The position numbers were made by a program, and so were the translations under genes. From Rhizohabitans arisaemae (GTDB taxonomy: Bacteria; Actinomycetota; Actinomycetes; Streptosporangiales; Streptosporangiaceae): a stretch of 64,000 nt of DNA. Of this stretch, positions 1 through 64,000 are shown one piece after another (the first letter of the stretch is position 1; each line of letters starts with the position of its first letter). A model generated the notes under the pieces. It was not told the DNA's origin. It saw nothing but the letters and a program-made list of their open reading frames with translations, and searched no databases. The stretch covers positions 248,001 through 312,000 of the forward strand of contig NZ_BLRH01000055.1 in assembly GCF_025996515.1 (NCBI RefSeq), given 5' to 3'.

Positions 1-318
1 GGCGTAGTCGGTCCCCATCCCGCTACCCACGTTCGACTGCACGACCTTGCCGCCCAGCTTCTCGATTCGAGCGCAGGTGGCCTCGACGTCGTCGACGTAC
101 ACGTTGAAGATCGCGTGGTTCGGAACCCGGCCCCCGGTGGCGTACACCCCGCCGCACTGCTCCCCGCCGCCGACGGTGATCGACCGGTAGTCGATCCCGG
201 CCTGACGTGCGTTCTCGTCAGGGGTGAACTCCCAGCCGAAGAGCTCACCGTAGAACTCCTGGACGGCCTCGGGCTCGTCCGTGGCGATCTCAAACCAGCT
301 GACTGTGTTGGGTTTCAT
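1..318 (-). CDS. VOC family (glyoxalase/bleomycin resistance-like) protein, 3' end cut by window
   Basis: The frame is open from an ATG at 318 to the window edge, giving 106 codons with no stop. The protein begins MKPNTVSWFEIATDEP and keeps the pattern of one-domain VOC proteins: FYGELFGWEFTPD near residue 22, a CGGVYATGG turn, and an NHAIFNVYVDDV strand. It is a close paralogue of the complete gene at 385-762 and lies directly downstream of it on the same strand, so tandem duplication is likely. About 20 residues are missing if it matches the 125-residue sister. VOC proteins bind metal and small molecules or confer resistance; the substrate cannot be told from sequence. No signal peptide, so cytoplasmic. 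Confidence 0.85.
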   Translation of the reverse strand, partial: MKPNTVSWFEIATDEPEAVQEFYGELFGWEFTPDENARQAGIDYRSITVGGGEQCGGVYATGGRVPNHAIFNVYVDDVEATCARIEKLGGKVVQSNVGSGMGTDYA

Positions 319-384
319 GACGACTCCACACTCGGGGTACGGCTTGCGCCGCGTTGACGGGCACCGTGCGCCAGGGTGGGCACC

Positions 385-762
385 TCAGTCCTCCTGCGGT
401 GCGGAGGCGATCCCGAACAGTCCGGCCGAGGGGTCCAGGACGTAGGCGAAGTCGGGGCCGTTCTCGTTGCCGATCACCGAGTGCACGACCTTGCCCCCGA
501 GTTCCTCGACCCGCGCCAAGGTCTGCGCGACGTCCCGCACGATCACGCTGAAGACCGAGTGGTTCGGAATCCGCCCTCCGGTGGCCCACACCCCGCCGCA
601 CGGCTCCCCGCCGTCGACCGTGATCACCCGGTAGTCCATGCCGCCTTGGGCCGCGGCCTCGTCCGGGGTGAACTTCCAGCCGAAGAGCTCGGCGTAGAAG
701 TGCTGGACCGGCTCGGGGTCGTCCGTGGCGATCTCGAACCAGCTGACGGTGTTCGTCTTCAT
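385..762 (-). CDS. VOC family (glyoxalase-like) protein
   Basis: A complete 125-residue one-domain VOC protein starting MKTNTVSWFEIATDDP. It contains FYAELFGWKFTPDE, ITVDGGEPCGGVWATGG and a C-terminal DPSAGLFGI segment. This matches the beta-alpha-beta-beta-beta repeats of the vicinal oxygen chelate fold, usually a homodimer. The paralogue at 1-318 lies 66 nt downstream, and the sequence just upstream of both start codons is also similar, so the duplicated unit included the 5' flank. The WYL regulator at 874-1593 is upstream on the same strand and may control the pair; this is inferred from position. Function beyond the fold is unknown. Confidence 0.88.
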   Translation of the reverse strand: MKTNTVSWFEIATDDPEPVQHFYAELFGWKFTPDEAAAQGGMDYRVITVDGGEPCGGVWATGGRIPNHSVFSVIVRDVAQTLARVEELGGKVVHSVIGNENGPDFAYVLDPSAGLFGIASAPQED

Positions 763-873
763 GGCAACTCCACAATCGGGGTGCGGCCTGCGCCGCGCTG
801 ACGAACACCAGCCTCTCCCCCCGTGGCGACAACCCCCTGTCGGTGTTTTTCGGGGTTTTTCCCGATGCCTTCC

Positions 874-1593
874 TCAGTCGATGGCCACCGGGTGGACCAT
901 GAAGTCCGGTACGGAACAGGCGAAGAGCTCGTCCGGCCTGGCCGGGCTGCGCTCGCCCGTCACGGCCGCGTCCGCGATCCGGTCGAGGCGGAAGACCCTG
1001 GCCGCCGCACGCAACCGGCACCAGCCGACGAGAAACCAGCCCGTCGTCCCGCCGACCAGCGCCGCGGGCTCCACCTCGCGGACCGTCCGCGTGCCGCCCC
1101 GATCGTCGTAGTGCAGGCTCAGCACCTCACGCCGCCCCACGGCCGTCTCCACGATCCGGCGGATCCCGCCGGGCCGGGCCGGCGGGGACGGCTCGGGTCT
1201 CGGCCGCTTGAGGAAACGCACCCGCCCGGCCAGTGCCCTGGCTTCGTCCGCGGCCTGGACGGGCATGGCGCCGAGGACCTTGTGGAGGGCGCGCCGGGCC
1301 TCCACCGCGTACGGCTGCGCGTCGGATCCGCCGAGCGCCACCGCGATGGCCACGGCCTCGGTGGCGGTGAAGTTCACCGGTGGCAGGGACATGGAACGGT
1401 CGAGGGCGTATCCACCGGTACGCCCGATCTCCGAGTAGATGGGGACGCCCGACTGCTGGAGGGCGGAGATGTCCCGCTCGATGGTGCGCACGCTCACCGC
1501 ATACCGGTCGGCCAGCTGGCGGGCGGTGCGGCGGCGGGGCGATATCGCCCGCAGCTCCTCGACGATGGCGTACAGACGGTCGGTCCGGTTCAC
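874..1593 (-). CDS. WYL-domain transcriptional regulator (YafY/DeoR-type HTH)
   Basis: 239 residues from a GTG start. The N-terminal 60 residues form a DeoR-like winged helix (RTARQLADRYAVSVRTIERD, where RTIERDI is the recognition helix, followed by the SEIGRTGGYAL wing). The remainder is a WYL ligand-sensing domain with LSLHYDDRGG and GWFLVGWCRLR. Proteins of this type are one-component cytoplasmic regulators that often sense small molecules or nucleic acid fragments. Both VOC genes lie downstream on the same strand and are plausible targets. A 7-bp-arm inverted repeat 38 nt upstream of the start (1631-1655) is a candidate autoregulatory operator. No strong Shine-Dalgarno sequence precedes the GTG. 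Confidence 0.9.
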   Translation of the reverse strand: MNRTDRLYAIVEELRAISPRRRTARQLADRYAVSVRTIERDISALQQSGVPIYSEIGRTGGYALDRSMSLPPVNFTATEAVAIAVALGGSDAQPYAVEARRALHKVLGAMPVQAADEARALAGRVRFLKRPRPEPSPPARPGGIRRIVETAVGRREVLSLHYDDRGGTRTVREVEPAALVGGTTGWFLVGWCRLRAAARVFRLDRIADAAVTGERSPARPDELFACSVPDFMVHPVAID

Positions 1594-1630
1594 AGCGGGA
1601 AACTAGCGCACGGCACCGACATTTCTTGCG

Positions 1631-1655
1631 GAGTGTTCACGCTCCGTCAACACTC
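1631..1655. promoter_or_regulatory. Inverted repeat upstream of the WYL regulator
   Basis: GAGTGTT at 1631-1637 and AACACTC at 1649-1655 are exact reverse complements separated by 11 nt. The site sits 38 nt before the WYL regulator start and about 175 nt before the YgiB-like gene on the other strand, so it could act on either promoter. Minus-strand TTGACA and TTGACG hexamers overlap the downstream arm. The regulator that binds here is inferred, not shown. Confidence 0.35.
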
Positions 1656-1828
1656 TCTGTCAAGGGCGCCGTTCCGGCGCAGCCGCCGAGCCGTTCGACC
1701 GCACCGACAGGGGATTCCCGGCCACGCAAGTGATTCGTAAGATTTGATCTCTTGGGCAGAAGGTGACGGGGTACCGGTGGAGGGCTAAACTTCCGTCGCA
1801 AATGTCACGCTTTGTAGGGAGGCGGCGG

Positions 1829-2212
1829 ATGTCGCCCGGCAACACTCGGAAAACACCTCGCCGACTCGCGTCGAGACGGGTCACCGTGGGAACCCTCGGC
1901 GTCATCTCCGCGATGGTGCTCACCGCCTGTTCCAGCGAGACCGTCACCGCCGACTGCGTGGACGTCACCAAACGCGGCTCGGACGGCTCTTACAGCATCG
2001 TCGACGACGACAACTGCGACGACGACGGCTCCTCGACCCGCTACTACGCCGGCCGCAGCGGCGGATACGCCTGGTACTACGGCGGCACCACGACCGGGAC
2101 CACGGTGAAGGGCGGCACGACCATCAAGCCGAGTGGCGCCTCGATCACCAGCCGCGGCGGCCAGGTCGTCTCCCGCGGCGGCTTCGGCGGCCGCGGCGGC
2201 TCCGGAGGCTGA
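1829..2212 (+). CDS. YgiB-like lipoprotein, Asp- and Gly-rich
   Basis: The ATG at 1829 was chosen over upstream ATGs because AGGGAGG lies 7 nt before it. The 127-residue product has an arginine-rich N-terminus, a hydrophobic stretch (VTVGTLGVISAMV) and a lipobox LTAC, so it should be lipidated and held at the outer face of the membrane. The mature part has an aspartate-rich segment (IVDDDNCDDDG), a Tyr/Gly segment and a Gly/Arg-rich tail containing ITSRGG and SRGGFGG. The RGGFG tail and the partner gene recall E. coli YgiB (DUF1190), which is encoded next to YgiC. The ATP-grasp gene begins 3 nt after its stop, so the two are almost certainly co-transcribed. Biochemical role unknown. Confidence 0.75.
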   Translation: MSPGNTRKTPRRLASRRVTVGTLGVISAMVLTACSSETVTADCVDVTKRGSDGSYSIVDDDNCDDDGSSTRYYAGRSGGYAWYYGGTTTGTTVKGGTTIKPSGASITSRGGQVVSRGGFGGRGGSGG

Positions 2213-2215
2213 TCC

Positions 2216-3376
2216 GTGCGTCGCGCGTCGTCCACCCCCCGCCCGGGGTGGGCCCACATCGTCGAGGAGCAGGGGCTCGCGTTCCACCGGACCTCGCACC
2301 CTGAGCACCTCACCCGTCCGTACTGGGACGAGAGTGTGCACTACATCTTCAGCATGGACGAAGTCCTCACCGTCGAGGCGGACGTCGACGAGCTGCACCG
2401 CATGTGCCTCACCGTCGTGGAGCACGTGATCTCCGAGGGGCGGTGGGCCGACTTCGCGATCCCGCCCTGGTGCCACCAGGCGATCGAGGAGTCCTGGCGC
2501 CGCAGGGATCCCCACGTCTTCGGCCGGTTCGACCTGCACTACGACGGAACCGGTCCGGCCAAGCTGCTGGAGTACAACGCGGACACCCCGACGAGCCTGG
2601 TCGAGAGCTCCATCGTCCAGTGGTACTGGCTCCAGGACGTCTACCCCGGCGACGACCAGTGGAACTCGATCCACGAGCGGCTCGTCGACCGGTGGAAGGG
2701 CATCTCGGGCCAGCTGCCGACCGGCCCCGCCCACTTCGCCTGGACCAACGAGGACGAGACCGGCGAAGAGGTGATGACCCTCGCCTACCTCCAGGAGACC
2801 GCCGACCAGGCGGGTCTCACCACGGTCTCCATCGCGATCGAGGACATCGGCTGGGACCAGCTCAACCTCCGCTTCGTCGACCTGGAGCACCGCAACATCC
2901 GCACGCTCTGCAAGCTCTACCCGTGGGAGTGGGTCGCCGCCGACCGGTTCGGGCCGCAGGCGATCCGGCATCAGACCGAGGGCACCTGGGTGGAGCCGAT
3001 CTGGAAGATGATCCTCTCCAACAAGGCGCTGCTCGCCGTGCTGTGGGAGCTCTACCCGGATCACCCCAACCTGCTCCCCGCCTACCTCGACGGGCCCCGC
3101 GACCTCGTCCGGCACATCCGCAAGCCGCTGCTCGGCCGGGAGGGGGCGAGCATGCGGATCGTCACCCCCACCGGCTCGCAGGAGACCGAGGGCGGCTACG
3201 GGACCGAAGGTTACGTGTACCAGGAGTTCCGGCCGCTTCCCGACTTCGACGGGTGGCGTCCGGTGCTGGGCGCGTGGGTGGTGCACGATGAGGCGGCGGG
3301 TCTCGGCATCCGCGAGACGACCGGCCTCATCACCGATGACACCTCTTCGTTCGTCCCCCACCGCATCGCGCTCTAA
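2216..3376 (+). CDS. Glutathionylspermidine synthase-like ATP-grasp ligase (YgiC-like)
   Basis: 386 residues from a GTG 3 nt after the lipoprotein stop. It carries the pre-ATP-grasp and ATP-grasp segments of the glutathionylspermidine synthase C-terminal family: RFDLHYDGTGPAKLLEYNADTP, a KLYPWEWVAAD block, ILSNKALLAVLWELYP, and a late GYVYQEFRPLPDFDG segment. It lacks the N-terminal CHAP amidase of bifunctional E. coli Gsp, as does YgiC. Members are thought to form peptide-like C-N bonds with ATP; the acceptor of the YgiC branch is unknown. It sits between a lipoprotein and a DUF350 membrane protein, which suggests a role in envelope modification or stress (inference). Confidence 0.85.
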   Translation: MRRASSTPRPGWAHIVEEQGLAFHRTSHPEHLTRPYWDESVHYIFSMDEVLTVEADVDELHRMCLTVVEHVISEGRWADFAIPPWCHQAIEESWRRRDPHVFGRFDLHYDGTGPAKLLEYNADTPTSLVESSIVQWYWLQDVYPGDDQWNSIHERLVDRWKGISGQLPTGPAHFAWTNEDETGEEVMTLAYLQETADQAGLTTVSIAIEDIGWDQLNLRFVDLEHRNIRTLCKLYPWEWVAADRFGPQAIRHQTEGTWVEPIWKMILSNKALLAVLWELYPDHPNLLPAYLDGPRDLVRHIRKPLLGREGASMRIVTPTGSQETEGGYGTEGYVYQEFRPLPDFDGWRPVLGAWVVHDEAAGLGIRETTGLITDDTSSFVPHRIAL

Positions 3377-3388
3377 GGAGAATCCCCC

Positions 3389-3832
3389 ATGGTCCTGGAA
3401 AGTATGCTCGGCGAGGTCCTCGCCCGAGGCGCCCTGGCGATCGTCGCCTACGCCGCGCTCGGCCTGGTCCTGCTGATCGTCGGTTTCTTCGCGGTCGACC
3501 TGGCCACCCCGGGACGGCTCAGCAAGATCATCAGCGTGGAGCGCAACCCCAACGCCACCCTCATCGCCACCTCCGGGCTCGTCGCGATCGGCCTCATCGT
3601 GGCCGCCTCCATCTACGCCTCCGGCGGAACCCTCCTGGAGGGTCTCCTCGCCACCCTGGTCTTCGGCCTGGTCGGCATCATCGCCCAGACGGTCGCCGCG
3701 TTCGTGTTCGACAAAGTCCTCGGCTTCGACCTCGCGGGCCTGATCCGCAACCCCGAGCTCCAGCCCGCCACCCGCCTGCTCGCCGCCACCCACGTCGTCC
3801 TCGGCATCATCACCGCCGTCGCCGTCATCTGA
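3389..3832 (+). CDS. DUF350 membrane protein
   Basis: 147 residues starting 12 nt after the ligase stop, with AAGGAG 8 nt before the ATG. Four hydrophobic segments are visible: ALAIVAYAALGLVLLIVGFF, LIATSGLVAIGLIVAASIYA, LLATLVFGLVGIIAQTVAAF, and ATHVVLGIITAVAVI at the C-terminus. This is the duplicated two-helix DUF350 fold. DUF350 proteins are commonly encoded beside YgiC-type ATP-grasp genes, as here, and are inner-membrane proteins of unknown activity. It is the last gene of the three-gene operon. The next gene, fasR, begins 237 nt later with its own palindromic site. Confidence 0.88.
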   Translation: MVLESMLGEVLARGALAIVAYAALGLVLLIVGFFAVDLATPGRLSKIISVERNPNATLIATSGLVAIGLIVAASIYASGGTLLEGLLATLVFGLVGIIAQTVAAFVFDKVLGFDLAGLIRNPELQPATRLLAATHVVLGIITAVAVI

Positions 3833-3972
3833 CTCGCTCCAGCCGGAATCCAGCACGGCTCCAGCCGATCGCGGGGGCCGGGACCGTGCCTGCCCTGCGC
3901 CCTGAAGCCGTGCCCGGCATGGCCCGTACCGAGCTCGGGTTGACGGTTGCGGCCCGGCGACCTGGCACTCTA

Positions 3973-3990
3973 GAAGTGTGAGCACACTTC
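3973..3990. promoter_or_regulatory. 18-bp palindrome upstream of fasR
   Basis: GAAGTGTG and CACACTTC are exact reverse complements separated only by AG, 79 nt before the fasR ATG. A TTGACG hexamer lies about 28 nt upstream of the palindrome. A near-perfect dyad in the leader of a transcription factor gene suggests an operator, possibly autoregulatory. It does not recur in the visible fabD promoter region, so it may be bound by another regulator. Confidence 0.4.
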
Positions 3991-4069
3991 GGGCAGCGTC
4001 GCCCCATGAGGAGAGCCGGACCGTTCCCACCTGCGGACCCAAGCCGCGGACAGGCAGGCGACACCGGTC

Positions 4070-5227
4070 ATGAGCACGCGGGAGAACACGGCCAAGCGAC
4101 TCGAACGGGCGATGGGGACGCTCGGCACGGCCACGGTGACGGCGATGGAGGAGCGCCTCCCGTGGTTCCGGCGCATGTCGGCGGAGGACCGCTCCTGGAT
4201 CGGGCTGGTCGCCCAGGCGGGCGTCGCCGCGTTCGTCGAATGGTTCCAGCATCCCGAGCGCGGATCGGCCCCGACCATTGAGATCTTCGGTACGGCTCCG
4301 CGGGAGCTGACCCGTTCGGTGACCCTGCAGCAGACGGTGGAGTTCGTCCGGGTCGCGGTGGAGTCGGTCGAGGCGCGGGTGGACGAGCTGGCCGCGCCCG
4401 GCGGTGAGGAGGAGCTCCGCGCCGCCATCCTCGCCTACAGCCGGGATCTGGCTTTCGCGGCGGCGCGGGTGTACGCGGAGGTCGCCGAGGCCAGGGGGGC
4501 CTGGGACGCCCGGCTTGAGGCGCTCATCGTGGACGCGCTGGTCCGGGGCGAGGTGGACGACGGCCTGCACTCCTGGGCGGCGGCGCTGGGCTGGACGTCG
4601 ACCTCGGTCACGGTGGTGGTGGGCCAGGCTCCCGAGGGGGACCCCAAGTCGGTGATCGACGGCTTCCGCGACCTGGGACGGCGCGTCGGGCAGGACATGC
4701 TCGCGGGGATCCAGGCGGGCCGGCTCATCGTCATCGTCGGCGGCGCCGAGGGCCCGGCGCACGCCGCGCGGCACGTGGTGGGCAGGTTCGGCACGGGCCC
4801 GGTGGTGCTGGGCCCCGAGGTCTCCACGCTGCAGGCGGCGACCCGCTCGGCCCGCGCCGCCCTCGCGGGGCTGCGCGCGGCACCGGCCTGGCCGGACGCC
4901 CCCCGCCCGGTGCTCGCGGACGACCTGCTGGCGGAGCGGGCGCTGGCCGGGGACGAGGACGCCCGGGAGCAGCTGATCGAGCACGTCTACCGTCCGCTGG
5001 CCGGCACCCCGCTGCTGGAGACGCTGACGACGTATCTGGAGCAGGGCACGTCGCTGGAGGCGACCGCCCGGCTGCTGTTCGTGCACCCGAACACGGTGCG
5101 GTACCGGCTCCGCAAGGTGGCGGAGCTGACCGGCTACCAACCGGCGGACGGGCGGGCCGCGTTCACGCTACAGGTGGGTTTGGTGCTTGGGCGGTTGAGT
5201 GAGGCATCTATCACGATGCGTGGATGA
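4070..5227 (+). CDS. fasR: PucR/CdaR-type regulator of fatty acid synthesis, FasR-like
   Basis: 385 residues. The C-terminus is a PucR-type helix-turn-helix (TYLEQGTSLEATARLLFVHP, then NTVRYRLRKVAELTGYQP) and the middle is the GGDEF-like regulatory domain of this family. The gene lies immediately upstream of fabD-fabH-acpP-fabF on the same strand. That is the same order as in Streptomyces coelicolor, where FasR activates the fab operon, so identification rests on family plus synteny. It probably acts at the 108-bp gap before fabD. The palindrome at 3973-3990 may govern its own expression. Length is normal for the family. No membrane segments; cytoplasmic DNA-binding protein. Confidence 0.88.
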   Translation: MSTRENTAKRLERAMGTLGTATVTAMEERLPWFRRMSAEDRSWIGLVAQAGVAAFVEWFQHPERGSAPTIEIFGTAPRELTRSVTLQQTVEFVRVAVESVEARVDELAAPGGEEELRAAILAYSRDLAFAAARVYAEVAEARGAWDARLEALIVDALVRGEVDDGLHSWAAALGWTSTSVTVVVGQAPEGDPKSVIDGFRDLGRRVGQDMLAGIQAGRLIVIVGGAEGPAHAARHVVGRFGTGPVVLGPEVSTLQAATRSARAALAGLRAAPAWPDAPRPVLADDLLAERALAGDEDAREQLIEHVYRPLAGTPLLETLTTYLEQGTSLEATARLLFVHPNTVRYRLRKVAELTGYQPADGRAAFTLQVGLVLGRLSEASITMRG

Positions 5228-5236
5228 TGCTAGGCA

Positions 5237-5275
5237 TTGACCGGCAAACTTGTATGGGGCCTACAAAAGTAGATA
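5237..5275 (+). promoter_or_regulatory. Candidate fab operon promoter and FasR target region
   Basis: The gap between fasR and fabD is much more AT-rich than its surroundings. It contains TTGACC at 5237-5242, a TACAAA about 19 nt further on, and an imperfect dyad ACTTGTA/TACAAAAGT around 5248-5270. The position fits activation of the fab operon by FasR, but element assignments are by eye and the -10 is not certain. Confidence 0.35.
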
Positions 5276-5335
5276 GCCAAAGTTCGTGCGTATCCCCATC
5301 AGTGTGGTGAAGTCCTACAGGGCAAGGTGGGTTGT

Positions 5336-6496
5336 GTGCTTGTCATCGTCGCTCCGGGCCAAGGCGCCCAGACCCCGGGCTTTCTCGCTCCCTGGCTTGA
5401 GCTGCCCGGCCTGCGAGACCTGCTGGCCACGTGGTCGGACATCGTCGAACTCGATCTGATCAGGTACGGCACCGTCGCGGACGCCGAGGAGATCCGTGAC
5501 ACCGCGGTGGCCCAGCCGCTCCTGGTGGCCGCGGGGCTCGCCGCGGCGGATGCGATCTTCGGCCGCGTCGAGGACGCCGCGGACGTCGTACAGATCGCCG
5601 CGGGACACAGCGTCGGTGAGATCACCGCGTCCGTGCTCGCCGGGGTGCTCACCCCGGCCGAAGCCCTCACCCTCGTCCGGGAGCGGGGCCGGGCCATGGC
5701 CAGGGCCGCGGCCGTCTCCGAAACCGGGATGACGGCGATCATCGGGGGCGACGAGGCGGAGGTGCTCACCGAGCTCCGGCGGCACGGCCTCACCCCCGCC
5801 AACATGAACGGTTCCGGCCAGATCGTGGCCGGTGGGACACTGGCCCAGCTGGCCGCGCTCGCCGAGTCCCCGCCGCCGAAGGCGAGGCTGCGCCCCCTGG
5901 CGGTGGCCGGGGCGTTCCACACGACGCACATGTCGCCGGCCGTCGAGCACCTGCGGGGGTTCTCGGGCGAGGTCAACCCGGGGAACCCCAGGACCCGCCT
6001 GCTCTCCAACGCCGATGGAGCCGTGGTCGAGAGCGGCGTCGAGTTCCACGAGCGGCTCATCACCCAGGTCTCGAACCCCGTGCGGTGGGATTCCTGCATG
6101 GCGACCATGTCGGAGCTGGGGGTGAGCGCGGTCATCGAACTGCCCCCCGCGGGAACCCTCGTCGGCATCGCCCGGCGCGCCCTGCCCGGCGTCGAGACCC
6201 TCGCGGTCAAGACCCCCGACGACATCGGGGCGGCCAGGGCGCTGATCGCCACGCACGCGACGGCGGCGCACACGCCGGAGTGGCGCCTGATCGTCGCCCC
6301 GCTCGCCGGGACGTTCCACGTGAACACCGAGGTCAAGGAGATCGCCGCCGGAGACGTCGTCGGCAGCGTCACGGCGCGTCGCGACGAGCATCCGGTGACC
6401 GTCCCCTTCCCCGCACGGGTGATCGAATGGTTGGCCGAGAACGGAGACCCGGTGGCTGCCGGTCAGCCTCTGATCCGTCTAGAGGTAGAGGGGTAG
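5336..6496 (+). CDS. fabD: Malonyl-CoA:ACP transacylase with C-terminal lipoyl-like domain
   Basis: Transfers malonyl from CoA to ACP to supply fatty acid elongation. The GTG at 5336 gives MLVIVAPGQGAQTPGF, the usual family N-terminus, with AAGGTGG 5 nt upstream. The nucleophile is Ser92 in GHSVGE, and the catalytic His sits in the GAFHTTH block. FabD normally ends near residue 310, but this one runs to 386. Residues ~316-386 read as a biotinyl/lipoyl-like half-barrel pair: VAPLAGTF, GDVVGSV, a turn RRDEHPV, then VIEWLAENGDPVAAGQPL. The turn that should hold the modified lysine (MKM in biotin carriers) has none, so it is unlikely to carry a cofactor. FabH starts 4 nt after the stop. Confidence 0.93.
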   Translation: MLVIVAPGQGAQTPGFLAPWLELPGLRDLLATWSDIVELDLIRYGTVADAEEIRDTAVAQPLLVAAGLAAADAIFGRVEDAADVVQIAAGHSVGEITASVLAGVLTPAEALTLVRERGRAMARAAAVSETGMTAIIGGDEAEVLTELRRHGLTPANMNGSGQIVAGGTLAQLAALAESPPPKARLRPLAVAGAFHTTHMSPAVEHLRGFSGEVNPGNPRTRLLSNADGAVVESGVEFHERLITQVSNPVRWDSCMATMSELGVSAVIELPPAGTLVGIARRALPGVETLAVKTPDDIGAARALIATHATAAHTPEWRLIVAPLAGTFHVNTEVKEIAAGDVVGSVTARRDEHPVTVPFPARVIEWLAENGDPVAAGQPLIRLEVEG

Positions 6497-6500
6497 TGGC

Positions 6501-7460
6501 GTGCTGAAACTACCGGCGGGCTCCCCGGGCGCCCGAATCCTGGCGTTCGGGCACTATCAGCCGAGCAACGTCGTCACCAACGACGATCTGGCGAAGACCA
6601 TCGAGACCAACGACGAGTGGGTGCGGAGCCGGGTCGGCATCGCCGAGCGGCGGGTCGCCGGCCCCGAGGAGACCGAGATCGACCTGGCCGTGCAGGCCGG
6701 CGGCAAGGCCCTCGCCGCCAGCGGGCTCTCCCCCGGGGACATCGACCTGGTGATCGTCGCCACCTGCACGCTGGAGGCCCAGATCCCCAACGGCGCGGGG
6801 CGGGTCGCCCACCGGCTCGGCATCTCGGCGCCCGGCGCGTTCGACGTCAACGCGGCGTGCTCGGGTTTCTCCTACGCGCTGGCGAACGCCAACGACGCGA
6901 TCCGGGCCGGTTCGGCGACCAACGTCCTGGTCGTCGGCGTGGAGAAGCTCTCCCAGTGGGTCGACTGGACGGACCGCACCACCGCCGTGATCTTCGCGGA
7001 CGGAGCGGGCGCGGCCGTGGTGGTGCCCTCCCCGACCCCGGGGATCGGCCCGGTGGTGTGGGGCAGCGCCGGGGACAAGGCCGACGCCATCCAGATCAAG
7101 GATCGCGACTCCTTCCTCCAGCAGGAGGGCCAGACGGTCTTCCGCTGGGCCACCACCGCCCTGCACCCGGTCGCCAGGGAGGCCTGCGCCCGCGCCGGGG
7201 TGGACCCCGCCGAGCTCGCCGCCTTCGTTCCGCATCAGGCGAACCTGCGTATCGTGGAGGCGATCGCCCGTAAGATCGGTGCGGACAACGCGGTCGTCGC
7301 CAAGGACATCGTCCTGGCCGGCAACACCTCGGCGGCCTCGATCCCCCTCGCCCTCTCCCGCATGATCGAGCGCGGTGAGGTGCCCTCGGGCGGGCTGGCG
7401 CTGCTGCTTGGTTTCGGAGCCGGCTTGACGTACGCGGGACAGGTCATCGAGATCCCGTAG
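6501..7460 (+). CDS. fabH: Beta-ketoacyl-ACP synthase III
   Basis: 319 residues from a GTG 4 nt after fabD. It condenses an acyl-CoA primer with malonyl-ACP to start fatty acid chains. The catalytic triad is visible: Cys120 in NAACSGF, His in FVPHQANLR, and Asn in AGNTSAAS. The N-terminus ARILAFGHYQPSNVVTN and the NDEWVRSRVGI block are typical of KAS III. In actinomycetes this enzyme usually favours branched primers, but that cannot be judged from sequence alone. It shares the operon with fabD, acpP, fabF and accD. A small hairpin at 7466-7487 separates it from acpP. Confidence 0.95.
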   Translation: MLKLPAGSPGARILAFGHYQPSNVVTNDDLAKTIETNDEWVRSRVGIAERRVAGPEETEIDLAVQAGGKALAASGLSPGDIDLVIVATCTLEAQIPNGAGRVAHRLGISAPGAFDVNAACSGFSYALANANDAIRAGSATNVLVVGVEKLSQWVDWTDRTTAVIFADGAGAAVVVPSPTPGIGPVVWGSAGDKADAIQIKDRDSFLQQEGQTVFRWATTALHPVAREACARAGVDPAELAAFVPHQANLRIVEAIARKIGADNAVVAKDIVLAGNTSAASIPLALSRMIERGEVPSGGLALLLGFGAGLTYAGQVIEIP

Positions 7461-7465
7461 AACTT

Positions 7466-7487
7466 GTACGGCTCGCTGCCCGTACAG
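7466..7487 (+). promoter_or_regulatory. Hairpin in the fabH-acpP spacer
   Basis: TGTACGG at 7466-7472 and CCGTACA at 7481-7487 form a 7-bp stem with an 8-nt loop just after the fabH stop. An AAAGGAG Shine-Dalgarno sequence follows before acpP. ACP is needed in excess over the other Fab proteins, so a processing or stabilising hairpin or partial terminator is plausible (inference). Confidence 0.35.
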
Positions 7488-7521
7488 AAACCGAAAGATC
7501 AGACAAAGGAGCACGAACGAT

Positions 7522-7761
7522 ATGGCCACCACAGAGCTGGAGATCCTCAACGGTCTCGGCAAGATCATCAACGAGATCACCGGCATCCCCGCCTCCGAGG
7601 TCACCCCGGAGAAGAGCTTCGTCGACCACCTGGACATCGACTCGCTGTCCATGGTCGAGATCGCCGTGGCGGCGCAGGACGAGTTCGGCGTCGAGATCCC
7701 CGACGACCAGCTCAAGCACCTGAAGACCGTCAAGGACGTCATCAACTTCATCCAGAACTGA
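7522..7761 (+). CDS. acpP: Acyl carrier protein
   Basis: 79 residues, acidic and four-helical. The phosphopantetheine attachment site is Ser41 in DIDSLSMVEI. It carries the growing acyl chain between FabD, FabH and FabF. The ATG at 7522 has AAAGGAG about 12 nt upstream. Length and helix layout match type II ACPs. The longer-than-average spacer upstream, with a hairpin, separates it from fabH, while fabF follows after 25 nt. Confidence 0.96.
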   Translation: MATTELEILNGLGKIINEITGIPASEVTPEKSFVDHLDIDSLSMVEIAVAAQDEFGVEIPDDQLKHLKTVKDVINFIQN

Positions 7762-7786
7762 ACAATCCGCGAGGAGAAGCACCATC

Positions 7787-9025
7787 ATGAGCACTGACCG
7801 GGTACGTGTGGTCGTCACCGGGCTCGGCGCGACGACGCCCCTCGGTGGAGACGTGGCCTCAACCTGGTCGGGGCTTGTGGCCGGGCGTTCGGGAGTCCGT
7901 CCGCTGAACCAGGAGTGGATCGACGTCCTGCCGGTCGGCTTCGCGGCCCCCGCCGCCGTGGATCCGACCGAGGTCCTGCCCCGGCCGGAGGCGCGACGGC
8001 TGGATCGAGCCGAACAGTTCGCGCTGGTCGCGGCGCGCGAGGCATGGCGGGACGCCGGTTCACCCGAGGTCGACGCCGACCGTCTCGGCGTGGTCGTCGG
8101 CAGCGGCATCGGCGGCATCACCACCGTGCTCTCCGCCTACGACACCTTCAAGGAGAAGGGGTGGCAGCGGCTCTCGCCGTTCACCATCCCCATGCTGATG
8201 CCGAACGGCGCCGCCGGCTGGGTCGGGCTGGAGGTCGGCGCCAAGGCCGGGGTGCACTCGACCGTGAGCGCCTGCGCGACCGGGGCCGAGTCCATCGGCT
8301 ACGCCCTGGAGATGATCCGCTCAGGCCGCGCCGACATCGTCGTGGCCGGCGGCACCGAGGCGGCCATCCACCCGCTGAACCTGGCCTCCTTCGCCGCGAT
8401 GCGGGCGCTGTCGACCCGCAACGACGAGCCGGAGCGCGCGTCCCGCCCCTTCGACAAGAACCGGGACGGATTCGTGCTCGGCGAGGGCTCCGGCATCATC
8501 GTCCTGGAGTCCCTTGAGCATGCGCGGGCCCGCGGCGCACGGATCTACGCCGAGGCTCTCGGCGTCGGCTACTCCGCCGACGCGCACCACATCGCCCAGC
8601 CGGAACCGGAGGGCAGGGGGATCGTGCTCGCGATGGAGCGGGCGCTGGCCAACGCCGAGATCGCTCCTTCCGAGGTGCTCCACATCAACGCGCACGCCAC
8701 CTCGACCCCGGCCGGGGACGTCATGGAGGCGGTGGCGATCAAGAGCGCCATCGGCGACCACCCCGTGGTGACCGCCACCAAGTCGATGACCGGCCACCTA
8801 CTGGGCGGCGCGGGCGGCGTCGAGTCGGTCGCCACGATCCTCTCCCTCGTCAACCGCCTGGTCCCGCCCACGACGAACCTCGACGATCCCGACGACGGTG
8901 TCGAGATCGACGTCGTGCGCGGCGAGGCGCGCGCCCTGCCCGAGGGCGAGATCGCCGCGATCAACAACTCCTTCGGATTCGGCGGGCACAACGTCGCGGT
9001 GGTGTTCAAGACCTTCCACTCCTAG
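7787..9025 (+). CDS. fabF: Beta-ketoacyl-ACP synthase II
   Basis: 412 residues, the elongating condensing enzyme. The catalytic residues are seen as Cys in STVSACATGAES, His in INAHATSTPAGD and His in KSMTGHLLGGAGG. The family C-terminus NNSFGFGGHNVAVVF is intact. The ATG at 7787 has GAGGAG about 10 nt upstream. It extends acyl-ACP with malonyl-ACP, working with FabD and AcpP from the same operon. accD starts 11 nt after its stop. There is only one KAS II here, unlike the mycobacterial kasA-kasB pair. Confidence 0.96.
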   Translation: MSTDRVRVVVTGLGATTPLGGDVASTWSGLVAGRSGVRPLNQEWIDVLPVGFAAPAAVDPTEVLPRPEARRLDRAEQFALVAAREAWRDAGSPEVDADRLGVVVGSGIGGITTVLSAYDTFKEKGWQRLSPFTIPMLMPNGAAGWVGLEVGAKAGVHSTVSACATGAESIGYALEMIRSGRADIVVAGGTEAAIHPLNLASFAAMRALSTRNDEPERASRPFDKNRDGFVLGEGSGIIVLESLEHARARGARIYAEALGVGYSADAHHIAQPEPEGRGIVLAMERALANAEIAPSEVLHINAHATSTPAGDVMEAVAIKSAIGDHPVVTATKSMTGHLLGGAGGVESVATILSLVNRLVPPTTNLDDPDDGVEIDVVRGEARALPEGEIAAINNSFGFGGHNVAVVFKTFHS

Positions 9026-9036
9026 AGGAGTCCGCA

Positions 9037-10464
9037 GTGACCGTGCTCGACAACCGTGCGGCGGCGACCGAGGCGGGTACCGGGGAGACGCGCGACCCGC
9101 GCGACCCCCGCACCCGGCTTGAGATCCTCTTCGACGAGGGAACGCTGCGGCTTCTCGCCCCGGCCGACCTGAGTGGCGTGCTCACCGGCGTCGGCCGCGT
9201 CGAGGGAACCCCCGTCGTGGCCTTCGCCAGCGACCCCCGGATACAGGGCGGGGCGATGGGAGCCGACGGGTGCGAGCACATCGTCCACGCCTACGACACC
9301 GCGGTCCGGGAGCGGGTGCCGATCGTCGGGCTCTGGCACTCGGGCGGCGCCCGGCTCGCCGAGGGCGTGGAGAGCCTGCACAGCGTGGGCCGGGTCTTCG
9401 CCGCCATGACCCGGGCCTCCGGGGTGGTACCGCAGATCTCGGTGGTGTTCGGCCCGGCGGCCGGCGGCGCCGCGTACGGTCCCGCGCTCACCGACCTCGT
9501 GATCCTCTCCGAGCAGGGCAGGATCTTCGTCACCGGCCCCGACGTGGTCCGCTCGGTCACCGGTGAGGAGGTCACCATGGCCCGGCTGGGCGGCCCGGAG
9601 CCACACAGCCGCCGCAGCGGTGTCGTCCACGTGGTGACCCCGGGCGACGACGAGGCGTTCGCCGTCGCCCGGCGCCTGTCGGTGCTCCTCGGCCACCAGG
9701 GCCGGGTCCGGCCGGGCGACGTCGCCGAGGTGGACTTCTCCCCGCTGCTCCCCGAGAACCCCCGCCGCGCCTACGACGTGCATCCGCTCGTCGACGGCGT
9801 GCTGGACGAGCCGGGGGTCGAACTGCACCCCAAGTGGGCGCCGAACATCGTGACCGTCCTCGGCCGGATCGGCGGCCGGACCGTCGGGGTCCTCGCCAAC
9901 AACCCGATGCGGCTCGGCGGCTGCCTGGACGCCACCTCGGCGGAGAAAGCGGCTCGCTTCGTCCGGATGTGTGATGCCTTCGGAGTCCCCCTGGTGGTCG
10001 TGGTGGACGTGCCCGGCTACCTGCCGGGTGTCGGACAGGAGTGGGACGGCGTGGTACGGCGGGGCGCCAAGCTGCTCCACGCCTTCGCCGAGGCCACCGT
10101 GCCGAGGATCACGCTGGTGACCAGGAAGGCCTACGGCGGTGCCTACGTCGCGATGAACTCGCGCTCGCTCGGCGCCACCCGGGTCTTCGCCTGGCCCACG
10201 GCCGAAGTCGCCGTGATGGGCGCGGTCGCCGCGGTGCGCGTCCTGCACCGCAGGACCCTGGCCGCCGCGCCGGAGGAGGAGCGCGCCGCCCTGGAGGCCT
10301 CGCTCGCCGCGGAGCACGAGAAGGTGGCGGGCGGGCTCGACCGGGCGATCGAGCTCGGCGTGGTCGACGAGATCGTCATGCCGGAGAAGACGCGCGGGGC
10401 GATCGCCCGGGTCCTCGCCCAGACGACGCCCGCGCGGGGCGCCCACGGCAACATCCCGCTGTAG
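9037..10464 (+). CDS. accD: Acyl-CoA carboxylase carboxyltransferase (beta) subunit
   Basis: 475 residues with both crotonase-like halves of biotin-dependent carboxyltransferases. The N-half has GVLTGVGRVEGTPVVAFASD, LWHSGGARLAEGV and FGPAAGGAAYGPA. The C-half has GVLANNP, VVVDVPGYLPGVGQE and RKAYGGAYVAMNS. It transfers CO2 from carboxybiotin to acetyl- or propionyl-CoA to make the elongation substrate. Its place at the end of the fab operon parallels mycobacterial accD6, so acetyl-CoA is the likely substrate (inference). The biotin carboxylase/BCCP subunit is not in this window. It starts with GTG 11 nt after fabF with AGAGGAG upstream. Confidence 0.93.
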   Translation: MTVLDNRAAATEAGTGETRDPRDPRTRLEILFDEGTLRLLAPADLSGVLTGVGRVEGTPVVAFASDPRIQGGAMGADGCEHIVHAYDTAVRERVPIVGLWHSGGARLAEGVESLHSVGRVFAAMTRASGVVPQISVVFGPAAGGAAYGPALTDLVILSEQGRIFVTGPDVVRSVTGEEVTMARLGGPEPHSRRSGVVHVVTPGDDEAFAVARRLSVLLGHQGRVRPGDVAEVDFSPLLPENPRRAYDVHPLVDGVLDEPGVELHPKWAPNIVTVLGRIGGRTVGVLANNPMRLGGCLDATSAEKAARFVRMCDAFGVPLVVVVDVPGYLPGVGQEWDGVVRRGAKLLHAFAEATVPRITLVTRKAYGGAYVAMNSRSLGATRVFAWPTAEVAVMGAVAAVRVLHRRTLAAAPEEERAALEASLAAEHEKVAGGLDRAIELGVVDEIVMPEKTRGAIARVLAQTTPARGAHGNIPL

Positions 10465-11113
10465 CGGCTTTCGGGGAGACCGGCCCCGTCGAACCGGTTT
10501 CGGATGACCGGTGCGCCTCCATGGCGTACCGGTCGTTTCGCGGATAGGCGTCAGACGATCCTGCTGTACGGCGGATCGCACGTCCTCACCCACGTGGTGG
10601 CGGTGGGCGTTCCGTCGCCGCTCAGCCTGGAGCGGGCCGCGTGGCCGCCGTACCGGATCCGTGTCCGTGCCGCCGCCGATGACCGGGGGTGTCCGTGTGC
10701 CGTCGGCGATCCGTCGTGGAGTGGTCGCCCGGTGACTCTTTATCGTCCGATAGAACTATTCAGGACTACATATTTCCGCATTCAACTATGCCTTTGACTC
10801 CAGGAAATCAAAGGATCGTCATGTGGTCCATTGTAAAAACCCCACCCGAGGCGACGTGATTGAAATCACTGAGATTTCAATCACCGGAAGCCCTCGCACA
10901 CCTTCGAAGGGGGACGGCCGACCCGAAGGACTACGCCCTGCTTATCCCCGGTGACCGACCCAAGCCCCCTCCGATGAATTCAATCCAGATTCATACTGTT
11001 TGGGCGTTTTGTCGGATTCTTTGAATTATCTCGAATTGACACTCACCCTTGCAGCTCCCTGGAGAACTCCCCTTTAATCTGCAAAAGGTAAATATCTCTC
11101 GGGAGTCAACCGC
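10465..11113. other. 649-bp intergenic region with several inverted repeats
   Basis: No convincing gene. The second half is distinctly AT-rich. Seen here: a CCTTTGA/TCAAAGG hairpin (10791-10814), the long repeat at 10856-10884, a CCTTCGAAGG palindrome near 10901, an ATGAAT/ATTCAT hairpin near 10973-10993, and a TTGACA at 11036. It separates the fab operon from the SAH-hydrolase-like operon and may hold the terminator of one and a structured leader of the other. I could not match it to a known riboswitch class. Confidence 0.6.
10856..10884. repeat. 12-bp-arm perfect inverted repeat
   Basis: GTGATTGAAATC at 10856-10867 and GATTTCAATCAC at 10873-10884 are exact reverse complements with a 5-nt spacer (ACTGA). 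It is AT-rich in a GC-rich genome, 230 nt before the first SAH-hydrolase-like gene and 390 nt after accD. There is no U-run after it, so an operator or a leader hairpin is as likely as a terminator. Confidence 0.55.
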
Positions 11114-12220
11114 ATGCCGCCTGCCTCGCAAGCCGGGCGGATCGCCGATTCATCCCCAGCCTCACCAGGTGAGCAGGCGATCAGCCTGGTCTCACCGGAC
11201 GCACCGATTCTGGAAAGCACCGTTCGCGATTTACTGACGGACGGCAGCCTCTCCGGACATCGGATCTCTATGCGGCTGCCGCTGGACGCCTCCGCCGGGC
11301 TGCTCGCGGCCCTGCTCACCGAGTCCGGCGCCGAGCTCACCGTCGGCGCCGTCCCCGCCACGACGTCCGCCGGCCCGGCGGACGGGATCGCGGCCGCGCT
11401 GAGCGCCCGAGGGGTCACGGTCTGCCGCACCCGGTCCGGCCTCACCGGCAGCCGACCCGACCTCGTCATCGACGAACGCGCCGAGCTCACCCGGGCGATG
11501 GCGGCGGAGCGCCCCGAGGACTTCGCGCGGATCCGCGGTGTGGTGGAGTGCACCGGACCCGGGACCGCCCTGCTACGGGAGCTCGACCCGCCCTTCCCGG
11601 TCCTCTCCGCCGATCCGCCCTCCGCCACCCACCCGGGGATCGCCCAAGCCGTGATCCAGACCCTGCTGCGCCGGACCAACATGGTCCTCCCCGGCAAACT
11701 GGTCGCCCTCCTCGGGTACGGCGGCGCGGGCCGATCCCTCGCCGCGGCGATCCGGGCGACGGGCGGACGGGTCGTCGTCCTGGAGGCGGACCCGCTGCTC
11801 GCGTTGGAGGCCTCGCTGGAAGGCCATCGGGTGGACGACGCCGCCGAGGGGCTGAGCCGGGCCGACGTCGTCATCACGGTGGGCCGACGGCTGTCCGTAC
11901 GGCATCTGCCGCTGCTCAAGCCGGGAGCGGTCCTGGCCCGGGCCGGGGACGGGGAGATCGAGCTCGACCTCCCGGAGGGGGAGGGAATCATGAATTTTCG
12001 GATATCTCCTGATCGGGAGGTGTTTGTCATCGACGGCGGCGCTCCTCCCCCATATCCGGCCGAGAACGCCGACCTCACCCTGTCCACGATCGCCCTGGCG
12101 TGCCGGCATCTGGCGACGGCCGGACCCGAGCCGGGCGTCCGCGAGCTCCCCCGCGAGATCCACGAGACGGTCGCCAGGGCCGGGCTCACCCTCCGCGGCC
12201 TGCGCCTGGACAGCCTATGA
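11114..12220 (+). CDS. Divergent adenosylhomocysteinase-like protein 1
   Basis: 368 residues. The clearest part is a Rossmann domain: LPGKLVALLGYGGAGRS, then VVVLEADPLLALEASLEGHRV, where the Glu would bind the NAD ribose. This matches the NAD-binding domain of S-adenosylhomocysteine hydrolases. The flanking substrate domain is degenerate: the NDxxxK and FDN motifs are replaced by SADPPSATHPG, and the catalytic histidines are not found. It overlaps the second SAHH-like gene by 4 nt (ATGA), so the two are translationally coupled and may form a heteromer (inference). GGGAG lies about 8 nt before the ATG. A truly catalytic role is doubtful on its own; the substrate is unknown. Confidence 0.7.
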   Translation: MPPASQAGRIADSSPASPGEQAISLVSPDAPILESTVRDLLTDGSLSGHRISMRLPLDASAGLLAALLTESGAELTVGAVPATTSAGPADGIAAALSARGVTVCRTRSGLTGSRPDLVIDERAELTRAMAAERPEDFARIRGVVECTGPGTALLRELDPPFPVLSADPPSATHPGIAQAVIQTLLRRTNMVLPGKLVALLGYGGAGRSLAAAIRATGGRVVVLEADPLLALEASLEGHRVDDAAEGLSRADVVITVGRRLSVRHLPLLKPGAVLARAGDGEIELDLPEGEGIMNFRISPDREVFVIDGGAPPPYPAENADLTLSTIALACRHLATAGPEPGVRELPREIHETVARAGLTLRGLRLDSL

Positions 12221-13458
12221 AGTCGGAGATCCGCGATCCGTCCTGCTGGCAGCTCGGCGCCGACCGGATCGCCTGGGCCGCCCGGTGGATGCCGGCGCTG
12301 CAGGCGGTCGGCGACCGGCTCACCGACACCGGCCTCCTGCGGGACCGGACCGTCGGGCTGGTGCTGACCCTGGAGCCCAAGACCGCCAACCTCGCCCTCG
12401 TGCTCCAGGAGGCCGGGGCCCGGGTGATCGTGGTGTGCCCGGCCGCCGCGGTCACCGATGAGGTGGCGGCCGCCCTGGACCGGCGGGGCGTCACGGTGCT
12501 GGCCCGGTCCGACGCCTCCGCGTACGACGACCGCCGCTTCGCCCTGCGAATGCTCGACGCGGGGCTCGACGTCCTCGTGGACGACGGCTCCGAGGTCATC
12601 CGCCTGGCGCACGCCGAACGGCCGGGGTCGCTGCGGAACATGGCCGGGGCCGCCGAGGAGACCACGAGCGGCCTGCGCCCGCTCCGCGTGATGGAATCGC
12701 GGGGCGAACTCGCCATCCCGTGCCTGGCGGTCAACGACGCCCGGTCGAAGTACCTGTTCGACAACGTCTACGGGACGGGGCAGTCCTGCGTGATGGCGGC
12801 GCTGGACCTGTCCGGCCTGCGGATCGCCGGGAAGGTGTGCGTGGTCGCCGGATACGGCTGGGTGGGCACCGGGATAGCCCGCTGCGCCCACGCCCTCGGC
12901 GCCCGGGTGATCGTGAGCGAGGTCAACCCGTTTCAGGCCCTTCGTGCCCATCACGATGGCTTTGAGGTCCGTCCGCTGATTTCCGCCTGTGAAGATGCGG
13001 ATCTAGTCTTTTCCGCCACGGGAATCGCGCATACGGTGGCTCTGGAGCACTTGATCGCGATGAAGGATTGCGCGTTCGTCGCGGTCGGCGGGGGTGTCCC
13101 CCAGGAGATCGCTCTGGCCGATCTCACGGACTCGAGCACGGAGGTCGTGAGCGTGCGTAAGAACGTCACACGCTACACCTTGCACACCGGCCGCGTCGTC
13201 CACATCCTCGCCGACGGCGAATGCGTCAACTGCGCCGCGGCCGAGGGAAACCCCATCGAGATCATGGACCTCTCGCTCGCAGTGCAGGCGCTCGCCGTCG
13301 AGCACCTGCTGCGGCACGGCGCCGAGATGCGCCCCGGCGTCCACCCGCTGCCCGAGGCGCTGGACGAACACGTCGCCCGCGTCAAACTCGACGCCCTCGG
13401 CATCCGAATCGATCGAACGACCGACCGTCAGCGCGAATTCCTGGGCAGGGGCTTGTGA
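12217..13458 (+). CDS. Adenosylhomocysteinase-like protein 2, catalytic histidines missing
   Basis: 413 residues with the full SAH hydrolase layout. Retained: Asp in VDDGSEV (~122), AEETTSG (~146-151), NDARSKYLFDN (173-183, with the Lys and Asp of the active site), the GYGWVGTG NAD loop (212-219) and SEVNP. Lost: the His of the CLHMT motif (here LTLEPKT) and the His of NIGHFD (here VGGGVPQ). The 3'-hydroxyl oxidation machinery looks intact, but the acid/base steps should differ from SAH hydrolase. It is coupled to protein 1 upstream and overlaps the ECF ATPase gene downstream. It probably acts on an adenosine-like nucleoside brought in by that transporter (inference). Confidence 0.8.
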   Translation: MKSEIRDPSCWQLGADRIAWAARWMPALQAVGDRLTDTGLLRDRTVGLVLTLEPKTANLALVLQEAGARVIVVCPAAAVTDEVAAALDRRGVTVLARSDASAYDDRRFALRMLDAGLDVLVDDGSEVIRLAHAERPGSLRNMAGAAEETTSGLRPLRVMESRGELAIPCLAVNDARSKYLFDNVYGTGQSCVMAALDLSGLRIAGKVCVVAGYGWVGTGIARCAHALGARVIVSEVNPFQALRAHHDGFEVRPLISACEDADLVFSATGIAHTVALEHLIAMKDCAFVAVGGGVPQEIALADLTDSSTEVVSVRKNVTRYTLHTGRVVHILADGECVNCAAAEGNPIEIMDLSLAVQALAVEHLLRHGAEMRPGVHPLPEALDEHVARVKLDALGIRIDRTTDRQREFLGRGL

Positions 13459-15095
13459 TCGTCGAGGTTCACAACGTAACGGTTCGCTATCAAGGCAGGG
13501 AGAAACCGGCCCTCACCTCCGTCGACCTGACCGTGGAGAGCGGCGAGCTCACCCTGGTGAGCGGCCCGTCCGGCTGCGGGAAGAGCACACTCCTGCGCCT
13601 GCTCAACGGGCTCGTCCCGCACTCCTACCGCACCACCGTCGACGGCGAGGTCCTCGTCGGCGGGAAATCCACGGCGAAACAGACCATCCGGCAGATCTCC
13701 ACGGTGGTGGGGACCATGCTCCAGGATCCGCAGAAGCAGATCGTGGGCACCACCGTGGAAGCCGACATCGCCTTCGGGCTGGAGAACTCGGGCGTCGACC
13801 GCGGCTCGATCCGGCGCCGGATCGACGAGGTGGCCGACCAGGTCGGGATCGGGCATCTGCTCGGCCGCGCCTCCGCCGAGCTCAGCGGAGGAGAGCTCCA
13901 GATGGTGGCCTTCGCGGGGGTACTCGCCATGCGCCCCAAGATGATCGTCGTGGACGAGCCGCTCGCCAACCTGGACCCCCGGGCCGGATCCCGCCTCCTG
14001 CGCGCGATCCGTGCCTTCGTGGACGACGGCGGAGCCGCCGTCGTCGTGGAGCACCGGGTCGAGGAACTGCTGGAGATCCGGCCGGACACCGTCCTGTACC
14101 TGGAGGAGGGCCGGACCCAGTACTCGGGGCCGATGGAGGGATTCCTCCGCGCGGCCCCGGTCGGCCACGTCAAACTCCCCTTCGAGGTGCTCGTCTCCCG
14201 GGCCGCGGAGCTGCCCGAGCCCGTCCAGCCTCCGCCCGCGACACCGCGTCCGGGGGACGAACCCCGGCTCTCCTTCCACGACGTGGACCTGGGGTACGGA
14301 TCCCGGGTCGTCCTCCGCGACGTCGGACTCGGTCTCGCCGGGCACGAGCGGGTTGCGGTCCTCGGCGCCAACGGCGCGGGCAAGTCCACCCTCCTGCGTG
14401 CCGCCGTACGGCTCGTCGAGCCGACCCGGGGCGAGGTCCGGGTGGACGGCGACCCGGTGCGGGAGCGTTCCATCCTCAGCCTCGCCACGACCTTCGGCTA
14501 CGTCTTCCAAAGCCCCGGCCAGGCGTTGTTCTCCCCCACCGTGGCGGAGGAACTCGCCTTCGGGCCACGCAATCTCGGCTGGGACAAGAAGAAGATCACC
14601 GAGGTCTCCCGGACCGCGCTGGAGACGATGCTCCTCGCCGAGGAGCCGGGGATCCTCAAGCGTCCGCCGCGAACGCTCTCCTTCGGCCAGCAGCGCCGGC
14701 TGACCGTCGCCCTCGCCCTCGCCATGTGCCCGCGCACCCTCATCCTGGACGAGCCGACCGCCGGTCAGGACCTGCGCACCACGACCGAGTTCATGGCCCG
14801 GGTGAACGCGATCGACAGCGTGGAGAGCGTCTACTTCATCACCCACGACGTCGACCTCGCGCTCACCGGCGCCGACCGGATCATCGTCGTCGACCGGGGG
14901 CGGATCGTCGCCGACGCCACCCCCGTCGAGATCGCCAAGGACGAAGGGCTCTGGACGCGGTCCGCGCTCCGGGAGACCAGCCTCGTCCGGGCCGCACGAG
15001 CACACCCGCCGGGACAGCGTAGTCTCGCGCATCCGTTCGCCCTCGCACGAACCCACCACCTCGCCACCTCACCCGAAGGGAACACGCTCCGATGA
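13455..15095 (+). CDS. ECF transporter ATPase, two fused nucleotide-binding domains
   Basis: Starts at the GTG overlapping the previous stop (GTGA), giving MIVEVHNVTVRYQGRE and 546 residues. NBD1 has GPSGCGKST (37-45), LSGGELQ and VVDEPLANLD. NBD2 has GANGAGKST, the altered signature LSFGQQRR and LILDEPTAGQD. Fused A1-A2 subunits are common in actinobacterial ECF importers and energise vitamin or nucleoside-type uptake with the S and T subunits encoded next. The C-terminal tail past NBD2 is long and low in motifs. The S gene overlaps its stop by 4 nt. Confidence 0.92.
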   Translation: MIVEVHNVTVRYQGREKPALTSVDLTVESGELTLVSGPSGCGKSTLLRLLNGLVPHSYRTTVDGEVLVGGKSTAKQTIRQISTVVGTMLQDPQKQIVGTTVEADIAFGLENSGVDRGSIRRRIDEVADQVGIGHLLGRASAELSGGELQMVAFAGVLAMRPKMIVVDEPLANLDPRAGSRLLRAIRAFVDDGGAAVVVEHRVEELLEIRPDTVLYLEEGRTQYSGPMEGFLRAAPVGHVKLPFEVLVSRAAELPEPVQPPPATPRPGDEPRLSFHDVDLGYGSRVVLRDVGLGLAGHERVAVLGANGAGKSTLLRAAVRLVEPTRGEVRVDGDPVRERSILSLATTFGYVFQSPGQALFSPTVAEELAFGPRNLGWDKKKITEVSRTALETMLLAEEPGILKRPPRTLSFGQQRRLTVALALAMCPRTLILDEPTAGQDLRTTTEFMARVNAIDSVESVYFITHDVDLALTGADRIIVVDRGRIVADATPVEIAKDEGLWTRSALRETSLVRAARAHPPGQRSLAHPFALARTHHLATSPEGNTLR

Positions 15096-15643
15096 GCGCC
15101 ACCGACACCCCCCGTGTGCTCTCCTCCCGCATAGTCGTCTTCAGCGCCGTGGGCGCCGCACTCTACGCCGTCCTCGGACTGGTCAGCTTCGCCATCCCCG
15201 GCACCCAGCTGGTGGCGGTCCGTCCGGCCTTCGCGCTCGTCCCGTTCATCGGGAAGCGCTTCGGCCCGATCGCCGGCTTCTTCACCGGCTTCGTCGGGAA
15301 CTGCATGATCGACCAGCTGCAGGGCTTCGGCTTCCTCGCCTTCTGGAACTGGAGCGTCGCCGTCGGCCTCGTGGGGGCGTTCTCCGCCGTCCTCGGCGCC
15401 AAGGCGTTGCGGCACTCCAACGAGGTGGCCCGCATCGCGCTGACCGCGGTCGGTGCGCTCGTCGCCACCGCGGCCGGCCTGCTCTTCGTCATCACCGACA
15501 TGTTCATCCAGGGCATCTCATTCGAGACCTTCCTGGTGGGGAACTACTTCCCCGCGCTCATCAGCAACGGGCTCGCCGTGGTGATCCTGGTCCCGGTGCT
15601 CGACGCCGTCTGGGAGCCGCTGAGCCGCCAGGCCGGACGGTAG
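15092..15643 (+). CDS. ECF transporter substrate-binding (S) component
   Basis: 183 residues, strongly hydrophobic, with about six membrane segments (AVGAALYAVLGLVSFAI, IAGFFTGFVGNCMID, WSVAVGLVGAFSAVLGA, TAVGALVATAAGLLFVI, ALISNGLAVVILVPV and one more). The RPAFALVPFIGKRFGPIAG segment resembles the L1/helix 3 region of S components. It fixes substrate choice for the importer made with the fused ATPase and the T protein. I cannot assign it to a named vitamin family; the SAHH-like and deaminase neighbours suggest a purine nucleoside or related compound (inference). ATGA overlap with the ATPase gene. Confidence 0.85.
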   Translation: MSATDTPRVLSSRIVVFSAVGAALYAVLGLVSFAIPGTQLVAVRPAFALVPFIGKRFGPIAGFFTGFVGNCMIDQLQGFGFLAFWNWSVAVGLVGAFSAVLGAKALRHSNEVARIALTAVGALVATAAGLLFVITDMFIQGISFETFLVGNYFPALISNGLAVVILVPVLDAVWEPLSRQAGR

Positions 15644-15646
15644 CCG

Positions 15647-16465
15647 ATGGACGTCACGCCGCGTTATCTGGGAGGAGACTCGTTCCTGGGGCGTCGCGAC
15701 CCGCGCGTGCTCCTCCTGGTTCCACTGCTCTACCTCGTCGCGGTGGCCGGAGTGGGGGATCTGCGCGGCGTGGCGTTCTGCGCGTTGTTCGCGTTCGTCT
15801 ACTATCGCGCCGCGGGGATCCCGTGGCGCGAAGTACGGAAGAACTGGATCTTCGTCCTCGGCTTCACCGCCATCCTGGTCGTGGTCAACAGCATCCTCAC
15901 CGACGCCCTGACCGTGACGGCCCGGTCGCCTGAGCTGTTCACGGTGCCGCTCACCGGAAGCGTGGTGAGCATGGCGACCCTGTCCTACTCACTGACGATC
16001 TTCATCAGATACGTCACGCTGGCCATGGTGGGATTCCCGGTCGCCTTCGCGGTCGCCCCGAACGACATGGGCGTCGCCTTCGCCCGGCTGGGGGTCCCGC
16101 AACGGCTGGCCTACGCCGTCGACCTCACCTTCCGCTTCATCCCCTCGGTCGCGGCGAGCGTGCGGGAGACGATCGACGCCCAGCGGATCCGCGGCTTCGA
16201 GCACAAGCGCAAAGGCAATCCCCTGGTACGGCTGAAGAGCCTCAAGCCGGTGGTGATCCCGGTGACGGTGAACGCCCTGGTGGAAGCGGAGGACACCGCG
16301 AACGCCATGGACCTGCGCGGGTTCGGCGGCGGACGCCGGACCTGGCTGCGCGAGTTGTCCTTCGGTCCCGCCGACTATCTGGTGGTGGCCGGTTTCCTGC
16401 TGCTCGCGGCCGGGATGACGGCGGCCGAGGTGCTCGGCTTCTCCGAGGAGGTCTGGATCCCCTGA
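15647..16465 (+). CDS. ECF transporter transmembrane (T) component
   Basis: 272 residues, starting 3 nt after the S gene. It has membrane segments at both ends (LLLVPLLYLVAVAGV, WIFVLGFTAILVVV, ADYLVVAGFLLLAAG) and the two coupling-helix signatures typical of EcfT, AQRIRGF and AMDLRGFGGG, which dock into the ATPases. LAYAVDLTFRFIPSVA is the conserved stretch before the first coupling helix. It completes a dedicated (group I) ECF importer with the two preceding genes. Confidence 0.92.
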   Translation: MDVTPRYLGGDSFLGRRDPRVLLLVPLLYLVAVAGVGDLRGVAFCALFAFVYYRAAGIPWREVRKNWIFVLGFTAILVVVNSILTDALTVTARSPELFTVPLTGSVVSMATLSYSLTIFIRYVTLAMVGFPVAFAVAPNDMGVAFARLGVPQRLAYAVDLTFRFIPSVAASVRETIDAQRIRGFEHKRKGNPLVRLKSLKPVVIPVTVNALVEAEDTANAMDLRGFGGGRRTWLRELSFGPADYLVVAGFLLLAAGMTAAEVLGFSEEVWIP

Positions 16466-16479
16466 TCCCCCGTTCTCAG

Positions 16480-17751
16480 GTGGTGGTCCACTCGGCGCCG
16501 GCACTCGTGCCGATCACGCGGCCACCTGTTTCCGAGGGCGCGGTCGCGGTGCACGAGGGCGTCGTCCTGGCCGTCGGGCGCCGGGACGACCTGGTGCGGG
16601 ACGCCGGATCCGAAGTCCGGTGGCCCGGGGTGATCCTGCCCGGCCTGGTCAACGCGCACACCCACCTCCAGTACACCGCCATGGCCGAGGTGGGGCGCCG
16701 CGCCTACGACTCCTTCGAGGAGTGGTCCACCGCCTTCGACGACGCCTATCGGGCGGCGCCGGACCCGGACTGGGCTGCCGCCGCCCTCGAGGGCGCCCGC
16801 GCCGCGCTCGAGTACGGAACCACGGCGGTGGCCGACGTGGTGACCGACCCCGCCGCCGCGGGCGCCCTGGCCGAGACGGGACTGCGGGGCGTCGTCTACC
16901 TGGAGGCGATGGGCGAGACCGACCCCACCTGGCGGAGCGCCGGGCGGGACCGTTTCACCGCCCTGCTCGACCGTACGGCCGCCTCGGGAATCTCGCCGCA
17001 CGCGCCGTACACCCTCGACACGGGGGTGCTGCGGGAGCTGACGGAGCTGGCCCGTACCCGGGGCGTCCGGCTCCACCCCCATCTCGCCGAGTCGGCGCAC
17101 GAGCGGGAGTACACGGTCTTCGGCACCGGGCCGCTGGCGACGATGGTCGCCGAGCTCGGGCTGGACCTGCGGATCCTGCGGGAGGCGGGAAGCGGGCTCG
17201 GACCGGCCGCGTTCCTGGACAGCCTGGGCATGCTCGGCGCGGACTGCCATGTCGCCCATGGGATCCACCTGGACGCGGGCGAGCGGCGGCTGCTGCGCGA
17301 CCGGAGGGTCTCGATCGCGCTCTGCCCGCGGTCCAACGCCGTTCTCGGGCAGGGGCCGGCCCCGGTCGCCGCGCTGCTGCGCGAGCGGGGCCCCGTCGCG
17401 GTCGGCACGGACTCCCTGGCGTCGGCACCCTCGTTGGACCTGCTGGAGGACGTCCGGCTCCTGCGCGAGATCGCGGTGGCCCAGGGATACCGCGGGGCCG
17501 ACCTGGACCGGCGGCTGCTCACGGCCGCGACGCGGGGCGGCGCGCAGGCGACGGGCCTGGCGGGTTCGGGATACCTCGGTCCCGGGTCGCGGGCCGATTT
17601 CGCGGTCTTCGACGTGCCCGCCGGCCCGGAGGACGTGTACCGCAGAGTGATCAACAAGGGGCGGTGCGTGGCGACGATCGTCGGCGGCCGCACCTTGGCG
17701 AAAGCTCTGATGTTTCCTGAGGCGACCCCACCGTCAACCTTTGGATGCTAA
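16480..17751 (+). CDS. Amidohydrolase, aminodeoxyfutalosine/adenosine-type deaminase group
   Basis: 423 residues, a metal-dependent TIM-barrel hydrolase. The metal ligands are NAHTHLQY (HxH), HPHLAESAHE, DCHVAHGIH and the Asp in VGTDSLAS. GISPHAPYTL and LCPRSNAVLG are typical of the chlorohydrolase/SAH-deaminase/aminodeoxyfutalosine deaminase branch. It follows the ECF T gene by 14 nt and ends the operon with two SAHH-like proteins, so deamination of an adenine nucleoside derivative is likely. It could instead be the MqnX step of futalosine menaquinone synthesis. The GTG start is not well supported by a Shine-Dalgarno sequence. Confidence 0.78.
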   Translation: MVVHSAPALVPITRPPVSEGAVAVHEGVVLAVGRRDDLVRDAGSEVRWPGVILPGLVNAHTHLQYTAMAEVGRRAYDSFEEWSTAFDDAYRAAPDPDWAAAALEGARAALEYGTTAVADVVTDPAAAGALAETGLRGVVYLEAMGETDPTWRSAGRDRFTALLDRTAASGISPHAPYTLDTGVLRELTELARTRGVRLHPHLAESAHEREYTVFGTGPLATMVAELGLDLRILREAGSGLGPAAFLDSLGMLGADCHVAHGIHLDAGERRLLRDRRVSIALCPRSNAVLGQGPAPVAALLRERGPVAVGTDSLASAPSLDLLEDVRLLREIAVAQGYRGADLDRRLLTAATRGGAQATGLAGSGYLGPGSRADFAVFDVPAGPEDVYRRVINKGRCVATIVGGRTLAKALMFPEATPPSTFGC

Positions 17752-17817
17752 CCTCTCTGCGATCTTAAATGGTGCAATTCCCTGCGAATCACCCTACGCA
17801 GTTCAAGGCGAGGTGGC

Positions 17818-20055
17818 ATGGCTGCTCGAAGTCGGACTATTCGCTTCAGGCTCTACTCGGTACTCCTCATCCCCAGTCTTACCCTCATCGCACTATGGGG
17901 CTATGTATCGGGTTACCTGATCGGGGACGTCTTCGAGCTCCTTCGGGCGAGCGCGCTGCACACCACATACGCGGCGCCCTCGACCGACCTGGCCCTCCAG
18001 CTCCAGCGGGAACGGCTGACGAGCTCGGTCTATCTAAGCGTCCGGACCTCGGGAAACGGAGAACTCACCGAGCAGCGCGGTAAAACCGACCAATCACTGA
18101 ACACATTCAGACAGCAGATCAATTCTCTTGAAGCCGAGACTTTGACGGATTCCGTCATCGTTCCCCGACTCGCCAGAATCAACGAGGAACTCGGCAAGCT
18201 CCAGCAGATCCGCGACGGAGTCGACGCCGGCAGATCCAGCCGGCTGGACGCGATCACCGGCTACAACCGGATCCTGGACGCCATCTACCGCCTCTCCGAC
18301 CAGCTCGTCCTCGTCCCCGACATCGGGATCTACCAGCAGGCGCGCGGTCTTCAGCTCCTCGACCACGCCAGGGAGCAGTTCGCCCGGGAGGACGCCCTGA
18401 TCTCGGGCGCCATCCGACAGGGACAGATCACCCCGGCGGAGCACCTCGCGTTCACCACGATGGTGGCCAACCGGCGCTTCCTCTACGACGAGGGCCTGGA
18501 GCAGATCGACGGCGAACTCCGCGGCCCGTGGGAGCGCCTCCTGCTGTCCAACCCCTACACCCGGCTCGCGGCACTCGAAGACAAGATCATCGCATCGCGC
18601 ACCCTCCCGGCCGCCTCCTGGGGGAGCGTCACCGACCAGCTCGACTCCACGATCAACCAGATCTCGGCCGACTCCGCCAACCTGATCGCCGCCCGAGCCC
18701 AATCGGTCCCCTCCGGCGTGATCCTCCGGCTCGTCATCGCCGGCGGCATCGGCCTGATCGCGATCATCGTCGCCATCGCGATGACCGTCCGCTTCGGGCG
18801 GCGGGTGTCGACGGACCTCGCCAACCTCCGGACCTCCGCGCTCGACCTGGCCGAGGTACGGCTGCCGCGGGTCGTGGAGAAGCTCCGCACCGGCCAGCGG
18901 GTCGAGGTCGCCGCCGAGGCGCCGCCCCTCGACCTCGGCGGCATGAACGAGACCGAAGAGATCAAGGGTGTCGGCCAGGCGTTCTCCACCGTCCAGCGGA
19001 CCGCCGTCGAGGCCGCCGTCGGCCAGGCCGAACTCCGCAAGGGGGTCAACCAGGTCTTCCTCAACCTGGCCCGGCGCAGCCAGACCCTCCTGCATCGCCA
19101 GCTCACCCAGCTCGACGCCATGCAGCGGCGCATCCACGAGCCCGAGACCCTGGAAGATCTCTTCCGCGTCGACCACCTCACCACCCGAATGCGGCGCCAC
19201 GCGGAGAACCTGATCATTCTGTCGGGTTCGTCCCCGGGCCGGGCCTGGCGCAAGGCCGTCCCCATCCTGGACGTGGTGCGCGGCTCCATCTCCGAGGTCG
19301 AGGACTACTCCCGGGTCACCGTGCACCCGTTCCCGGCCACCCGGTTGAAGGGCCCCGCGGTCGCCGACATCACCCACCTCGTCGCCGAGCTCGTCGAGAA
19401 CGCGACGATCTACTCCCCGCCCGACACCCACGCGCATGTGAGCGGCGAAGTCGTCGGCAACGGATTCGTCATCGAGATCGAGGACCGCGGGCTCGGCATC
19501 CCCAAGGAGAGACTCGCCGAGATCAACGAACGGCTCGCCACCCCCCAGGAGTTCAACCTCTCCGACAGCGACCAGATGGGGCTCTTCGTCGTCGGCCGTC
19601 TCGCGGAACGTCACGGCGTCCGCGTGATGCTTCAGCCCTCGCCCTACGGCGGAACGACCGCCATCGTGCTGCTCCCACAGACGATCTTGGAGGAGACCGA
19701 GGATGTCGCACCCGTGTTGACCACCGCGGGGGGAACGTTCACCCATCCCAAATCCGCCCCCGCGCCGAGTCCCTTCTCCGGCGAGCGGGCCTCATCCCGC
19801 GCCGACGCCCCGGTGAGCGGGCTCCCCGTCATCGGTGTGGCCGGGGACCCCGATCCCGGCGACTCCGCGGCCCTGCCCCGGCGCATCCGCCAGACCCACC
19901 TCGCGCCGCAGCTCCGCGACGGAGGAGGCACCCCGCCGCCGGCCGTCGAAGCCGACGACCCCATCCCCACTCCCGAGCAGGCCAGATCCGTCCTGACCTC
20001 CCTCGCCCGGGGACGTCGACGCCTGGAGGAGGAAGAGCGGGGGACGGAGTCGTGA
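17818..20055 (+). CDS. Conservon sensor kinase-like protein (CvnA type)
   Basis: 745 residues. There is an N-terminal membrane helix (LYSVLLIPSLTLIALWGY), an extracellular nitrate/nitrite-sensing-like helical region (~50-290), a second helix (LRLVIAGGIGLIAIIVAIAM), a HAMP-like linker, and an HATPase_c domain with LVAELVENATIYSPP (N box), EDRGLGIP and GLFVVGRLAERHG. No classical phospho-accepting His dimerisation motif is evident, as in other CvnA proteins. The tail (~610-745) is proline-rich and disordered. In Streptomyces CvnA works with a roadblock protein (B), a DUF742 protein (C) and a GTPase (D); here only C follows. GAGGTGG precedes the ATG. Confidence 0.88.
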   Translation: MAARSRTIRFRLYSVLLIPSLTLIALWGYVSGYLIGDVFELLRASALHTTYAAPSTDLALQLQRERLTSSVYLSVRTSGNGELTEQRGKTDQSLNTFRQQINSLEAETLTDSVIVPRLARINEELGKLQQIRDGVDAGRSSRLDAITGYNRILDAIYRLSDQLVLVPDIGIYQQARGLQLLDHAREQFAREDALISGAIRQGQITPAEHLAFTTMVANRRFLYDEGLEQIDGELRGPWERLLLSNPYTRLAALEDKIIASRTLPAASWGSVTDQLDSTINQISADSANLIAARAQSVPSGVILRLVIAGGIGLIAIIVAIAMTVRFGRRVSTDLANLRTSALDLAEVRLPRVVEKLRTGQRVEVAAEAPPLDLGGMNETEEIKGVGQAFSTVQRTAVEAAVGQAELRKGVNQVFLNLARRSQTLLHRQLTQLDAMQRRIHEPETLEDLFRVDHLTTRMRRHAENLIILSGSSPGRAWRKAVPILDVVRGSISEVEDYSRVTVHPFPATRLKGPAVADITHLVAELVENATIYSPPDTHAHVSGEVVGNGFVIEIEDRGLGIPKERLAEINERLATPQEFNLSDSDQMGLFVVGRLAERHGVRVMLQPSPYGGTTAIVLLPQTILEETEDVAPVLTTAGGTFTHPKSAPAPSPFSGERASSRADAPVSGLPVIGVAGDPDPGDSAALPRRIRQTHLAPQLRDGGGTPPPAVEADDPIPTPEQARSVLTSLARGRRRLEEEERGTES

Positions 20056-20101
20056 GCCGACCCTCCCCCGAACCCCGACATCCGGCCCACCAGGGGGCGC
20101 G

Positions 20102-20470
20102 ATGAGCGAGCACGAGGGCATGTGGGTCGACGAGGACGCCGGCCCCCTGGTCCGCCCGTACACACTGACCCGCGGCCGGGCCCGCCCGTCCAAGGAGATC
20201 ATCGACCTCATCGCGATCGTCATCACGACAGGGGTCCTTCCGCAGGGGGCGGCGAGCCCCGAACAGCTGCACATCCTGCGCATCTGTCGGCGCGCCACCT
20301 CGCTCGCCGAGGTGGCCTCCGAGCTCGACCTGCCGCTCGGCGTGGTCCGGGTACTGGTGAGCGACCTGCACGATCAGGGCATGGTCACGGTACGGCCGCC
20401 GGCGCCCATCGCCCAGCTGCCCAGCGAGCGTATTCTGCGCGAAGTCATCAACGGGCTCCGCGCCCTGTGA
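20102..20470 (+). CDS. DUF742 protein (CvnC type)
   Basis: 122 residues. It contains GPLVRPYTLTRGRARPS, the DUF742 hallmark, followed by a winged-helix-like region (ATSLAEVASELDLPLGVVRV, LVSDLHDQGMVTV). In conservons this protein bridges the CvnA kinase to the CvnD GTPase. It starts 46 nt after the cvnA-like gene, and there is no room for a CvnB gene between them. No GTPase follows; the next gene is on the other strand. The pair is therefore an incomplete conservon, or its partners are elsewhere in the genome. Confidence 0.88.
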   Translation: MSEHEGMWVDEDAGPLVRPYTLTRGRARPSKEIIDLIAIVITTGVLPQGAASPEQLHILRICRRATSLAEVASELDLPLGVVRVLVSDLHDQGMVTVRPPAPIAQLPSERILREVINGLRAL

Positions 20471-20516
20471 TCGACGCGGGAAGTCCGGCCGTGGCGTGCA
20501 CGGCCGGACCGGGCGG

Positions 20517-21011
20517 TCAGACCGCCGCGTGCAGCCAGCGCACCGGAGCGCCTTCCCCCGCGTAGCGGAAGGACTCCAGCTCCTCGTCCCAAGGCCGGCC
20601 GAGCAGCCGGTCCAGCTCGTCCTCCAGGACGCAGCGACCCTGCGCCGCCGACGTCATGGCCGAGCGCAGCCGGTCCTCCGAGACCAGGATGTCCCCGTTG
20701 GACGACGTCATCGCGGTGAACACGCCCAGGTCGGGGGTATAGGCGTAGCGCATCCCCTCGAACTCGGCGGAGGCGTTCTCGGTCACCTCGAAACGCAGCC
20801 GCTGCCAGCCGACGAGGGCGGAGGTTATCGCGGCGGCCGTCCCCGGACGCCCCTCCCACATGACCTCGGATCGCATGGTTCCCCTCGCGGCGGACTGAGG
20901 GGTCCACAACAGATCGACTGGCACGCCGAGCACGCCTGCGACCGCCCATTCAATGTGCGGGCACAGCGCAGGCTGCGCCGAGTGGACAAACAGCACGCCA
21001 CAAGCAGACAC
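20517..21011 (-). CDS. DUF3145 protein
   Basis: 164 residues from a GTG at 21011 with GGGAGG about 5 nt upstream. MSACGVLFVHSAQPALCPHI and EWAVAGVLGV, then YTPDLGVFTAMTSSNGDILV and the tail WDEELESFRYAGEGAPVRWLH, match the actinobacterial DUF3145 family across its length. Function unknown. In Streptomyces the homologue lies beside the fabF end of the fatty acid operon; here it is 10 kb away. It is divergent from the subtilase gene at 21269, with a 257-bp shared upstream region. Confidence 0.9.
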   Translation of the reverse strand: MSACGVLFVHSAQPALCPHIEWAVAGVLGVPVDLLWTPQSAARGTMRSEVMWEGRPGTAAAITSALVGWQRLRFEVTENASAEFEGMRYAYTPDLGVFTAMTSSNGDILVSEDRLRSAMTSAAQGRCVLEDELDRLLGRPWDEELESFRYAGEGAPVRWLHAAV

Positions 21012-21268
21012 CTGACCTCCCGGAAACAACGAGGTGCGCCTTCCCCAACGTCCTCGTGCCCGGTCAATTCGGGGTATGCCCGTAAACGCGATCACCCAGG
21101 AGTGACCACGGTGGCCATTGTGCCGCATCAACACCAGAGACACCAGTCCGTATCAGGCCACCCGACATCCGAATCCCCCGCGACCGAGCCCTTAAAGAGA
21201 TCATCGGTTTACGGCATGGACACGTAAAGTAGCCAAGAGATTACCAGCAGCGGTCAGGGGGGACGACC

Positions 21269-22357
21269 ATGGATCTCGCTCAACTGCTCCACCGGCATGC
21301 GGACATCCGCCTCGTCGAGCACACCCCGGGCCGGCCCGCCCTCATCCGCCGCGACGACCTGCTCGTCCCCGGCGCCGACGCCGACCGGGCCGAGCGCGCC
21401 CTGGGCCGGTGGACCGCCCGGCGCGGCGGCACCGCCGGCGTCGGCCGCCTCACCCTGCGGCCCGCGGCCAAGGTGGACGTGTGCGAGCTCGCCGACACCC
21501 TCGGGTACGGGCGCCCCAACCACGTCCTGTTCGGCCAGCCCCTCTGGTGGGGCGGCCCCGCCGACCGGCCCGAACCCGCCGCCCCGCTCCCGGCGCCGCG
21601 TCCCTCCGCGTCCGCCAGGCGGATCACCGTCGCGCTGCCCGACACCGGGATCGCCGACCACCCCTGGTACAGCGGGGCGGACTGGTTCCTGGAGCAGGAC
21701 CGGGACGCCGTGGAGGTCCTGGACGCCGACCGCGACGAGATCCTCGACTCCCAGGCCGGGCACGGCACCTTCATCGCCGGGCTCATCCTGCGCCAGGCCC
21801 CCTCCGCCCGGCTGCTGGCCTGCCGCATCCTCGGCAGCGACGGGGTGGGCGACGAGCTCGGCCTCATCCGCGGACTGGACTATCTGCGCGGGCGGCGAAT
21901 CGATCTGATCAATCTCTCCCTGGGTGGGTACACCTACGACGACCGCCCTTCCCCGCTGGTGCTGGACAGCCTCGGCGCCTTCCCCGACAGCGTGGTCGTC
22001 GCCTGCGCCGGCAACGGCGGCGACCGGCGGCCCTTCTGGCCCGCGGCCCTCCCCGGGGTCGTCGGCGTGGCGGCCCTCGACGCCGCCGAGAACGCCCGCG
22101 CCCCGTACGCCGGGCACGGCCCCTGGGTCGACGCCTGCTCCCGAGGCGACCGGCTGACGAGCACCTTCGTCACCTTCGGCTCCCATCGGGGTTATGCCAC
22201 CTGGAGCGGATCCTCGTTCGCCTCCGCCGTGGTGGCCGGCGCGATCGCCGCCTGCGGCGAACGGCACGGCCTGCCGATCGGCGAGGCCCGTGACCGGATC
22301 CTGGCCGGGGACAGGCGTATCCCCGATCTCGGGGTGCTCGTCCCCACCCCACGCTAG
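21269..22357 (+). CDS. Cytoplasmic S8 (subtilisin-like) serine protease
   Basis: 362 residues. Catalytic residues are Asp125 in LPDTGIAD, His165 in GHGTFIAG and Ser316 in SGSSFASA, with the oxyanion Asn249 in CAGNGGD. There is no signal peptide, propeptide cleavage motif or membrane anchor, so it should act inside the cell, which is unusual for subtilases. The first ~110 residues form a separate domain (RPALIRRDDLLVPGADADRA, LRPAAKVDVCELADTL) that I do not recognise; it could be a prodomain or interaction module. A sigma factor, a small protein and a CHAT protease follow on the same strand, suggesting a shared pathway. AGGGGGG precedes the ATG. Confidence 0.88.
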   Translation: MDLAQLLHRHADIRLVEHTPGRPALIRRDDLLVPGADADRAERALGRWTARRGGTAGVGRLTLRPAAKVDVCELADTLGYGRPNHVLFGQPLWWGGPADRPEPAAPLPAPRPSASARRITVALPDTGIADHPWYSGADWFLEQDRDAVEVLDADRDEILDSQAGHGTFIAGLILRQAPSARLLACRILGSDGVGDELGLIRGLDYLRGRRIDLINLSLGGYTYDDRPSPLVLDSLGAFPDSVVVACAGNGGDRRPFWPAALPGVVGVAALDAAENARAPYAGHGPWVDACSRGDRLTSTFVTFGSHRGYATWSGSSFASAVVAGAIAACGERHGLPIGEARDRILAGDRRIPDLGVLVPTPR

Positions 22358-22396
22358 AGTGACCGGGGCGTCACTTTACGTGAAGGACGGGATTCC

Positions 22397-22942
22397 ATGA
22401 CCGTGGACGGAGTCGAGCACCTCGTCGGTGCCGCCCTCGCCGACGATCAGGAGGCGTGGAACGCGATCGTGGCCCGGTTCGAAAGACGCCTCTGGCTCAC
22501 CGCACGCGCGTGCGGCCTGAACGCCGCCGACGCGGCCGACGCCGTCCAGACGGCCTGGCTCCGCCTGGTGGAAAACCTGGACTCCATCCGCGATCCGGCC
22601 CGGATCGGCGGCTGGCTCACCACGACCACCCGCAACGAGGCGTCCCGGCTCCGGCGCCGCCGGGCGGCCGAGCGGCTGGTGCCGTGCCCACCCGAGACCG
22701 CCGAGTCCGAGGATGACCCGGTGTTCACCGTGATCGAGACCGACGGGCGGGATCGGCTGGCCCAGGCGATCGAGGCACTGCACGAACCCTGCCGCACCCT
22801 CCTCGGCATGCTCCTGTCCCACGCCGAACCCAGCTACGCCAGGCTCGCCGCCGAGCTCGGCGTGCCGCTCGGCAGCATCGGGCCGACCCGCTCCCGCTGT
22901 CTGGCCCGGCTCCGTGCCCGGCTCGCGCCGGGCACCCCCTGA
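22397..22942 (+). CDS. ECF-type RNA polymerase sigma factor
   Basis: 181 residues with the two domains of group IV sigma factors. Region 2 is residues ~5-90 (AWNAIVARFERRLWLTARAC, AADAADAVQTAWLRLVEN, IGGWLTTTTRNEASRLRRRR). Region 4 is residues ~120-178 (AIEALHEPCRTLLGMLL, YARLAAELGVPLGSIGPTRSR). It lies 39 nt after the subtilase gene and 14 nt before the next start. No classic transmembrane or zinc anti-sigma factor is encoded nearby; the following small protein or the CHAT protein may take that role (inference). The proteases on either side recall systems in which proteolysis frees a sigma factor. Confidence 0.9.
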   Translation: MTVDGVEHLVGAALADDQEAWNAIVARFERRLWLTARACGLNAADAADAVQTAWLRLVENLDSIRDPARIGGWLTTTTRNEASRLRRRRAAERLVPCPPETAESEDDPVFTVIETDGRDRLAQAIEALHEPCRTLLGMLLSHAEPSYARLAAELGVPLGSIGPTRSRCLARLRARLAPGTP

Positions 22943-22956
22943 CCCCGGAGGCGACC

Positions 22957-23421
22957 CTGACACCCGACGAGGAAGACAGCCTGCTGCGTGCCCTGCGCGT
23001 CGCCGCCGGTGCCGATCCGGTACCGGCGCACGTCACCCGGGCCGCCCGGGCCGCCTTCGCCTACCGGATACCCGGCGCCGTCTTCGCCGAACGCATCGCG
23101 TCGCCCCCCTCCGGGGAGCCGGGGGTACGCTGCTCACCCGGCCCCGGCCTCCCCCGGATCCTGCGCTTCGCCGCCCCCGACCTCACCGTCGACGTCGAGG
23201 TCGCGCAGACTGCCGACGGACTCGACCTCGTCGGACAGGTGCTGCCCTGGGATCGGGTGACCGAGGTGGAGATCCGCACCGCGGAGAACCGGACCCGCCG
23301 CCCGCTCTCCGAAGCCGGCCAGTTCGCCGCGGCCGGGATCCGCCCGGGCCGCCTCAGCCTGGTCTGTCACCGGACCGGTCTGCCTCCCGTCGCCACACGC
23401 TGGCTGCACCTGCCCTCGTGA
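22957..23421 (+). CDS. Unknown 154-residue protein between sigma factor and CHAT genes, CTG start
   Basis: The reading frame has no ATG, GTG or TTG until GTG 23239, but protein-like, codon-biased sequence runs in frame from 22942. CTG at 22957 has GGAGG 5 nt upstream and gives LTPDEEDSLLRALRVAAGAD, so I take it as the start. The rest has an AARAAFAYRIPGAVFAERI helix and a beta-rich half (LRFAAPDLTVDVEVAQ, GLDLVGQVLPWDRVTEVEIR, GRLSLVCHRT). I do not recognise a named domain. It overlaps the CHAT start (GTGA) and follows the sigma stop by 14 nt. Adaptor, regulator of the sigma factor, or CHAT substrate are all possible. Confidence 0.7.
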   Translation: MTPDEEDSLLRALRVAAGADPVPAHVTRAARAAFAYRIPGAVFAERIASPPSGEPGVRCSPGPGLPRILRFAAPDLTVDVEVAQTADGLDLVGQVLPWDRVTEVEIRTAENRTRRPLSEAGQFAAAGIRPGRLSLVCHRTGLPPVATRWLHLPS

Positions 23422-26084
23422 GCGCGCTGCGGCCCGCCCGGGCTCGGAAAGGCCCCGCGACCCCCGAGGACACCCCGGCGAACAGGGCCGACCAGGCGGT
23501 CGACCTGGCCTCCACCGACCCCGGCCGGGCCCGGGCCGAAGCCCTCGCCGTCCTCGCCGACCCGGGCGCCGTCCCGGCGGAGCGGTCCACCGCCCACCGC
23601 GCCCTCGGTCTGGCGACCAGGGAGCTCGGCGACCTCACCGGCGCCCGGGACCACCTGATCACCGCGATCACCGTCGCCGAGGGGGCCGGGCTCACCGTCC
23701 ACGCCGCCCGGGCGAAGTCCTCGCTCGTCACCGTCGAAGGCGAACGCGGCGACCTCGCCGGCGCCCTGTCCCTCGCCGACGACGCCCGGCCCCACCTGAG
23801 CGGGGAGGACCTCGCCAGGCTCTCCGTACAGCGGGGCGTGATCCTCGCCAGGCTGGGACGGCCCCGCGAGGCGGTGCGCCTCTTCGACGACGCGCTCACG
23901 GCGCTGACCGGGGACACCCGGTACCGGACCGGCACCCTCCTCAACCGAGGGCTCACCCTCGCCTACCTCGGCGACCTCGACCGGGCGGAGCGGGACCTGC
24001 GCACCTGCGCCGAACTGGCCCACGGCAGCGGCCACCGCCACCTCGCCGCCCTGGCCCGGAGCAACCTCGCGTTCATCTCGGTCCGCCGGGACGACCTGCC
24101 CGCGGCGTTCGCCCACACCGCGGCCGCCGAACCGCTGCTGTCGGCCTACCCTGAGCGGCTCGCCGGGATGTGGGTCGACCTCGCAGAGGCGCTTCTCGCC
24201 GCCCACCTGCCCGGGGAAGCCCGGGTCACGCTGGGGCGGGCCTTGCCGGTGCTGGAGGACACCGGCTCGCTCGCCGGGCTGGCCGAGGCCCGCCTCCTCC
24301 TCGCCCGGGCCGAACTGCTCGCCGGGGAGCCGAGAAGGGCCCTGGCCACCGCCGGAACCGCGCGGCGGGAGTTCGAGGCCCAGCGCCGTACCGGCTGGAC
24401 GCCGCTCGCCGACGACGTGGCCGTACACGCGCGGCTCGCCGTCGACGGCGCCGACGGGACTCTGCTGGCGGACGCCCGGCGGCTCGCCGCCCACCTGGCC
24501 GAAGCGGGATGGCCCACCGAATCCGCGCAGACCCACCTGACCGCGGCGCGGATCGCGCTGCTCCTCGGCGAAGACCGGACGGCCCGGATCGAGCTCGACG
24601 CGGTCCTCGCCGCCCGGGGCGACGGCCTGACCGCGATCACGGCCCGCCGGCATGCGCAGGCGTTGCAGCGGCTGTCGGCCGGGAACCGCCGAGGGGCCTT
24701 CGCCGCGCTCCGGGCGGGCCTGCGGGCCGTCGCCGCGCGGACGTCGGGGTTCGGCGCGCCCGACCTGCGGGCGCACGCCGTGCACCGGGGACGGGAACTG
24801 GCCGACCTGGGGGTGGCCCTCGCCCTCCGCACCGGGCGCGCCGTCACGGTCCTGGCGTGGGAAGAGCTGCGACGAGGGGTCGTGACCGGTCCGGCGACCC
24901 GCCCCGCCGGCCGCCGCGGACTCGCCGCGCTGCGCCGTACCGACTCCGAGCTGCGCGCCCGGGGAGGCGGCGGGGACACCGCCCGGCTGCGCGCCGAACG
25001 AGCGCGGCTGGAGGAGGCGGTACGGCGCGAGCACCGCCGGTTGACCGCCGTCGGCGGTTCCGCCGCGGCCACCCCGGACCCGGCCCTGCTCCGGGCCGCC
25101 GTGGGCGAGGCCGCGCTGCTGGAGTTCGTCCGCGACGGGGGCCGGCTCTCCGTCGTGGTGATCACCGCACGGCGATGCGTCCTGCGCACGCTGTGCGACT
25201 ACCCGGAGGTCGCCGGTCGGATCGCACGACTCCGGTACGGGCTGCGCCGGCTCGTGCTGCGCGACGCCTCCGCTCGCGCGGTCGCCGCCGCCGAGCAGGG
25301 GGTCGCCGCGGAGGCCGCCGCCCTGGACCGGCTGCTGTTCGGGCCGATCTCCACGGTCATCGGCGACCGGGCGCTCGTCGTCGTCCCCGTGGGGCCGCTC
25401 GCCGCCCTGCCCTGGACGGTCCTCCCCCGCCTGGCCGGACGACACATCTGCGTCGCCCCCTCCGCCGCGCGATGGCTGACGGCCGCGACCCGGCCACCCG
25501 GTGCCGGACCGGTGATCGCCGTCGCCGGGCCCGGGCTGAGGTTCGCGTCCCGGGAGGCGGCGATGGTACGGCGCCTGCACCCCGGCACCCGGATCGTCCG
25601 CGCCGCCTCCGCCCCGGTGCTCCGCGCGCTCGACGGCGCGTCCCTCGCCCACCTCGCCACCCACGGGGAGTTCCGCGCGGACAGTCCCCTCTTCTCCGGC
25701 CTGTCCCTGCGCGACGGGCCGCTCTTCGCCTACGACCTGCTGCGGCTACGGCGGGCACCCGCCCTGACGATCCTCTCCTCGTGCGACGCGGGGCTCGCCG
25801 TCAGCCCGGTCGAGGGGGCGCCGCTCGGCCTGGTCGGCTCGTTCCTCGACCTGGGCGGCTCCTGCGTCGTCGCCGGGGTGGTCCCGGTCGACGACGAGCG
25901 GACCCACGCCTTCATGGAGGTGTTCCACGGGCTGCTCGCCACCGGGCGCCCGGCCGCCGAGGCCCTGGCGACGGCGAGCGTCACGACGGAGGTCGCCGGG
26001 TTCGTCTGCTTCGGCGCGGGTGATCAGAGAGTGGCGACCGGCCGGGACGGATCCTCGATCCAGTTCGACCAGGATCCGACGTAG
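23418..26084 (+). CDS. TPR-CHAT (caspase-like) protease
   Basis: 888 residues from a GTG overlapping the previous stop. Residues ~20-450 are helical TPR-like repeats (AHRALGLATRELGDLTGARD, TLLNRGLTLAYLGDLDRAER, ARSNLAFISVRRDDLPAAFA). Residues ~560-880 are a CHAT domain with the His749-Cys789 dyad in LATHGEF and LSSCDAG. The fold is shared with caspases and with Csx29 of type III-E CRISPR. The dyad is intact, so it is probably an active cysteine protease controlled through the TPR part. The end of the gene overlaps the convergent sulfurtransferase gene by 61 bp; the CHAT fold proper ends at CFGAG, and the last ~20 residues lie in the overlap. Confidence 0.9.
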   Translation: MSALRPARARKGPATPEDTPANRADQAVDLASTDPGRARAEALAVLADPGAVPAERSTAHRALGLATRELGDLTGARDHLITAITVAEGAGLTVHAARAKSSLVTVEGERGDLAGALSLADDARPHLSGEDLARLSVQRGVILARLGRPREAVRLFDDALTALTGDTRYRTGTLLNRGLTLAYLGDLDRAERDLRTCAELAHGSGHRHLAALARSNLAFISVRRDDLPAAFAHTAAAEPLLSAYPERLAGMWVDLAEALLAAHLPGEARVTLGRALPVLEDTGSLAGLAEARLLLARAELLAGEPRRALATAGTARREFEAQRRTGWTPLADDVAVHARLAVDGADGTLLADARRLAAHLAEAGWPTESAQTHLTAARIALLLGEDRTARIELDAVLAARGDGLTAITARRHAQALQRLSAGNRRGAFAALRAGLRAVAARTSGFGAPDLRAHAVHRGRELADLGVALALRTGRAVTVLAWEELRRGVVTGPATRPAGRRGLAALRRTDSELRARGGGGDTARLRAERARLEEAVRREHRRLTAVGGSAAATPDPALLRAAVGEAALLEFVRDGGRLSVVVITARRCVLRTLCDYPEVAGRIARLRYGLRRLVLRDASARAVAAAEQGVAAEAAALDRLLFGPISTVIGDRALVVVPVGPLAALPWTVLPRLAGRHICVAPSAARWLTAATRPPGAGPVIAVAGPGLRFASREAAMVRRLHPGTRIVRAASAPVLRALDGASLAHLATHGEFRADSPLFSGLSLRDGPLFAYDLLRLRRAPALTILSSCDAGLAVSPVEGAPLGLVGSFLDLGGSCVVAGVVPVDDERTHAFMEVFHGLLATGRPAAEALATASVTTEVAGFVCFGAGDQRVATGRDGSSIQFDQDPT

Positions 26085-26833
26085 AGCGCCGCCTCGAACC
26101 CTGCCAGGTGCAGCGCGAGCACCTCGTGCGCCGCGGTCACCCCGGACCCGCAGTAGGCGCCGACCTCCTCCGCGGCGTCGACCCCGAGGGCGGCGAACCT
26201 CTCCCGGAGCCGCTCCGGGCCGAGGAACCGGCCGTCCGGGCCCACGTTCTCCGTGGTCGGGGCGTTCACCGCGCCCGGGATGTGGCCCGCCACCCGATCG
26301 ACGGACTCCTCCTCCCCGCGATACCGCCGGGGTGCCCGCGCGTCGAGGAGGATCCCGGAGACGGCGACCGCCGCGGCCCCGTCCGCGTCGAGCATCGGCA
26401 TCCCGCCGGGCCTGGCGGTGAAATCCCCGCGGACCTCGGGGGATTCGGCCGCGGTCACCGGACGCCCGGCCTCCACCCAGCCTCGATACCCCCCGTCGAG
26501 CACCCGCACGTCTCGGTGGCCGAAGTAGCGCAACGTCCACCAGGCCCGGGCCGCCGCCGACGAGTCCGCGTCGTCGTACACCACCACCGTCCGGTCGCCG
26601 CACACCCCCAGCTCACGCATCGCGCGCTGGAAGGCCGCGGCGTCCGGCAGCGGATGCCGTCCCCCCGCCCCTGCGGGTGCGGCGAGGTCGGCGTCCAGAT
26701 CACAGAAGCGCGCCCCCGGCAGGTGCCCCTCGCGATAGGAGTCGGCCCCCGGCGGACCGGCGAGGCGCCAGCGCACGTCGAGCAGGGTCATCGTGGACGG
26801 GTCCACCTCGGCGGCGGCGACCAGCGGGGTCAT
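26024..26833 (-). CDS. 3-mercaptopyruvate/thiosulfate sulfurtransferase
   Basis: 269 residues with two rhodanese domains. The N-terminal domain has LLDVRWRLAG, GHLPGARFCDLD and VVVYDDADSSAAARAWWTLR, with no active cysteine. The C-terminal domain has LLDARAPRRYRG, GHIPGAVNAP and the active loop YCGSGVTAAH; CGSGVT is closer to mercaptopyruvate than to thiosulfate sulfurtransferases. It transfers sulfur to cyanide or thiol acceptors in the cytoplasm. It is the last gene of a three-gene minus-strand operon, overlapping the phosphodiesterase stop (ATGA). Its 3' end overlaps the CHAT gene on the other strand. Confidence 0.93.
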   Translation of the reverse strand: MTPLVAAAEVDPSTMTLLDVRWRLAGPPGADSYREGHLPGARFCDLDADLAAPAGAGGRHPLPDAAAFQRAMRELGVCGDRTVVVYDDADSSAAARAWWTLRYFGHRDVRVLDGGYRGWVEAGRPVTAAESPEVRGDFTARPGGMPMLDADGAAAVAVSGILLDARAPRRYRGEEESVDRVAGHIPGAVNAPTTENVGPDGRFLGPERLRERFAALGVDAAEEVGAYCGSGVTAAHEVLALHLAGFEAALYVGSWSNWIEDPSRPVATL

Positions 26834-27945
26834 CGGGTGGAGACCTCCAGTAGCGGGACGTTCTGCTCGGCCTTGGTCAGCGAGCCGTGCATGCCGACTT
26901 GAAGGGACGCACGCGCCTCACCCACCGAGGAAATGATGCCGCACTCGCCGTACGGAACCACGATGACGTCGCCGACACGCGTCAAGAGTCCCGGCAGCAC
27001 CCGCCGGCCGTACCAGCCCGCCTCAACCGCCTCCTCCCGGTGCATCACCCAGGCCCGGCCGCGGAGGAACTCGCTCCACGTCTCGTGTACGGCGCGGGCG
27101 GCCCCCTCCTCCGTGTACAGGTACCGGGCGCGGGTGTCCCCGCCGATCCGGACCACCCCGGCCTGCAGGTCGGGTTCGAGGTCGAAGTCCACCCGGTCGG
27201 TGACGTTGACCATGCCGTGGTCGGCGGTGATGTACAGCGCCGCGTCGCGGGGCAGCCCCTCGGCGATCCGCGCGGCCAGCCCGTCGACGAACGTCAGGGT
27301 CCGGAGCCACTCCGGCGAACCCCACCCGTGGTCGTGCCCGTCCCGGTCGAGATCGGCGTAGTAGACGAACACGAACGAGCGCTCACCGTCGCGGAGCGCG
27401 CGGTGGGCCGCGGCCACCCGGTCGAGCGGGTCGTCGGCGCCGAAGTAGCGCGCGCCGCGGTAGACGGCCCGGGTGAGCCCGGTCCCCTCGAACCGGGCGG
27501 GGCCCACGTAGGTCACCTGGACGCCGTCCGCCACCGCGCGTTCGAAGACGGTCGGCTGCGGCTGCCACTCCTCCGGATCGACCTCGTCGGTCCAGTGCAG
27601 GAAGCTGAGCAGCCGGTCCTGCCCGGGGATGTCCACCCGGCACCCGAGCAACCCGTGGTCGCCCGGGGTCAGGCCGGTCCCGATCGACCCCAGGCTGGTG
27701 GCCGTGGTCGCCGGGAAGCCCGCGGTGAGCGTGCCGCCGGCGAGCGAGCTGAGAAACGGCGCGGCCTCGGGGTGCGCCCGCAGCAGCTCACTGCCCATGC
27801 CGTCCACGAGGAGCACGCAGACCCGGCGGACCGGATCCAGCCGTAGCCCCGTCTCCCGGGCGGAGACACCGAGCGCGGCGAGGACCGCCGGAGTGAAATC
27901 GGTGAGCGCGGCGCGCCCGTAGTCGGGGACGAACGGTCCGATCAT
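26830..27945 (-). CDS. Alkaline phosphatase superfamily phosphodiesterase (nucleotide pyrophosphatase-like)
   Basis: 371 residues. VCVLLVDGMGSELL carries the first metal-binding Asp, and GFPATTATSLGSIGTG carries the Thr nucleophile expected in the NPP branch. YYADLDRDGHDHG and ITADHGMVNV supply the remaining metal ligands. It should hydrolyse phosphodiester or pyrophosphate bonds; the substrate is unknown. No signal peptide is visible, so probably cytoplasmic. It starts at the ATG that overlaps the DUF5998 stop, and its own stop overlaps the sulfurtransferase start, so the three genes are translationally coupled. Confidence 0.88.
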   Translation of the reverse strand: MIGPFVPDYGRAALTDFTPAVLAALGVSARETGLRLDPVRRVCVLLVDGMGSELLRAHPEAAPFLSSLAGGTLTAGFPATTATSLGSIGTGLTPGDHGLLGCRVDIPGQDRLLSFLHWTDEVDPEEWQPQPTVFERAVADGVQVTYVGPARFEGTGLTRAVYRGARYFGADDPLDRVAAAHRALRDGERSFVFVYYADLDRDGHDHGWGSPEWLRTLTFVDGLAARIAEGLPRDAALYITADHGMVNVTDRVDFDLEPDLQAGVVRIGGDTRARYLYTEEGAARAVHETWSEFLRGRAWVMHREEAVEAGWYGRRVLPGLLTRVGDVIVVPYGECGIISSVGEARASLQVGMHGSLTKAEQNVPLLEVSTR

Positions 27946-28523
27946 GAAGCGGTGGACGCGGAGAGCGCCTTGGCGAACGCGAGGACGCGCGCCACCGCCT
28001 CCGGCCCGTCGGCCGCCTCGCTGACCCGCAGGGAGAGGTCGTCCGCGGTGATCGCCCCGGTGTACCCGTGATCGGCTTCGCACGCCTCCTCGCTGCAGGT
28101 CGCGGGCTCCAGGTCGATGTGGGAGATCGCACCCCAGCCGATCGTCAGCATCACCTCGGTCGGGGGGACGCCGGGGACGTAGGAGCCGGGGTCGGGAACG
28201 ACCCGGGTGACCGCCACCGATCGGACGCTGCTGAGCCGGACCGCCTCGGTCGTGGTGGAGGCGTGCGCGTGCGGCGACCCCTCCTCGGGCGGATGCTCGT
28301 CGGTATGGCAGACGAGGAGTCTGGACGGGGAGAGCACCAGGACGGTCACATGCCGGAGGACTTCCATCCTCGGATCGAACGTGGCCTCGTGGTGCACCAC
28401 GAAAGCGATGACGGACTCTTCTCCCAGCGCCGACTCGACCGCCTCGGCGACGAGCGCCGGATAGTAACCACTTCGATCGATGGCCTCACGGAGTCCCGTG
28501 ACCGAGACTCGGGTTTCCCTCAT
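27942..28523 (-). CDS. DUF5998 protein
   Basis: 193 residues. The sequence MRETRVSVTGLREAIDRSGY, VIAFVVHHEATFDPRMEVLR, LVLSPSRLLVCHTDEHP and LTIGWGAISHIDLEP matches the actinobacterial DUF5998 family over its length. It is a soluble, beta-rich protein of unknown function that is conserved beside the phosphodiesterase gene in related genomes (from memory). First gene of the minus-strand operon; its promoter must lie in the 792-bp gap upstream. The ATG at 28523 was chosen because sequence upstream of it does not look coding. Confidence 0.87.
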   Translation of the reverse strand: MRETRVSVTGLREAIDRSGYYPALVAEAVESALGEESVIAFVVHHEATFDPRMEVLRHVTVLVLSPSRLLVCHTDEHPPEEGSPHAHASTTTEAVRLSSVRSVAVTRVVPDPGSYVPGVPPTEVMLTIGWGAISHIDLEPATCSEEACEADHGYTGAITADDLSLRVSEAADGPEAVARVLAFAKALSASTAS

Positions 28524-29315
28524 GGGTCCATCCTGCCCTGTCCCGGGGTGCGGTTTCACCTGCGGACGGCATATCTCCTCCGCCCGGCGCCCCGGAATCG
28601 ACGGATCCCACGGCGAGAGACGGTCGCTCCGACGTCCGGCGGGCCGCCGGAGCGCACGACCGGCGGTACGGGCCCGCCCCGCCCGTCCCCGGACCGAATC
28701 CGGGACCATGGGTACGGAGTCAGGAGATGGCCCCAAAGGACCGGATTTCTGTTGTACGACTATCGGAGGCTCACCAACCTGCATTCCTTGTCCAATAAAG
28801 ATCTTCATATGTTTCACAGTAAATAGCGACATTTTTCGCAATGCAAGGCATTTGGTGCACCCAGTGGGGATGGTGCGGACCGCAACCACGGACGTGCGGA
28901 CCGCCTTAGGCGAAGGCACTGTTACAAGCCTGTACCTTCTGACATCGACCGCGGTCGGTTGGTGCCGGACAAAGGACGTCCGGCACCAACCGCCGCGCGC
29001 ATTCGCCCGCCGCAAACTGCGCGGCGTGCGAAGTGCGGACGTAGCGCGACCAGCGCCTAAGACCCAGCCACACGCACAACCGGAACCCGGGCGGAGACCT
29101 GGGGCTTACCGGCAGTGGCCTTGCCCGGCTCATGCGTACGGGTCGGCCACGGGCACGCTCCAAACGGACCGTGTCCCACCCGGTGGTGGGATTCGAGTCG
29201 ACGACGATCGACCGCCCTGGACCAGCCAAGCCCGGCCTGGCCTCGCCCGACGGCTCACCCCAGGACGAGGACACCGCTCTTCCCGAACTCCGCCGGCCGC
29301 GCGCTTGGAACGCCC
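28524..29315. other. 792-bp intergenic region with a long hairpin and an AT-rich core
   Basis: No gene I can support. It lies upstream of the DUF5998 operon and downstream of the GNAT/acyl-CoA-synthetase gene, both on the minus strand. 28740-28860 is clearly AT-rich against the background and is the likeliest promoter area. 28956-28992 is a perfect 15-bp hairpin. Open frames across the region change composition and lack good ribosome binding sites. Confidence 0.6.
28956..28992. terminator. 15-bp perfect hairpin, possible terminator or attenuator
   Basis: CGGTTGGTGCCGGAC at 28956-28970 pairs exactly with GTCCGGCACCAACCG at 28978-28992 around a 7-nt loop. No U-tract follows on either strand, which is common for actinomycete terminators. 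It lies 324 bp beyond the end of the minus-strand gene at 29316 and could end that transcript. Confidence 0.5.
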
Positions 29316-31979
29316 TCAGCCGAGGCGGCGGGGGCCTCGGTCCAGGAGCGGGGTCGTGGGTTCGCGGACGACGGCGGTGGCGCCGAGCACCGCGACCCCC
29401 CAGTCCCCGGCCATGACCGGGTCGAGCTCCAGAACGGACAGCTCGGGGATCTCGTCGGTAAGACGCCCCACCCGGATGAGCAGCTCCTCCAGCGCGCTCA
29501 CCCGCACGGGTGCGGCGCCGTGCCGGCCGAACAGCAGGGGCGCGGCCCGGATGGACCGCACCAGGTCCGCGGCGTCCACCTCGGTGAGCGGCGCGAGACG
29601 GTAGGCCCGGTCCCCGAGGAGCGCCGCGGTGACGTCCCCGAGGCCGAACGAGACGACGGCGCCGAACGCGGGATCCTCCACCGCCCCGACCACCGTGTGC
29701 ACCGCCGGGAGGGGGGTCATCCGCTGCACGGCGAGTCCGGACGCGCCGGCCAGCTGGCCGCTGAGCGCGGCGTACGCCTCACGGAGGCTCTCCTCCCCGC
29801 CCAGGCCGAGCCGGACCCCGCCGACGGCGCGCTGGGCCTCCGGCGCGATCGCCTTGAGCGCCACCGGCCAGCCCAGCCGCTCGGCGGCGGCGACCGCCGC
29901 GTCGGCGGAGTCCACCGGTTCCGCGGGCCACACGGTCACGCCGTAGCGGGCGAGCAGCGCCGACGCGTCGACCGGGCGCGCGGTGTGCCCGTCCGAACGG
30001 TCGCCGCCGTCGGCGGGGTCGTGGAGGACGGCGTCCACCAGGGCGCGGGCCCCCTCGGGGTCGATGCCCGGCGTGTCCGGCACCGTCCCGGACGGGCGTC
30101 TGCGCCACGCCGCGTGGCGGGCCACGTGGGCCAGTGCCCGTACCGCCTCCTCCGGGGAGGGGTAGGAGGGGATCGCCCCACGGCCGGGAGCCCCGTCGCG
30201 ACCGGTGCGGCGGAGTTCGGGCGGCATGCCCCGCCGCCCGAGGTAGGTGGCGACGACGGGTTTGCGGCCGTCGCCGGCGACCCTGGCCAGTTCGGCCGCG
30301 ACGGCTTCGGCCCCTTGAGAGAGCGGCGGCACGTACACCACGACGACGGCGTCCACGCCCGGGTCGTCCAGGAGCGCGGTCAGCGCCTCGCCGAACTCCG
30401 CGGCGCCCGCCCGGGCCCCGAGGTCGACCGGGTCCCTCGGGTCCAGCCCCGCGTCGACGCACGCGTCCACGGCGAGCAGCGCCAAGGCGTCGGAGTTTCC
30501 CACGACACCGATCCGGGAGCCCTGCGGCAGCGGCTGGTGGGCGAGGAGCTGGGCGACGTCGAAGAGCTGGGTGAGGTCGTCCACCCGGATCACGCCGGAC
30601 TGCTCGAACAGCGAGCTGAGCACTACGTCGGGGAGGCGCAGCGCGGGCGCGGCGTGCCCCTCCGGGACTCCCCGGGTGGCGCCGCCGCTCTTCACCGCGA
30701 CGATGGGTTTGCGGCGGGAGATCCTGCGGGCGAGCCGGGCGAACTTCCGGGGGTTCCCCAGCGACTCCAGGTACAGCAGGATCACCTCGGTGGCCGGATC
30801 CTCCTCCCAGTACTGGAGGAGGTCGTTGCCGGAGACGTCCACCCGGTTGCCCGCCGAGACGAACGTCGAGATCCCCATCCCCCGCTCGGCGACCCACTGC
30901 AGGAGTGCCGTGCCGAGCGCCCCCGACTGGGAGAAGAACCCCACCCGACCGGGGGGCGGGAGCCGACCGGCGAGGGTGGCGTTGAGCCGTACGTCGGCGG
31001 CGGTGTTGGCGATGCCCAGGCAGTTGGGGCCGACGACGCGCATCCCGTTCGACCGGGCGATCCTGACCAGCTCGCGCTGGCGCGCCATCCCCTCCTCGCC
31101 GGTCTCCCCGAAGCCCGACGAAACCACCACGAGTCCGTGCACGCCCTTGCGGGCGCACTGTTCCACGACCTCCAGGACGTGCTCCGCCGGGACGGCGAGG
31201 ACGGCGAGGTCGACCTCGCCGTCGATCTCCTCGACGCTCCGGTGGGCGCGGACCCCCGCGACGGACCGCGCCTCCCGGTGCACGGGGTAGACGGGGCCGG
31301 TGAAGTCGGCGGCGAGCAGGTGGCGCAGGACGGTCTGGCCGACGCTGTCCGGTTCGCGGCTCGCGCCGACGACGGCGACGGACGAGGGGGTGAGCAGCCG
31401 CTGGATGGAGCGCGACTCCGCCCGGTGTTCCCGGGCCCGCATGACCTCGCGGGAGGTCGGCGTGGGCGTGAGGTCCAGCGTGAGCCGTACGACGCCGTCC
31501 TCGAACGTGCTCTCCGCCGTGTACCCGGCCTGGCGGAAGACGCCGATCATGCGGCGGTTCCCGGGAAGGACCTCGGCGACGAACCGGGACAGTCCCCGCT
31601 CCCGGGCCGCGGCCCCGATGTGCTCCAGCAGGACCGAGGCGAGCCCGCGGCCCTGATGGGCGTCCTCGACCAGGAAGGCGACCTCCGCCTCCCCCGGGCC
31701 GATCCGGTCGTACCTGACGACCGCCGTCATCTCCTCGCCGATCGTGGCGATGAGCGCGACCCGGTCGACGTGGTCGACGACGGTGAACCGCTCGACCTCC
31801 CGATCGGAGAGCCGGGGGTGCGGGCCGAAGAACCTGAAGTAGATCGACTCGTCGGAGAGCCGGGAATGGAAGGCCCGCATCCGGTCGGCGTCTTCGGGCG
31901 TGATCGGACGCAGGTGGGCCGTGCCCCCGTCCGCGAGGACGACGTCGGCCTCCCAGCGATCAGGGTAGTGAGCCTGCAC
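29316..31979 (-). CDS. GNAT acetyltransferase fused to acyl-CoA synthetase (NDP-forming)-like domains
   Basis: About 887 residues. Residues ~10-170 are a GNAT domain (TAHLRPITPEDADRMRAF, VEDAHQGRGLASVLLEHIG). Next come a CoA-binding Rossmann domain (VAVVGASREPDSVGQTVLRH), a succinyl-CoA synthetase-like flavodoxin domain (GRVGFFSQSGALGTALLQW) and a C-terminal ATP-grasp part. The order resembles actinobacterial protein lysine acetyltransferases (Pat/PatA); in E. coli PatZ the GNAT part is C-terminal. The phospho-His motif of true synthetases (SHTG) is altered here to GHAAP, so the synthetase half is probably sensory. The GTG at 31979 fits family N-termini but lacks a normal ribosome site; a TTG at 32045 is the alternative. 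Confidence 0.87.
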   Translation of the reverse strand: MQAHYPDRWEADVVLADGGTAHLRPITPEDADRMRAFHSRLSDESIYFRFFGPHPRLSDREVERFTVVDHVDRVALIATIGEEMTAVVRYDRIGPGEAEVAFLVEDAHQGRGLASVLLEHIGAAARERGLSRFVAEVLPGNRRMIGVFRQAGYTAESTFEDGVVRLTLDLTPTPTSREVMRAREHRAESRSIQRLLTPSSVAVVGASREPDSVGQTVLRHLLAADFTGPVYPVHREARSVAGVRAHRSVEEIDGEVDLAVLAVPAEHVLEVVEQCARKGVHGLVVVSSGFGETGEEGMARQRELVRIARSNGMRVVGPNCLGIANTAADVRLNATLAGRLPPPGRVGFFSQSGALGTALLQWVAERGMGISTFVSAGNRVDVSGNDLLQYWEEDPATEVILLYLESLGNPRKFARLARRISRRKPIVAVKSGGATRGVPEGHAAPALRLPDVVLSSLFEQSGVIRVDDLTQLFDVAQLLAHQPLPQGSRIGVVGNSDALALLAVDACVDAGLDPRDPVDLGARAGAAEFGEALTALLDDPGVDAVVVVYVPPLSQGAEAVAAELARVAGDGRKPVVATYLGRRGMPPELRRTGRDGAPGRGAIPSYPSPEEAVRALAHVARHAAWRRRPSGTVPDTPGIDPEGARALVDAVLHDPADGGDRSDGHTARPVDASALLARYGVTVWPAEPVDSADAAVAAAERLGWPVALKAIAPEAQRAVGGVRLGLGGEESLREAYAALSGQLAGASGLAVQRMTPLPAVHTVVGAVEDPAFGAVVSFGLGDVTAALLGDRAYRLAPLTEVDAADLVRSIRAAPLLFGRHGAAPVRVSALEELLIRVGRLTDEIPELSVLELDPVMAGDWGVAVLGATAVVREPTTPLLDRGPRRLG

Positions 31980-32174
31980 ACCTTTGAGACTACGGGGCAC
32001 CGCCGACGATCTCACATCGTGGGAAGAGTCGAGCGCGTACGGCAACGCTTGTGCATCGACTCCGTCCCGCTGTCCGCTTCATGTCCCGAGAAGGCGAGGA
32101 AACTGTTAGGTTTTCGGCGTCGGCTTCGCCTGTTTCCCCATACGGGTTCTGTGCAACATCAAGGTGGTGACATC

Positions 32175-33068
32175 ATGACGCGGGTTGTCGTGGTGGGCGA
32201 TCTCATGACCGACGCGCTCGCACGCGCACGGTTTGCCCTCGCCAGGGCGAGTGACACGCCTGCCGTCGTCACCATGCACGGTGGCGGGTCCGGTGCGAAC
32301 ATCGCGTCGTGGCTGGCCGTCGAGGGGGCCACGGTCGCCTTTGTGGGCCGCCGGGGCGCCGACATCACCGGCCGGAACCGCGACATGGAGCTGATGGGGT
32401 ACGGCGTGGACGCCCGGCTGGTCATGGACCCCGAGCGCCCCACCGGCACCTGTGTCGTCCTGGTGACCCACAAGGGGGAGCGCACGATGCTCTCCGACCC
32501 GGGTGCCAACGCGGCCCTGTCGCCCGAGGATCTGCCCCGCGATCTGTTCTCCGCGGGTTCCCACCTGCACCTGTCGGGCTACACCCTGGTCAACGAGGGG
32601 TCCAGGACGGCCGGAATGGCCGCCCTCGACCTGGCCCGCCGCGCCGGGATGTCGATCTCGATCGACTCGGCGTCGTCCGCGCCGCTGGAGCGCGCGGGCG
32701 CCGAGCCGTTCCTGGAGTGGACGGGCGGGGCCAAGCTGCTCTTCGCCAACGCCGACCAGGCCAAGGTGATGACCGGCCGGGACGACCCCGCGGCCGCGGC
32801 CAAGGTGCTCACCGCCTGGTTCCCCCAGGTTGTGATCAAGCTCGGCAAGGAGGGCGCGCTCTGGTACACGAACTCGCGCTCCGAGCCGGTCCGGACGCCC
32901 GCCGTCCCGGTCGACCGCATCATCGACGGCACCGGCGCCGGCGACGCCTTCACCGCCGGGTTCCTCCCGCCCTGGCTGGACGGGAAGCCCGCCGGGGAAG
33001 CCCTCGCGGCCGGGTGCGCGCTCGCCTCCCGGGCCATCACCCACCTCGGCGCCCGGCCGCGTCTCTGA
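32175..33068 (+). CDS. PfkB-family carbohydrate/nucleoside kinase
   Basis: 297 residues from an ATG with AAGGTGG 7 nt upstream. The glycine pair GGGSGANIASWLA near residue 38 binds substrate. The second signature, DGTGAGDAFTAGFL, includes the catalytic Asp and anion hole. It phosphorylates a sugar or nucleoside hydroxyl with ATP; ribokinase, adenosine kinase-like and pseudouridine kinase-like activities are all possible. It is divergent from the GNAT fusion gene with a 195-bp shared upstream region and has no obvious operon partner. Confidence 0.9.
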   Translation: MTRVVVVGDLMTDALARARFALARASDTPAVVTMHGGGSGANIASWLAVEGATVAFVGRRGADITGRNRDMELMGYGVDARLVMDPERPTGTCVVLVTHKGERTMLSDPGANAALSPEDLPRDLFSAGSHLHLSGYTLVNEGSRTAGMAALDLARRAGMSISIDSASSAPLERAGAEPFLEWTGGAKLLFANADQAKVMTGRDDPAAAAKVLTAWFPQVVIKLGKEGALWYTNSRSEPVRTPAVPVDRIIDGTGAGDAFTAGFLPPWLDGKPAGEALAAGCALASRAITHLGARPRL

Positions 33069-33285
33069 GTCCCGCCCGACCCGGCGCGATTCCGCCCGTA
33101 CCGGCGTCGCTCCGGGTACGCCGGGGCCTGCCCGCGACGGTTCGGCCGCGCGGCGGGTGAAACCGGTCACGGAGTGTGGCCGTCCGTCCGCCAAACCGTC
33201 CACTGGCATTTTGGACAGTGGCGTCAACCCCGTTTCCGGTCCATGGTGAAAGGAATTGACTCGGACTGTTGACGTGGAGGGACGG

Positions 33286-33597
33286 GTGAACCAACCGTCG
33301 CTGGACCAAGTTCTCTCCCAATGGGCGGCACAGGCGCTGAACACGGACGACGTCGACCGGTCCCTCGCCGATCTCGTCGGCCGATTCCGGGACCGCCTGC
33401 CCGCCGACCGGTGGTGCGACGTCGTGGAGACGTCGCACCCGACCCATGAGACGCTGATGCGTACCGGGAAACTCATCGCCGCGCTGCGGGACGCCAACTC
33501 GCCCATCAGCCGGACGGAGCATCGGATGCTGCGGCACGCCGCGGTCGCCGTGGGACTCTCCGCCGATCAGGTGGACCGGCTCAACCTGACGGACTGA
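33286..33597 (+). CDS. Unknown 103-residue protein
   Basis: The GTG at 33286 has GGAGGG 4 nt upstream; an in-frame TTG at 33256 is less likely. The product begins MNQPSLDQVLSQWAAQALNT and is mostly helical, with SLADLVGRFRDRLP and RTEHRMLRHAAVAVGLSADQ. No membrane segment, signal or known motif. The upstream gap has a CCACTG/CAGTGG dyad around 33199-33220 that could be regulatory. It converges with the XRE regulator gene, whose stop lies 18 nt away. No function can be suggested. Confidence 0.65.
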   Translation: MNQPSLDQVLSQWAAQALNTDDVDRSLADLVGRFRDRLPADRWCDVVETSHPTHETLMRTGKLIAALRDANSPISRTEHRMLRHAAVAVGLSADQVDRLNLTD

Positions 33598-33615
33598 TCC
33601 TGCGCGTCGCGGGGG

Positions 33616-35049
33616 TCACAGGGATTCCCCGGAGGGCAGGGCGAGGACGGTGTGCAGGTCACGGGCCGCGGGCAGGCATCGCCGCGGCTCCGGGATGAGC
33701 GCGTACAGCTCCTCGCCGCGGGAGTTGATGAGGCCGGTGCGCCAGTCGGCCGGCGCGCTGAGGATGGTGCGCAGCGCGTGCCTGACGCCCTCGGTGACGT
33801 CGCCTCGGCGAATCCACATGGTGGCGACGTCGAGCTCGACCAGGAGCCGGTCCCGGATCTCCCCCAGGCCGAGGAGGCGCAGCGCCTCCTGCTGCATGCT
33901 GGGTGCCCTGCGGTCCCCGAGGTGGGCGAGCGTGTTCTCCAGGTAGAACGCGAAGCGCTGCCGCCCGCAGCCGAACGGCGTGTTCACGGTGGCCGCGACC
34001 GGAAGGCGTTCGAAGAACTCCTCCGCCCGCCGCAACGCCTGGTGTGCCTGGGCCGCGGCGCCCAGACGGGCCCAGCCGCGGGCCTCCAGCGCCGCCGCCA
34101 CCACCGCGACCGCGCTGTCGGGCTTCGCGGCCATGAGCTGCGCCTGCCTGGCGAGGTCGACCGCGCGCTGTACGGGCTGGGCGTAGTACAGGTAGATGGC
34201 GGACTCCCTGGCGGTCACCCAGGCGCGCAGGATCCGGTCCTCGGTCTCCTCCGCGGCGACCCTGGAGGTGCGAAACCAGCCCCGGGCCTGCTGGTAGTCG
34301 CCCAGATCCACCATGGTCATGGCGATGACGACGCCGAGTTGCGCGCTGATGTGGCAGAGCCGCCGCTGAATGTCGGTCGTCTGGCGGAGGGCGGTGAGCC
34401 GCTGAATCTCGGCGAAGTCCAGCACCATGTCCTGGAGCTGTCCGAGCGGTGGGCTGGTCATGTACGCGAGGCCGTAACCGGTGACGGTCTGCTCCCATTG
34501 GTCGAGGCTCGCCGCGCTGACCGTGGCCGAGCTGAGGGTGCGCTCCATGCTCTGCCTGACCTGCTCCATCGCTGAGACGATGGGGGCGGTGAGGCCGCTC
34601 ACGAAGACGGACCTCAACAGGTTGCGGCGCCTCATGTCGTCCTCCTCTCCCGGAATCCGCGGGCTGGGAGGCTCCTCGCCTGAGTCGTGGGGCGCACCGC
34701 GCCCCCCTGGTTTGAGCTGTGGATCACTTCGCTGTTTTCTCCCTGGCTGTGTTCCCCCTGGATCAGCCACCTCGCCCACGGTGAAATCGTGTCCGAATCC
34801 CAGACGATCAGGCCTCGTCTGGTACAGCTCGCAGAGAGCGCGCAGGTACCGCGGAGTGGGGGGAACTCCCCGTTCCCACTTGGACACCTGCTGATGGGAC
34901 AGTCCGTCGGCGGAGGGGCCGAGGATCTCCTTGAGCCGATCCACGACCTGGATGAGTGTCCACTCGTGCCGGAGGCGCCATCCACGAAGAAGGGAGACGC
35001 CCTGCCGGTCGGCGATCGATTGGACCTCAATCCAGTGCAAATCGCTCAT
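33616..35049 (-). CDS. XRE-family regulator with TPR-like C-terminal region
   Basis: 477 residues from an ATG with AGGAGG 7 nt upstream. The N-terminal ~75 residues form a Cro/C1 helix-turn-helix (RGWRLRHEWTLIQVVDRLKE, GLSHQQVSKWERGVPPTPR). A Pro/Gly-rich linker (~85-140) precedes a long helical region with TPR-like repeats (LGDYQQARGWFRTSRVAAEE, AALEARGWARLGAAAQAHQA). Regulators of this form are abundant in Streptosporangiales and Streptomyces and often pair with a small neighbour. A short hydrophobic stretch after the linker (LLRSVFVSGLTAPIVSA) is too weak for a membrane anchor. The 87-residue gene at 35241 is divergent and may be its partner. Confidence 0.88.
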   Translation of the reverse strand: MSDLHWIEVQSIADRQGVSLLRGWRLRHEWTLIQVVDRLKEILGPSADGLSHQQVSKWERGVPPTPRYLRALCELYQTRPDRLGFGHDFTVGEVADPGGTQPGRKQRSDPQLKPGGRGAPHDSGEEPPSPRIPGEEDDMRRRNLLRSVFVSGLTAPIVSAMEQVRQSMERTLSSATVSAASLDQWEQTVTGYGLAYMTSPPLGQLQDMVLDFAEIQRLTALRQTTDIQRRLCHISAQLGVVIAMTMVDLGDYQQARGWFRTSRVAAEETEDRILRAWVTARESAIYLYYAQPVQRAVDLARQAQLMAAKPDSAVAVVAAALEARGWARLGAAAQAHQALRRAEEFFERLPVAATVNTPFGCGRQRFAFYLENTLAHLGDRRAPSMQQEALRLLGLGEIRDRLLVELDVATMWIRRGDVTEGVRHALRTILSAPADWRTGLINSRGEELYALIPEPRRCLPAARDLHTVLALPSGESL

Positions 35050-35240
35050 TGCGGAACCTCCTGGTGCGTACCGCTCGGTGACGGTTAGGTTACGCGGTGT
35101 GCTGCTCGGCACGGGTGCAGTTGACGCACTTGCGCCGACCCTGCGCCTGGCGGGCGCATTGCCTGGGGGCTCCGGCGAGGTTCACTGTTGTCTGCCTGCC
35201 CCTCACGACCGATGATGCGTCCTCTACGGAGAGCTGAGCC

Positions 35241-35504
35241 ATGCCCTCGGAGCAAGCGGCGAAAGATCTGTGTTCCGCCCTCGAACTCACCGGAGACGGC
35301 TTTGCCGACGACGTGGTCCGGGCGCTCGCCCGCTGCCTGGACCGATGGGTGGTCTGGCGGGTCGACGGCGACGGGCTGTGGGGGCTGCCCAAGTGGCTGG
35401 AGGCCTACGACAAGGTGATCAAGGCGGACTCCCCGCACGAGCTCATCGACAAGGCGGCCGAGATCGAATGGCGCTACCCGCCCGCCGGCGGCCCGCGCGC
35501 CTAG
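35241..35504 (+). CDS. Unknown 87-residue protein divergent from the XRE regulator
   Basis: Begins [20 protein letters not shown] and has an acidic, helical composition with [20 protein letters not shown] in the middle. GGAG lies about 9 nt before the ATG. No recognised domain. It shares a 191-bp divergent upstream region with the XRE-family gene, an arrangement common for actinomycete XRE/small-protein pairs, so a regulatory link is possible. Its last 4 bases overlap the end of the convergent recQ-like gene. Confidence 0.65.
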
Positions 35505-37585
35505 GCGGTGACGGCGAGGGCGAACGGGAGCACGGCGGGCGCACCCGCGTCCCGGAGCAGCTTCGCCGCCATCGTCATCGTCCAGCCGGAGTCGACGCGG
35601 TCGTCCACGAGCAGCACCGGCCCGCCCAGCGTGGCCACGGCCCCGGCCAGCTCGCCGGGGAGTTCGAGCGCCCCGGCCAGACCCCGGACCCGCTGGGCGC
35701 TGTTGTGCCGGCCACCCGGAGCGGCCGCGGCGCCGTACCGCAGCGATCCCAGGTGCCGCAGCCGCCCGATCCGGGCCAGGCGCTCGGCGAGACCGCCGAC
35801 CAGGATCGGACGGCTCGCCGACGGCAGGCTCGCGACGGCGACCGGCCGCTCGGCCCAGTCCCAGGCCGCCAGGACCTTGACCACGGCGTCGAACATCCCA
35901 TCCGGTACGGGGCCGTCCGGCCCGCCCTCCCGGAGCAGCTCGCGCAGGTCGTTCCGGCCGAGGTCGGTCAGCCTGCCGAGCGCCCGCCCCGTCGTCGCCA
36001 CCCCTGTGATCCGGCCGGAGAGCCCGAGCTCGGTGAGCCCGCTCGGCCACTGACGGCGGGGCTCGACCTCCACACCCGGCCGGCGCAGCCGCTCCCGCGC
36101 CGCCTGGACCCCGTCCGGGGAAGCCGATACGCCGGGGCGCCGTCCCGTGCAGTTGTCGCAGCGCCCGCACCGCTCGGCGCCGGCGTCGTCCAGGTGCCGC
36201 CGGAGGAACTCCATCCGGCATCCGGAGGTGCCGATGTAGTCCAGCATGGCCCGCTGCTCGGCGTCCCGTTCCGCGGCCACGCGGGCGTACCGGTCCGCGT
36301 CGTAGGCCCACGGCCGCCCGGTCGACTCCCATCCGCCGCGCACCCGCCGTACCGCGCCGTCGACGTCCAGGACCTTCAGCATCGTCTCCAGCCGGCCGCG
36401 GCTCAGGTCCACGTGGTTCTCCAGGGCCGCGGTGGAGAGCGGGCCGTCGGCGAGGGCGGTCAGCGTGGCGCGGACCAGGGCCTCCGGCGGGAAGGCGAGC
36501 GAGGCGAAATACGCCCAGATATCGCGATCCTCGGCGCCCGGTAGCAGGATCACCTCGGCCCGGCCGACACCGCGACCGGCCCGGCCGACCTGCTGGTAGT
36601 AGGCCACCGGCGACTGGGGCGCCCCCACATGGATCACAAAGCCCAGGTCCGGTTTGTCGAACCCCATCCCCAGCGCGGACGTGGCCACAAGCGCCTTGAC
36701 CCGGTTGCCGAGCAGGTCCCGCTCCGCGGCGAGCCGCTCGGCCGGATCGGTCTTCCCCGAATACGAGGCCACCGGGAAACCCTGGTCCCGCAGGTAGGCG
36801 GCGATCTCGTCGGCCGCCGCCACCGTCAGCGTGTAGACGATCCCCGAGCCGGGCAGTTCCCGCAACGCCTCGGCGAGCCAGGCCAGCCGCTCCTCGGGGG
36901 CGCGCAACCGCACCACCGACAGGTGCAGGCTCTCCCGCTCCAGCGGCCCGCGGAGCACCAGGGTGTCCTCACCGAGCTGCTCCGCGACGTCGCGCGTGAC
37001 GCGGGCGTTGGCCGTCGCGGTCGTCGCCAGCACCGGAACGCCGGGCGGGAGCTCCGCCAGCAGGGTGCCGAGGCGCCGGTAGTCCGGCCGGAAGTCGTGC
37101 CCCCAGTCGGAGATGCAGTGCGCCTCGTCGACGACGATCAACCCGGCGCCCGCCGCCAGCTTGGGCAGGACCTGGTCGCGGAAGTCGGGGTTGTTAAGCC
37201 GCTCCGGGCTGACCAGCAGGACGTCGACCTCCCCGTCCTGGACGGATGCGTAGACCTCGTCCCACTCCTCCGGATTGGCGGAGTTCACGGTCGCCGCCTG
37301 AATGCCGGCCCGCGCGGCCGCGGCGATCTGGTTGCGCATCAGGGCGAGCAGCGGGGAGACGATCACGGTCGGCCCCTCCCCGCACTCGCGCAGCAGAGCG
37401 GTGGCGACGAAGTAGACCGCCGACTTCCCCCAGCCCGTGCGCTGGACGACCAGGGCCCGGCGCCGATCCAGCACGAGCGCCGCGATGGCGCTCCACTGGT
37501 CCTCGCGGAGCCGCGCGTGCTCCCCCGCGAGCGCCCGCAGCCGCTCCTCCGCCTCTTCCCTGAGCATCTCCACATCATCGGCCAT
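35501..37585 (-). CDS. RecQ-family DNA helicase with C-terminal phosphoribosyltransferase-like segment
   Basis: 694 residues. Superfamily 2 motifs in order: LREDQWSAI (motif 0), [12 protein letters not shown] (Walker A), [15 protein letters not shown] (DEAH box with the RecQ aromatic loop), [10 protein letters not shown] (III), [15 protein letters not shown] and [14 protein letters not shown] (VI). The zinc-binding cysteines are in [10 protein letters not shown] and RCGRCDNC. After a winged-helix region, the last ~60 residues carry [14 protein letters not shown], a PRPP-loop-like phosphoribosyltransferase signature. RecQ unwinds forked and recombining DNA 3' to 5'. The tail may bind nucleotides, or be an inactive leftover. 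It is divergent from parC. Confidence 0.9.
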
Positions 37586-37811
37586 GGGTACTTGCTACCA
37601 GGTTGCGGGCGGGATCGACGAGAGGCGCGGGGATTCCCCGCACCGGTACGGCTCGCGCCGGGCCGGCCCCGTACCGAACCGGGAACCCGTGGACGACATA
37701 GTCCACAAGCCGGTCAATCGGCCGCTCACCTGGGCGTGGATCGCGGTCGAACAGGCGCCGCGTGCCCGGTCCCGTACCCGGGACCGTATCGAGTTCGCCA
37801 TAATGTTCGAC

Positions 37812-40307
37812 ATGGCCCGACGGACAACCAGCCCCCCGCCAGAGGACTTCGTAGAGCGGATCGTCGACATCGACGTCGCCTCGGAGATGCGCACCAGCTT
37901 TCTCGAATACGCCTACTCGGTGATCTACCAGCGCGCGCTCCCCGACGCGCGCGACGGCATGAAGCCGGTACAGCGCCGCATCCTCCACTCGATGAGCGAG
38001 ATGGGGCTGCGCCCGGAACGGGGCCACGTGAAGTCCTCCCGGGTCGTCGGCGAGGTCATGGGCAAGCTGCACCCGCACGGCGACGCCCCCATCTACGACG
38101 CGCTGGTCCGGCTGGCCCAGCCGTTCTCCATCCGCCTGCCCCTCGTGGACGGCCACGGCAACTTCGGGTCGCTCGACGACGACCCGGCCGCCATGCGCTA
38201 CACCGAGGCGCGGCTCGCCCCGCCGGCGATGCTGATGGTCCAGTCCATCGACGAGGACACCGTCGACTTCAAGCCCAACTACGACGGGCAGGAGACCGAG
38301 CCGACGGTTCTCCCGTCCGCCTTCCCCAACCTGCTCGTCAACGGCGCCACCGGCATCGCCGTCGGCATGGCCACGAACATGGCGCCGCACAACCTCGGCG
38401 AGATCGTCGCCGCGGCCCGCCTCCTGATCAAGAAGCCGCACACCCCGCTCGACGAGCTGATGCGCCACGTGCCCGGCCCCGACCTGCCCACCGGCGGCAC
38501 GATCATCGGCCTGAACGGCGTCCGCGACGCGTACGAGACCGGGCGCGGCACCTTCAAGATGCGGGCCAAGGTGAGCGTGGACGCCGTCACGCCGCGCCGC
38601 AAGGGCCTGGTCGTCACCGAGCTCCCGTACAACGTCGGGCCGGAGCGCGTGATCGCCAAGATCAAGGAGCTCGTCCAGTCCAAGAAGCTCTCCGGCATCT
38701 CCGACCTGAAGGATCTCACCGACCGGCACAAGGGCCTCCGCCTCGTCGTCGAGATCAAGAACGGCTTCAACCCCGAGGCCGTCCTGGAGGACCTCTACCG
38801 GCTGACCCCGATGGAGGAGACCTTCGGCATCAACAACGTCGCCCTGGTCGACGGCCAGCCGCGCACCCTCGGCCTCAAGGAGCTCCTCCAGGTCTACGTC
38901 GACCACCGGCTGAGCGTCGTCCGGCGCCGCTCGGAGCACCGCCGCCGCAAGCGGGAGGACCGGCTCCACCTCGTCGCCGGGCTCATCGTGGCCCTCCTCG
39001 ACATCGACCGGGTCATCGCCGTCATCCGCGACTCCGACGACTCGGCCCAGGCCCGCACCCGGCTCATGGAGACCTTCGGGCTCTCCGAGATCCAGGCCGT
39101 CTACATCCTGGACACCCCGCTGCGCCGGCTGACCCGGTTCGACAAGCTGGAGCTGGAGCGGGAGGCGGAGAAACTCAAGGCGGAGATCGCCGAGCTCACC
39201 GCGATCCTCTCCTCCGACGAGCGGCTGCGCCGCGTGGTCTCCGAGGAGCTCGCCGAGGTCGCGGCCGCCTACGGCACGCCGCGCCGTACCGTCCTGCTGG
39301 AGTCCGCGGGCGCCGCGCAGGCGGCCGGGGTTCCCCTGATGGTGGCGGACGACCCCTGCCTGGCGGTGCTTTCCGCGACCGGGCGGATCGCCCGTACCGC
39401 GGACGCCGCCCCGCTGCCCGCCGAGGGACCGCGATCCCCGCACGACCTGCTGATCGGGGTGGTGTCGACCACGGCCCGGGGCGAGGTCGCCCTGATCACC
39501 TCGCACGGCCGGGCGGTCCGGGTGTCCATCGTGGACCTGCCGACCCTCCCGCCGGGCGCCGCGCCGCCGTCACTCGCCGGAGGGCACTCCGTCGACGAGT
39601 ACGTCACCCTCGGCCCGGACGAGACGGTCGTCGGGCTGGGGTCACTCGCGGTGGACGGCCCCGGGCTGGTCCTCGGCACCGCGCAGGGCGTGGTCAAGCG
39701 GGTGGTGCCCGAGTACCCCGGCAACCGGGACGACTTCGAGGTCATCGGGCTGAAGGACGGGGACACGGTGATCGGCGCGGTGGAGCTCGCCGCCGAGCAC
39801 CACGACCTGGTCTTCATGACCTCCGACGCGCAGCTGCTGCGGTTCCCCGCGAGCGCCGTACGGCCCCAGGGGCGGCCCGCCGGCGGCATGGCCGGCATCC
39901 GGCTGGACGAGGCGGCCCGGGTGCTCTGGTTCGGCGTGGTGGACCCGTCCCGCGAGTCGGTGGTCGTCACCGTCGCCGGTTCCTCCTCGGCGCTGCCGGG
40001 CACCCAGACCGGCGGTGTCAAGGTCGCGAACTACGCGGACTTCCCGCCCAAGGGCCGCGCCACCGGGGGCGTCCGCTCCCACCGGTTCCTCAAGGGGGAG
40101 GACACGCTCCTGCTCTGCTGGGCCGGACCGGCCCCCGCGCGGGCCACGACCGTGGACGGCGACCCGGTGGACCTCCCCGACGAGCTCGGCCGCCGCGACG
40201 GCTCCGGCATCCCCCTGACCCAGCCGATCCACACCGTCAGCGGATCCCTCGGCGCCGGAGAGCCGCTCCAGAGCCCACCCCCGGCCCCCGAGGACTCGGC
40301 CGTCTGA
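37812..40307 (+). CDS. parC: DNA topoisomerase IV subunit A (ParC-like)
   Basis: 831 residues. The active-site tyrosine is Tyr130 in [11 protein letters not shown], within the breakage-reunion domain ([20 protein letters not shown]). LVKVL-type gate and coiled-coil segments follow, then a six-bladed C-terminal wrapping domain ([36 protein letters not shown]). No clear GyrA box (QRRGGKG) is seen, which favours ParC over GyrA. ATG 37803 is an alternative start 3 codons upstream. Its partner parE is 2.1 kb away on the opposite strand, and hrdB lies nearby, as in Streptomyces. The quinolone pocket reads HGDAPIYD, with Ala in place of the usual Ser. Confidence 0.92.
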
Positions 40308-40311
40308 CCCT

Positions 40312-40340
40312 CGGTGGGGGCCGGATCCCGGCCCCCACCG
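40312..40340 (+). terminator. Terminator hairpin after parC
   Basis: CGGTGGGGGCCGG at 40312-40324 pairs exactly with CCGGCCCCCACCG at 40328-40340 around a 3-nt loop, beginning 5 nt after the parC stop. It has no U-run, typical of high-GC actinomycete terminators. Confidence 0.75.
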
Positions 40341-40375
40341 GGGGTAACTCTGCGTAATGCGAGTTTACGAATTTG

Positions 40376-40397
40376 GTGTGTTAACATTACAACACAC
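40376..40397. promoter_or_regulatory. Operator-like inverted repeat before the toxin-antitoxin-like pair
   Basis: GTGTGTT at 40376-40382 and AACACAC at 40391-40397 are exact reverse complements with an 8-nt spacer. The site ends 15 nt before the GTG of the first gene in an AT-rich stretch, so it overlaps the expected promoter or start. This is the usual place for autorepression by an antitoxin. No Shine-Dalgarno sequence follows, so the transcript may be leaderless. Confidence 0.5.
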
Positions 40398-40412
40398 TGC
40401 TAACGTCGAAAC

Positions 40413-40676
40413 GTGATCAGCCCTCGACGCCATCAGAAGAACGAGATCAACGCCGCCTTCAAAGCCGCGCGTAGGGCTGGGTTGATCCCAACGGAAGACC
40501 ACAGGGGACATCGCTGGGGATATGTCATATGCCCTGGCTGTGGCGAAAAGCTCAGAGTCGCAAGTACTCCGCGTATCCCAATGAACGAAGCCAAGCGCAT
40601 CCATCAATTCGTTCACGACCATATCGATCATGCAAAGCCCGGTGACGGGGGTGGGGCGGTCCACCACACTTCATGA
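40413..40676 (+). CDS. Small HicA-like protein, putative toxin of a toxin-antitoxin-like pair
   Basis: 87 residues from GTG 40413. It has a basic N-terminal helix (RRHQKNEINAAFKAARRAGL), then GHRWGYVICPGCGEKLRV and STPRIPMNEAKRIHQFVHDH. The size, basic charge, central Gly-His and short beta strands recall the dsRNA-binding-like fold of HicA mRNA interferases, with an added CPGC half zinc-knuckle. This is a fold-level guess. The AT-richer composition differs from neighbours and suggests transfer. The stop overlaps an in-frame ATG of the next reading frame, and an operator-like repeat lies upstream. Confidence 0.5.
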   Translation: MISPRRHQKNEINAAFKAARRAGLIPTEDHRGHRWGYVICPGCGEKLRVASTPRIPMNEAKRIHQFVHDHIDHAKPGDGGGAVHHTS

Positions 40677-40735
40677 ACCTGACGAAACCCTCGACCTCAC
40701 ACAGCGGTGAAAGCGACACCGCCATTGGAGGGAAA

Positions 40736-41281
40736 ATGCCGACCTGGAGTTTCAAAGCGATACTTGATCAAGCTCCGAGTGACGATGAGAGCGACGCGCT
40801 CTACGAGTCAGGCCTGGATTTCAGCCCGGTGATCGGAGGGTCCGGACGACCGTCGTACCTCATGTGCGATGTGGAGGCCGACACCCTGACCGCCGCCGTC
40901 GTCGCCACCATTCACGTGGTGCACCGAATCACCGGCCTGCGGGTAATCGGGCTGGGGACGCCGGACGCCGTCACCCTGGGGGAGGCCGCCCTCCGGCTGA
41001 ACGGGAGCCGAACCCAGTCGAGCCTGCGTCAGCTCGCCACGGGCGAACGGGGGCCGGGCGGGTTTCCCGCCCCGGTAGCCGCTTCCGGCGGAAAGGTGGT
41101 CCTCTACTCCTTCGCCGAGATCGTCATGTTCCTCCGCGACGTCATCGGGGACGAGGTGCCGGAGGTCTCCCTGGAGGAGGCGACCATCGACATGGCGCTG
41201 CGGCTGATCGCGAGGGGGCGTGACCGTCGGCAGACCGAGCAGATCCAGGCGATCCTGGAAGCCGCCATGGCACCGGCCTGA
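40736..41281 (+). CDS. Putative antitoxin/DNA-binding partner of the HicA-like protein
   Basis: The ATG at 40736 has TTGGAGGG 4 nt upstream; an in-frame ATG at 40673 overlapping the previous stop is weaker. 181 residues. The first ~72 (MPTWSFKAILDQAPSDDESD, SYLMCDVEADTLTAAVVATI) look like a small alpha/beta domain. Residues ~77-136 (DAVTLGEAALRLNGSRTQSS, LRQLATGERGPGGFPAPV, VVLYSFAEIVMFLRD) read as an AlpA/excisionase-like winged helix. A binding domain plus DNA-binding domain behind a small basic protein is the usual antitoxin design. The function is inferred from this arrangement and the upstream dyad. Confidence 0.5.
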   Translation: MPTWSFKAILDQAPSDDESDALYESGLDFSPVIGGSGRPSYLMCDVEADTLTAAVVATIHVVHRITGLRVIGLGTPDAVTLGEAALRLNGSRTQSSLRQLATGERGPGGFPAPVAASGGKVVLYSFAEIVMFLRDVIGDEVPEVSLEEATIDMALRLIARGRDRRQTEQIQAILEAAMAPA

Positions 41282-41288
41282 CCTCGTT

Positions 41289-41325
41289 CCCCTTCCAGAG
41301 ATGACCTTCCAATCTCCGGAAGGGG
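41289..41325 (+). terminator. Hairpin after the toxin-antitoxin-like pair
   Basis: CCCCTTCC plus GAGA on the left (41289-41301) pairs with TCTC plus GGAAGGGG on the right (41313-41325), with one A-C mismatch and an 11-nt loop. It begins 8 nt after the stop and is a likely terminator. Confidence 0.6.
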
Positions 41326-41448
41326 TTGGCCATGGCCTTCTCGTAGACGCAGTACGGCTCACAGCCCAGCCCGTACAGCGCCCTTGATACCACCATGGGA
41401 GGCCTCCCGGGTACCGAGTCCCGGGCCCGGAGAAATGCCGTACGGCCG

Positions 41449-41778
41449 TCAGGCGGGGACGCGGGGTGGGTGGCTCACCAGGCGGGGGAGGGACGAAAGC
41501 AGGTCCCAGGGGTCGCCGTCGGGGCCCTCCAGGTGCCAGCGGCCGATGAAACGCTCCCCCGTCTCCCCGGGGTCGAAGGCGTCGCCGGCGAAGCAGCCGG
41601 CCACGGCGAGCGCCTCGATCGCCGGATCGTCCTCCGCAAGCGTCGCCACGTGCGCGGCCACGTCGAACAGGGCGAGCGCACATCGCGCGTTGGCTCCGCC
41701 GTCCCGCACCTCGACCCGGTCGAGTCGTCGCCTGGCCTGCCCCCGGATGTACTCGGCGAGCAACTGGGTCCTGTTCAA
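41449..41778 (-). CDS. Unknown 109-residue protein, TTG start
   Basis: Starts at TTG 41778 with GGAGG 6 nt upstream, giving MNRTQLLAEYIRGQARRRLD. It is acidic in the second half (LAEDDPAIEALAVAGCFAGD, FDPGETGERFIGRWHLEGPD). No membrane segment or recognised domain. It sits alone between the toxin-antitoxin-like pair and the carbonic anhydrase gene, from which it diverges. Codon use matches the genome, unlike the AT-richer pair upstream. Confidence 0.65.
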   Translation of the reverse strand: MNRTQLLAEYIRGQARRRLDRVEVRDGGANARCALALFDVAAHVATLAEDDPAIEALAVAGCFAGDAFDPGETGERFIGRWHLEGPDGDPWDLLSSLPRLVSHPPRVPA

Positions 41779-41908
41779 GCCCGTCCTCCACGATTGCGTT
41801 ACGTAGCCGTATCATCACGCATCGTGGTACATGCTCGCGGGATCTTTGGCGAATGATTCCCGGGACCCGGGAGACGGTTGAGAGAACGCATCAGGCAATA
41901 TCAGGACT

Positions 41909-42415
41909 ATGACCGATTCTGGTGCTTTCTCCGATCTCCTCGCGGCCAACAACGAGTACCGCCGCACCTTCACCGACTCCGGCCTGACCGGCCGGGCCGG
42001 ACGCGGCCTGGCCGTCATCACCTGCATGGACTCCAGGATCGACCCCCTGGCCCTGCTGGGACTCCAGCGGGGTGACGCGAAGATCCTGCGCAACGCGGGC
42101 GCCAGAGTCACCGGCGACGTCCTGCGCACCCTCGTCCTCGCCGTCTACCTGCTCGGCGTGGACCGGGTGCTCGTCATGCCGCACACCGACTGCCGGATGG
42201 CGAGCGCCACCGACTCCGACGTCCACGAACTGATCGCGAAGGAACACGGGATCGACACCCGGAGCCTGGAGTTCCGCACGGTGCCCGACCAGGACGCGGC
42301 GCTCCGCCGCGACCTGGTCCGCATCCGCACCAGCCCGTACCTGCCGCCCGATCTGGCCGTCGGTGGAGCGATCTACAACGTGCACACCGGCGGGCTGATT
42401 CCCGTCGAGGTGTAG
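41909..42415 (+). CDS. Beta-class carbonic anhydrase
   Basis: 168 residues. The zinc ligands and catalytic dyad are seen as VITCMDSRIDP (Cys, Asp-Arg dyad) and VMPHTDCRMA (His, Cys). LRNAGARVTGDVLRTLVLAV is the conserved strand between them. It interconverts CO2 and bicarbonate in the cytoplasm; bicarbonate would feed carboxylases such as the accD complex. It is shorter than plant-type members, as is usual for the small actinobacterial subgroup. It converges with parE, sharing a terminator-like repeat. Confidence 0.92.
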   Translation: MTDSGAFSDLLAANNEYRRTFTDSGLTGRAGRGLAVITCMDSRIDPLALLGLQRGDAKILRNAGARVTGDVLRTLVLAVYLLGVDRVLVMPHTDCRMASATDSDVHELIAKEHGIDTRSLEFRTVPDQDAALRRDLVRIRTSPYLPPDLAVGGAIYNVHTGGLIPVEV

Positions 42416-42440
42416 TCCGGAACACCTCGAGCGCGTCCGC

Positions 42441-44552
<2,112 letters not shown>

Positions 44553-44763
44553 GCGGGCTCCTGTTCAGCTTCGAACACGTGTGCGTAGCCTATCGGTCAT
44601 CAATAACCTACGCGCCACGGCACGCTCCACCGAGCGTGATCCACGTCACAATAGCGGTAGCCGGACGGTCCATTCCGCTCTAGGCGTACACGGGGGGTGA
44701 TTGGGAACGCCCGAGTCGGGTTAGATGTTGTGCCAAGTGACTGACGCCAAGGCAACACCCCGT

Positions 44764-44779
44764 CCCCACGCGAGTGGGG
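44764..44779 (+). promoter_or_regulatory. GC hairpin in the DUF7455 leader, resembling a type I-E CRISPR repeat stem
   Basis: CCCCAC and GTGGGG pair around GCGA, 19 nt before the DUF7455 start. The flanks, CGT before and GGTGATCG after, make it look like a single actinobacterial type I-E repeat. Only one copy is present and no cas genes are nearby, so it is more likely a leader hairpin affecting translation or transcript stability. Confidence 0.4.
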
Positions 44780-44797
44780 GTGATCGAAAGGCGATAC

Positions 44798-45028
44798 GTG
44801 ACTGGAGCTCTCGCCCCCACCAAGCCGCTGTTGGCCGCGGACCGATGCGACCGATGCGGCGCCCAGGCCTATATTCGCGCCACCCTGCCGCTCGGCGGGG
44901 AGCTGTTCTTCTGTGCCCACCACGGGCGCCAGCACGTAGCGGTGCTGCGTGAGAAAGGCGCCGAGATCCAGGACGAGTCGGCGCGGCTCAGCGCCACCCC
45001 CGGCACAGCCGGCGACAACGAACGCTGA
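44798..45028 (+). CDS. DUF7455 small zinc-ribbon-like protein
   Basis: 76 residues from GTG 44798 with AAAGG 8 nt upstream. APTKPLLAADRCDRCGAQAY and GELFFCAHHGRQHVAVLREK match the small actinobacterial DUF7455 family; the CxxC and CxHH pairs could hold zinc. Function unknown. It is divergent from parE, and homologues lie next to parE in Streptomyces. A hairpin precedes the start. Confidence 0.88.
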   Translation: MTGALAPTKPLLAADRCDRCGAQAYIRATLPLGGELFFCAHHGRQHVAVLREKGAEIQDESARLSATPGTAGDNER

Positions 45029-45049
45029 CCGCGACGACCTTTCGGTGAG

Positions 45050-45078
45050 TTCGCGCCCGTGTCCCGCGCGGGCGCGAA
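45050..45078. terminator. Hairpin between convergent genes
   Basis: TTCGCGCCCG at 45050-45059 pairs exactly with CGGGCGCGAA at 45069-45078 around a 9-nt loop, 22 nt after the DUF7455 stop. It is a likely terminator for that gene. Confidence 0.6.
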
Positions 45079-45234
45079 AGCTCATCGCGGGTGACCGCTC
45101 GCCCCGTCACCCGCGTCGTCGGCGACCGGATCCCCCGGTCGGCCCGCCGTCCCGTACGGGCGTGCCCGCGTGCCGGAAGGCCCGCGCAAGCCCGTCCGGC
45201 GGTTCTCAACGCCCGGGTGAGCCGCGACCCGGCC

Positions 45235-46266
45235 CTAGTGACCCCACTCCAGCCCCAGCTGGACGAGAGCGGCCGCGAAGGCCCGTTCGGGGTCCTCGCT
45301 GAGGAACTCCCACGGTGAGGCCTGCCACCGGCCGCCCACCTTGGAGAGGTGGACGCGGGCCCGATCGGAGTAGGCGCCGCCGGGACCGCACAGGTAGGCG
45401 GCGCCGAACAGGTGATGCGCGCTGACGCCGTACGGATGGGCGCTCGCCCACATCGACCACTTCTCGTCGGCCTCGCGGATCTCGGCGAGGACCTCCTCGG
45501 TGAAGTACGACCGGACCAGCGCCGGGGTCCGGTCGGCCCGAACCTCCTCCGGGAGCTCCGACAGGTCGTACTCCAGGCACTCGAAATGGGCCAGTACGAT
45601 CATCGCGGTGGCCGGATGCCCCCGTGGGGCCCGCGCGACGACCTCACGCGCGAAGTGGAACATCTCCTTGTGGCTGCCGTACCACTTCTTGCACATCGCC
45701 TGCAGCCGCTCCCGGGCGCCTTCGAAGTGCGACGGGCAGCGCCGCTCGACCTCCGACCAGATCGCGTCGAGCTCCGTCCGGTCCAGCCCCATCGCCTTCG
45801 CCTGGGCCTGCAGGAGCACCCAGGGCGCCGCGTCCGAGGGCGCCAGGCTCGCGGCTTCCAGCAGCGGGTGGCGGCTCGCCTCCAAAGCGGCGTAGAAGAC
45901 CTCGTAGTCGTCGTCGGAGACCGTGGCGGTGTATCCGCGACCACGGGCCGCCCACGCCTCGGCGAGCATCGTGCACCCCAGCCAGAGCCATCCGTCCGGG
46001 TCACCCGGGTCGTCGGCGCAGAGCGAGGCCAGCTGGGCGCTCCGCCCCACCGCGGCCTCCGCGAGCGCGCCGACACGCAGGACCCGGGTTTCGTGGTCGT
46101 GCCGTGTCTGGGTCAGCAGGTGCAGCCCGGCCGTCAGGCGGCCCTTGACAACCAGTTCGACGGCGTCGTCAAGGTCTAGATCCTCCCATGGCCGGTCGAC
46201 GAGAAGCCGACCCACGACCTCGTCGACCTCACCGCCTGCGGGCAAAGCGCGGCGAAACAGGCCCAT
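45235..46266 (-). CDS. Unknown helical-repeat protein, DUF4034-like
   Basis: 343 residues starting MGLFRRALPAGGEVDEVVGR. The body is a chain of helices with TPR-like character (DGWLWLGCTMLAEAWAARGR, EVFYAALEASRHPLLEAASL, AMCKKWYGSHKEMFHFAREV). The segment with ARERLQAMCKKWYGSHKEMF resembles DUF4034, a family of unknown function; the match is from memory. The tail (VHLSKVGGRWQASPWEFL) is conserved-looking. No signal or membrane segment. It is divergent from yaaA, with only 52 bp between the two starts. Confidence 0.7.
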   Translation of the reverse strand: MGLFRRALPAGGEVDEVVGRLLVDRPWEDLDLDDAVELVVKGRLTAGLHLLTQTRHDHETRVLRVGALAEAAVGRSAQLASLCADDPGDPDGWLWLGCTMLAEAWAARGRGYTATVSDDDYEVFYAALEASRHPLLEAASLAPSDAAPWVLLQAQAKAMGLDRTELDAIWSEVERRCPSHFEGARERLQAMCKKWYGSHKEMFHFAREVVARAPRGHPATAMIVLAHFECLEYDLSELPEEVRADRTPALVRSYFTEEVLAEIREADEKWSMWASAHPYGVSAHHLFGAAYLCGPGGAYSDRARVHLSKVGGRWQASPWEFLSEDPERAFAAALVQLGLEWGH

Positions 46267-46318
46267 GGCACCGGACCCTACGTCGCCGGCCCGAGCTTGG
46301 GTTCTAAGCTGCACATCT

Positions 46319-47053
46319 GTGCTTATCTTGTTACCGCCGTCCGAGGGCAAGGACCCGGGCGGGGACGGCCCTCCGCTCGATCTCGGCACCCTGGGCTTCC
46401 CCGAACTCACCCGGGAGCGCGTCCGCGTCCTGGACGCCCTCACCGCGCTCTGCCGGGGACCTGTGGACCACGCCCTCGCCGTACTCGGGCTCTCCCCCGG
46501 CCGCCTCGCCGAGGTGACGCGGAATCGGGCCCTCCGGGACGCCCCCACCCTGCCCGCCGCACGGCGGTACACCGGGGTGCTCTATCAGCGGCTCGATCTG
46601 CCCAGCCTCGACCTCGGCCGGGCCGGGGAGCGTGTGGTGATCTTCTCCGGACTCTGGGGGGCGCTGCGCGTCGACGACCGGGTGCCGCCGTACCGGCTCT
46701 CCGCCGACGTCAGGCTGCCCGGCCTGCCCCGGACGGCGACCCTGTGGCGTACGGCCGTCGGGGCGGCCCTCGATCCCGTGACAGGGCTGGTGGTGGACCT
46801 GCGTTCCGCCGGCTACGCGTCGATGTGGCCGGGCGGCGACCGGACGACGGCGATCCGGGTTGTCCGCGATCGGGCGGGCAGGCGGACCGTGGTCAGCCAC
46901 ATGGCGAAGGCGACCCGCGGCGACGTTGCCCGTACGCTGTTACTCTCCGGGGAGGACCCCCGGACCCCGTCCGAGCTGATCGACCTGCTCAAGGAGCACG
47001 GCTGGGCCGCCGAGCCCGGCGACGGGGCGATCACCGTCGTCGTCGGCGACTGA
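46319..47053 (+). CDS. yaaA: YaaA/DUF328 peroxide stress protein
   Basis: 244 residues from GTG 46319, giving MLILLPPSEGKDPG, the family's N-terminal signature. Further conserved blocks are ALRDAPTLPAARRYTGVLYQ, VVIFSGLWGALRVDDRVPPY, RLSADVRLPG and SHMAKATRGDVARTLL. In E. coli YaaA limits intracellular iron during peroxide stress and has a DNA-binding fold; the role in actinomycetes is untested. Cytoplasmic. A strong bidirectional terminator separates it from hrdB. Confidence 0.9.
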   Translation: MLILLPPSEGKDPGGDGPPLDLGTLGFPELTRERVRVLDALTALCRGPVDHALAVLGLSPGRLAEVTRNRALRDAPTLPAARRYTGVLYQRLDLPSLDLGRAGERVVIFSGLWGALRVDDRVPPYRLSADVRLPGLPRTATLWRTAVGAALDPVTGLVVDLRSAGYASMWPGGDRTTAIRVVRDRAGRRTVVSHMAKATRGDVARTLLLSGEDPRTPSELIDLLKEHGWAAEPGDGAITVVVGD

Positions 47054-47070
47054 CGGCCCCGGACGGAACA

Positions 47071-47102
47071 CGCCGTCGCGCCCGGTGCGGGGCGCGACGG
47101 CG
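47071..47102. terminator. Bidirectional terminator between yaaA and hrdB
   Basis: CGCCGTCGCGCCC at 47071-47083 pairs exactly with GGGCGCGACGGCG at 47090-47102 around a 6-nt loop. It lies in the 58-bp gap between the two convergent stop codons, so it can end both transcripts. Confidence 0.75.
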
Positions 47103-47111
47103 GGCAACCGA

Positions 47112-48740
47112 CTAGTCCAGGTAGTCCCGCAGAACCTGGGAACGCGACGGGTGGCGGAGCTTGGACATCGTCTTCGACTCGATCTGGCGGATTCGCTCAC
47201 GCGTCACGCCGTAGACCTTGCCGATCTCGTCGAGCGTCTTGGGCTGACCGTCGGTGAGCCCGAAGCGCATGGAGACCACCCCGGCCTCACGCTCGGAGAG
47301 CGTGTCGAGCACCGAGTGCAGCTGCTCCTGCAGAAGCGTGAAGCTCACCGCGTCGGCGGGGACGATCGCCTCGGAGTCCTCGATCAGGTCACCGAACTCG
47401 CTGTCCCCCTCCTCACCCAGCGGGGTGTGCAGCGAGATCGGCTCCCGGCCGTACTTCTGCACCTCGACGACCTTTTCCGGGGTCATGTCGAGCTCGCGGG
47501 CGAGCTCCTCCGGGGTCGGCTCCCGGCCGAGGTCCTGCAGCATCTGCCGCTGAACCCGGGCGAGCTTGTTGATCACTTCCACCATGTGGACCGGGATGCG
47601 GATGGTCCGCGCCTGGTCGGCCATGGCCCGGGTGATCGCCTGACGGATCCACCAGGTGGCGTAGGTGGAGAACTTGTAACCCTTGGTGTAGTCGAACTTC
47701 TCCACCGCGCGGATGAGGCCGAGGTTGCCCTCCTGGATCAGGTCCAGGAAGAGCATGCCGCGACCGGTGTACCGCTTGGCGAGCGAGACGACCAGCCGGA
47801 GGTTCGCCTCCAGCAGATGGTTCTTGGCCCGGCGACCGTCTTCGGCGATCCATTCGAGTTCGGACCGGCCGCCGCCGGCCAGCCGGTCACCGTCGGTGGC
47901 GAGCTGCTCCTCGGCGAACAGGCCCGCCTCGATGCGCTTGGCGAGCTCGACCTCCTGCTCGGCGTTGAGCAGGGGAACCTTGCCGATCTGCTTGAGATAG
48001 TCCTTGACCGGATCGGCGGTGGCGCCCGCCGCGGCGACCTGCGCGGCCGGCGCGTCGTCGTCGTCGTCACTGAGCACGATGACCTCGTCCTCGGTGTCGC
48101 CGACCGGCGGAGGCGCGGGCTCGAGATCTTCGGCCTCGACTTCGACCTCGGGCGTGTCGTCGTCGACGACCACCTCCAGGTCCTCGTCGAAGTCGACGAG
48201 CTCATCGTCGTCCACGGCGACGAGGTCGATGTCCTCGTCGTCCACGGGCTGCTCGTTGACGGCGGCCGGCTTGGGCTCCGGCTTGACCGGCTTCTCCTTG
48301 GCGGGACTCTTGGCGCTCTTGGCCTCCGCAGGCTTCTTCTTGGCCGCGGCGGGTCTTTTCGCCGTGGTCTGGCGCCCGGCTTCGGCCGACCCCTCCTGCT
48401 CGCCCACGACCGCGGTCACCGTGTCCGGCTGCTCCTTGGCTGCCGCGGTGGGGGTCTTGGACTTCTTCACAGGTGAGGCGGTCCGGCGCTTGGACGTCGA
48501 GCCGCGAGACCGTTTGGGCGCCGCGGAATCGGCGGCGGTCACCATGACGGTCACACCTTCCTTGCTGAGGCTGCGCAGGATGCTCGCAGCCCGGGACAGC
48601 GGGATGCTCGCTTCCTCGAACGCATTGCGGACATCCTCGGACTCGAGGAAACCCTGCGAGCGCCCACGCTCGATCAGCCTCTGAATGACGGGCTCGTTCA
48701 GCTCAGATGGCTTGGAGCGAGTCGAACTGGCAGGCGACAC
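47112..48740 (-). CDS. hrdB: Principal RNA polymerase sigma factor (HrdB/SigA type)
   Basis: 542 residues. GTG 48740 was chosen because GAGAGG lies 5 nt upstream; GTG 48746 would overlap that site. Residues ~10-70 are the N-terminal region, followed by a Lys/Ala/Pro-rich part (~75-150) and an acidic linker ([20 protein letters not shown]). Region 1.2 is [20 protein letters not shown]. Region 2 has [20 protein letters not shown], region 3 [20 protein letters not shown], and region 4.2 [20 protein letters not shown]. It directs transcription of housekeeping genes. The order hrdB-parE-parC nearby matches Streptomyces. The 243-bp upstream gap carries its promoter. Confidence 0.95.
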
Positions 48741-48983
48741 GAACACCTCTCGAACGAACGCGTGGCGAGAATGGACCCAGGTGCCCCTTGCGAGGGCGGT
48801 GTGCCTCTCGGATGTGAGGCCGCGCGGATGGCAAGCCTACCTGCTCAGAATTCTGGCATGACCTTACACTCCGCACGGCCACCTCCCGGTGGTTGTCCTC
48901 CACCCTAGGCCGACCGAAACACTAGTGCGTACGTACGGGTGACCTCGATACCCGAAAGAAACCGTTCTGACCGCTCATATTCC

Positions 48984-51125
48984 TCAGGTTTTGTTGCCGA
49001 TCGATGGGACGTGCACGGCCAAGACCGTGACATCGTCATCCTGCTCGTAGCCTGCGAGCATGCGGTCCACCAGGTAGTCAAGGAGGAGATGCGGGCTGCT
49101 TATCACCTCCGGCGCCGCCTCGGTGACCGCCGCCACGAGATCGCTGAGTCCGACGTCGAGTCCGCGCTTACGGTTCTCCACCAGCCCGTCCGAGTAGAGC
49201 ACCGCGGTGTGTCCCGGAGGGACGCAGAACCGGAACTGCCTGCGGCTGCTCGGCCAGCCGAGCGGGGTGCCCGGCTCGGCGTCGCAGAGGCGGTGCGGCC
49301 CGCCGGGCACGACGAGCAGCGGCGGGGGATGACCGGCCAGGGCGAGCGTCCCCTCACCCGTGCCCGGTTCGACCACCATGTACGCGAGCGAAGTGACCTG
49401 CTCTTCCTCCTCCGTCGCGTCGAAGACGCGGTCCAATCCGGTGAGAACCGCGGCGGGCGGCGGGTTGGTCAGGGCCAGCGCGCGCATGGCGTTCCTGATC
49501 CGTCCCATCCCCGCGGCGGCCTTGACGCCCTTGCCCATCACGTCGCCGACCACCGCGGCCACCCGGCCGTCCTGGAGCACGAACGCGTCGTACCAGTCCC
49601 CGCCCACCTGCACGTGGCGGCTGCCCGAGCGGAACCGCTGGGCGAGTACCAGACCGGGGACGACGGGCATGCGCTCGGGGAGCAGGCTGCGCTGAAGGGT
49701 CTCCGCGGTGCGGTGCTCCCGCTCGAAGAGCGTGGCGCGTTCCACCGCCAATGCGCACTGGCCGGCGAGCGCCTCCAAAAAGACGCCGTCCTCTTGGGAG
49801 ATCTTTCTGGGCCGGGTGAAGGAGAAGCGCAGCGCTCCGAGCGACCGGCCCGCCGCGAGCAGCGGAAGGCCGACCCACGCCTGCTCGTCGGTGTGCTGCA
49901 GGAACCCGGCGACCGCCGAGTCGTTGCCACCGGCGTCCACCAGCTGGCGGCGGAGGCTGTCGGGCGACTCGGCGAAGACCGGACGCCGACTGTTCACCGC
50001 CATCGTCATGACGCTGGAGTGCGACAGCGGGATCTCGTCGCCGGGCGCGCCGGGCACGTCCGGGATGCCGCCGCTGTTGATCAGCTTCAGGGCCGCGCGG
50101 TCGCTGTCCAGCAGCGCCACCGCGCTCCGGTCCGCCGCGAGCGCGGACCGGCCGACGTCGATGATGACCTGGACGACCTGCTCCACCGTGAGCGCCTCGG
50201 CGAGCAGCGAGGTCGCCCCCTGGAGCCTGGCGGTGCGCAGGGCCGCCGCGCCGAGCTGGTCGGTCAGGCGGGCGCGCATCTCCTCGGCCTCACGCTGGGC
50301 GGTGACGTCGGTGTTGGCGCCGACCCACTCGACGACGGAGTCGCCCCGGACGATCGGGACGGCCCGCACGTCGAAGTGGCGGTAGCCGCTCGCCCGGGTG
50401 CGCACCCGGTAGCCGTAGTCGAACACCTTGCGGTCGCGCAGCGCGTTGCGCCAGGCCTGCTCGGCGGCGTCCCGGTCCTCCGGGTGCACCGCTCCCAGCC
50501 AGCCGTGGGCGAGGTACTCCTCCTCGCCCTGACCGGTGACCGTGCGCCACTGCGGGGAGTCGTCGTGGATCTCGCCGTCCGGCGAGGTGATCCAGACGAC
50601 CTGGGCGTTGGACTCCACCAGGGAGCGATACCGCTCCTCGCTCTGGCGGAGCCGGTCCTCGGCGCGGCGGCGCTCGGTGACGTCCAGTGCGAACAGCGCG
50701 ACGGCGGCGATCTCACCGTCCTCCCCGTGCACGGGGAACCAGCCCATGCCCCAGTACCGGACCTGACCCGCGGCGTCGCGGACGCGTAGCTGCCGCTCCG
50801 CGTCGAAGACCGGGCGGTTCTCGGTCAGCACGGTATGGAGCGCCGACTCCATGGTCGCGCTCAGGTCCTCGTCGAGGACGTCCGTCGGCGTGCGGCCGAT
50901 GTGACGTTCGACCGGAACGCCGGTGAGAGCCGCCATCGTCTCGTTGACGCGGCGGAAGCGCATTGCCCCGTCGAAGAACGCGAAGGCGAAGGGCGCCTCG
51001 GACAGCAGTCCCTGAAACAGGGCGGCGTCTGAGATGTCCACATCCGACTCCCGGGGACGGGGCACGGAGGTGTCGGTGCTCACCGTCGACACCACCGCCC
51101 TAGTGCCAGGGTACCCACGAGGCAC
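48984..51125 (-). CDS. PAS-PAS-GAF-PP2C (SpoIIE-type) phosphatase
   Basis: 713 residues. Two PAS domains (~30-155 and ~160-285, including WFPVHGEDGEIAAVALFALD and RYRSLVESNAQVVWITSPDG) and a GAF domain (~300-470, AALRTARLQGATSLLAEALT) precede a PPM phosphatase (~490-705) with VGGDWYDAFVL, VVGDVMGKGVKAAAGMGRIR, YSDGLVENR and YEQDDDVTVLAVH. The metal-binding Asp residues are present. Such proteins dephosphorylate anti-anti-sigma factors in response to small ligands, light or redox signals. No kinase or STAS partner is in this window. The GTG at 51125 has a poorly spaced ribosome site; GTG 51083 is an alternative. No membrane segment. Confidence 0.9.
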   Translation of the reverse strand: MPRGYPGTRAVVSTVSTDTSVPRPRESDVDISDAALFQGLLSEAPFAFAFFDGAMRFRRVNETMAALTGVPVERHIGRTPTDVLDEDLSATMESALHTVLTENRPVFDAERQLRVRDAAGQVRYWGMGWFPVHGEDGEIAAVALFALDVTERRRAEDRLRQSEERYRSLVESNAQVVWITSPDGEIHDDSPQWRTVTGQGEEEYLAHGWLGAVHPEDRDAAEQAWRNALRDRKVFDYGYRVRTRASGYRHFDVRAVPIVRGDSVVEWVGANTDVTAQREAEEMRARLTDQLGAAALRTARLQGATSLLAEALTVEQVVQVIIDVGRSALAADRSAVALLDSDRAALKLINSGGIPDVPGAPGDEIPLSHSSVMTMAVNSRRPVFAESPDSLRRQLVDAGGNDSAVAGFLQHTDEQAWVGLPLLAAGRSLGALRFSFTRPRKISQEDGVFLEALAGQCALAVERATLFEREHRTAETLQRSLLPERMPVVPGLVLAQRFRSGSRHVQVGGDWYDAFVLQDGRVAAVVGDVMGKGVKAAAGMGRIRNAMRALALTNPPPAAVLTGLDRVFDATEEEEQVTSLAYMVVEPGTGEGTLALAGHPPPLLVVPGGPHRLCDAEPGTPLGWPSSRRQFRFCVPPGHTAVLYSDGLVENRKRGLDVGLSDLVAAVTEAAPEVISSPHLLLDYLVDRMLAGYEQDDDVTVLAVHVPSIGNKT

Positions 51126-51280
51126 ATCTCCATAGCTGCGGGTAAAACACGAGCTAGTCTCGGAACTAGCAGGCTAACGTCTCCGACGCCGCTGCGGGAA
51201 CACGCGACGTCAGGTCTACATCATGTGTGATGCACCGGTGCGGACGGAAGCCCCGGAGGCCGACGGGTAAGGAAATCATG

Positions 51281-51856
51281 TCATGCGGATCCGCTTAAAC
51301 GTTTCATCTCGGCCTTGTGCCGGCGGACCTTCCCCAGGCTCTCCGCGTCCACCACATCCGCCACTGACCTGTACACATTCTCCGCGCCGTACGGCCCTGC
51401 GGCCTCCCGCCAGCCCGGCGGACGGACCCCGAGCCGCTTGCCGAGGAGCGCAAGAAAGATTTGCGCTTTTTGCCGACCGAAACCCGGAAGGTCGTTGAGC
51501 CTCCGCAGCAAAGCCGCTCCGTCGGGAGCGTCGCGCCACAGGGCCTCCGCGCTGCCGCCGTACCCGTCCACCAGATACGCGGCGAGCCGCTGGATCCGCT
51601 CCGCCATGGCCCCGGGATAGCGGTGCACGGCGGGCTTGGCCGCCATGAGCGCGGCGAAGGCCTCGGGGTCGCGCCCGGCGAGGTCGTGGGCGTCGAGTTC
51701 GGCGCCGAGCCTGGCGGTGATGACGGAGGGCCCGGTGAAGGCCCGCTCCATGGGAACCTGCTGATCGAGAAGCATGCCGATCAGCAGGGCCAGCGGGTTC
51801 CGGCTCAGGACGGCGTCCGCCTGGTCGTCCTGGGCGAGGTGGAGGTGAATGGCCAT
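51281..51856 (-). CDS. HhH-GPD-type base excision repair protein
   Basis: 191 residues. The core is NPLALLIGMLLDQQVPMERA (helical scaffold) and the helix-hairpin-helix LNDLPGFGRQKAQIFLALLG. The catalytic Asp that follows the hairpin in MutY/Nth proteins is not obvious, as in many of these short actinobacterial members. It is expected to remove damaged bases from DNA, with the lesion unknown. Monocistronic; the start MAIHLHLAQDDQADAVLS is typical of this subgroup. The upstream gap of about 195 bp holds the divergent start of the next gene. Confidence 0.85.
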   Translation of the reverse strand: MAIHLHLAQDDQADAVLSRNPLALLIGMLLDQQVPMERAFTGPSVITARLGAELDAHDLAGRDPEAFAALMAAKPAVHRYPGAMAERIQRLAAYLVDGYGGSAEALWRDAPDGAALLRRLNDLPGFGRQKAQIFLALLGKRLGVRPPGWREAAGPYGAENVYRSVADVVDAESLGKVRRHKAEMKRLSGSA

Positions 51857-52051
51857 GTGGCAAGCCTGCCACGGGCACCCGTACCCGGTCCGTTCACAAC
51901 TCGCGCGGCGTTCTCCGGGCGTGGAGTGATCCGGCTTTCCCGCGATAGGGACTATTCTTCACGTCGACAAGAAGGTCGCCGCAGCCCCAAGTACGGCGAT
52001 TCGCGGCGATCCGCGTGTCATCATGCCCGAGAATGCGAGAAAGTGAGGGGT

Positions 52052-53605
52052 GTGAGCCGCCGACGTCCGCGAAAGGTCGACACCCGTCCACCGCCCGACG
52101 ACGTGTTCGCCGAGATGCTTCAGGCGGCTCGCGAGCTTCTCGCGCTCCGCTCCCCGCTCGACGCCGAGCTGATGGTCTCCGACATGCTCGGCGCGTGGTG
52201 GAACAGACGCCTGCGCCGCGGGGACGTGGAACAGGTGGTCGGTGAAGGGCTGGTCGACTTCGCCGCCAAGGCGGGCACCCCCGCCGCCCTCACCCTCCTC
52301 ATCGCGATCGCCTACCTCGGCACGTCCCGGCAGGCCGCCAAGGCCGAGGGCGCCGCCCTGGCCCTGCTGGAGTCCGGTGTGGCCACGCCCCGCTGGGCGG
52401 ACCGCGTCGGTACGGTGAAACCCGCCGGATGCTACGTCTCCCGCGACGCCTACGGCGACCAGGACACCGTGATGTGCACCTTCGCCTACAGCGGGGAGGA
52501 ACGGCACGCCCTGGTCGTGCTGGTCGACTACAACATGCGGGGGATGGCGCGGGACGCCTGGGTCTCCACCCAGGTGGACCGGCTCATCACCCGCCGCCGC
52601 CGGGAGGCCGAGGAGAATCCGCTCCGGCTGTTCCAGGAGATCGAGCCGCAGCAGGCCCGCGCACTCCTGGAGTTCGCCATGCGCGCCACGACCGAGAGCC
52701 GCACCCCCGCGGTCACCGAGAGCTACAGCGGCTACCACGCGTTCGCCCGGTCGCGCATCCGCTCCTTGCCGCCCGGCCGCAAGCGCCCTGCCCCGCCGCA
52801 CAGCGAGGGCCCCTACAGCCGGGACCGGCGCGCGATGCTCGCCGCGGAGTTCCTCGCCTCCGACGAGGCGAACCGGCTCTCCGACCTCTCCGCCGCCTCA
52901 CGCTGCGCCGACCACATCATCGACTACGGCTGCGACCAGGACTTCGACCGCCCCCTGCGGGTGAGCCCCACCAAGTGCGACACGTTCATGCTGGACTGGC
53001 TGCCGCGGAAGGTGATGCTCAGCCCGGCCGAGCAGGAGGCGATCCCGCACGTCCTGGCGGCGTGGGTCCGGTGGGCGGGCACCCGGCTGAACCTGCCGGA
53101 GCAGGCCGTACGGGCCACGCTGGACGCCGTCTGGGAGGCGACCGCCAAGTTCTCCGACGCCTACCGCGACCCCACCTCCTTCGGGCTCGACCGGCGCCTG
53201 GTGGAGCGTCTGCTGCCCGACGGGGACCTGTCGGCCCTGGCCCGGCGTGCCTTCGCGTTCCCGCTCCTGCAGGGCTGGCACGGGATCACGAATCTGGACC
53301 TCCTCGACCCGGCGAGCGAGGCCGACCGCCGGATCCTGCTCGGGATCGACCACGCCGGGGAGACCCACCGCCCCGACTTCACCGAACACCTCGCCTGGCA
53401 CGAGGAGATCGCCGCCCGGCTCTGGGACGGCGACCCGCCCGAGCTCTGGGAGGCGGCCCAGCGCCTGCTGGACCTCGGGCACGACCGCCACGACGTGCTG
53501 CACATCCTGATCGAGATCGCCGAGCGGATCGGCGACGACCCCGAGGAGCTCGCCACCGCCCTGGACGACCTCGCCGACATCCCCGACGAGTTCCCGCCCA
53601 CCTAG
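52052..53605 (+). CDS. Large unknown actinobacterial protein
   Basis: 517 residues from GTG 52052 with GAGGGG just upstream. The N-half has VFAEMLQAARELLALRSPLD, LGAWWNRRLRRGD and a central beta segment with MCTFAYSGEERHALVVLVDY. After a basic Pro-rich linker (~240-260), the C-half is helical, with HPVL-type metal-like residues in FTEHLAWHEEIAARLWDG and LGHDRHDVLHILIEIAERIG. The last part resembles DUF1841 (residues His/His/Glu in a helical bundle); this is weak. No signal or membrane segment. It is encoded alone, divergent from the repair gene. Confidence 0.7.
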   Translation: MSRRRPRKVDTRPPPDDVFAEMLQAARELLALRSPLDAELMVSDMLGAWWNRRLRRGDVEQVVGEGLVDFAAKAGTPAALTLLIAIAYLGTSRQAAKAEGAALALLESGVATPRWADRVGTVKPAGCYVSRDAYGDQDTVMCTFAYSGEERHALVVLVDYNMRGMARDAWVSTQVDRLITRRRREAEENPLRLFQEIEPQQARALLEFAMRATTESRTPAVTESYSGYHAFARSRIRSLPPGRKRPAPPHSEGPYSRDRRAMLAAEFLASDEANRLSDLSAASRCADHIIDYGCDQDFDRPLRVSPTKCDTFMLDWLPRKVMLSPAEQEAIPHVLAAWVRWAGTRLNLPEQAVRATLDAVWEATAKFSDAYRDPTSFGLDRRLVERLLPDGDLSALARRAFAFPLLQGWHGITNLDLLDPASEADRRILLGIDHAGETHRPDFTEHLAWHEEIAARLWDGDPPELWEAAQRLLDLGHDRHDVLHILIEIAERIGDDPEELATALDDLADIPDEFPPT

Positions 53606-53807
53606 CCGGCGTCCGCCAGGCCGGAGATCGTCCGGTACGGGCCGCGCCGGACCCGGCGCCCGCGAGGGCCTCTGTGGCGGCCGTGCGAAAGCTCGGAGCG
53701 GCCGTCTGGCGGCCGTACACCGCGTAGCCGTACAAATCCCTTCACGGGGGTCGGCGAGACGCGTCACGGCCGGGATAAGAGACGACAGGAACGGGCAAAG
53801 ACCGGCT

Positions 53808-54599
53808 ATGTCCGACCAGTGGGCGCCCCGAGACCCCGCAGGCCTGCCTCCCGTCGCGGCCCGGGCGCTCTTCCGGGCCGGGGCGCGGCCCGAGACGACC
53901 GGCGGGTGGTGCCGGGGCCGCCTCCAGGCCAACCTCCTTGCGATCCCCCGGGAGCTCGCCTTCGACGCCCTGCTCTTCGCCTGGCGCAACCCGGGGCCGT
54001 GCCCCCTGGTCGACGTGACCGACGTCGGCGACCCCTGCCCGCGCCGGGCCGCGCCGGACGCCGACCTCAGGTCCGATCTCCCGGCGTACGTCCTCCACCG
54101 GGACGGCGCCGCCGTGGCCACGCTGGAGGACGCCGCCGCGCCGTGGCGGGACGACCTGGTCTGCCTGCTCACCGGAAGCGGCTTCACCGCCGAGGAAGCC
54201 CTGCTCACCGCGGGGGTGCCGCTCCGTCACCTGGAGCAGGGCACCGGCGCCCCGATGTACGTCACCGATCGCCGCTGCGTCCCGGCGGGGCGGCTGTCCG
54301 GGCCGCTCGTCGTCTCGATGCGGCCGATCCCCGGCGAGCTGGTGGCCACGGCGCGCCGGGTCACCGGGCCGCTGGCCCTGGCGCACGGCGCCCCGATCCA
54401 CGTGGGCGACCCGGGCGCGCTCGGCATCGGCGACCTGGACCGGCCCGAGTTCGGCGACGCGGTGCGCCTGCGCCCGGGCGACGTGCCGGTCTTCTGGGCG
54501 AGCGGGGTCACCCTGACCGCGGTGATCGCCGCGTCCCGGATCGGGTACGCCGTCACCCATGCCCCCGGCTCGATGTTCATCACCGACCACGCCGCGTGA
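53808..54599 (+). CDS. DUF1445 family protein (putative hydro-lyase, D-glutamate cyclase-like)
   Basis: 263 residues. GWCRGRLQANLLAIPRELAF, LRSDLPAYVLHRDG, FLLGC-like CLLTGSGFTAEEALL, PMYVTDRRCVPAGR, GPLVVSMRPIPG and HGAPIHVGDPGALGI match the UPF0317/DUF1445 family along the whole length. The family is annotated as hydro-lyase in bacteria and is related to the D-glutamate cyclase domain of human DGLUCY. The activity here is not known. No neighbours suggest a pathway: it converges with the peptide ABC transporter operon, whose last stop is 41 bp away. Confidence 0.9.
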   Translation: MSDQWAPRDPAGLPPVAARALFRAGARPETTGGWCRGRLQANLLAIPRELAFDALLFAWRNPGPCPLVDVTDVGDPCPRRAAPDADLRSDLPAYVLHRDGAAVATLEDAAAPWRDDLVCLLTGSGFTAEEALLTAGVPLRHLEQGTGAPMYVTDRRCVPAGRLSGPLVVSMRPIPGELVATARRVTGPLALAHGAPIHVGDPGALGIGDLDRPEFGDAVRLRPGDVPVFWASGVTLTAVIAASRIGYAVTHAPGSMFITDHAA

Positions 54600-54639
54600 C
54601 CACGGCCGCACGCCGTACCGGACGCCGGGCGGCACAAGG

Positions 54640-55605
54640 TCAGGCGAGGCGTACCCGGGGGTCCAGGAAGGAGTACGCGACGTCCACCACGAGGTTGGAG
54701 ACGACGATGAAGATCGAGGCGAGGATCGCGGCGCCGATGATGACGGGCAGATCCCCGTCCCGTACCGAACGGATCATCAGCTGGCCGAGCCCTTGGAGCC
54801 CGAAGACCGACTCGGTGACGACGACGCCGCCCAGCAGCGTGCCGATGTCCACCCCGAATTGCGTGATCACGGGGGTGAGCGCCGCGCGGAGCCCGTGCCG
54901 GTAGACGACCGCGCGTTCGGGCACCCCTTTGGCGCGGGCGGTGCGGATGTAGTCCTCCCCCAGCACGTCCAGCATCGACCCGCGGGTGAGCCTGGTGTAG
55001 ACGGCGGTCTGCACGAGCGCGAGGCAGAACCACGGCATGATCATGACCCTGAGGAACTCGACCGGGTCGGCGAACGGGGAGACGAAGGCGCCGGGTTTGA
55101 GGAAGGCGAACCCGAGCGGGGCGAGCACGGAGAGCGCGATGAAGATCATCAGGAGACCGAGCACGAAAGTCGGCAGCGAGACCCCGGTGAGCACGAAGAG
55201 CGTGGTCCCCTTGTCGATCCAGGTCCGCGCGTGGGTCGCGCTGACCACCCCGCCGGCGATCCCCGCCACCAGCCACAGGACCGAGGCCCCCGCGACCAGC
55301 CAGAGCGTCGCCGGCAGGCTCTGCCAGAGCAGTGTGCCCACCGGGGTGTTCAAGATGAACGACGTGCCGAGGTCCCCGTGGAACAGGCCGCCCAGGAACC
55401 GCCGGTACTGGGTGAACAGCGGGTCGGTGAGCCCGAGGTTGGCCTTGATCTGCTCGACCACCGCCTGGGGTGCGCGCGGACCGGCGATCCGCCGGGCGAC
55501 GGTCTCCGCCGAACCCACGTAGAACAGGATGAACACGGTCGTGGTGACCAGCCAGAGCACCACCGCGGCGAACACGACCCGGCGGATCAGGAAACGCGCG
55601 AACAT
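54640..55605 (-). CDS. Peptide ABC transporter permease (DppB/OppB type)
   Basis: 321 residues with six membrane segments, starting MFARFLIRRVVFAAVVLWLV, the usual DppB N-terminal helix. GLTDPLFTQYRRFLGGLFHG and DLGTSFILNTPV are the periplasmic/extracytoplasmic signature. The EAA loop is ARAKGVPERAVVYRHGLRAA, which docks on the ATPases. It forms the channel with the DppC-like protein encoded 11 nt upstream. It is the last gene of the five-gene operon (SBP, ATPase, ATPase, DppC, DppB). Confidence 0.93.
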   Translation of the reverse strand: MFARFLIRRVVFAAVVLWLVTTTVFILFYVGSAETVARRIAGPRAPQAVVEQIKANLGLTDPLFTQYRRFLGGLFHGDLGTSFILNTPVGTLLWQSLPATLWLVAGASVLWLVAGIAGGVVSATHARTWIDKGTTLFVLTGVSLPTFVLGLLMIFIALSVLAPLGFAFLKPGAFVSPFADPVEFLRVMIMPWFCLALVQTAVYTRLTRGSMLDVLGEDYIRTARAKGVPERAVVYRHGLRAALTPVITQFGVDIGTLLGGVVVTESVFGLQGLGQLMIRSVRDGDLPVIIGAAILASIFIVVSNLVVDVAYSFLDPRVRLA

Positions 55606-55616
55606 CGGGGGACCCC

Positions 55617-56561
55617 CTACCTTGTGCCGATGCGGTCGCCGCGCGGGTCGAGGGCGTCCCGAATGCCGTCGCCGAGCATGTTGAACGCGAGCGTGGTGAT
55701 GAGCAGGAGCGCGGCTGGGAAGAGCAGGAGCCCCGGGGAGACCCGGTAGAAGTCGACCGAGTCGGCCAGGATCGCGCCCCAGCTGGGGGTGCGCGGATCG
55801 ACCCCGAGCCCGAGGAAGGAGAGCGTCGCCTCGAAAACGATCGAGGTCGGGATGAGCAGGGAAGCCAGCACCGTCACCGGGGCGATCAGGTTGGGCAGCA
55901 CGTCCACGAACATCGTGCGGAACGGACCCGCGCCCAGCGACCTGGCCGCCTCGACGTACTCCCGCTCCCGGATGGCGAACGTCTGACCCCGGACGATCCT
56001 GGCCATCGCCGCGAACGAGAAGAACGCGATCACGAAGATCATAAGCGGGATGCTCGCGCCGTACACCGCCGCCAGCACGATCGCGACGAGCAGGTAGGGG
56101 AACGACAGGACCACGTCGAGGACCCGGGCCAGAACCGCGTCGACGGCGCCGCCGAAGAAGCCGGCCAGCATGCCCACGGTGACCCCGAAGACGGTGGCGA
56201 GCAGGGTGGCGAGCACGCCCACGAGCAGGGAGATGCGCGCGCCGTACGCCAGCCGGACCAGCAGGTCCCGCCCGAGCCCGTCCGCGCCGAGCCAGAACTC
56301 CGCCGAGGGTCCGACCGGGATGCCCTCGGGGGTCAGCCCGGTGGTCGGGAACCGTTCGGCGGGCCCGTGCCCGGTGATCGCGGCCAGGAGCGGCGCGCAG
56401 GCCGCCAGGACGACGACGAGGGCCACCACGACCGCGGAGACGACCGCCGCCCGATCCCGCCGCAGCCGGTCGAAGGCGAGCCGCCACGGTCCGCGCCCGG
56501 CCACCGCGGGCGCGTGCTCCCCCGAGTGGACCGCCTCGATCTGCGGTTCGGTCAGGCTCAC
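55617..56561 (-). CDS. Peptide ABC transporter permease (DppC/OppC type)
   Basis: 314 residues. The N-terminal cytoplasmic extension leads into [26 protein letters not shown]-type signature here reads [20 protein letters not shown], and [18 protein letters not shown] follows. The EAA loop is [20 protein letters not shown]. It pairs with the DppB-like permease. The GTG start overlaps the stop of the upstream ATPase (GTGA), so expression is coupled. Confidence 0.93.
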
Positions 56562-57571
56562 GGCCGATCACCCGACCGCGTCGCGCCGGTGAGGCGCTCC
56601 CCCGGCTCGACCGGGAAGTGGCAGGCCGCCCGGTGCTCCACGCCGAGCAGGAGCGGTTCCTCCGTCGAACAGCGCGCCTGAGCCTTGGGGCAGCGCGGAT
56701 GGAACCGGCACCCCGGGGGCGGGGTGATCGGCGAAGGCACGTCCCCGGCGAGGATCACCCGGCTGCGCGCGGCCGAGGCGTCGGGGTCGGCCACGGAGGC
56801 CGCCGAGAGCAGGGAGTAGGTGTACGGATGCCTCGGCTCGCGGTAGAGCTGTTCGCCGGGCGCCACCTCGACCACCTTGCCGAGATACATCACGGCGACC
56901 CGGTCGCTCACGTAGCGCACCACGGAGAGGTCGTGGGCGATGAACACATACGTCAGGCCGAGCTCGCCCTGCAGATCCGTGAGCAGGTTGATGACCTGCG
57001 CCTGGATCGAGACGTCCAGGGCCGACACCGGCTCGTCGCAGACGATCAGGCGGGGTTTGAGGGCGAGCGCCCTGGCGATCCCGATCCGCTGCCGCTGACC
57101 CCCGGAGAACTCCGCGGGGAACCGGTTGTAGTGCTCGGGGTTGAGGCCGACCAGTTCCATCAGCTCCTGGACCCGCCGCCTGCGGGCTCGCGCGTCGCCG
57201 ATCCGGTGGACGACGAGCGGGTCGGCGATGATCGATCCGACTCTCCGCCGTGGGTTGAGCGACCCGTACGGATCCTGAAAAATCATCTGAACGTCGCGGC
57301 GGAACGCCTTGAGCCCGCGGCCCGAGAGCCGGGTGACGTCCTGACCGTCGAAGACGATCCGCCCCGAGGTGACCGGATGGAGCCCGGTGACGCACCGGGC
57401 CAGCGTCGACTTCCCGCATCCGGACTCCCCGACCACGCCCAGGGTCTCCCCCGGGTTCACCTCCAGGCTCACCCCGTCCACGGCGTGCACCCGGGCGATC
57501 TCGCGCCGCACGAACAACCCCTCCTTGATGGGGAAGTACTTGCGCACGTCCTCAATCCGCAGGAGCGACAT
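56558..57571 (-). CDS. Peptide ABC transporter ATPase (OppF/DppF type)
   Basis: 337 residues starting [20 protein letters not shown]. It carries [13 protein letters not shown] (Walker A), [17 protein letters not shown] (signature), [12 protein letters not shown] (Walker B) and the oligopeptide-transporter C-terminal domain with [17 protein letters not shown], whose cysteines may bind an iron-sulfur cluster as in related proteins. It powers the importer together with the OppD-like ATPase. It starts 20 nt inside the end of that gene. Confidence 0.93.
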
Positions 57572-58616
57572 CGCCCTCCCCCTTGTCCCTTCGGCGGGTC
57601 CCCGCCGCCTGCGCCTCGTCGCGGAGCCGCTCCGCCTCGGCACCCGGCCCGACCGCCGCGCCGGGAAGCCAGCAGGCCGAGCGATGGCCCTCCCCCGCGA
57701 CCGCCAGCATCGGCGGCTCCTCGCTCCGGCACCGGTCCATGACGTGGCGGCAGCGCGGATGGAAGACGCACCCCGGGGGAAGGTGGATCAGGCTGGGGGG
57801 CTGGCCGGGAACCGGCTGGAGGCGTTCCCTGGTCCCGGTGGCCTTCGGGATGGATTCGAGCAGGCCGGTGGTGTACGGGTGGTGGGCCCGGTAGTACAGC
57901 GTCCGGCGGTCCGCGTACTCGGCCGGCTTGCCCGCGTACATCACCAGGACGTCGTCGGCGATGTCGGCGATGACCCCGAGATCATGGGTGATCATGATGA
58001 GCGCGGTGTCGAACTCCCGCTGGAGCCGTACCATCAGGTCGATGATCTGGGCCTGGACGGTGGCGTCCAGCGCGGTGGTGGGCTCGTCCGCAATGATCAG
58101 AGCGGGGTTGAGCGCGAGGGCCATGGCGATCATCACCCGCTGCCGCATCCCCCCGGAGAACTGGTGGGGGAAGTCGTCGACCCGCTCCGCCGGACGCGGG
58201 ATGCCCACCAGCCCGAGCAGCTCGGCCGCGCGCCCTCGCGCCTGCTCGCGGCCGACCTCGGGCTCGTGCACCCGGATCATCTCGACGATCTGCCGGCCGA
58301 CCCGGTAGAGCGGATGCAGACTCGACAACGGGTCCTGAAATATCATCGCGATCCTCGCGCCGCGGAGGCGGCGGAGCTCCTCCCGCGGCATGGTGAGCAG
58401 GTCCCGGCCCTCGAAAAGCGCCGCACCGGTCACGGTGGCTCCGCGGGTGAGCCCCATGAGCGTCTGGGTGCTGACGCTCTTCCCGGATCCCGACTCGCCG
58501 ACGATCCCGAGGGTGCGGCCCCGGTCCACGCCGAACGAGACCCCCCGGACGGCTTGGACGACCCCGTCCGGGGTCGGGAAGGAGACCCGCAGGTCGGTGA
58601 CCTCCAGCAGACGCAT
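57552..58616 (-). CDS. Peptide ABC transporter ATPase (OppD/DppD type)
   Basis: 354 residues starting [20 protein letters not shown]. Walker A is [17 protein letters not shown], the signature is [17 protein letters not shown], and Walker B is [13 protein letters not shown]. The C-terminal oligopeptide domain has [17 protein letters not shown]. The tail (~320-354) is charged and overlaps the start of the OppF-like gene. It begins 8 nt after the stop of the substrate-binding protein gene, so the five genes form one transcript. Confidence 0.93.
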
Positions 58617-58624
58617 GATCCGCC

Positions 58625-60406
58625 TCAGCCCAGCCAGATCTGGGTGAAGTCGTAGTACTGGGCGAGCGGGTTGTAGACGGCGCCCCGCACCCTGCTCGAC
58701 TTGAAGAGGGGGGTGTTCTGCGACATCAGCGGCACGATCGGCGCGTCCGCCATGATCTTCTGGTTGGCCTGCTTCCAGGTCTCCGCCGCGGCCTGGGGGC
58801 TGGACGCGGTCAGCGCCCGATCGATCAACGCGTTGACCTCGGGGTTGTTGTAGGCGCCGTAGTTCGTGGAGCCCTCGGTGTAGTTCCGCCCGTCGAAGAG
58901 GGGCTGCACGATCGCCCGCCCGTTGTTGCCGAACCAGTCGGGGATCCAGCCCGGACCGGCGATGTCCCACTTGCCCTCGCGGCTCTTGGCGACGCTGGAC
59001 AGGTAGCGGCCGTAGAAGTCGTCCGCCGTGGTCGCGATGAGGGTGGTCCGGACGCCGCACGCGGTCAGGTCCCCGGCGATCGACTGCGCCACCTTGGGGT
59101 GGTTGCCGTTGGTCCGATAGGGGAACTGCAGGGTGAGCCCGGCCGGATGGCCCGCCGCGGCGAGTTCGTTCCGGCACCTCGCCGGATCGCCTTCGTCACC
59201 CGGGGTGGCGTACGGCTTGACGGCCGCGTCGAAGCCCGAACTCCCCGGCGGGATGGCCCCGTTCAGCACCGTGCTGATCTTCGGTCCGCCGAAGATCCGG
59301 ACGATCGCCGCCTTGTTCACCGCGTAGCTCAGCGCACGCCGTACCCGGACGTCGTTCAAGGCCCTGCCGTTGTTCGGGCTCTGCAGGTTGAAGACGAGGA
59401 ACGGGTTGAGGTTCGAGCTCTCCCAGACCTTGAAGTCCGGGTTGCCCTGGAGCCTTGGCAGCGCGGAGGTCGGCACCGGCTGGTCCCAGGCCAGATCCGC
59501 GCTCCCGGCCTCGAGTTGCAGCTGGACCGCGTCCGGGCTGTCCTGGCCGAGCGTGATGTCGATGCCGTCGACGTACTGGTGCCGGATCGGGTCGGTGTCC
59601 TGGCGCCACGCCGGATTCCGGGTCAGGGAGACGGACTTGCCCGCCTGGTATCGGACGATCTGGTACGGCCCGAGTGAGACGGTGTTCGTCCGGAACTCGG
59701 AGCTGTCGGGCACGTAGGCGTCGTACTCCACCGGGGCCGGGGAGGCGAAGCTCAGCGCCAGGATGTTGAGGAAGTCGCTCGCCGGGACCCGCAGCCTGAT
59801 CGTCAGCTTCCGGTCCCCGTCCGCCTTGAGACCGGAGATCTCGTTCTCGGCCATGAACCGGCTGATCTCCGCCGCGGTCCGCCCGCCCCGCTGCGCCTTG
59901 GTGAAGTACTCCTGCATCCCGGCGATGGTGCTGGTGTAGTAGCTGATCCCGCCGGAGGGCTGGACCGGGTTGGCCAGCCGCTTGAACCCCCGGACGAAGT
60001 CGGCCGCGGTGACCTGGCGGGGCGGGTTGGTGTTCCACATCACCCCCTCGCGGATGGTGAAGGTGTAGGTGAGTCCGTCGCGGCTCACCCCGCCGTTCTC
60101 GCGGGTGGGGAGGTCGACGGCGACGTCGGCGACGGGGGTGGTGGCCCGGGTGAAGTCGTTGTCCGCGGGATAGGAGATCAGCTGGCGGGTCCACGTGCGG
60201 GCGAGGTTGTATCCGGCGGTGGTGTACGTCGACGAGGGGTCGAGGTGGTCCACGTCGGCCGAGCCGATGACCTTGAGCGTGCCGCCCTTGCGGGGGGTGC
60301 CGCCCCCGGCCCCCGGGGCACCTTGACCCCCGCCCCCGCAGGCGACCAGGACGATCGCGAGCCCGGCCGCCGCCGTGACCGGGATGAGGCGTCGTCGGAT
60401 CTGCAC
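58625..60406 (-). CDS. Peptide ABC transporter substrate-binding lipoprotein (SBP family 5)
   Basis: 593 residues from GTG 60406, supported by GGAG 7 nt upstream. MQIRRRLIPVTAAAGLAIVL then VAC (Cys23) is a lipoprotein signal, so the protein is tethered outside the membrane. It has the family 5 pattern: GGTLKVIGSADVDHLDPSST, YTFTIREGVMW, DVRVRRALSYAVNKAAIV and YRTNGNHPKVAQ. It binds an oligopeptide or similar ligand and delivers it to the permeases encoded downstream. First gene of the operon. Family 5 proteins can also bind nickel or sugars, so the ligand is not certain. Confidence 0.93.
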   Translation of the reverse strand: MQIRRRLIPVTAAAGLAIVLVACGGGGQGAPGAGGGTPRKGGTLKVIGSADVDHLDPSSTYTTAGYNLARTWTRQLISYPADNDFTRATTPVADVAVDLPTRENGGVSRDGLTYTFTIREGVMWNTNPPRQVTAADFVRGFKRLANPVQPSGGISYYTSTIAGMQEYFTKAQRGGRTAAEISRFMAENEISGLKADGDRKLTIRLRVPASDFLNILALSFASPAPVEYDAYVPDSSEFRTNTVSLGPYQIVRYQAGKSVSLTRNPAWRQDTDPIRHQYVDGIDITLGQDSPDAVQLQLEAGSADLAWDQPVPTSALPRLQGNPDFKVWESSNLNPFLVFNLQSPNNGRALNDVRVRRALSYAVNKAAIVRIFGGPKISTVLNGAIPPGSSGFDAAVKPYATPGDEGDPARCRNELAAAGHPAGLTLQFPYRTNGNHPKVAQSIAGDLTACGVRTTLIATTADDFYGRYLSSVAKSREGKWDIAGPGWIPDWFGNNGRAIVQPLFDGRNYTEGSTNYGAYNNPEVNALIDRALTASSPQAAAETWKQANQKIMADAPIVPLMSQNTPLFKSSRVRGAVYNPLAQYYDFTQIWLG

Positions 60407-60546
60407 AGGCCACTCCGTTCTCCACACCGGCCGCCCCGCGCCGGGGCCCGCTCGGGCCGGTCAGTCAGACACCGTGACCATCATGTGATCTTGTGGGCAG
60501 AAGGGAGACCTTGCGGGATCCACGAACAGGCAAAGCTTTGCGGGCG

Positions 60547-62919
60547 TCAGCGCTCGCCGAGCTCGTCGACCGCGGCGCGCACGTCGGCGCTGGTGATCGT
60601 CGTCAGTTCGTCGGCGGTGGCGTCGCCGTCTCGGGCGGCGAGGCGGACATCCCTCTGCATCGCCGCCTTTTCCAGGAGCGAACGGGCGAACCGGCCGTTG
60701 CCCCAGTCGTCGATGAGCCGCTCCCCGCACACCCAGGAGAAGACGTCGTCCAGATCGCGCAGCGCGTCGGGTTCGAACCGGTCCCCGGCCTCCTGGGCGA
60801 GCACCTCGGCGATCTCGGTGAGCTCCGCGGGCGCGTAGGAGGGGAAGTTCACCCAGCTGTTGAAGCGGGACGCGAGGCCGGGGTTGACCGTGAGGAAGGA
60901 CTCCATCTCGCGCCGGTACCCGGCGAGGATGACGACCAGACGGTTCCGGTCGTCTTCCGCCCGTTTGAGCAGTGTCTGTACGGCTTCCGCGCCGAAGGCG
61001 TCGCCCCCTGAATAGCCGGGATTGACCAGGCTGTACGCCTCGTCGATGAAGAGCACCCCGCCGAGCGCCCGGTCCACCAGCTCGTTGGTCTTGATCGCGG
61101 TCGAGCCCAGGTGCTGCCCGACCAGGTCGGCCCGATGCGCCTCGACGACCTCGGTCCGGGACAGCAGGCCGAGCGCGGCGAAGATCCGCCCCAGCACCCG
61201 GGCGACCGTGGTCTTCCCGGTGCCGGGCGGCCCGGCGAAGACGAAGTGGCGGGACATCGGCGCGGTCGGCAGGCCCTGGGACTCGCGCATCTTCGCCACC
61301 CTCAGCTGGGCGGCGATCGCCTTGACCTGGCGCTTGACCGGTTCCAGCCCGGCCATCCGGTCCAGGTCCGCCAGGGCCTCGGCCAGGGTCGGCACCGCCT
61401 GGTACACCGTGATCTCTTGGAACGCCTTGACCGTGTCGACGGCCCGGATCGTGACGAGTTCTTCGGGCCTGGCGTCCCCACCCGCCCCGACAACCCGCAC
61501 ATCCCTCGCCCGAGCCGCCGCATCCATCAATGTCCGGACAAATCTGGCATTTCCGAGTTCGTCGATGGTGCCGCGCCGCCGGACGTCCTCGAACATCGCG
61601 CGCAGCGCCGGTACGGCGTCGGCGGCGAGCCGCTCCTCCCGCCGCTCCAGCCGGAGCTCGGCGATGCCCAGCAGCTCGTCGGGGCTGTAGCTCGGGAACC
61701 GTACCCGGGTGGCGAACCGGGAGGCCAGACCGGGGTTGGAGGAGAGGAAGTCCGCCATCTCCTTCTCGTACCCGGCCAGAATGATCACCAGGTTGTCCCG
61801 GTCGTCCTCGGCCCGCTTCAGCAGGGCCTGGACGGCCTCCGCGCCGAACCGGTCGGTCTGCCCGTCGCCGGTGTTCATCAGGCTGTATGCCTCGTCGACG
61901 AAGAGCACCCCGCCGAGCGCCCGGTCCACCAGCTCGTTGGTCTTGATCGCGGTCGCGCCGAGGAACTCCCCGACCAGGTCGGCCCGGTGCGCCTCGACCA
62001 CGTTGGGCCGCTCCAGCAGGCCGAAGGCGTAGAAGATCTTGGCCACGCTCCTGGCCACGCTCGTCTTGCCCGTCCCCGGCGGTCCGACGAACACGAAGTG
62101 CCGCAACGGCGACTCGGTGCTGTAGCCGGCCCTGGCGCGGAGCCGGTCGGCCTCGATCGACGCGGCGATGGACCGGACCTGCTCCTTCACCGGAACCAGG
62201 CCGATCATGTCCTCCAGCTCGGCCAGGGCCTCCTCCACCGAAACCGGCGGGGGCTTCTCGGCCTGCCGGGCGGACTCGTGGTACGACCTGCGGGGCACTT
62301 CGGCGGACTCGCGAACCCGCTCGTGGGGCCCCCCGTACCGCTCCTCACCGTAGGCGGCCCGGCGCTCCCCCTCCAGGACGGCGGCCCGCGCCCGGCGGGC
62401 CTGGGCGAACCGGACGCCGAGCACGCACGCCGCGGCGGCGTAGGCGATCCAGAGCGCGACGACGGGCCAGAGCCCGGCGAACGCCAGCGCGAGGGCGCCC
62501 GCCGCGGCCAGCGCCATCAGCGTGGTGAGCCAGGGGGAGACCCAGTTGATCAGGTGGGCGCAGACCGCGGCGATCAGGCCGAGGAGCATGAGAAGCATCG
62601 GCTCGCCCGCGGGGCCGCCGAACGCCCAGCCGAAGACCGGCAGCATCATGCCCCAGCCGAGCAGGACGAGCACGGTGGCCGCGACCGGCGGGCGGTGCAG
62701 CGCGAGCAGGACGAACCCCACCAGGAGCACGGCGTAGATCAGCGCGGAGCCGAGGCTTCCCGTCAGGACCAGCAGCAGCGCGGCCGTGGCCGCGAAGACC
62801 CCGGCGGTCAGCCCTCTCCGGACACCCGGGGACGACATGGCGTACCCGTCGCGCATCCGGGTGAAGAGATTCCGTGCCGGGTCGTGTCCGAGTGGCCGGG
62901 CCCTGTCGGAGTGCCGCAT
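60547..62919 (-). CDS. Membrane-anchored tandem CbxX/CfxQ-type AAA+ ATPase
   Basis: 790 residues. Residues ~38-170 hold five or six membrane segments (LTAGVFAATAALLLVLTG, IYAVLLVGFVLLAL, ATVLVLLGWGMMLPVFGWAF, LLMLLGLIAAVCAHLI, LTTLMALAAAGALALAFAG). Two AAA+ modules follow, each with GPPGTGKT (near 280 and 570), ADLVGEFLGATAIKTNE or its counterpart, GGVLFVDEAYSLMN/GGVLFIDEAYSLVN, and the NPGLASRF sensor loop. Both Walker A and B sites look intact. The CbxX family includes Rubisco activase CbbX and the type VII secretion ATPase EccA, but a membrane-anchored tandem form is unusual. No Rubisco or Esx genes are nearby. The ATG at 62919 is preceded by GGAGG at a long spacing. Confidence 0.88.
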   Translation of the reverse strand: MRHSDRARPLGHDPARNLFTRMRDGYAMSSPGVRRGLTAGVFAATAALLLVLTGSLGSALIYAVLLVGFVLLALHRPPVAATVLVLLGWGMMLPVFGWAFGGPAGEPMLLMLLGLIAAVCAHLINWVSPWLTTLMALAAAGALALAFAGLWPVVALWIAYAAAACVLGVRFAQARRARAAVLEGERRAAYGEERYGGPHERVRESAEVPRRSYHESARQAEKPPPVSVEEALAELEDMIGLVPVKEQVRSIAASIEADRLRARAGYSTESPLRHFVFVGPPGTGKTSVARSVAKIFYAFGLLERPNVVEAHRADLVGEFLGATAIKTNELVDRALGGVLFVDEAYSLMNTGDGQTDRFGAEAVQALLKRAEDDRDNLVIILAGYEKEMADFLSSNPGLASRFATRVRFPSYSPDELLGIAELRLERREERLAADAVPALRAMFEDVRRRGTIDELGNARFVRTLMDAAARARDVRVVGAGGDARPEELVTIRAVDTVKAFQEITVYQAVPTLAEALADLDRMAGLEPVKRQVKAIAAQLRVAKMRESQGLPTAPMSRHFVFAGPPGTGKTTVARVLGRIFAALGLLSRTEVVEAHRADLVGQHLGSTAIKTNELVDRALGGVLFIDEAYSLVNPGYSGGDAFGAEAVQTLLKRAEDDRNRLVVILAGYRREMESFLTVNPGLASRFNSWVNFPSYAPAELTEIAEVLAQEAGDRFEPDALRDLDDVFSWVCGERLIDDWGNGRFARSLLEKAAMQRDVRLAARDGDATADELTTITSADVRAAVDELGER

Positions 62920-63183
62920 GTCGATGTCGCCTCCCCGTCCGCCCCTTGTATACCGCACCGTGCACGACCGCGGGCTGGACGCACGCCGTACATTGTGTTT
63001 ACTCCATGGGGCCGACATGCTCACCTGAGCGTGATCGCATTGTTGACCGGGGGATTCCCGGACGCCCCTTCCGTAAGGAGCAGAAGAGAAATTAGCTGAG
63101 ATAACCGTGAATATCCCGTTCTACAGCCGCGTTTCTGGTGACCGATAAGACGGAATCCGGCCCCGGCGGCGTGACGCCGGATG

Positions 63184-63963
63184 TCAGGAGTGCCCGCGCC
63201 CCTGATGGCGCCCCGGGCGCTCGGCGAGAACGACCTCCTTGGGCGTGATCCGTAGTGTGCCGCTCTCCTCGTCCGGGAGCGCCACTCCGCGGATCTCCAC
63301 CCAGAAACGCCGGTCGGCCGGGTCGGAGACGTAGACGGCGGCCCTCGGGTCGCGCAGCGCCGCGGCCCACGCCTCCTCCCCCGCGATGATCGAAAGCTCG
63401 CCCCCGGAGCCGACGCCGGTGACCGCACCGACCGCGACCATCCGCGGCCAGCCGGTCGCGTCCACATAGGAGAGCACCACGTCCCGCCCGGTGATGAACG
63501 CCCGCCGCAACTCCCGCCGCAACTCGGGTGCGGGGACGACCTCGCCGTGTGCCCGCGGCCCCGGGCTCTCTCCCAGGATCAGCGACGAGCGCAGCGGGCC
63601 CGGGCCGCCGCTCCACCAGGCGGGGGCCGCACGGCTCAGAAAGAGCAGCAGGATGAGCGCGGGCGGCCAGATCGCCGCCGGGCCCGCCACCGGCGCCGCG
63701 ATCAGCAGCACGATCCCGACCAGGGTGGCGGCGCAGGCCAGCCCCAGCCGGCGGTCCGCGCGCAGGATCGCCGGCAGGTGCGGCACGAGTCCGCCGCGAC
63801 GGTGGATCCGGATCAGCGCCACCAGGAGCACCACTCCCCCCGCCGACGCCGCAGGCAGGGTGAACCGCTCGATCAGCGGGGCGGGCGGGGGGATCCGCGC
63901 CGCCAGGAGCGCGAGCGGCACCAGGAAGCACCACAGCCGCGCCACCACGCCCCAGAGGGTCAC
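63184..63963 (-). CDS. Membrane protein with C-terminal flavin-reductase/PNPOx-like domain, 5' end uncertain
   Basis: At least 259 residues. Four hydrophobic segments occupy the first ~115 residues (LWCFLVPLALLAARI, AASAGGVVLLVALIRI, LACAATLVGIVLLIAAPVAG, IWPPALILLLFLSRA). The C-terminal ~125 residues (RAFITGRDVVLSYVDATGWP, AVGAVTGVGSGGELSII, AALRDPRAAVYVSDPADRRF) look like a split-barrel FMN-binding domain of the PNPOx group. The GTG at 63963 has no Shine-Dalgarno sequence and the frame stays open to the window edge, so the true start may lie beyond it. It is upstream of and co-directional with the AAA+ gene, 264 bp apart. Confidence 0.7.
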   Translation of the reverse strand: MTLWGVVARLWCFLVPLALLAARIPPPAPLIERFTLPAASAGGVVLLVALIRIHRRGGLVPHLPAILRADRRLGLACAATLVGIVLLIAAPVAGPAAIWPPALILLLFLSRAAPAWWSGGPGPLRSSLILGESPGPRAHGEVVPAPELRRELRRAFITGRDVVLSYVDATGWPRMVAVGAVTGVGSGGELSIIAGEEAWAAALRDPRAAVYVSDPADRRFWVEIRGVALPDEESGTLRITPKEVVLAERPGRHQGRGHS

Positions 63964-64000
63964 GTCGGCGTTCCGGCGGGCGGCCCGGTCCCCGGGATCG

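What the first reader, a model, noticed from the sequence alone, without database searches (positions are those of the whole stretch)
21269..26084. Protease-sigma-CHAT cluster: a candidate undescribed proteolytic signalling or cell-death system
Four co-directional genes encode an intracellular subtilase (D125/H165/S316), an ECF sigma factor, a 154-residue unknown protein and an 888-residue TPR-CHAT protease with an intact His749-Cys789 dyad. The last three are packed with a 14-nt gap and a GTGA overlap. In type III-E CRISPR a TPR-CHAT protease (Csx29) cleaves a protein that restrains an RpoE-like sigma factor. Here the same ingredients occur without CRISPR, plus a second protease that could mature or be activated by CHAT. 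The cascade is inference; the gene content and motifs are seen.
Basis: partly seen in the sequence, partly recalled or inferred. Interest (0 to 1): 0.82.

Follow-up and report, generated by a model that had tools for sequence, protein, structure and literature searches.

The report
Sigma factor with CHAT-protease release switch
Four neighbouring genes that recur together across many actinobacteria look like a stress switch in which a separase-like protease cuts a small inhibitor to free a transcription factor; the gene grouping was already in print, but the inhibitor role and the likely cut site are new proposals and easy to test.

Summary
The four genes are real, at the stated coordinates, with intact catalytic residues. 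Their association is strongly conserved: SIG+SML+CHAT occur together in 59 of 62 CHAT-centred loci of the same family and 72 of 80 named GTDB loci; all four in 44 and 67. It is not undescribed: a 2022 review names carboxypeptidase, subtilase and CHAT domains as the conserved context of ECF54 sigma factors and proposes proteolytic control without an anti-sigma factor (PMC8999054). I add three things. (1) The 154-residue protein (SML) looks like no peptidase: 31 of 56 relatives match the carboxypeptidase-regulatory-like beta-sandwich at E up to 1. Of twelve distant SMLs, 10 match an anti-sigma family N-terminally at E up to 5, best 5e-5. (2) SML has a near-invariant Arg58 in a variable linker; [VALIT]R[GSAD] occurs in 134 of 148 linkers (weighted 87%; 28% after shuffling). 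(3) CHAT folds like separase and Csx29. Best explanation: TPR-sensed CHAT cuts SML after Arg58 and releases the sigma factor, a CRISPR-free parallel of Csx29/Csx30/sigma. Sigma binding and cleavage are inferred, not shown. I found no support for cell death.

The parts
21269..22357 (+). SUB: S8 subtilase; no signal peptide seen by eye; Asp125, His165, Ser316
   Evidence: Pfam PF00082 1.5e-22; D/H/N/S columns identical in 46 of 46 relatives
22397..22942 (+). SIG: ECF sigma factor, 181 aa (region 4 not matched by Pfam, but covered by TIGR02937)
   Evidence: Pfam Sigma70_r2 2.1e-10; TIGR02937 8.7e-17, residues 19-176, above its cut-off
22939..23421 (+). SML: small protein (160 aa from CTG at 22939, or 154 aa from CTG at 22957); two N-terminal helices, linker, beta-sandwich; proposed anti-sigma factor and CHAT substrate
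   Evidence: AlphaFold2 pLDDT 90.0, pTM 0.75; 31 of 56 relatives, not the window protein itself, match PF13620 at E up to 1; profile-profile match to A5, whose N-terminus is anti-sigma-like
23128..23130 (+). Arg58 codon of SML (154-aa numbering), proposed cut GVR|C
   Evidence: R at weighted frequency 0.99 over 149 unique relatives; linker motif test; cleavage itself is inference
23418..26084 (+). CHAT: TPR solenoid (residues 20 to about 487) and separase-like CHAT protease; overlaps the SML stop as GTGA
   Evidence: Pfam CHAT 1.8e-24; model pLDDT 93.4, pTM 0.92; fold matches
25662..25664 (+). catalytic His749 codon
   Evidence: H in 43 of 43 of A4
25782..25784 (+). catalytic Cys789 codon
   Evidence: C in 43 of 43 of A4

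Best explanation
A cytoplasmic sigma-release switch. SML binds and holds the ECF sigma factor (inferred). The TPR solenoid of CHAT senses an unknown ligand or protein and unlocks the separase-like protease (inferred). CHAT then cuts SML after the near-invariant Arg58 in its flexible linker, parting the N-terminal sigma-binding part from the beta-sandwich (inferred from conservation). The subtilase works beside CHAT, most likely to clear the cut inhibitor so that the sigma factor is fully released (weak inference; in the CRISPR parallel the cut Csx30-N fragment stays on RpoE and further degradation is suggested, PMC9729208 and PMC10028731). Shown: gene content, intact active sites, linkage, co-occurrence when unlinked, conservation of the Arg site, predicted folds, and an anti-sigma-like N-terminus in distant SML relatives.
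For: Linkage. SML-centred phylum search: 28 of 296 genomes; of the 30 loci fetched (own genome not counted), SIG lies directly beside SML in 25 (my count), CHAT within about 7 kb in 20, SUB in 19. Co-occurrence: 26 of 28 SML genomes (E up to 1e-3) also have the CHAT type (E up to 1e-30; 38 of 296 overall), Fisher p 6.5e-26, not corrected for relatedness. Of 8 genomes with an SML locus lacking CHAT in the fetched stretch, 7 have CHAT elsewhere; of the 8 such CHAT loci fetched, 7 have SUB beside CHAT. Anti-sigma: NF052375 'anti-sigma factor' matches 10 of 12 distant SMLs at E up to 5 (best 5.3e-5; residues 12-79 in the first, 5.8e-4); zf-HC2 4 of 12 (best 0.015), RskA_N 1 of 12; A5 and A1 are homologous (prob 96.8, pairwise E 2e-10, 124 columns). 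Cut site; G-x-R invariant in 12 of 12 distant SMLs. Protease: separase and Csx29 folds. Glu713 and Asp826 are invariant in 43 of 43; they lie early in the helix after strand 1 and at the start of the helix after strand 5 of the protease (my strand numbering), where P1-Arg-binding acids are placed in gingipain, MALT1 and a separase model (PMC4626109). Partial distance correlations are highest for SUB-CHAT 0.49, SML-CHAT 0.44, SIG-SML 0.42.
Against: The canonical SML N-terminus (two helices) is not itself recognised as anti-sigma (an HMM of the A5 N-terminus finds 0 of 56), and the anti-sigma hits in A5 are far below the curated cut-off. The CHAT residue that I align with the separase P1-Arg acid (near 830) is variable. 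Arg58 is kept in 9 of 9 SMLs whose fetched stretch has no CHAT, including G368, where no CHAT was found at all, so it may have a structural role. The window's own site is GVRC, outside the strict motif. Csx30, the parallel substrate, has no essential residue at its cut (PMC10028731), so a fixed Arg is not required by the analogy. In the length-matched distance analysis SML-CHAT falls to 0.30, and the 37 ordered loci do not show the chain clearly. No ECF-type promoter motif was found. No binding or cleavage data exist.
Confidence: 0.42

Rival explanations
1. As published for ECF54: there is no anti-sigma factor; the proteases keep the sigma factor itself low by degrading it, and the small protein is an accessory adaptor.
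For: Proposed in PMC8999054 from gene context.
Against: Distant SMLs have an anti-sigma-like N-terminus; the isolated conserved Arg is in SML, and no comparable lone residue stands in a gap-rich stretch of SIG; SIG and SML overlap by 4 nt in 28 of 60 pairs, as sigma/anti-sigma pairs often do (recalled).
Confidence: 0.2
2. Arg58 is a structural or sigma-contact residue and CHAT has another substrate; SML is an anti-sigma factor released by ligand binding to its beta-sandwich.
For: Arg58 kept in 9 of 9 SMLs without CHAT in the fetched stretch; carboxypeptidase-regulatory-like folds are often binding domains (recalled).
Against: The linker is of low confidence (residues 51-60 mean pLDDT 63) and gap-rich; in 7 of 8 such genomes CHAT is elsewhere; the motif includes the flanking residues.
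Confidence: 0.2
3. The subtilase, not CHAT, cuts SML (or starts the cascade), and CHAT acts on the subtilase or elsewhere.
For: SUB and CHAT travel together even when SIG-SML is elsewhere.
Against: 16 of 62 loci have no SUB in the fetched stretch, and the 15 SMLs read from them keep Arg58; SUB could be elsewhere in those genomes (not searched).
Confidence: 0.1
4. An abortive-infection or cell-death module.
For: TPR-CHAT proteases act in type III-E CRISPR defence (PMC10028731); PADLOC gave a weak BovA hit to CHAT, 0.0028.
Against: 54 of 62 loci share flanks (DUF3145 and/or rhodanese), i.e. a stable chromosomal place; SML found only one plasmid record, 11.9 Mb, of chromosome size; the CHAT domain found one short phage record.
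Confidence: 0.06

Closest known systems
ECF54 sigma-factor gene context (PMC8999054, passages seen; the primary papers Casas-Pastor 2021 and Huang 2015 are not held)
   Same: ECF sigma factor next to a carboxypeptidase-type domain, a subtilase and CHAT
   Different: Described there as having no anti-sigma factor; here the carboxypeptidase-type protein is a beta-sandwich protein and a candidate anti-sigma factor. Sequence membership in ECF54 could not be tested.
CASP/Craspase: Csx29 - Csx30 - CASP-sigma of type III-E CRISPR (PMC10028731, PMC9729208, passages)
   Same: TPR-CHAT protease, sigma factor and a third protein as inhibitor and substrate; similar fold (8eey Foldseek E 7.1e-15; 7y83 Z 27.2, rmsd 3.7, 384 aligned)
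   Different: No CRISPR array found in 8000-40000; the sensor would be a long TPR solenoid, not an RNA-guided complex; a subtilase is added; SML gave no Csx30 hit in the PDB sequence search
DdvA, 'transmembrane anti-sigma factor' (PDB 8rot/8rw5); DdvA is the anti-sigma of the ECF sigma DdvS in Myxococcus xanthus (PMC4374960, passages; that the PDB entry is this protein is assumed from the name)
   Same: CHAT-containing protein tied to an ECF sigma factor; best sequence hit of the CHAT profile in the PDB (4.3e-12)
   Different: There one membrane protein is itself called the anti-sigma factor; here sigma, small protein and CHAT are separate
EACC2-caspase systems with ECF sigma and a DUF1822 TPR protein (PMC8195603, passages)
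   Same: caspase-like peptidase genes next to an ECF sigma factor, with a proposal of protease-triggered transcription
   Different: Other domains (EACC2, TRADD-N, DUF1822) that were not matched here by Pfam
Separase
   Same: helical N-terminus plus caspase-like protease; ctSPD 5fc2 Z 27.9, rmsd 3.1, 307 aligned; separases cut after Arg (PMC4626109, passages)
   Different: The position that I align with separase D2151 is not conserved in this family

Membership tests
ECF54 context group | ECF sigma with carboxypeptidase-type, subtilase and CHAT neighbours | tested here: met
   the carboxypeptidase-type domain is recognised in relatives (31 of 56 at E up to 1), not in the window protein itself
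ECF54 context group | sigma sequence falls in the ECF54 profile | not testable with these tools
   No ECF54 model or reference sequence on hand; NCBIfam passes its cut-off for the ECF superfamily only, among the 25 rows shown
ECF54 context group | no anti-sigma factor | tested here: inconclusive
   Distant SMLs have an anti-sigma-like N-terminus; the window SML has none that is recognisable
CASP / type III-E CRISPR | TPR-CHAT (Csx29-like) protease | tested here: met
CASP / type III-E CRISPR | CRISPR array at the locus | tested here: not met
   Only one two-copy, 74% repeat in 8000-40000
CASP / type III-E CRISPR | Cas7-11 at the locus | tested here: inconclusive
   No Cas family among 20 flanking ORFs scanned; not every ORF was scanned
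CASP / type III-E CRISPR | Csx30 homologue | tested here: inconclusive
   No Csx30 hit for A1 in PDB sequences; fold lists do not exclude it
Anti-sigma factor (SML) | anti-sigma domain at the N-terminus | tested here: inconclusive
   10 of 12 distant SMLs at E up to 5, best 5.3e-5, below curated cut-off; 0 of 56 canonical SMLs with the A5 N-terminal HMM
Anti-sigma factor (SML) | binds the cognate sigma factor | not testable with these tools
   no complex modelling or binding data
Clan CD protease with Arg specificity | acidic S1 residues | tested here: inconclusive
   Glu713, Asp826 invariant 43 of 43; position 830 variable; geometry not examined
S8 subtilase | Asp/His/Ser triad | tested here: met

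The most novel reading that the evidence does not exclude
ECF54-type loci are a widespread, CRISPR-free relative of the Csx29/Csx30/sigma pathway: a TPR-gated, separase-like protease cuts a previously unrecognised cytosolic anti-sigma factor after one near-invariant Arg, with a subtilase as second protease. The published statement that these sigma factors lack an anti-sigma factor would be wrong, and type III-E CRISPR may have taken its protease-sigma output from such a chromosomal switch.
Probability: 0.35. Interest if true: 0.78.

Novelty: new member of a known kind. Interest (0 to 1): 0.52.

Why it matters
ECF54-type sigma factors have a published context and, in the one review seen, a proposed but untested mechanism. 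A named inhibitor, a named protease and a single candidate cut residue make the question testable in one protein-cleavage experiment. If true, it gives bacteria a separase-like, RNA-free way to turn an internal signal into transcription and offers a plausible ancestor for the CRISPR protease output.

Tried and rejected
Promoter search: no GGAAC/CGT ECF-type pair above the reverse strand upstream of SUB, SIG or CHAT apart from one near tie (CHAT, GAAC-CGT: 3 forward, 2 reverse of 58). Several relatives (L051, L071, L076, L079, L084) instead show TTGACA-type -35 boxes with TACACT-like -10 boxes before SUB (read by eye); the window shows no consensus promoter. De novo words upstream of SUB were not interpretable, since the windows ran into coding sequence. 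Flank clustering for a shared effector gave conserved chromosomal neighbours and antisense shadows and no effector that I recognised. Conserved Arg in the SUB linker: none. SML fold search: only generic Ig/FN3-like matches, best Foldseek E 0.043, best Z 8.1. Mixed SIG/SML alignment for a pseudo-complex (A3): the SML-only rows had 10-20% identity to the first row, which I took as misalignment, so it was not folded.

CHAT-only genomes: of 12 with CHAT but no SML at the first threshold, 9 have SIG, SML and SUB beside CHAT on inspection with refined profiles (L207, L209-L216), 3 do not (G356, G108, G248; L205, L206, L208). SML hit G106 (L203, E 5.6e-5) has no SIG, CHAT or SUB in the fetched stretch and is probably spurious. 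Rows without Arg in column 58: L073 (Arg next to the column), L152 (odd sequence), L132 (partial). Rows left out of A1: L052, L060, L073, L085, L091, L094 (56 used of 62). L045 was left out of the distance analysis because it holds two clusters. CHAT was not in the isolated-residue comparison. Of the 93 family genomes with a CHAT match, loci of 59 were fetched (60 loci; G086 twice); for G098 and G099 I did not take the top-scoring match.
Full report
OBSERVATION. The catalytic residues named are right and conserved in relatives: subtilase 46 of 46, CHAT 63 of 64 rows, the odd row looking spurious. The 154-residue gene must start at CTG; the homologous start is probably CTG 22939, overlapping the sigma stop as CTGA, since 28 of 60 relatives overlap by 4 nt.

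LINKAGE. I searched 100 genomes of the same family with the CHAT protein (93 matched) and fetched 60 high-ranking CHAT loci from 59 of them, chosen by the CHAT match alone. With the second copy in the own genome and the window that makes 62 loci: 44 have all four families and 59 have SIG, SML and CHAT. Most share a chromosomal place: DUF3145 or rhodanese flanks in 54 of 62. Inheritance alone could therefore explain much of this set. Three other tests go beyond it. Eight loci (L033, in the own genome, and L043, L044, L045, L047, L048, L050, L052) have none of the tested flanks and hold the families in other orders, though L043 and L044 gave no SIG hit. Of the 80 best named GTDB loci (416 matches; the search pattern came from this CHAT subfamily), 67 have all four and 72 have SIG+SML+CHAT; of the 8 others, five are stretches under 9 kb. 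A search across the phylum starting from SML found it in 28 of 296 genomes; of the 30 loci fetched, SIG sits directly beside it in 25 (my count), CHAT is within about 7 kb in 20, SUB in 19.

CO-OCCURRENCE WITHOUT LINKAGE. In the phylum sample the CHAT type (E up to 1e-30) occurs in 38 of 296 genomes and in 26 of the 28 with SML (E up to 1e-3): Fisher p 6.5e-26, relatedness not corrected, and assuming that both searches drew the same 296 genomes, as the handles shown suggest. Eight genomes have an SML locus without CHAT in the fetched stretch (in five of them SIG is beside SML; some stretches end at a contig end). Seven of the eight have CHAT elsewhere, one (G368) has none. Of the eight such CHAT loci fetched (L217-L224, from seven genomes), seven have SUB in the stretch. 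Nine of the 12 apparent CHAT-only genomes proved to have SIG, SML and SUB as well, three did not. So there seem to be two modules, SIG-SML and SUB-CHAT, that go together even when apart. The own genome has two SML and two full-length CHAT copies.

THE SMALL PROTEIN. AlphaFold2 with 56 rows gives pLDDT 90, pTM 0.75: helices 3-16 and 24-35, then a beta-sandwich; residues 51-60 average pLDDT 63 and 61-70 average 77. At E up to 1, 31 of 56 relatives match the carboxypeptidase-regulatory-like domain (best 7.4e-7); the window protein itself matches nothing. This is not a peptidase, and it probably explains the 'carboxypeptidase' in the published ECF54 context (inference). In 12 SML-position proteins of a distant family (f19; A5) the beta-sandwich is kept (12 of 12 match PF13620 at E up to 5, best 2.2e-5), but the N-terminal half is longer. 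It matches NCBIfam 'anti-sigma factor' in 10 of 12 at E up to 5 (best 5.3e-5) and zf-HC2 in 4 of 12 (best 0.015); these are below curated cut-offs where shown. The PDB anti-sigma factor RskA appears at E 0.99 only. A1 and A5 are homologous by profile comparison (prob 96.8, pairwise E 2e-10, 124 columns). The A5 N-terminus alone finds none of the 56 canonical SMLs, so the anti-sigma assignment of the window protein rests on homology through the rest of the chain.

THE ARGININE. Over 149 unique SMLs (effective number 94) Arg58 has weighted frequency 0.99 (146 of 149 rows), while its neighbours average 0.26 and the surroundings are 65% gaps; no other column at or above 0.9 in SML, SIG or SUB is so isolated (CHAT not compared). 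To check for an alignment artefact I took the linkers alone (cut out by alignment columns): [VALIT]R[GSAD] occurs in 134 of 148 (weighted 0.867) against a mean of 0.276 and a maximum of 0.419 in 1000 within-linker shuffles; of 60 linkers with one Arg, 57 have it in the motif. The window itself has GVRC, with Cys after the Arg, and is one of the 14 outside the strict motif. The distant A5 group keeps G-x-R in 12 of 12. A lone fixed Arg in a flexible linker is what a protease site would look like; a structural or binding role is not excluded, and 9 of 9 SMLs without CHAT in the fetched stretch keep it.

THE PROTEASE. The CHAT model (pLDDT 93.4, pTM 0.92) is a TPR solenoid to about residue 487 and a caspase-like protease. 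Foldseek ranks human separase first (E 1.3e-16), with Csx29 (8eey, 7.1e-15) and DdvA (8rw5, 6.6e-13) close by. VIA ranks eukaryotic TPR proteins first (8jaq Z 30.8); ctSPD 5fc2 has Z 27.9, rmsd 3.1, 307 aligned, and 7y83 TPR-CHAT Z 27.2, rmsd 3.7, 384 aligned; the TPR part also resembles MalT domain III and Rap/NprR receptors (Z about 24-29), though TPR folds match each other widely. Separases cut after Arg, and modelling places Arg-binding acids near the helix after strand 1 and in the helix after strand 5 (PMC4626109, passages); Glu713 and Asp826 lie there by my strand numbering and are invariant in 43 of 43. Against this, PMC9729208 (passages) aligns separase D2151 with Csx29 K670, and by my reading of the sequence alignment the matching residue here is near 830 and variable.

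COEVOLUTION. In 69 loci with all four families, partial rank correlations of distances are SUB-CHAT 0.49, SML-CHAT 0.44, SIG-SML 0.42, SIG-CHAT 0.26, SUB-SIG 0.18, SUB-SML -0.01. Length-matched values are SIG-SML 0.50, SUB-CHAT 0.38, SML-CHAT 0.30, SUB-SIG 0.24, SIG-CHAT 0.22, SUB-SML 0.10. This fits a chain SUB-CHAT-SML-SIG, but the 37 ordered loci alone do not show it clearly, and distances are not independent. I give it little weight.

LITERATURE. PMC8999054 section 3.3 states the ECF54 context and proposes proteolytic control without an anti-sigma factor (passages); Table 2 gives a Geodermatophilus model sequence. Casas-Pastor 2021 and Huang 2015 are not held. In PMC10028731 the TPR-CHAT protease Csx29 cuts the sigma inhibitor Csx30, no single residue being essential for the cut (passages); in PMC9729208 the cut Csx30-N stays with RpoE (passages), which leaves room for a second protease such as the subtilase here. 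In the listings I saw no paper on an anti-sigma role of the small protein, a cut site, or an experiment on such a locus; most subscription papers and the ECF54 supplements were not seen.

VERDICT. Real, strongly conserved and already noted in print as a gene context. The mechanism proposed here (SML as anti-sigma factor, cut by CHAT at Arg58) is new in detail as far as these searches reach, moderately supported and directly testable. No evidence for cell death was found.

Noticed in passing
window 22358-22375: Between SUB and SIG lies an inverted repeat AGTGAC-CGGGGC-GTCACT, followed by TTTACG; function not examined.
   Followed up: no
L033 (G000:C8:488000-504000): Second, diverged copy of all four families in the own genome, with SUB opposite in direction to CHAT, SIG and SML.
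   Followed up: partly
L045: Two CHAT genes end to end, with a SIG-SML pair on either side and one SUB.
   Followed up: no
G196:C7:21838-28085: Two CHAT domains about 5 kb apart on one strand.
   Followed up: no
window 17818-20470: Nitrate/nitrite-sensing histidine kinase followed by a DUF742 gene, reminiscent of part of an actinobacterial conservon (recalled).
   Followed up: no
MT838002.1:4069-4707 (phage collection): An unannotated 7.5-kb 'Bacteriophage sp.' record encodes a CHAT relative, 36% identity over 61% of the query.
   Followed up: no
L217, L218: In two genomes whose SML locus lies elsewhere, CHAT and SUB form a divergent pair.
   Followed up: partly
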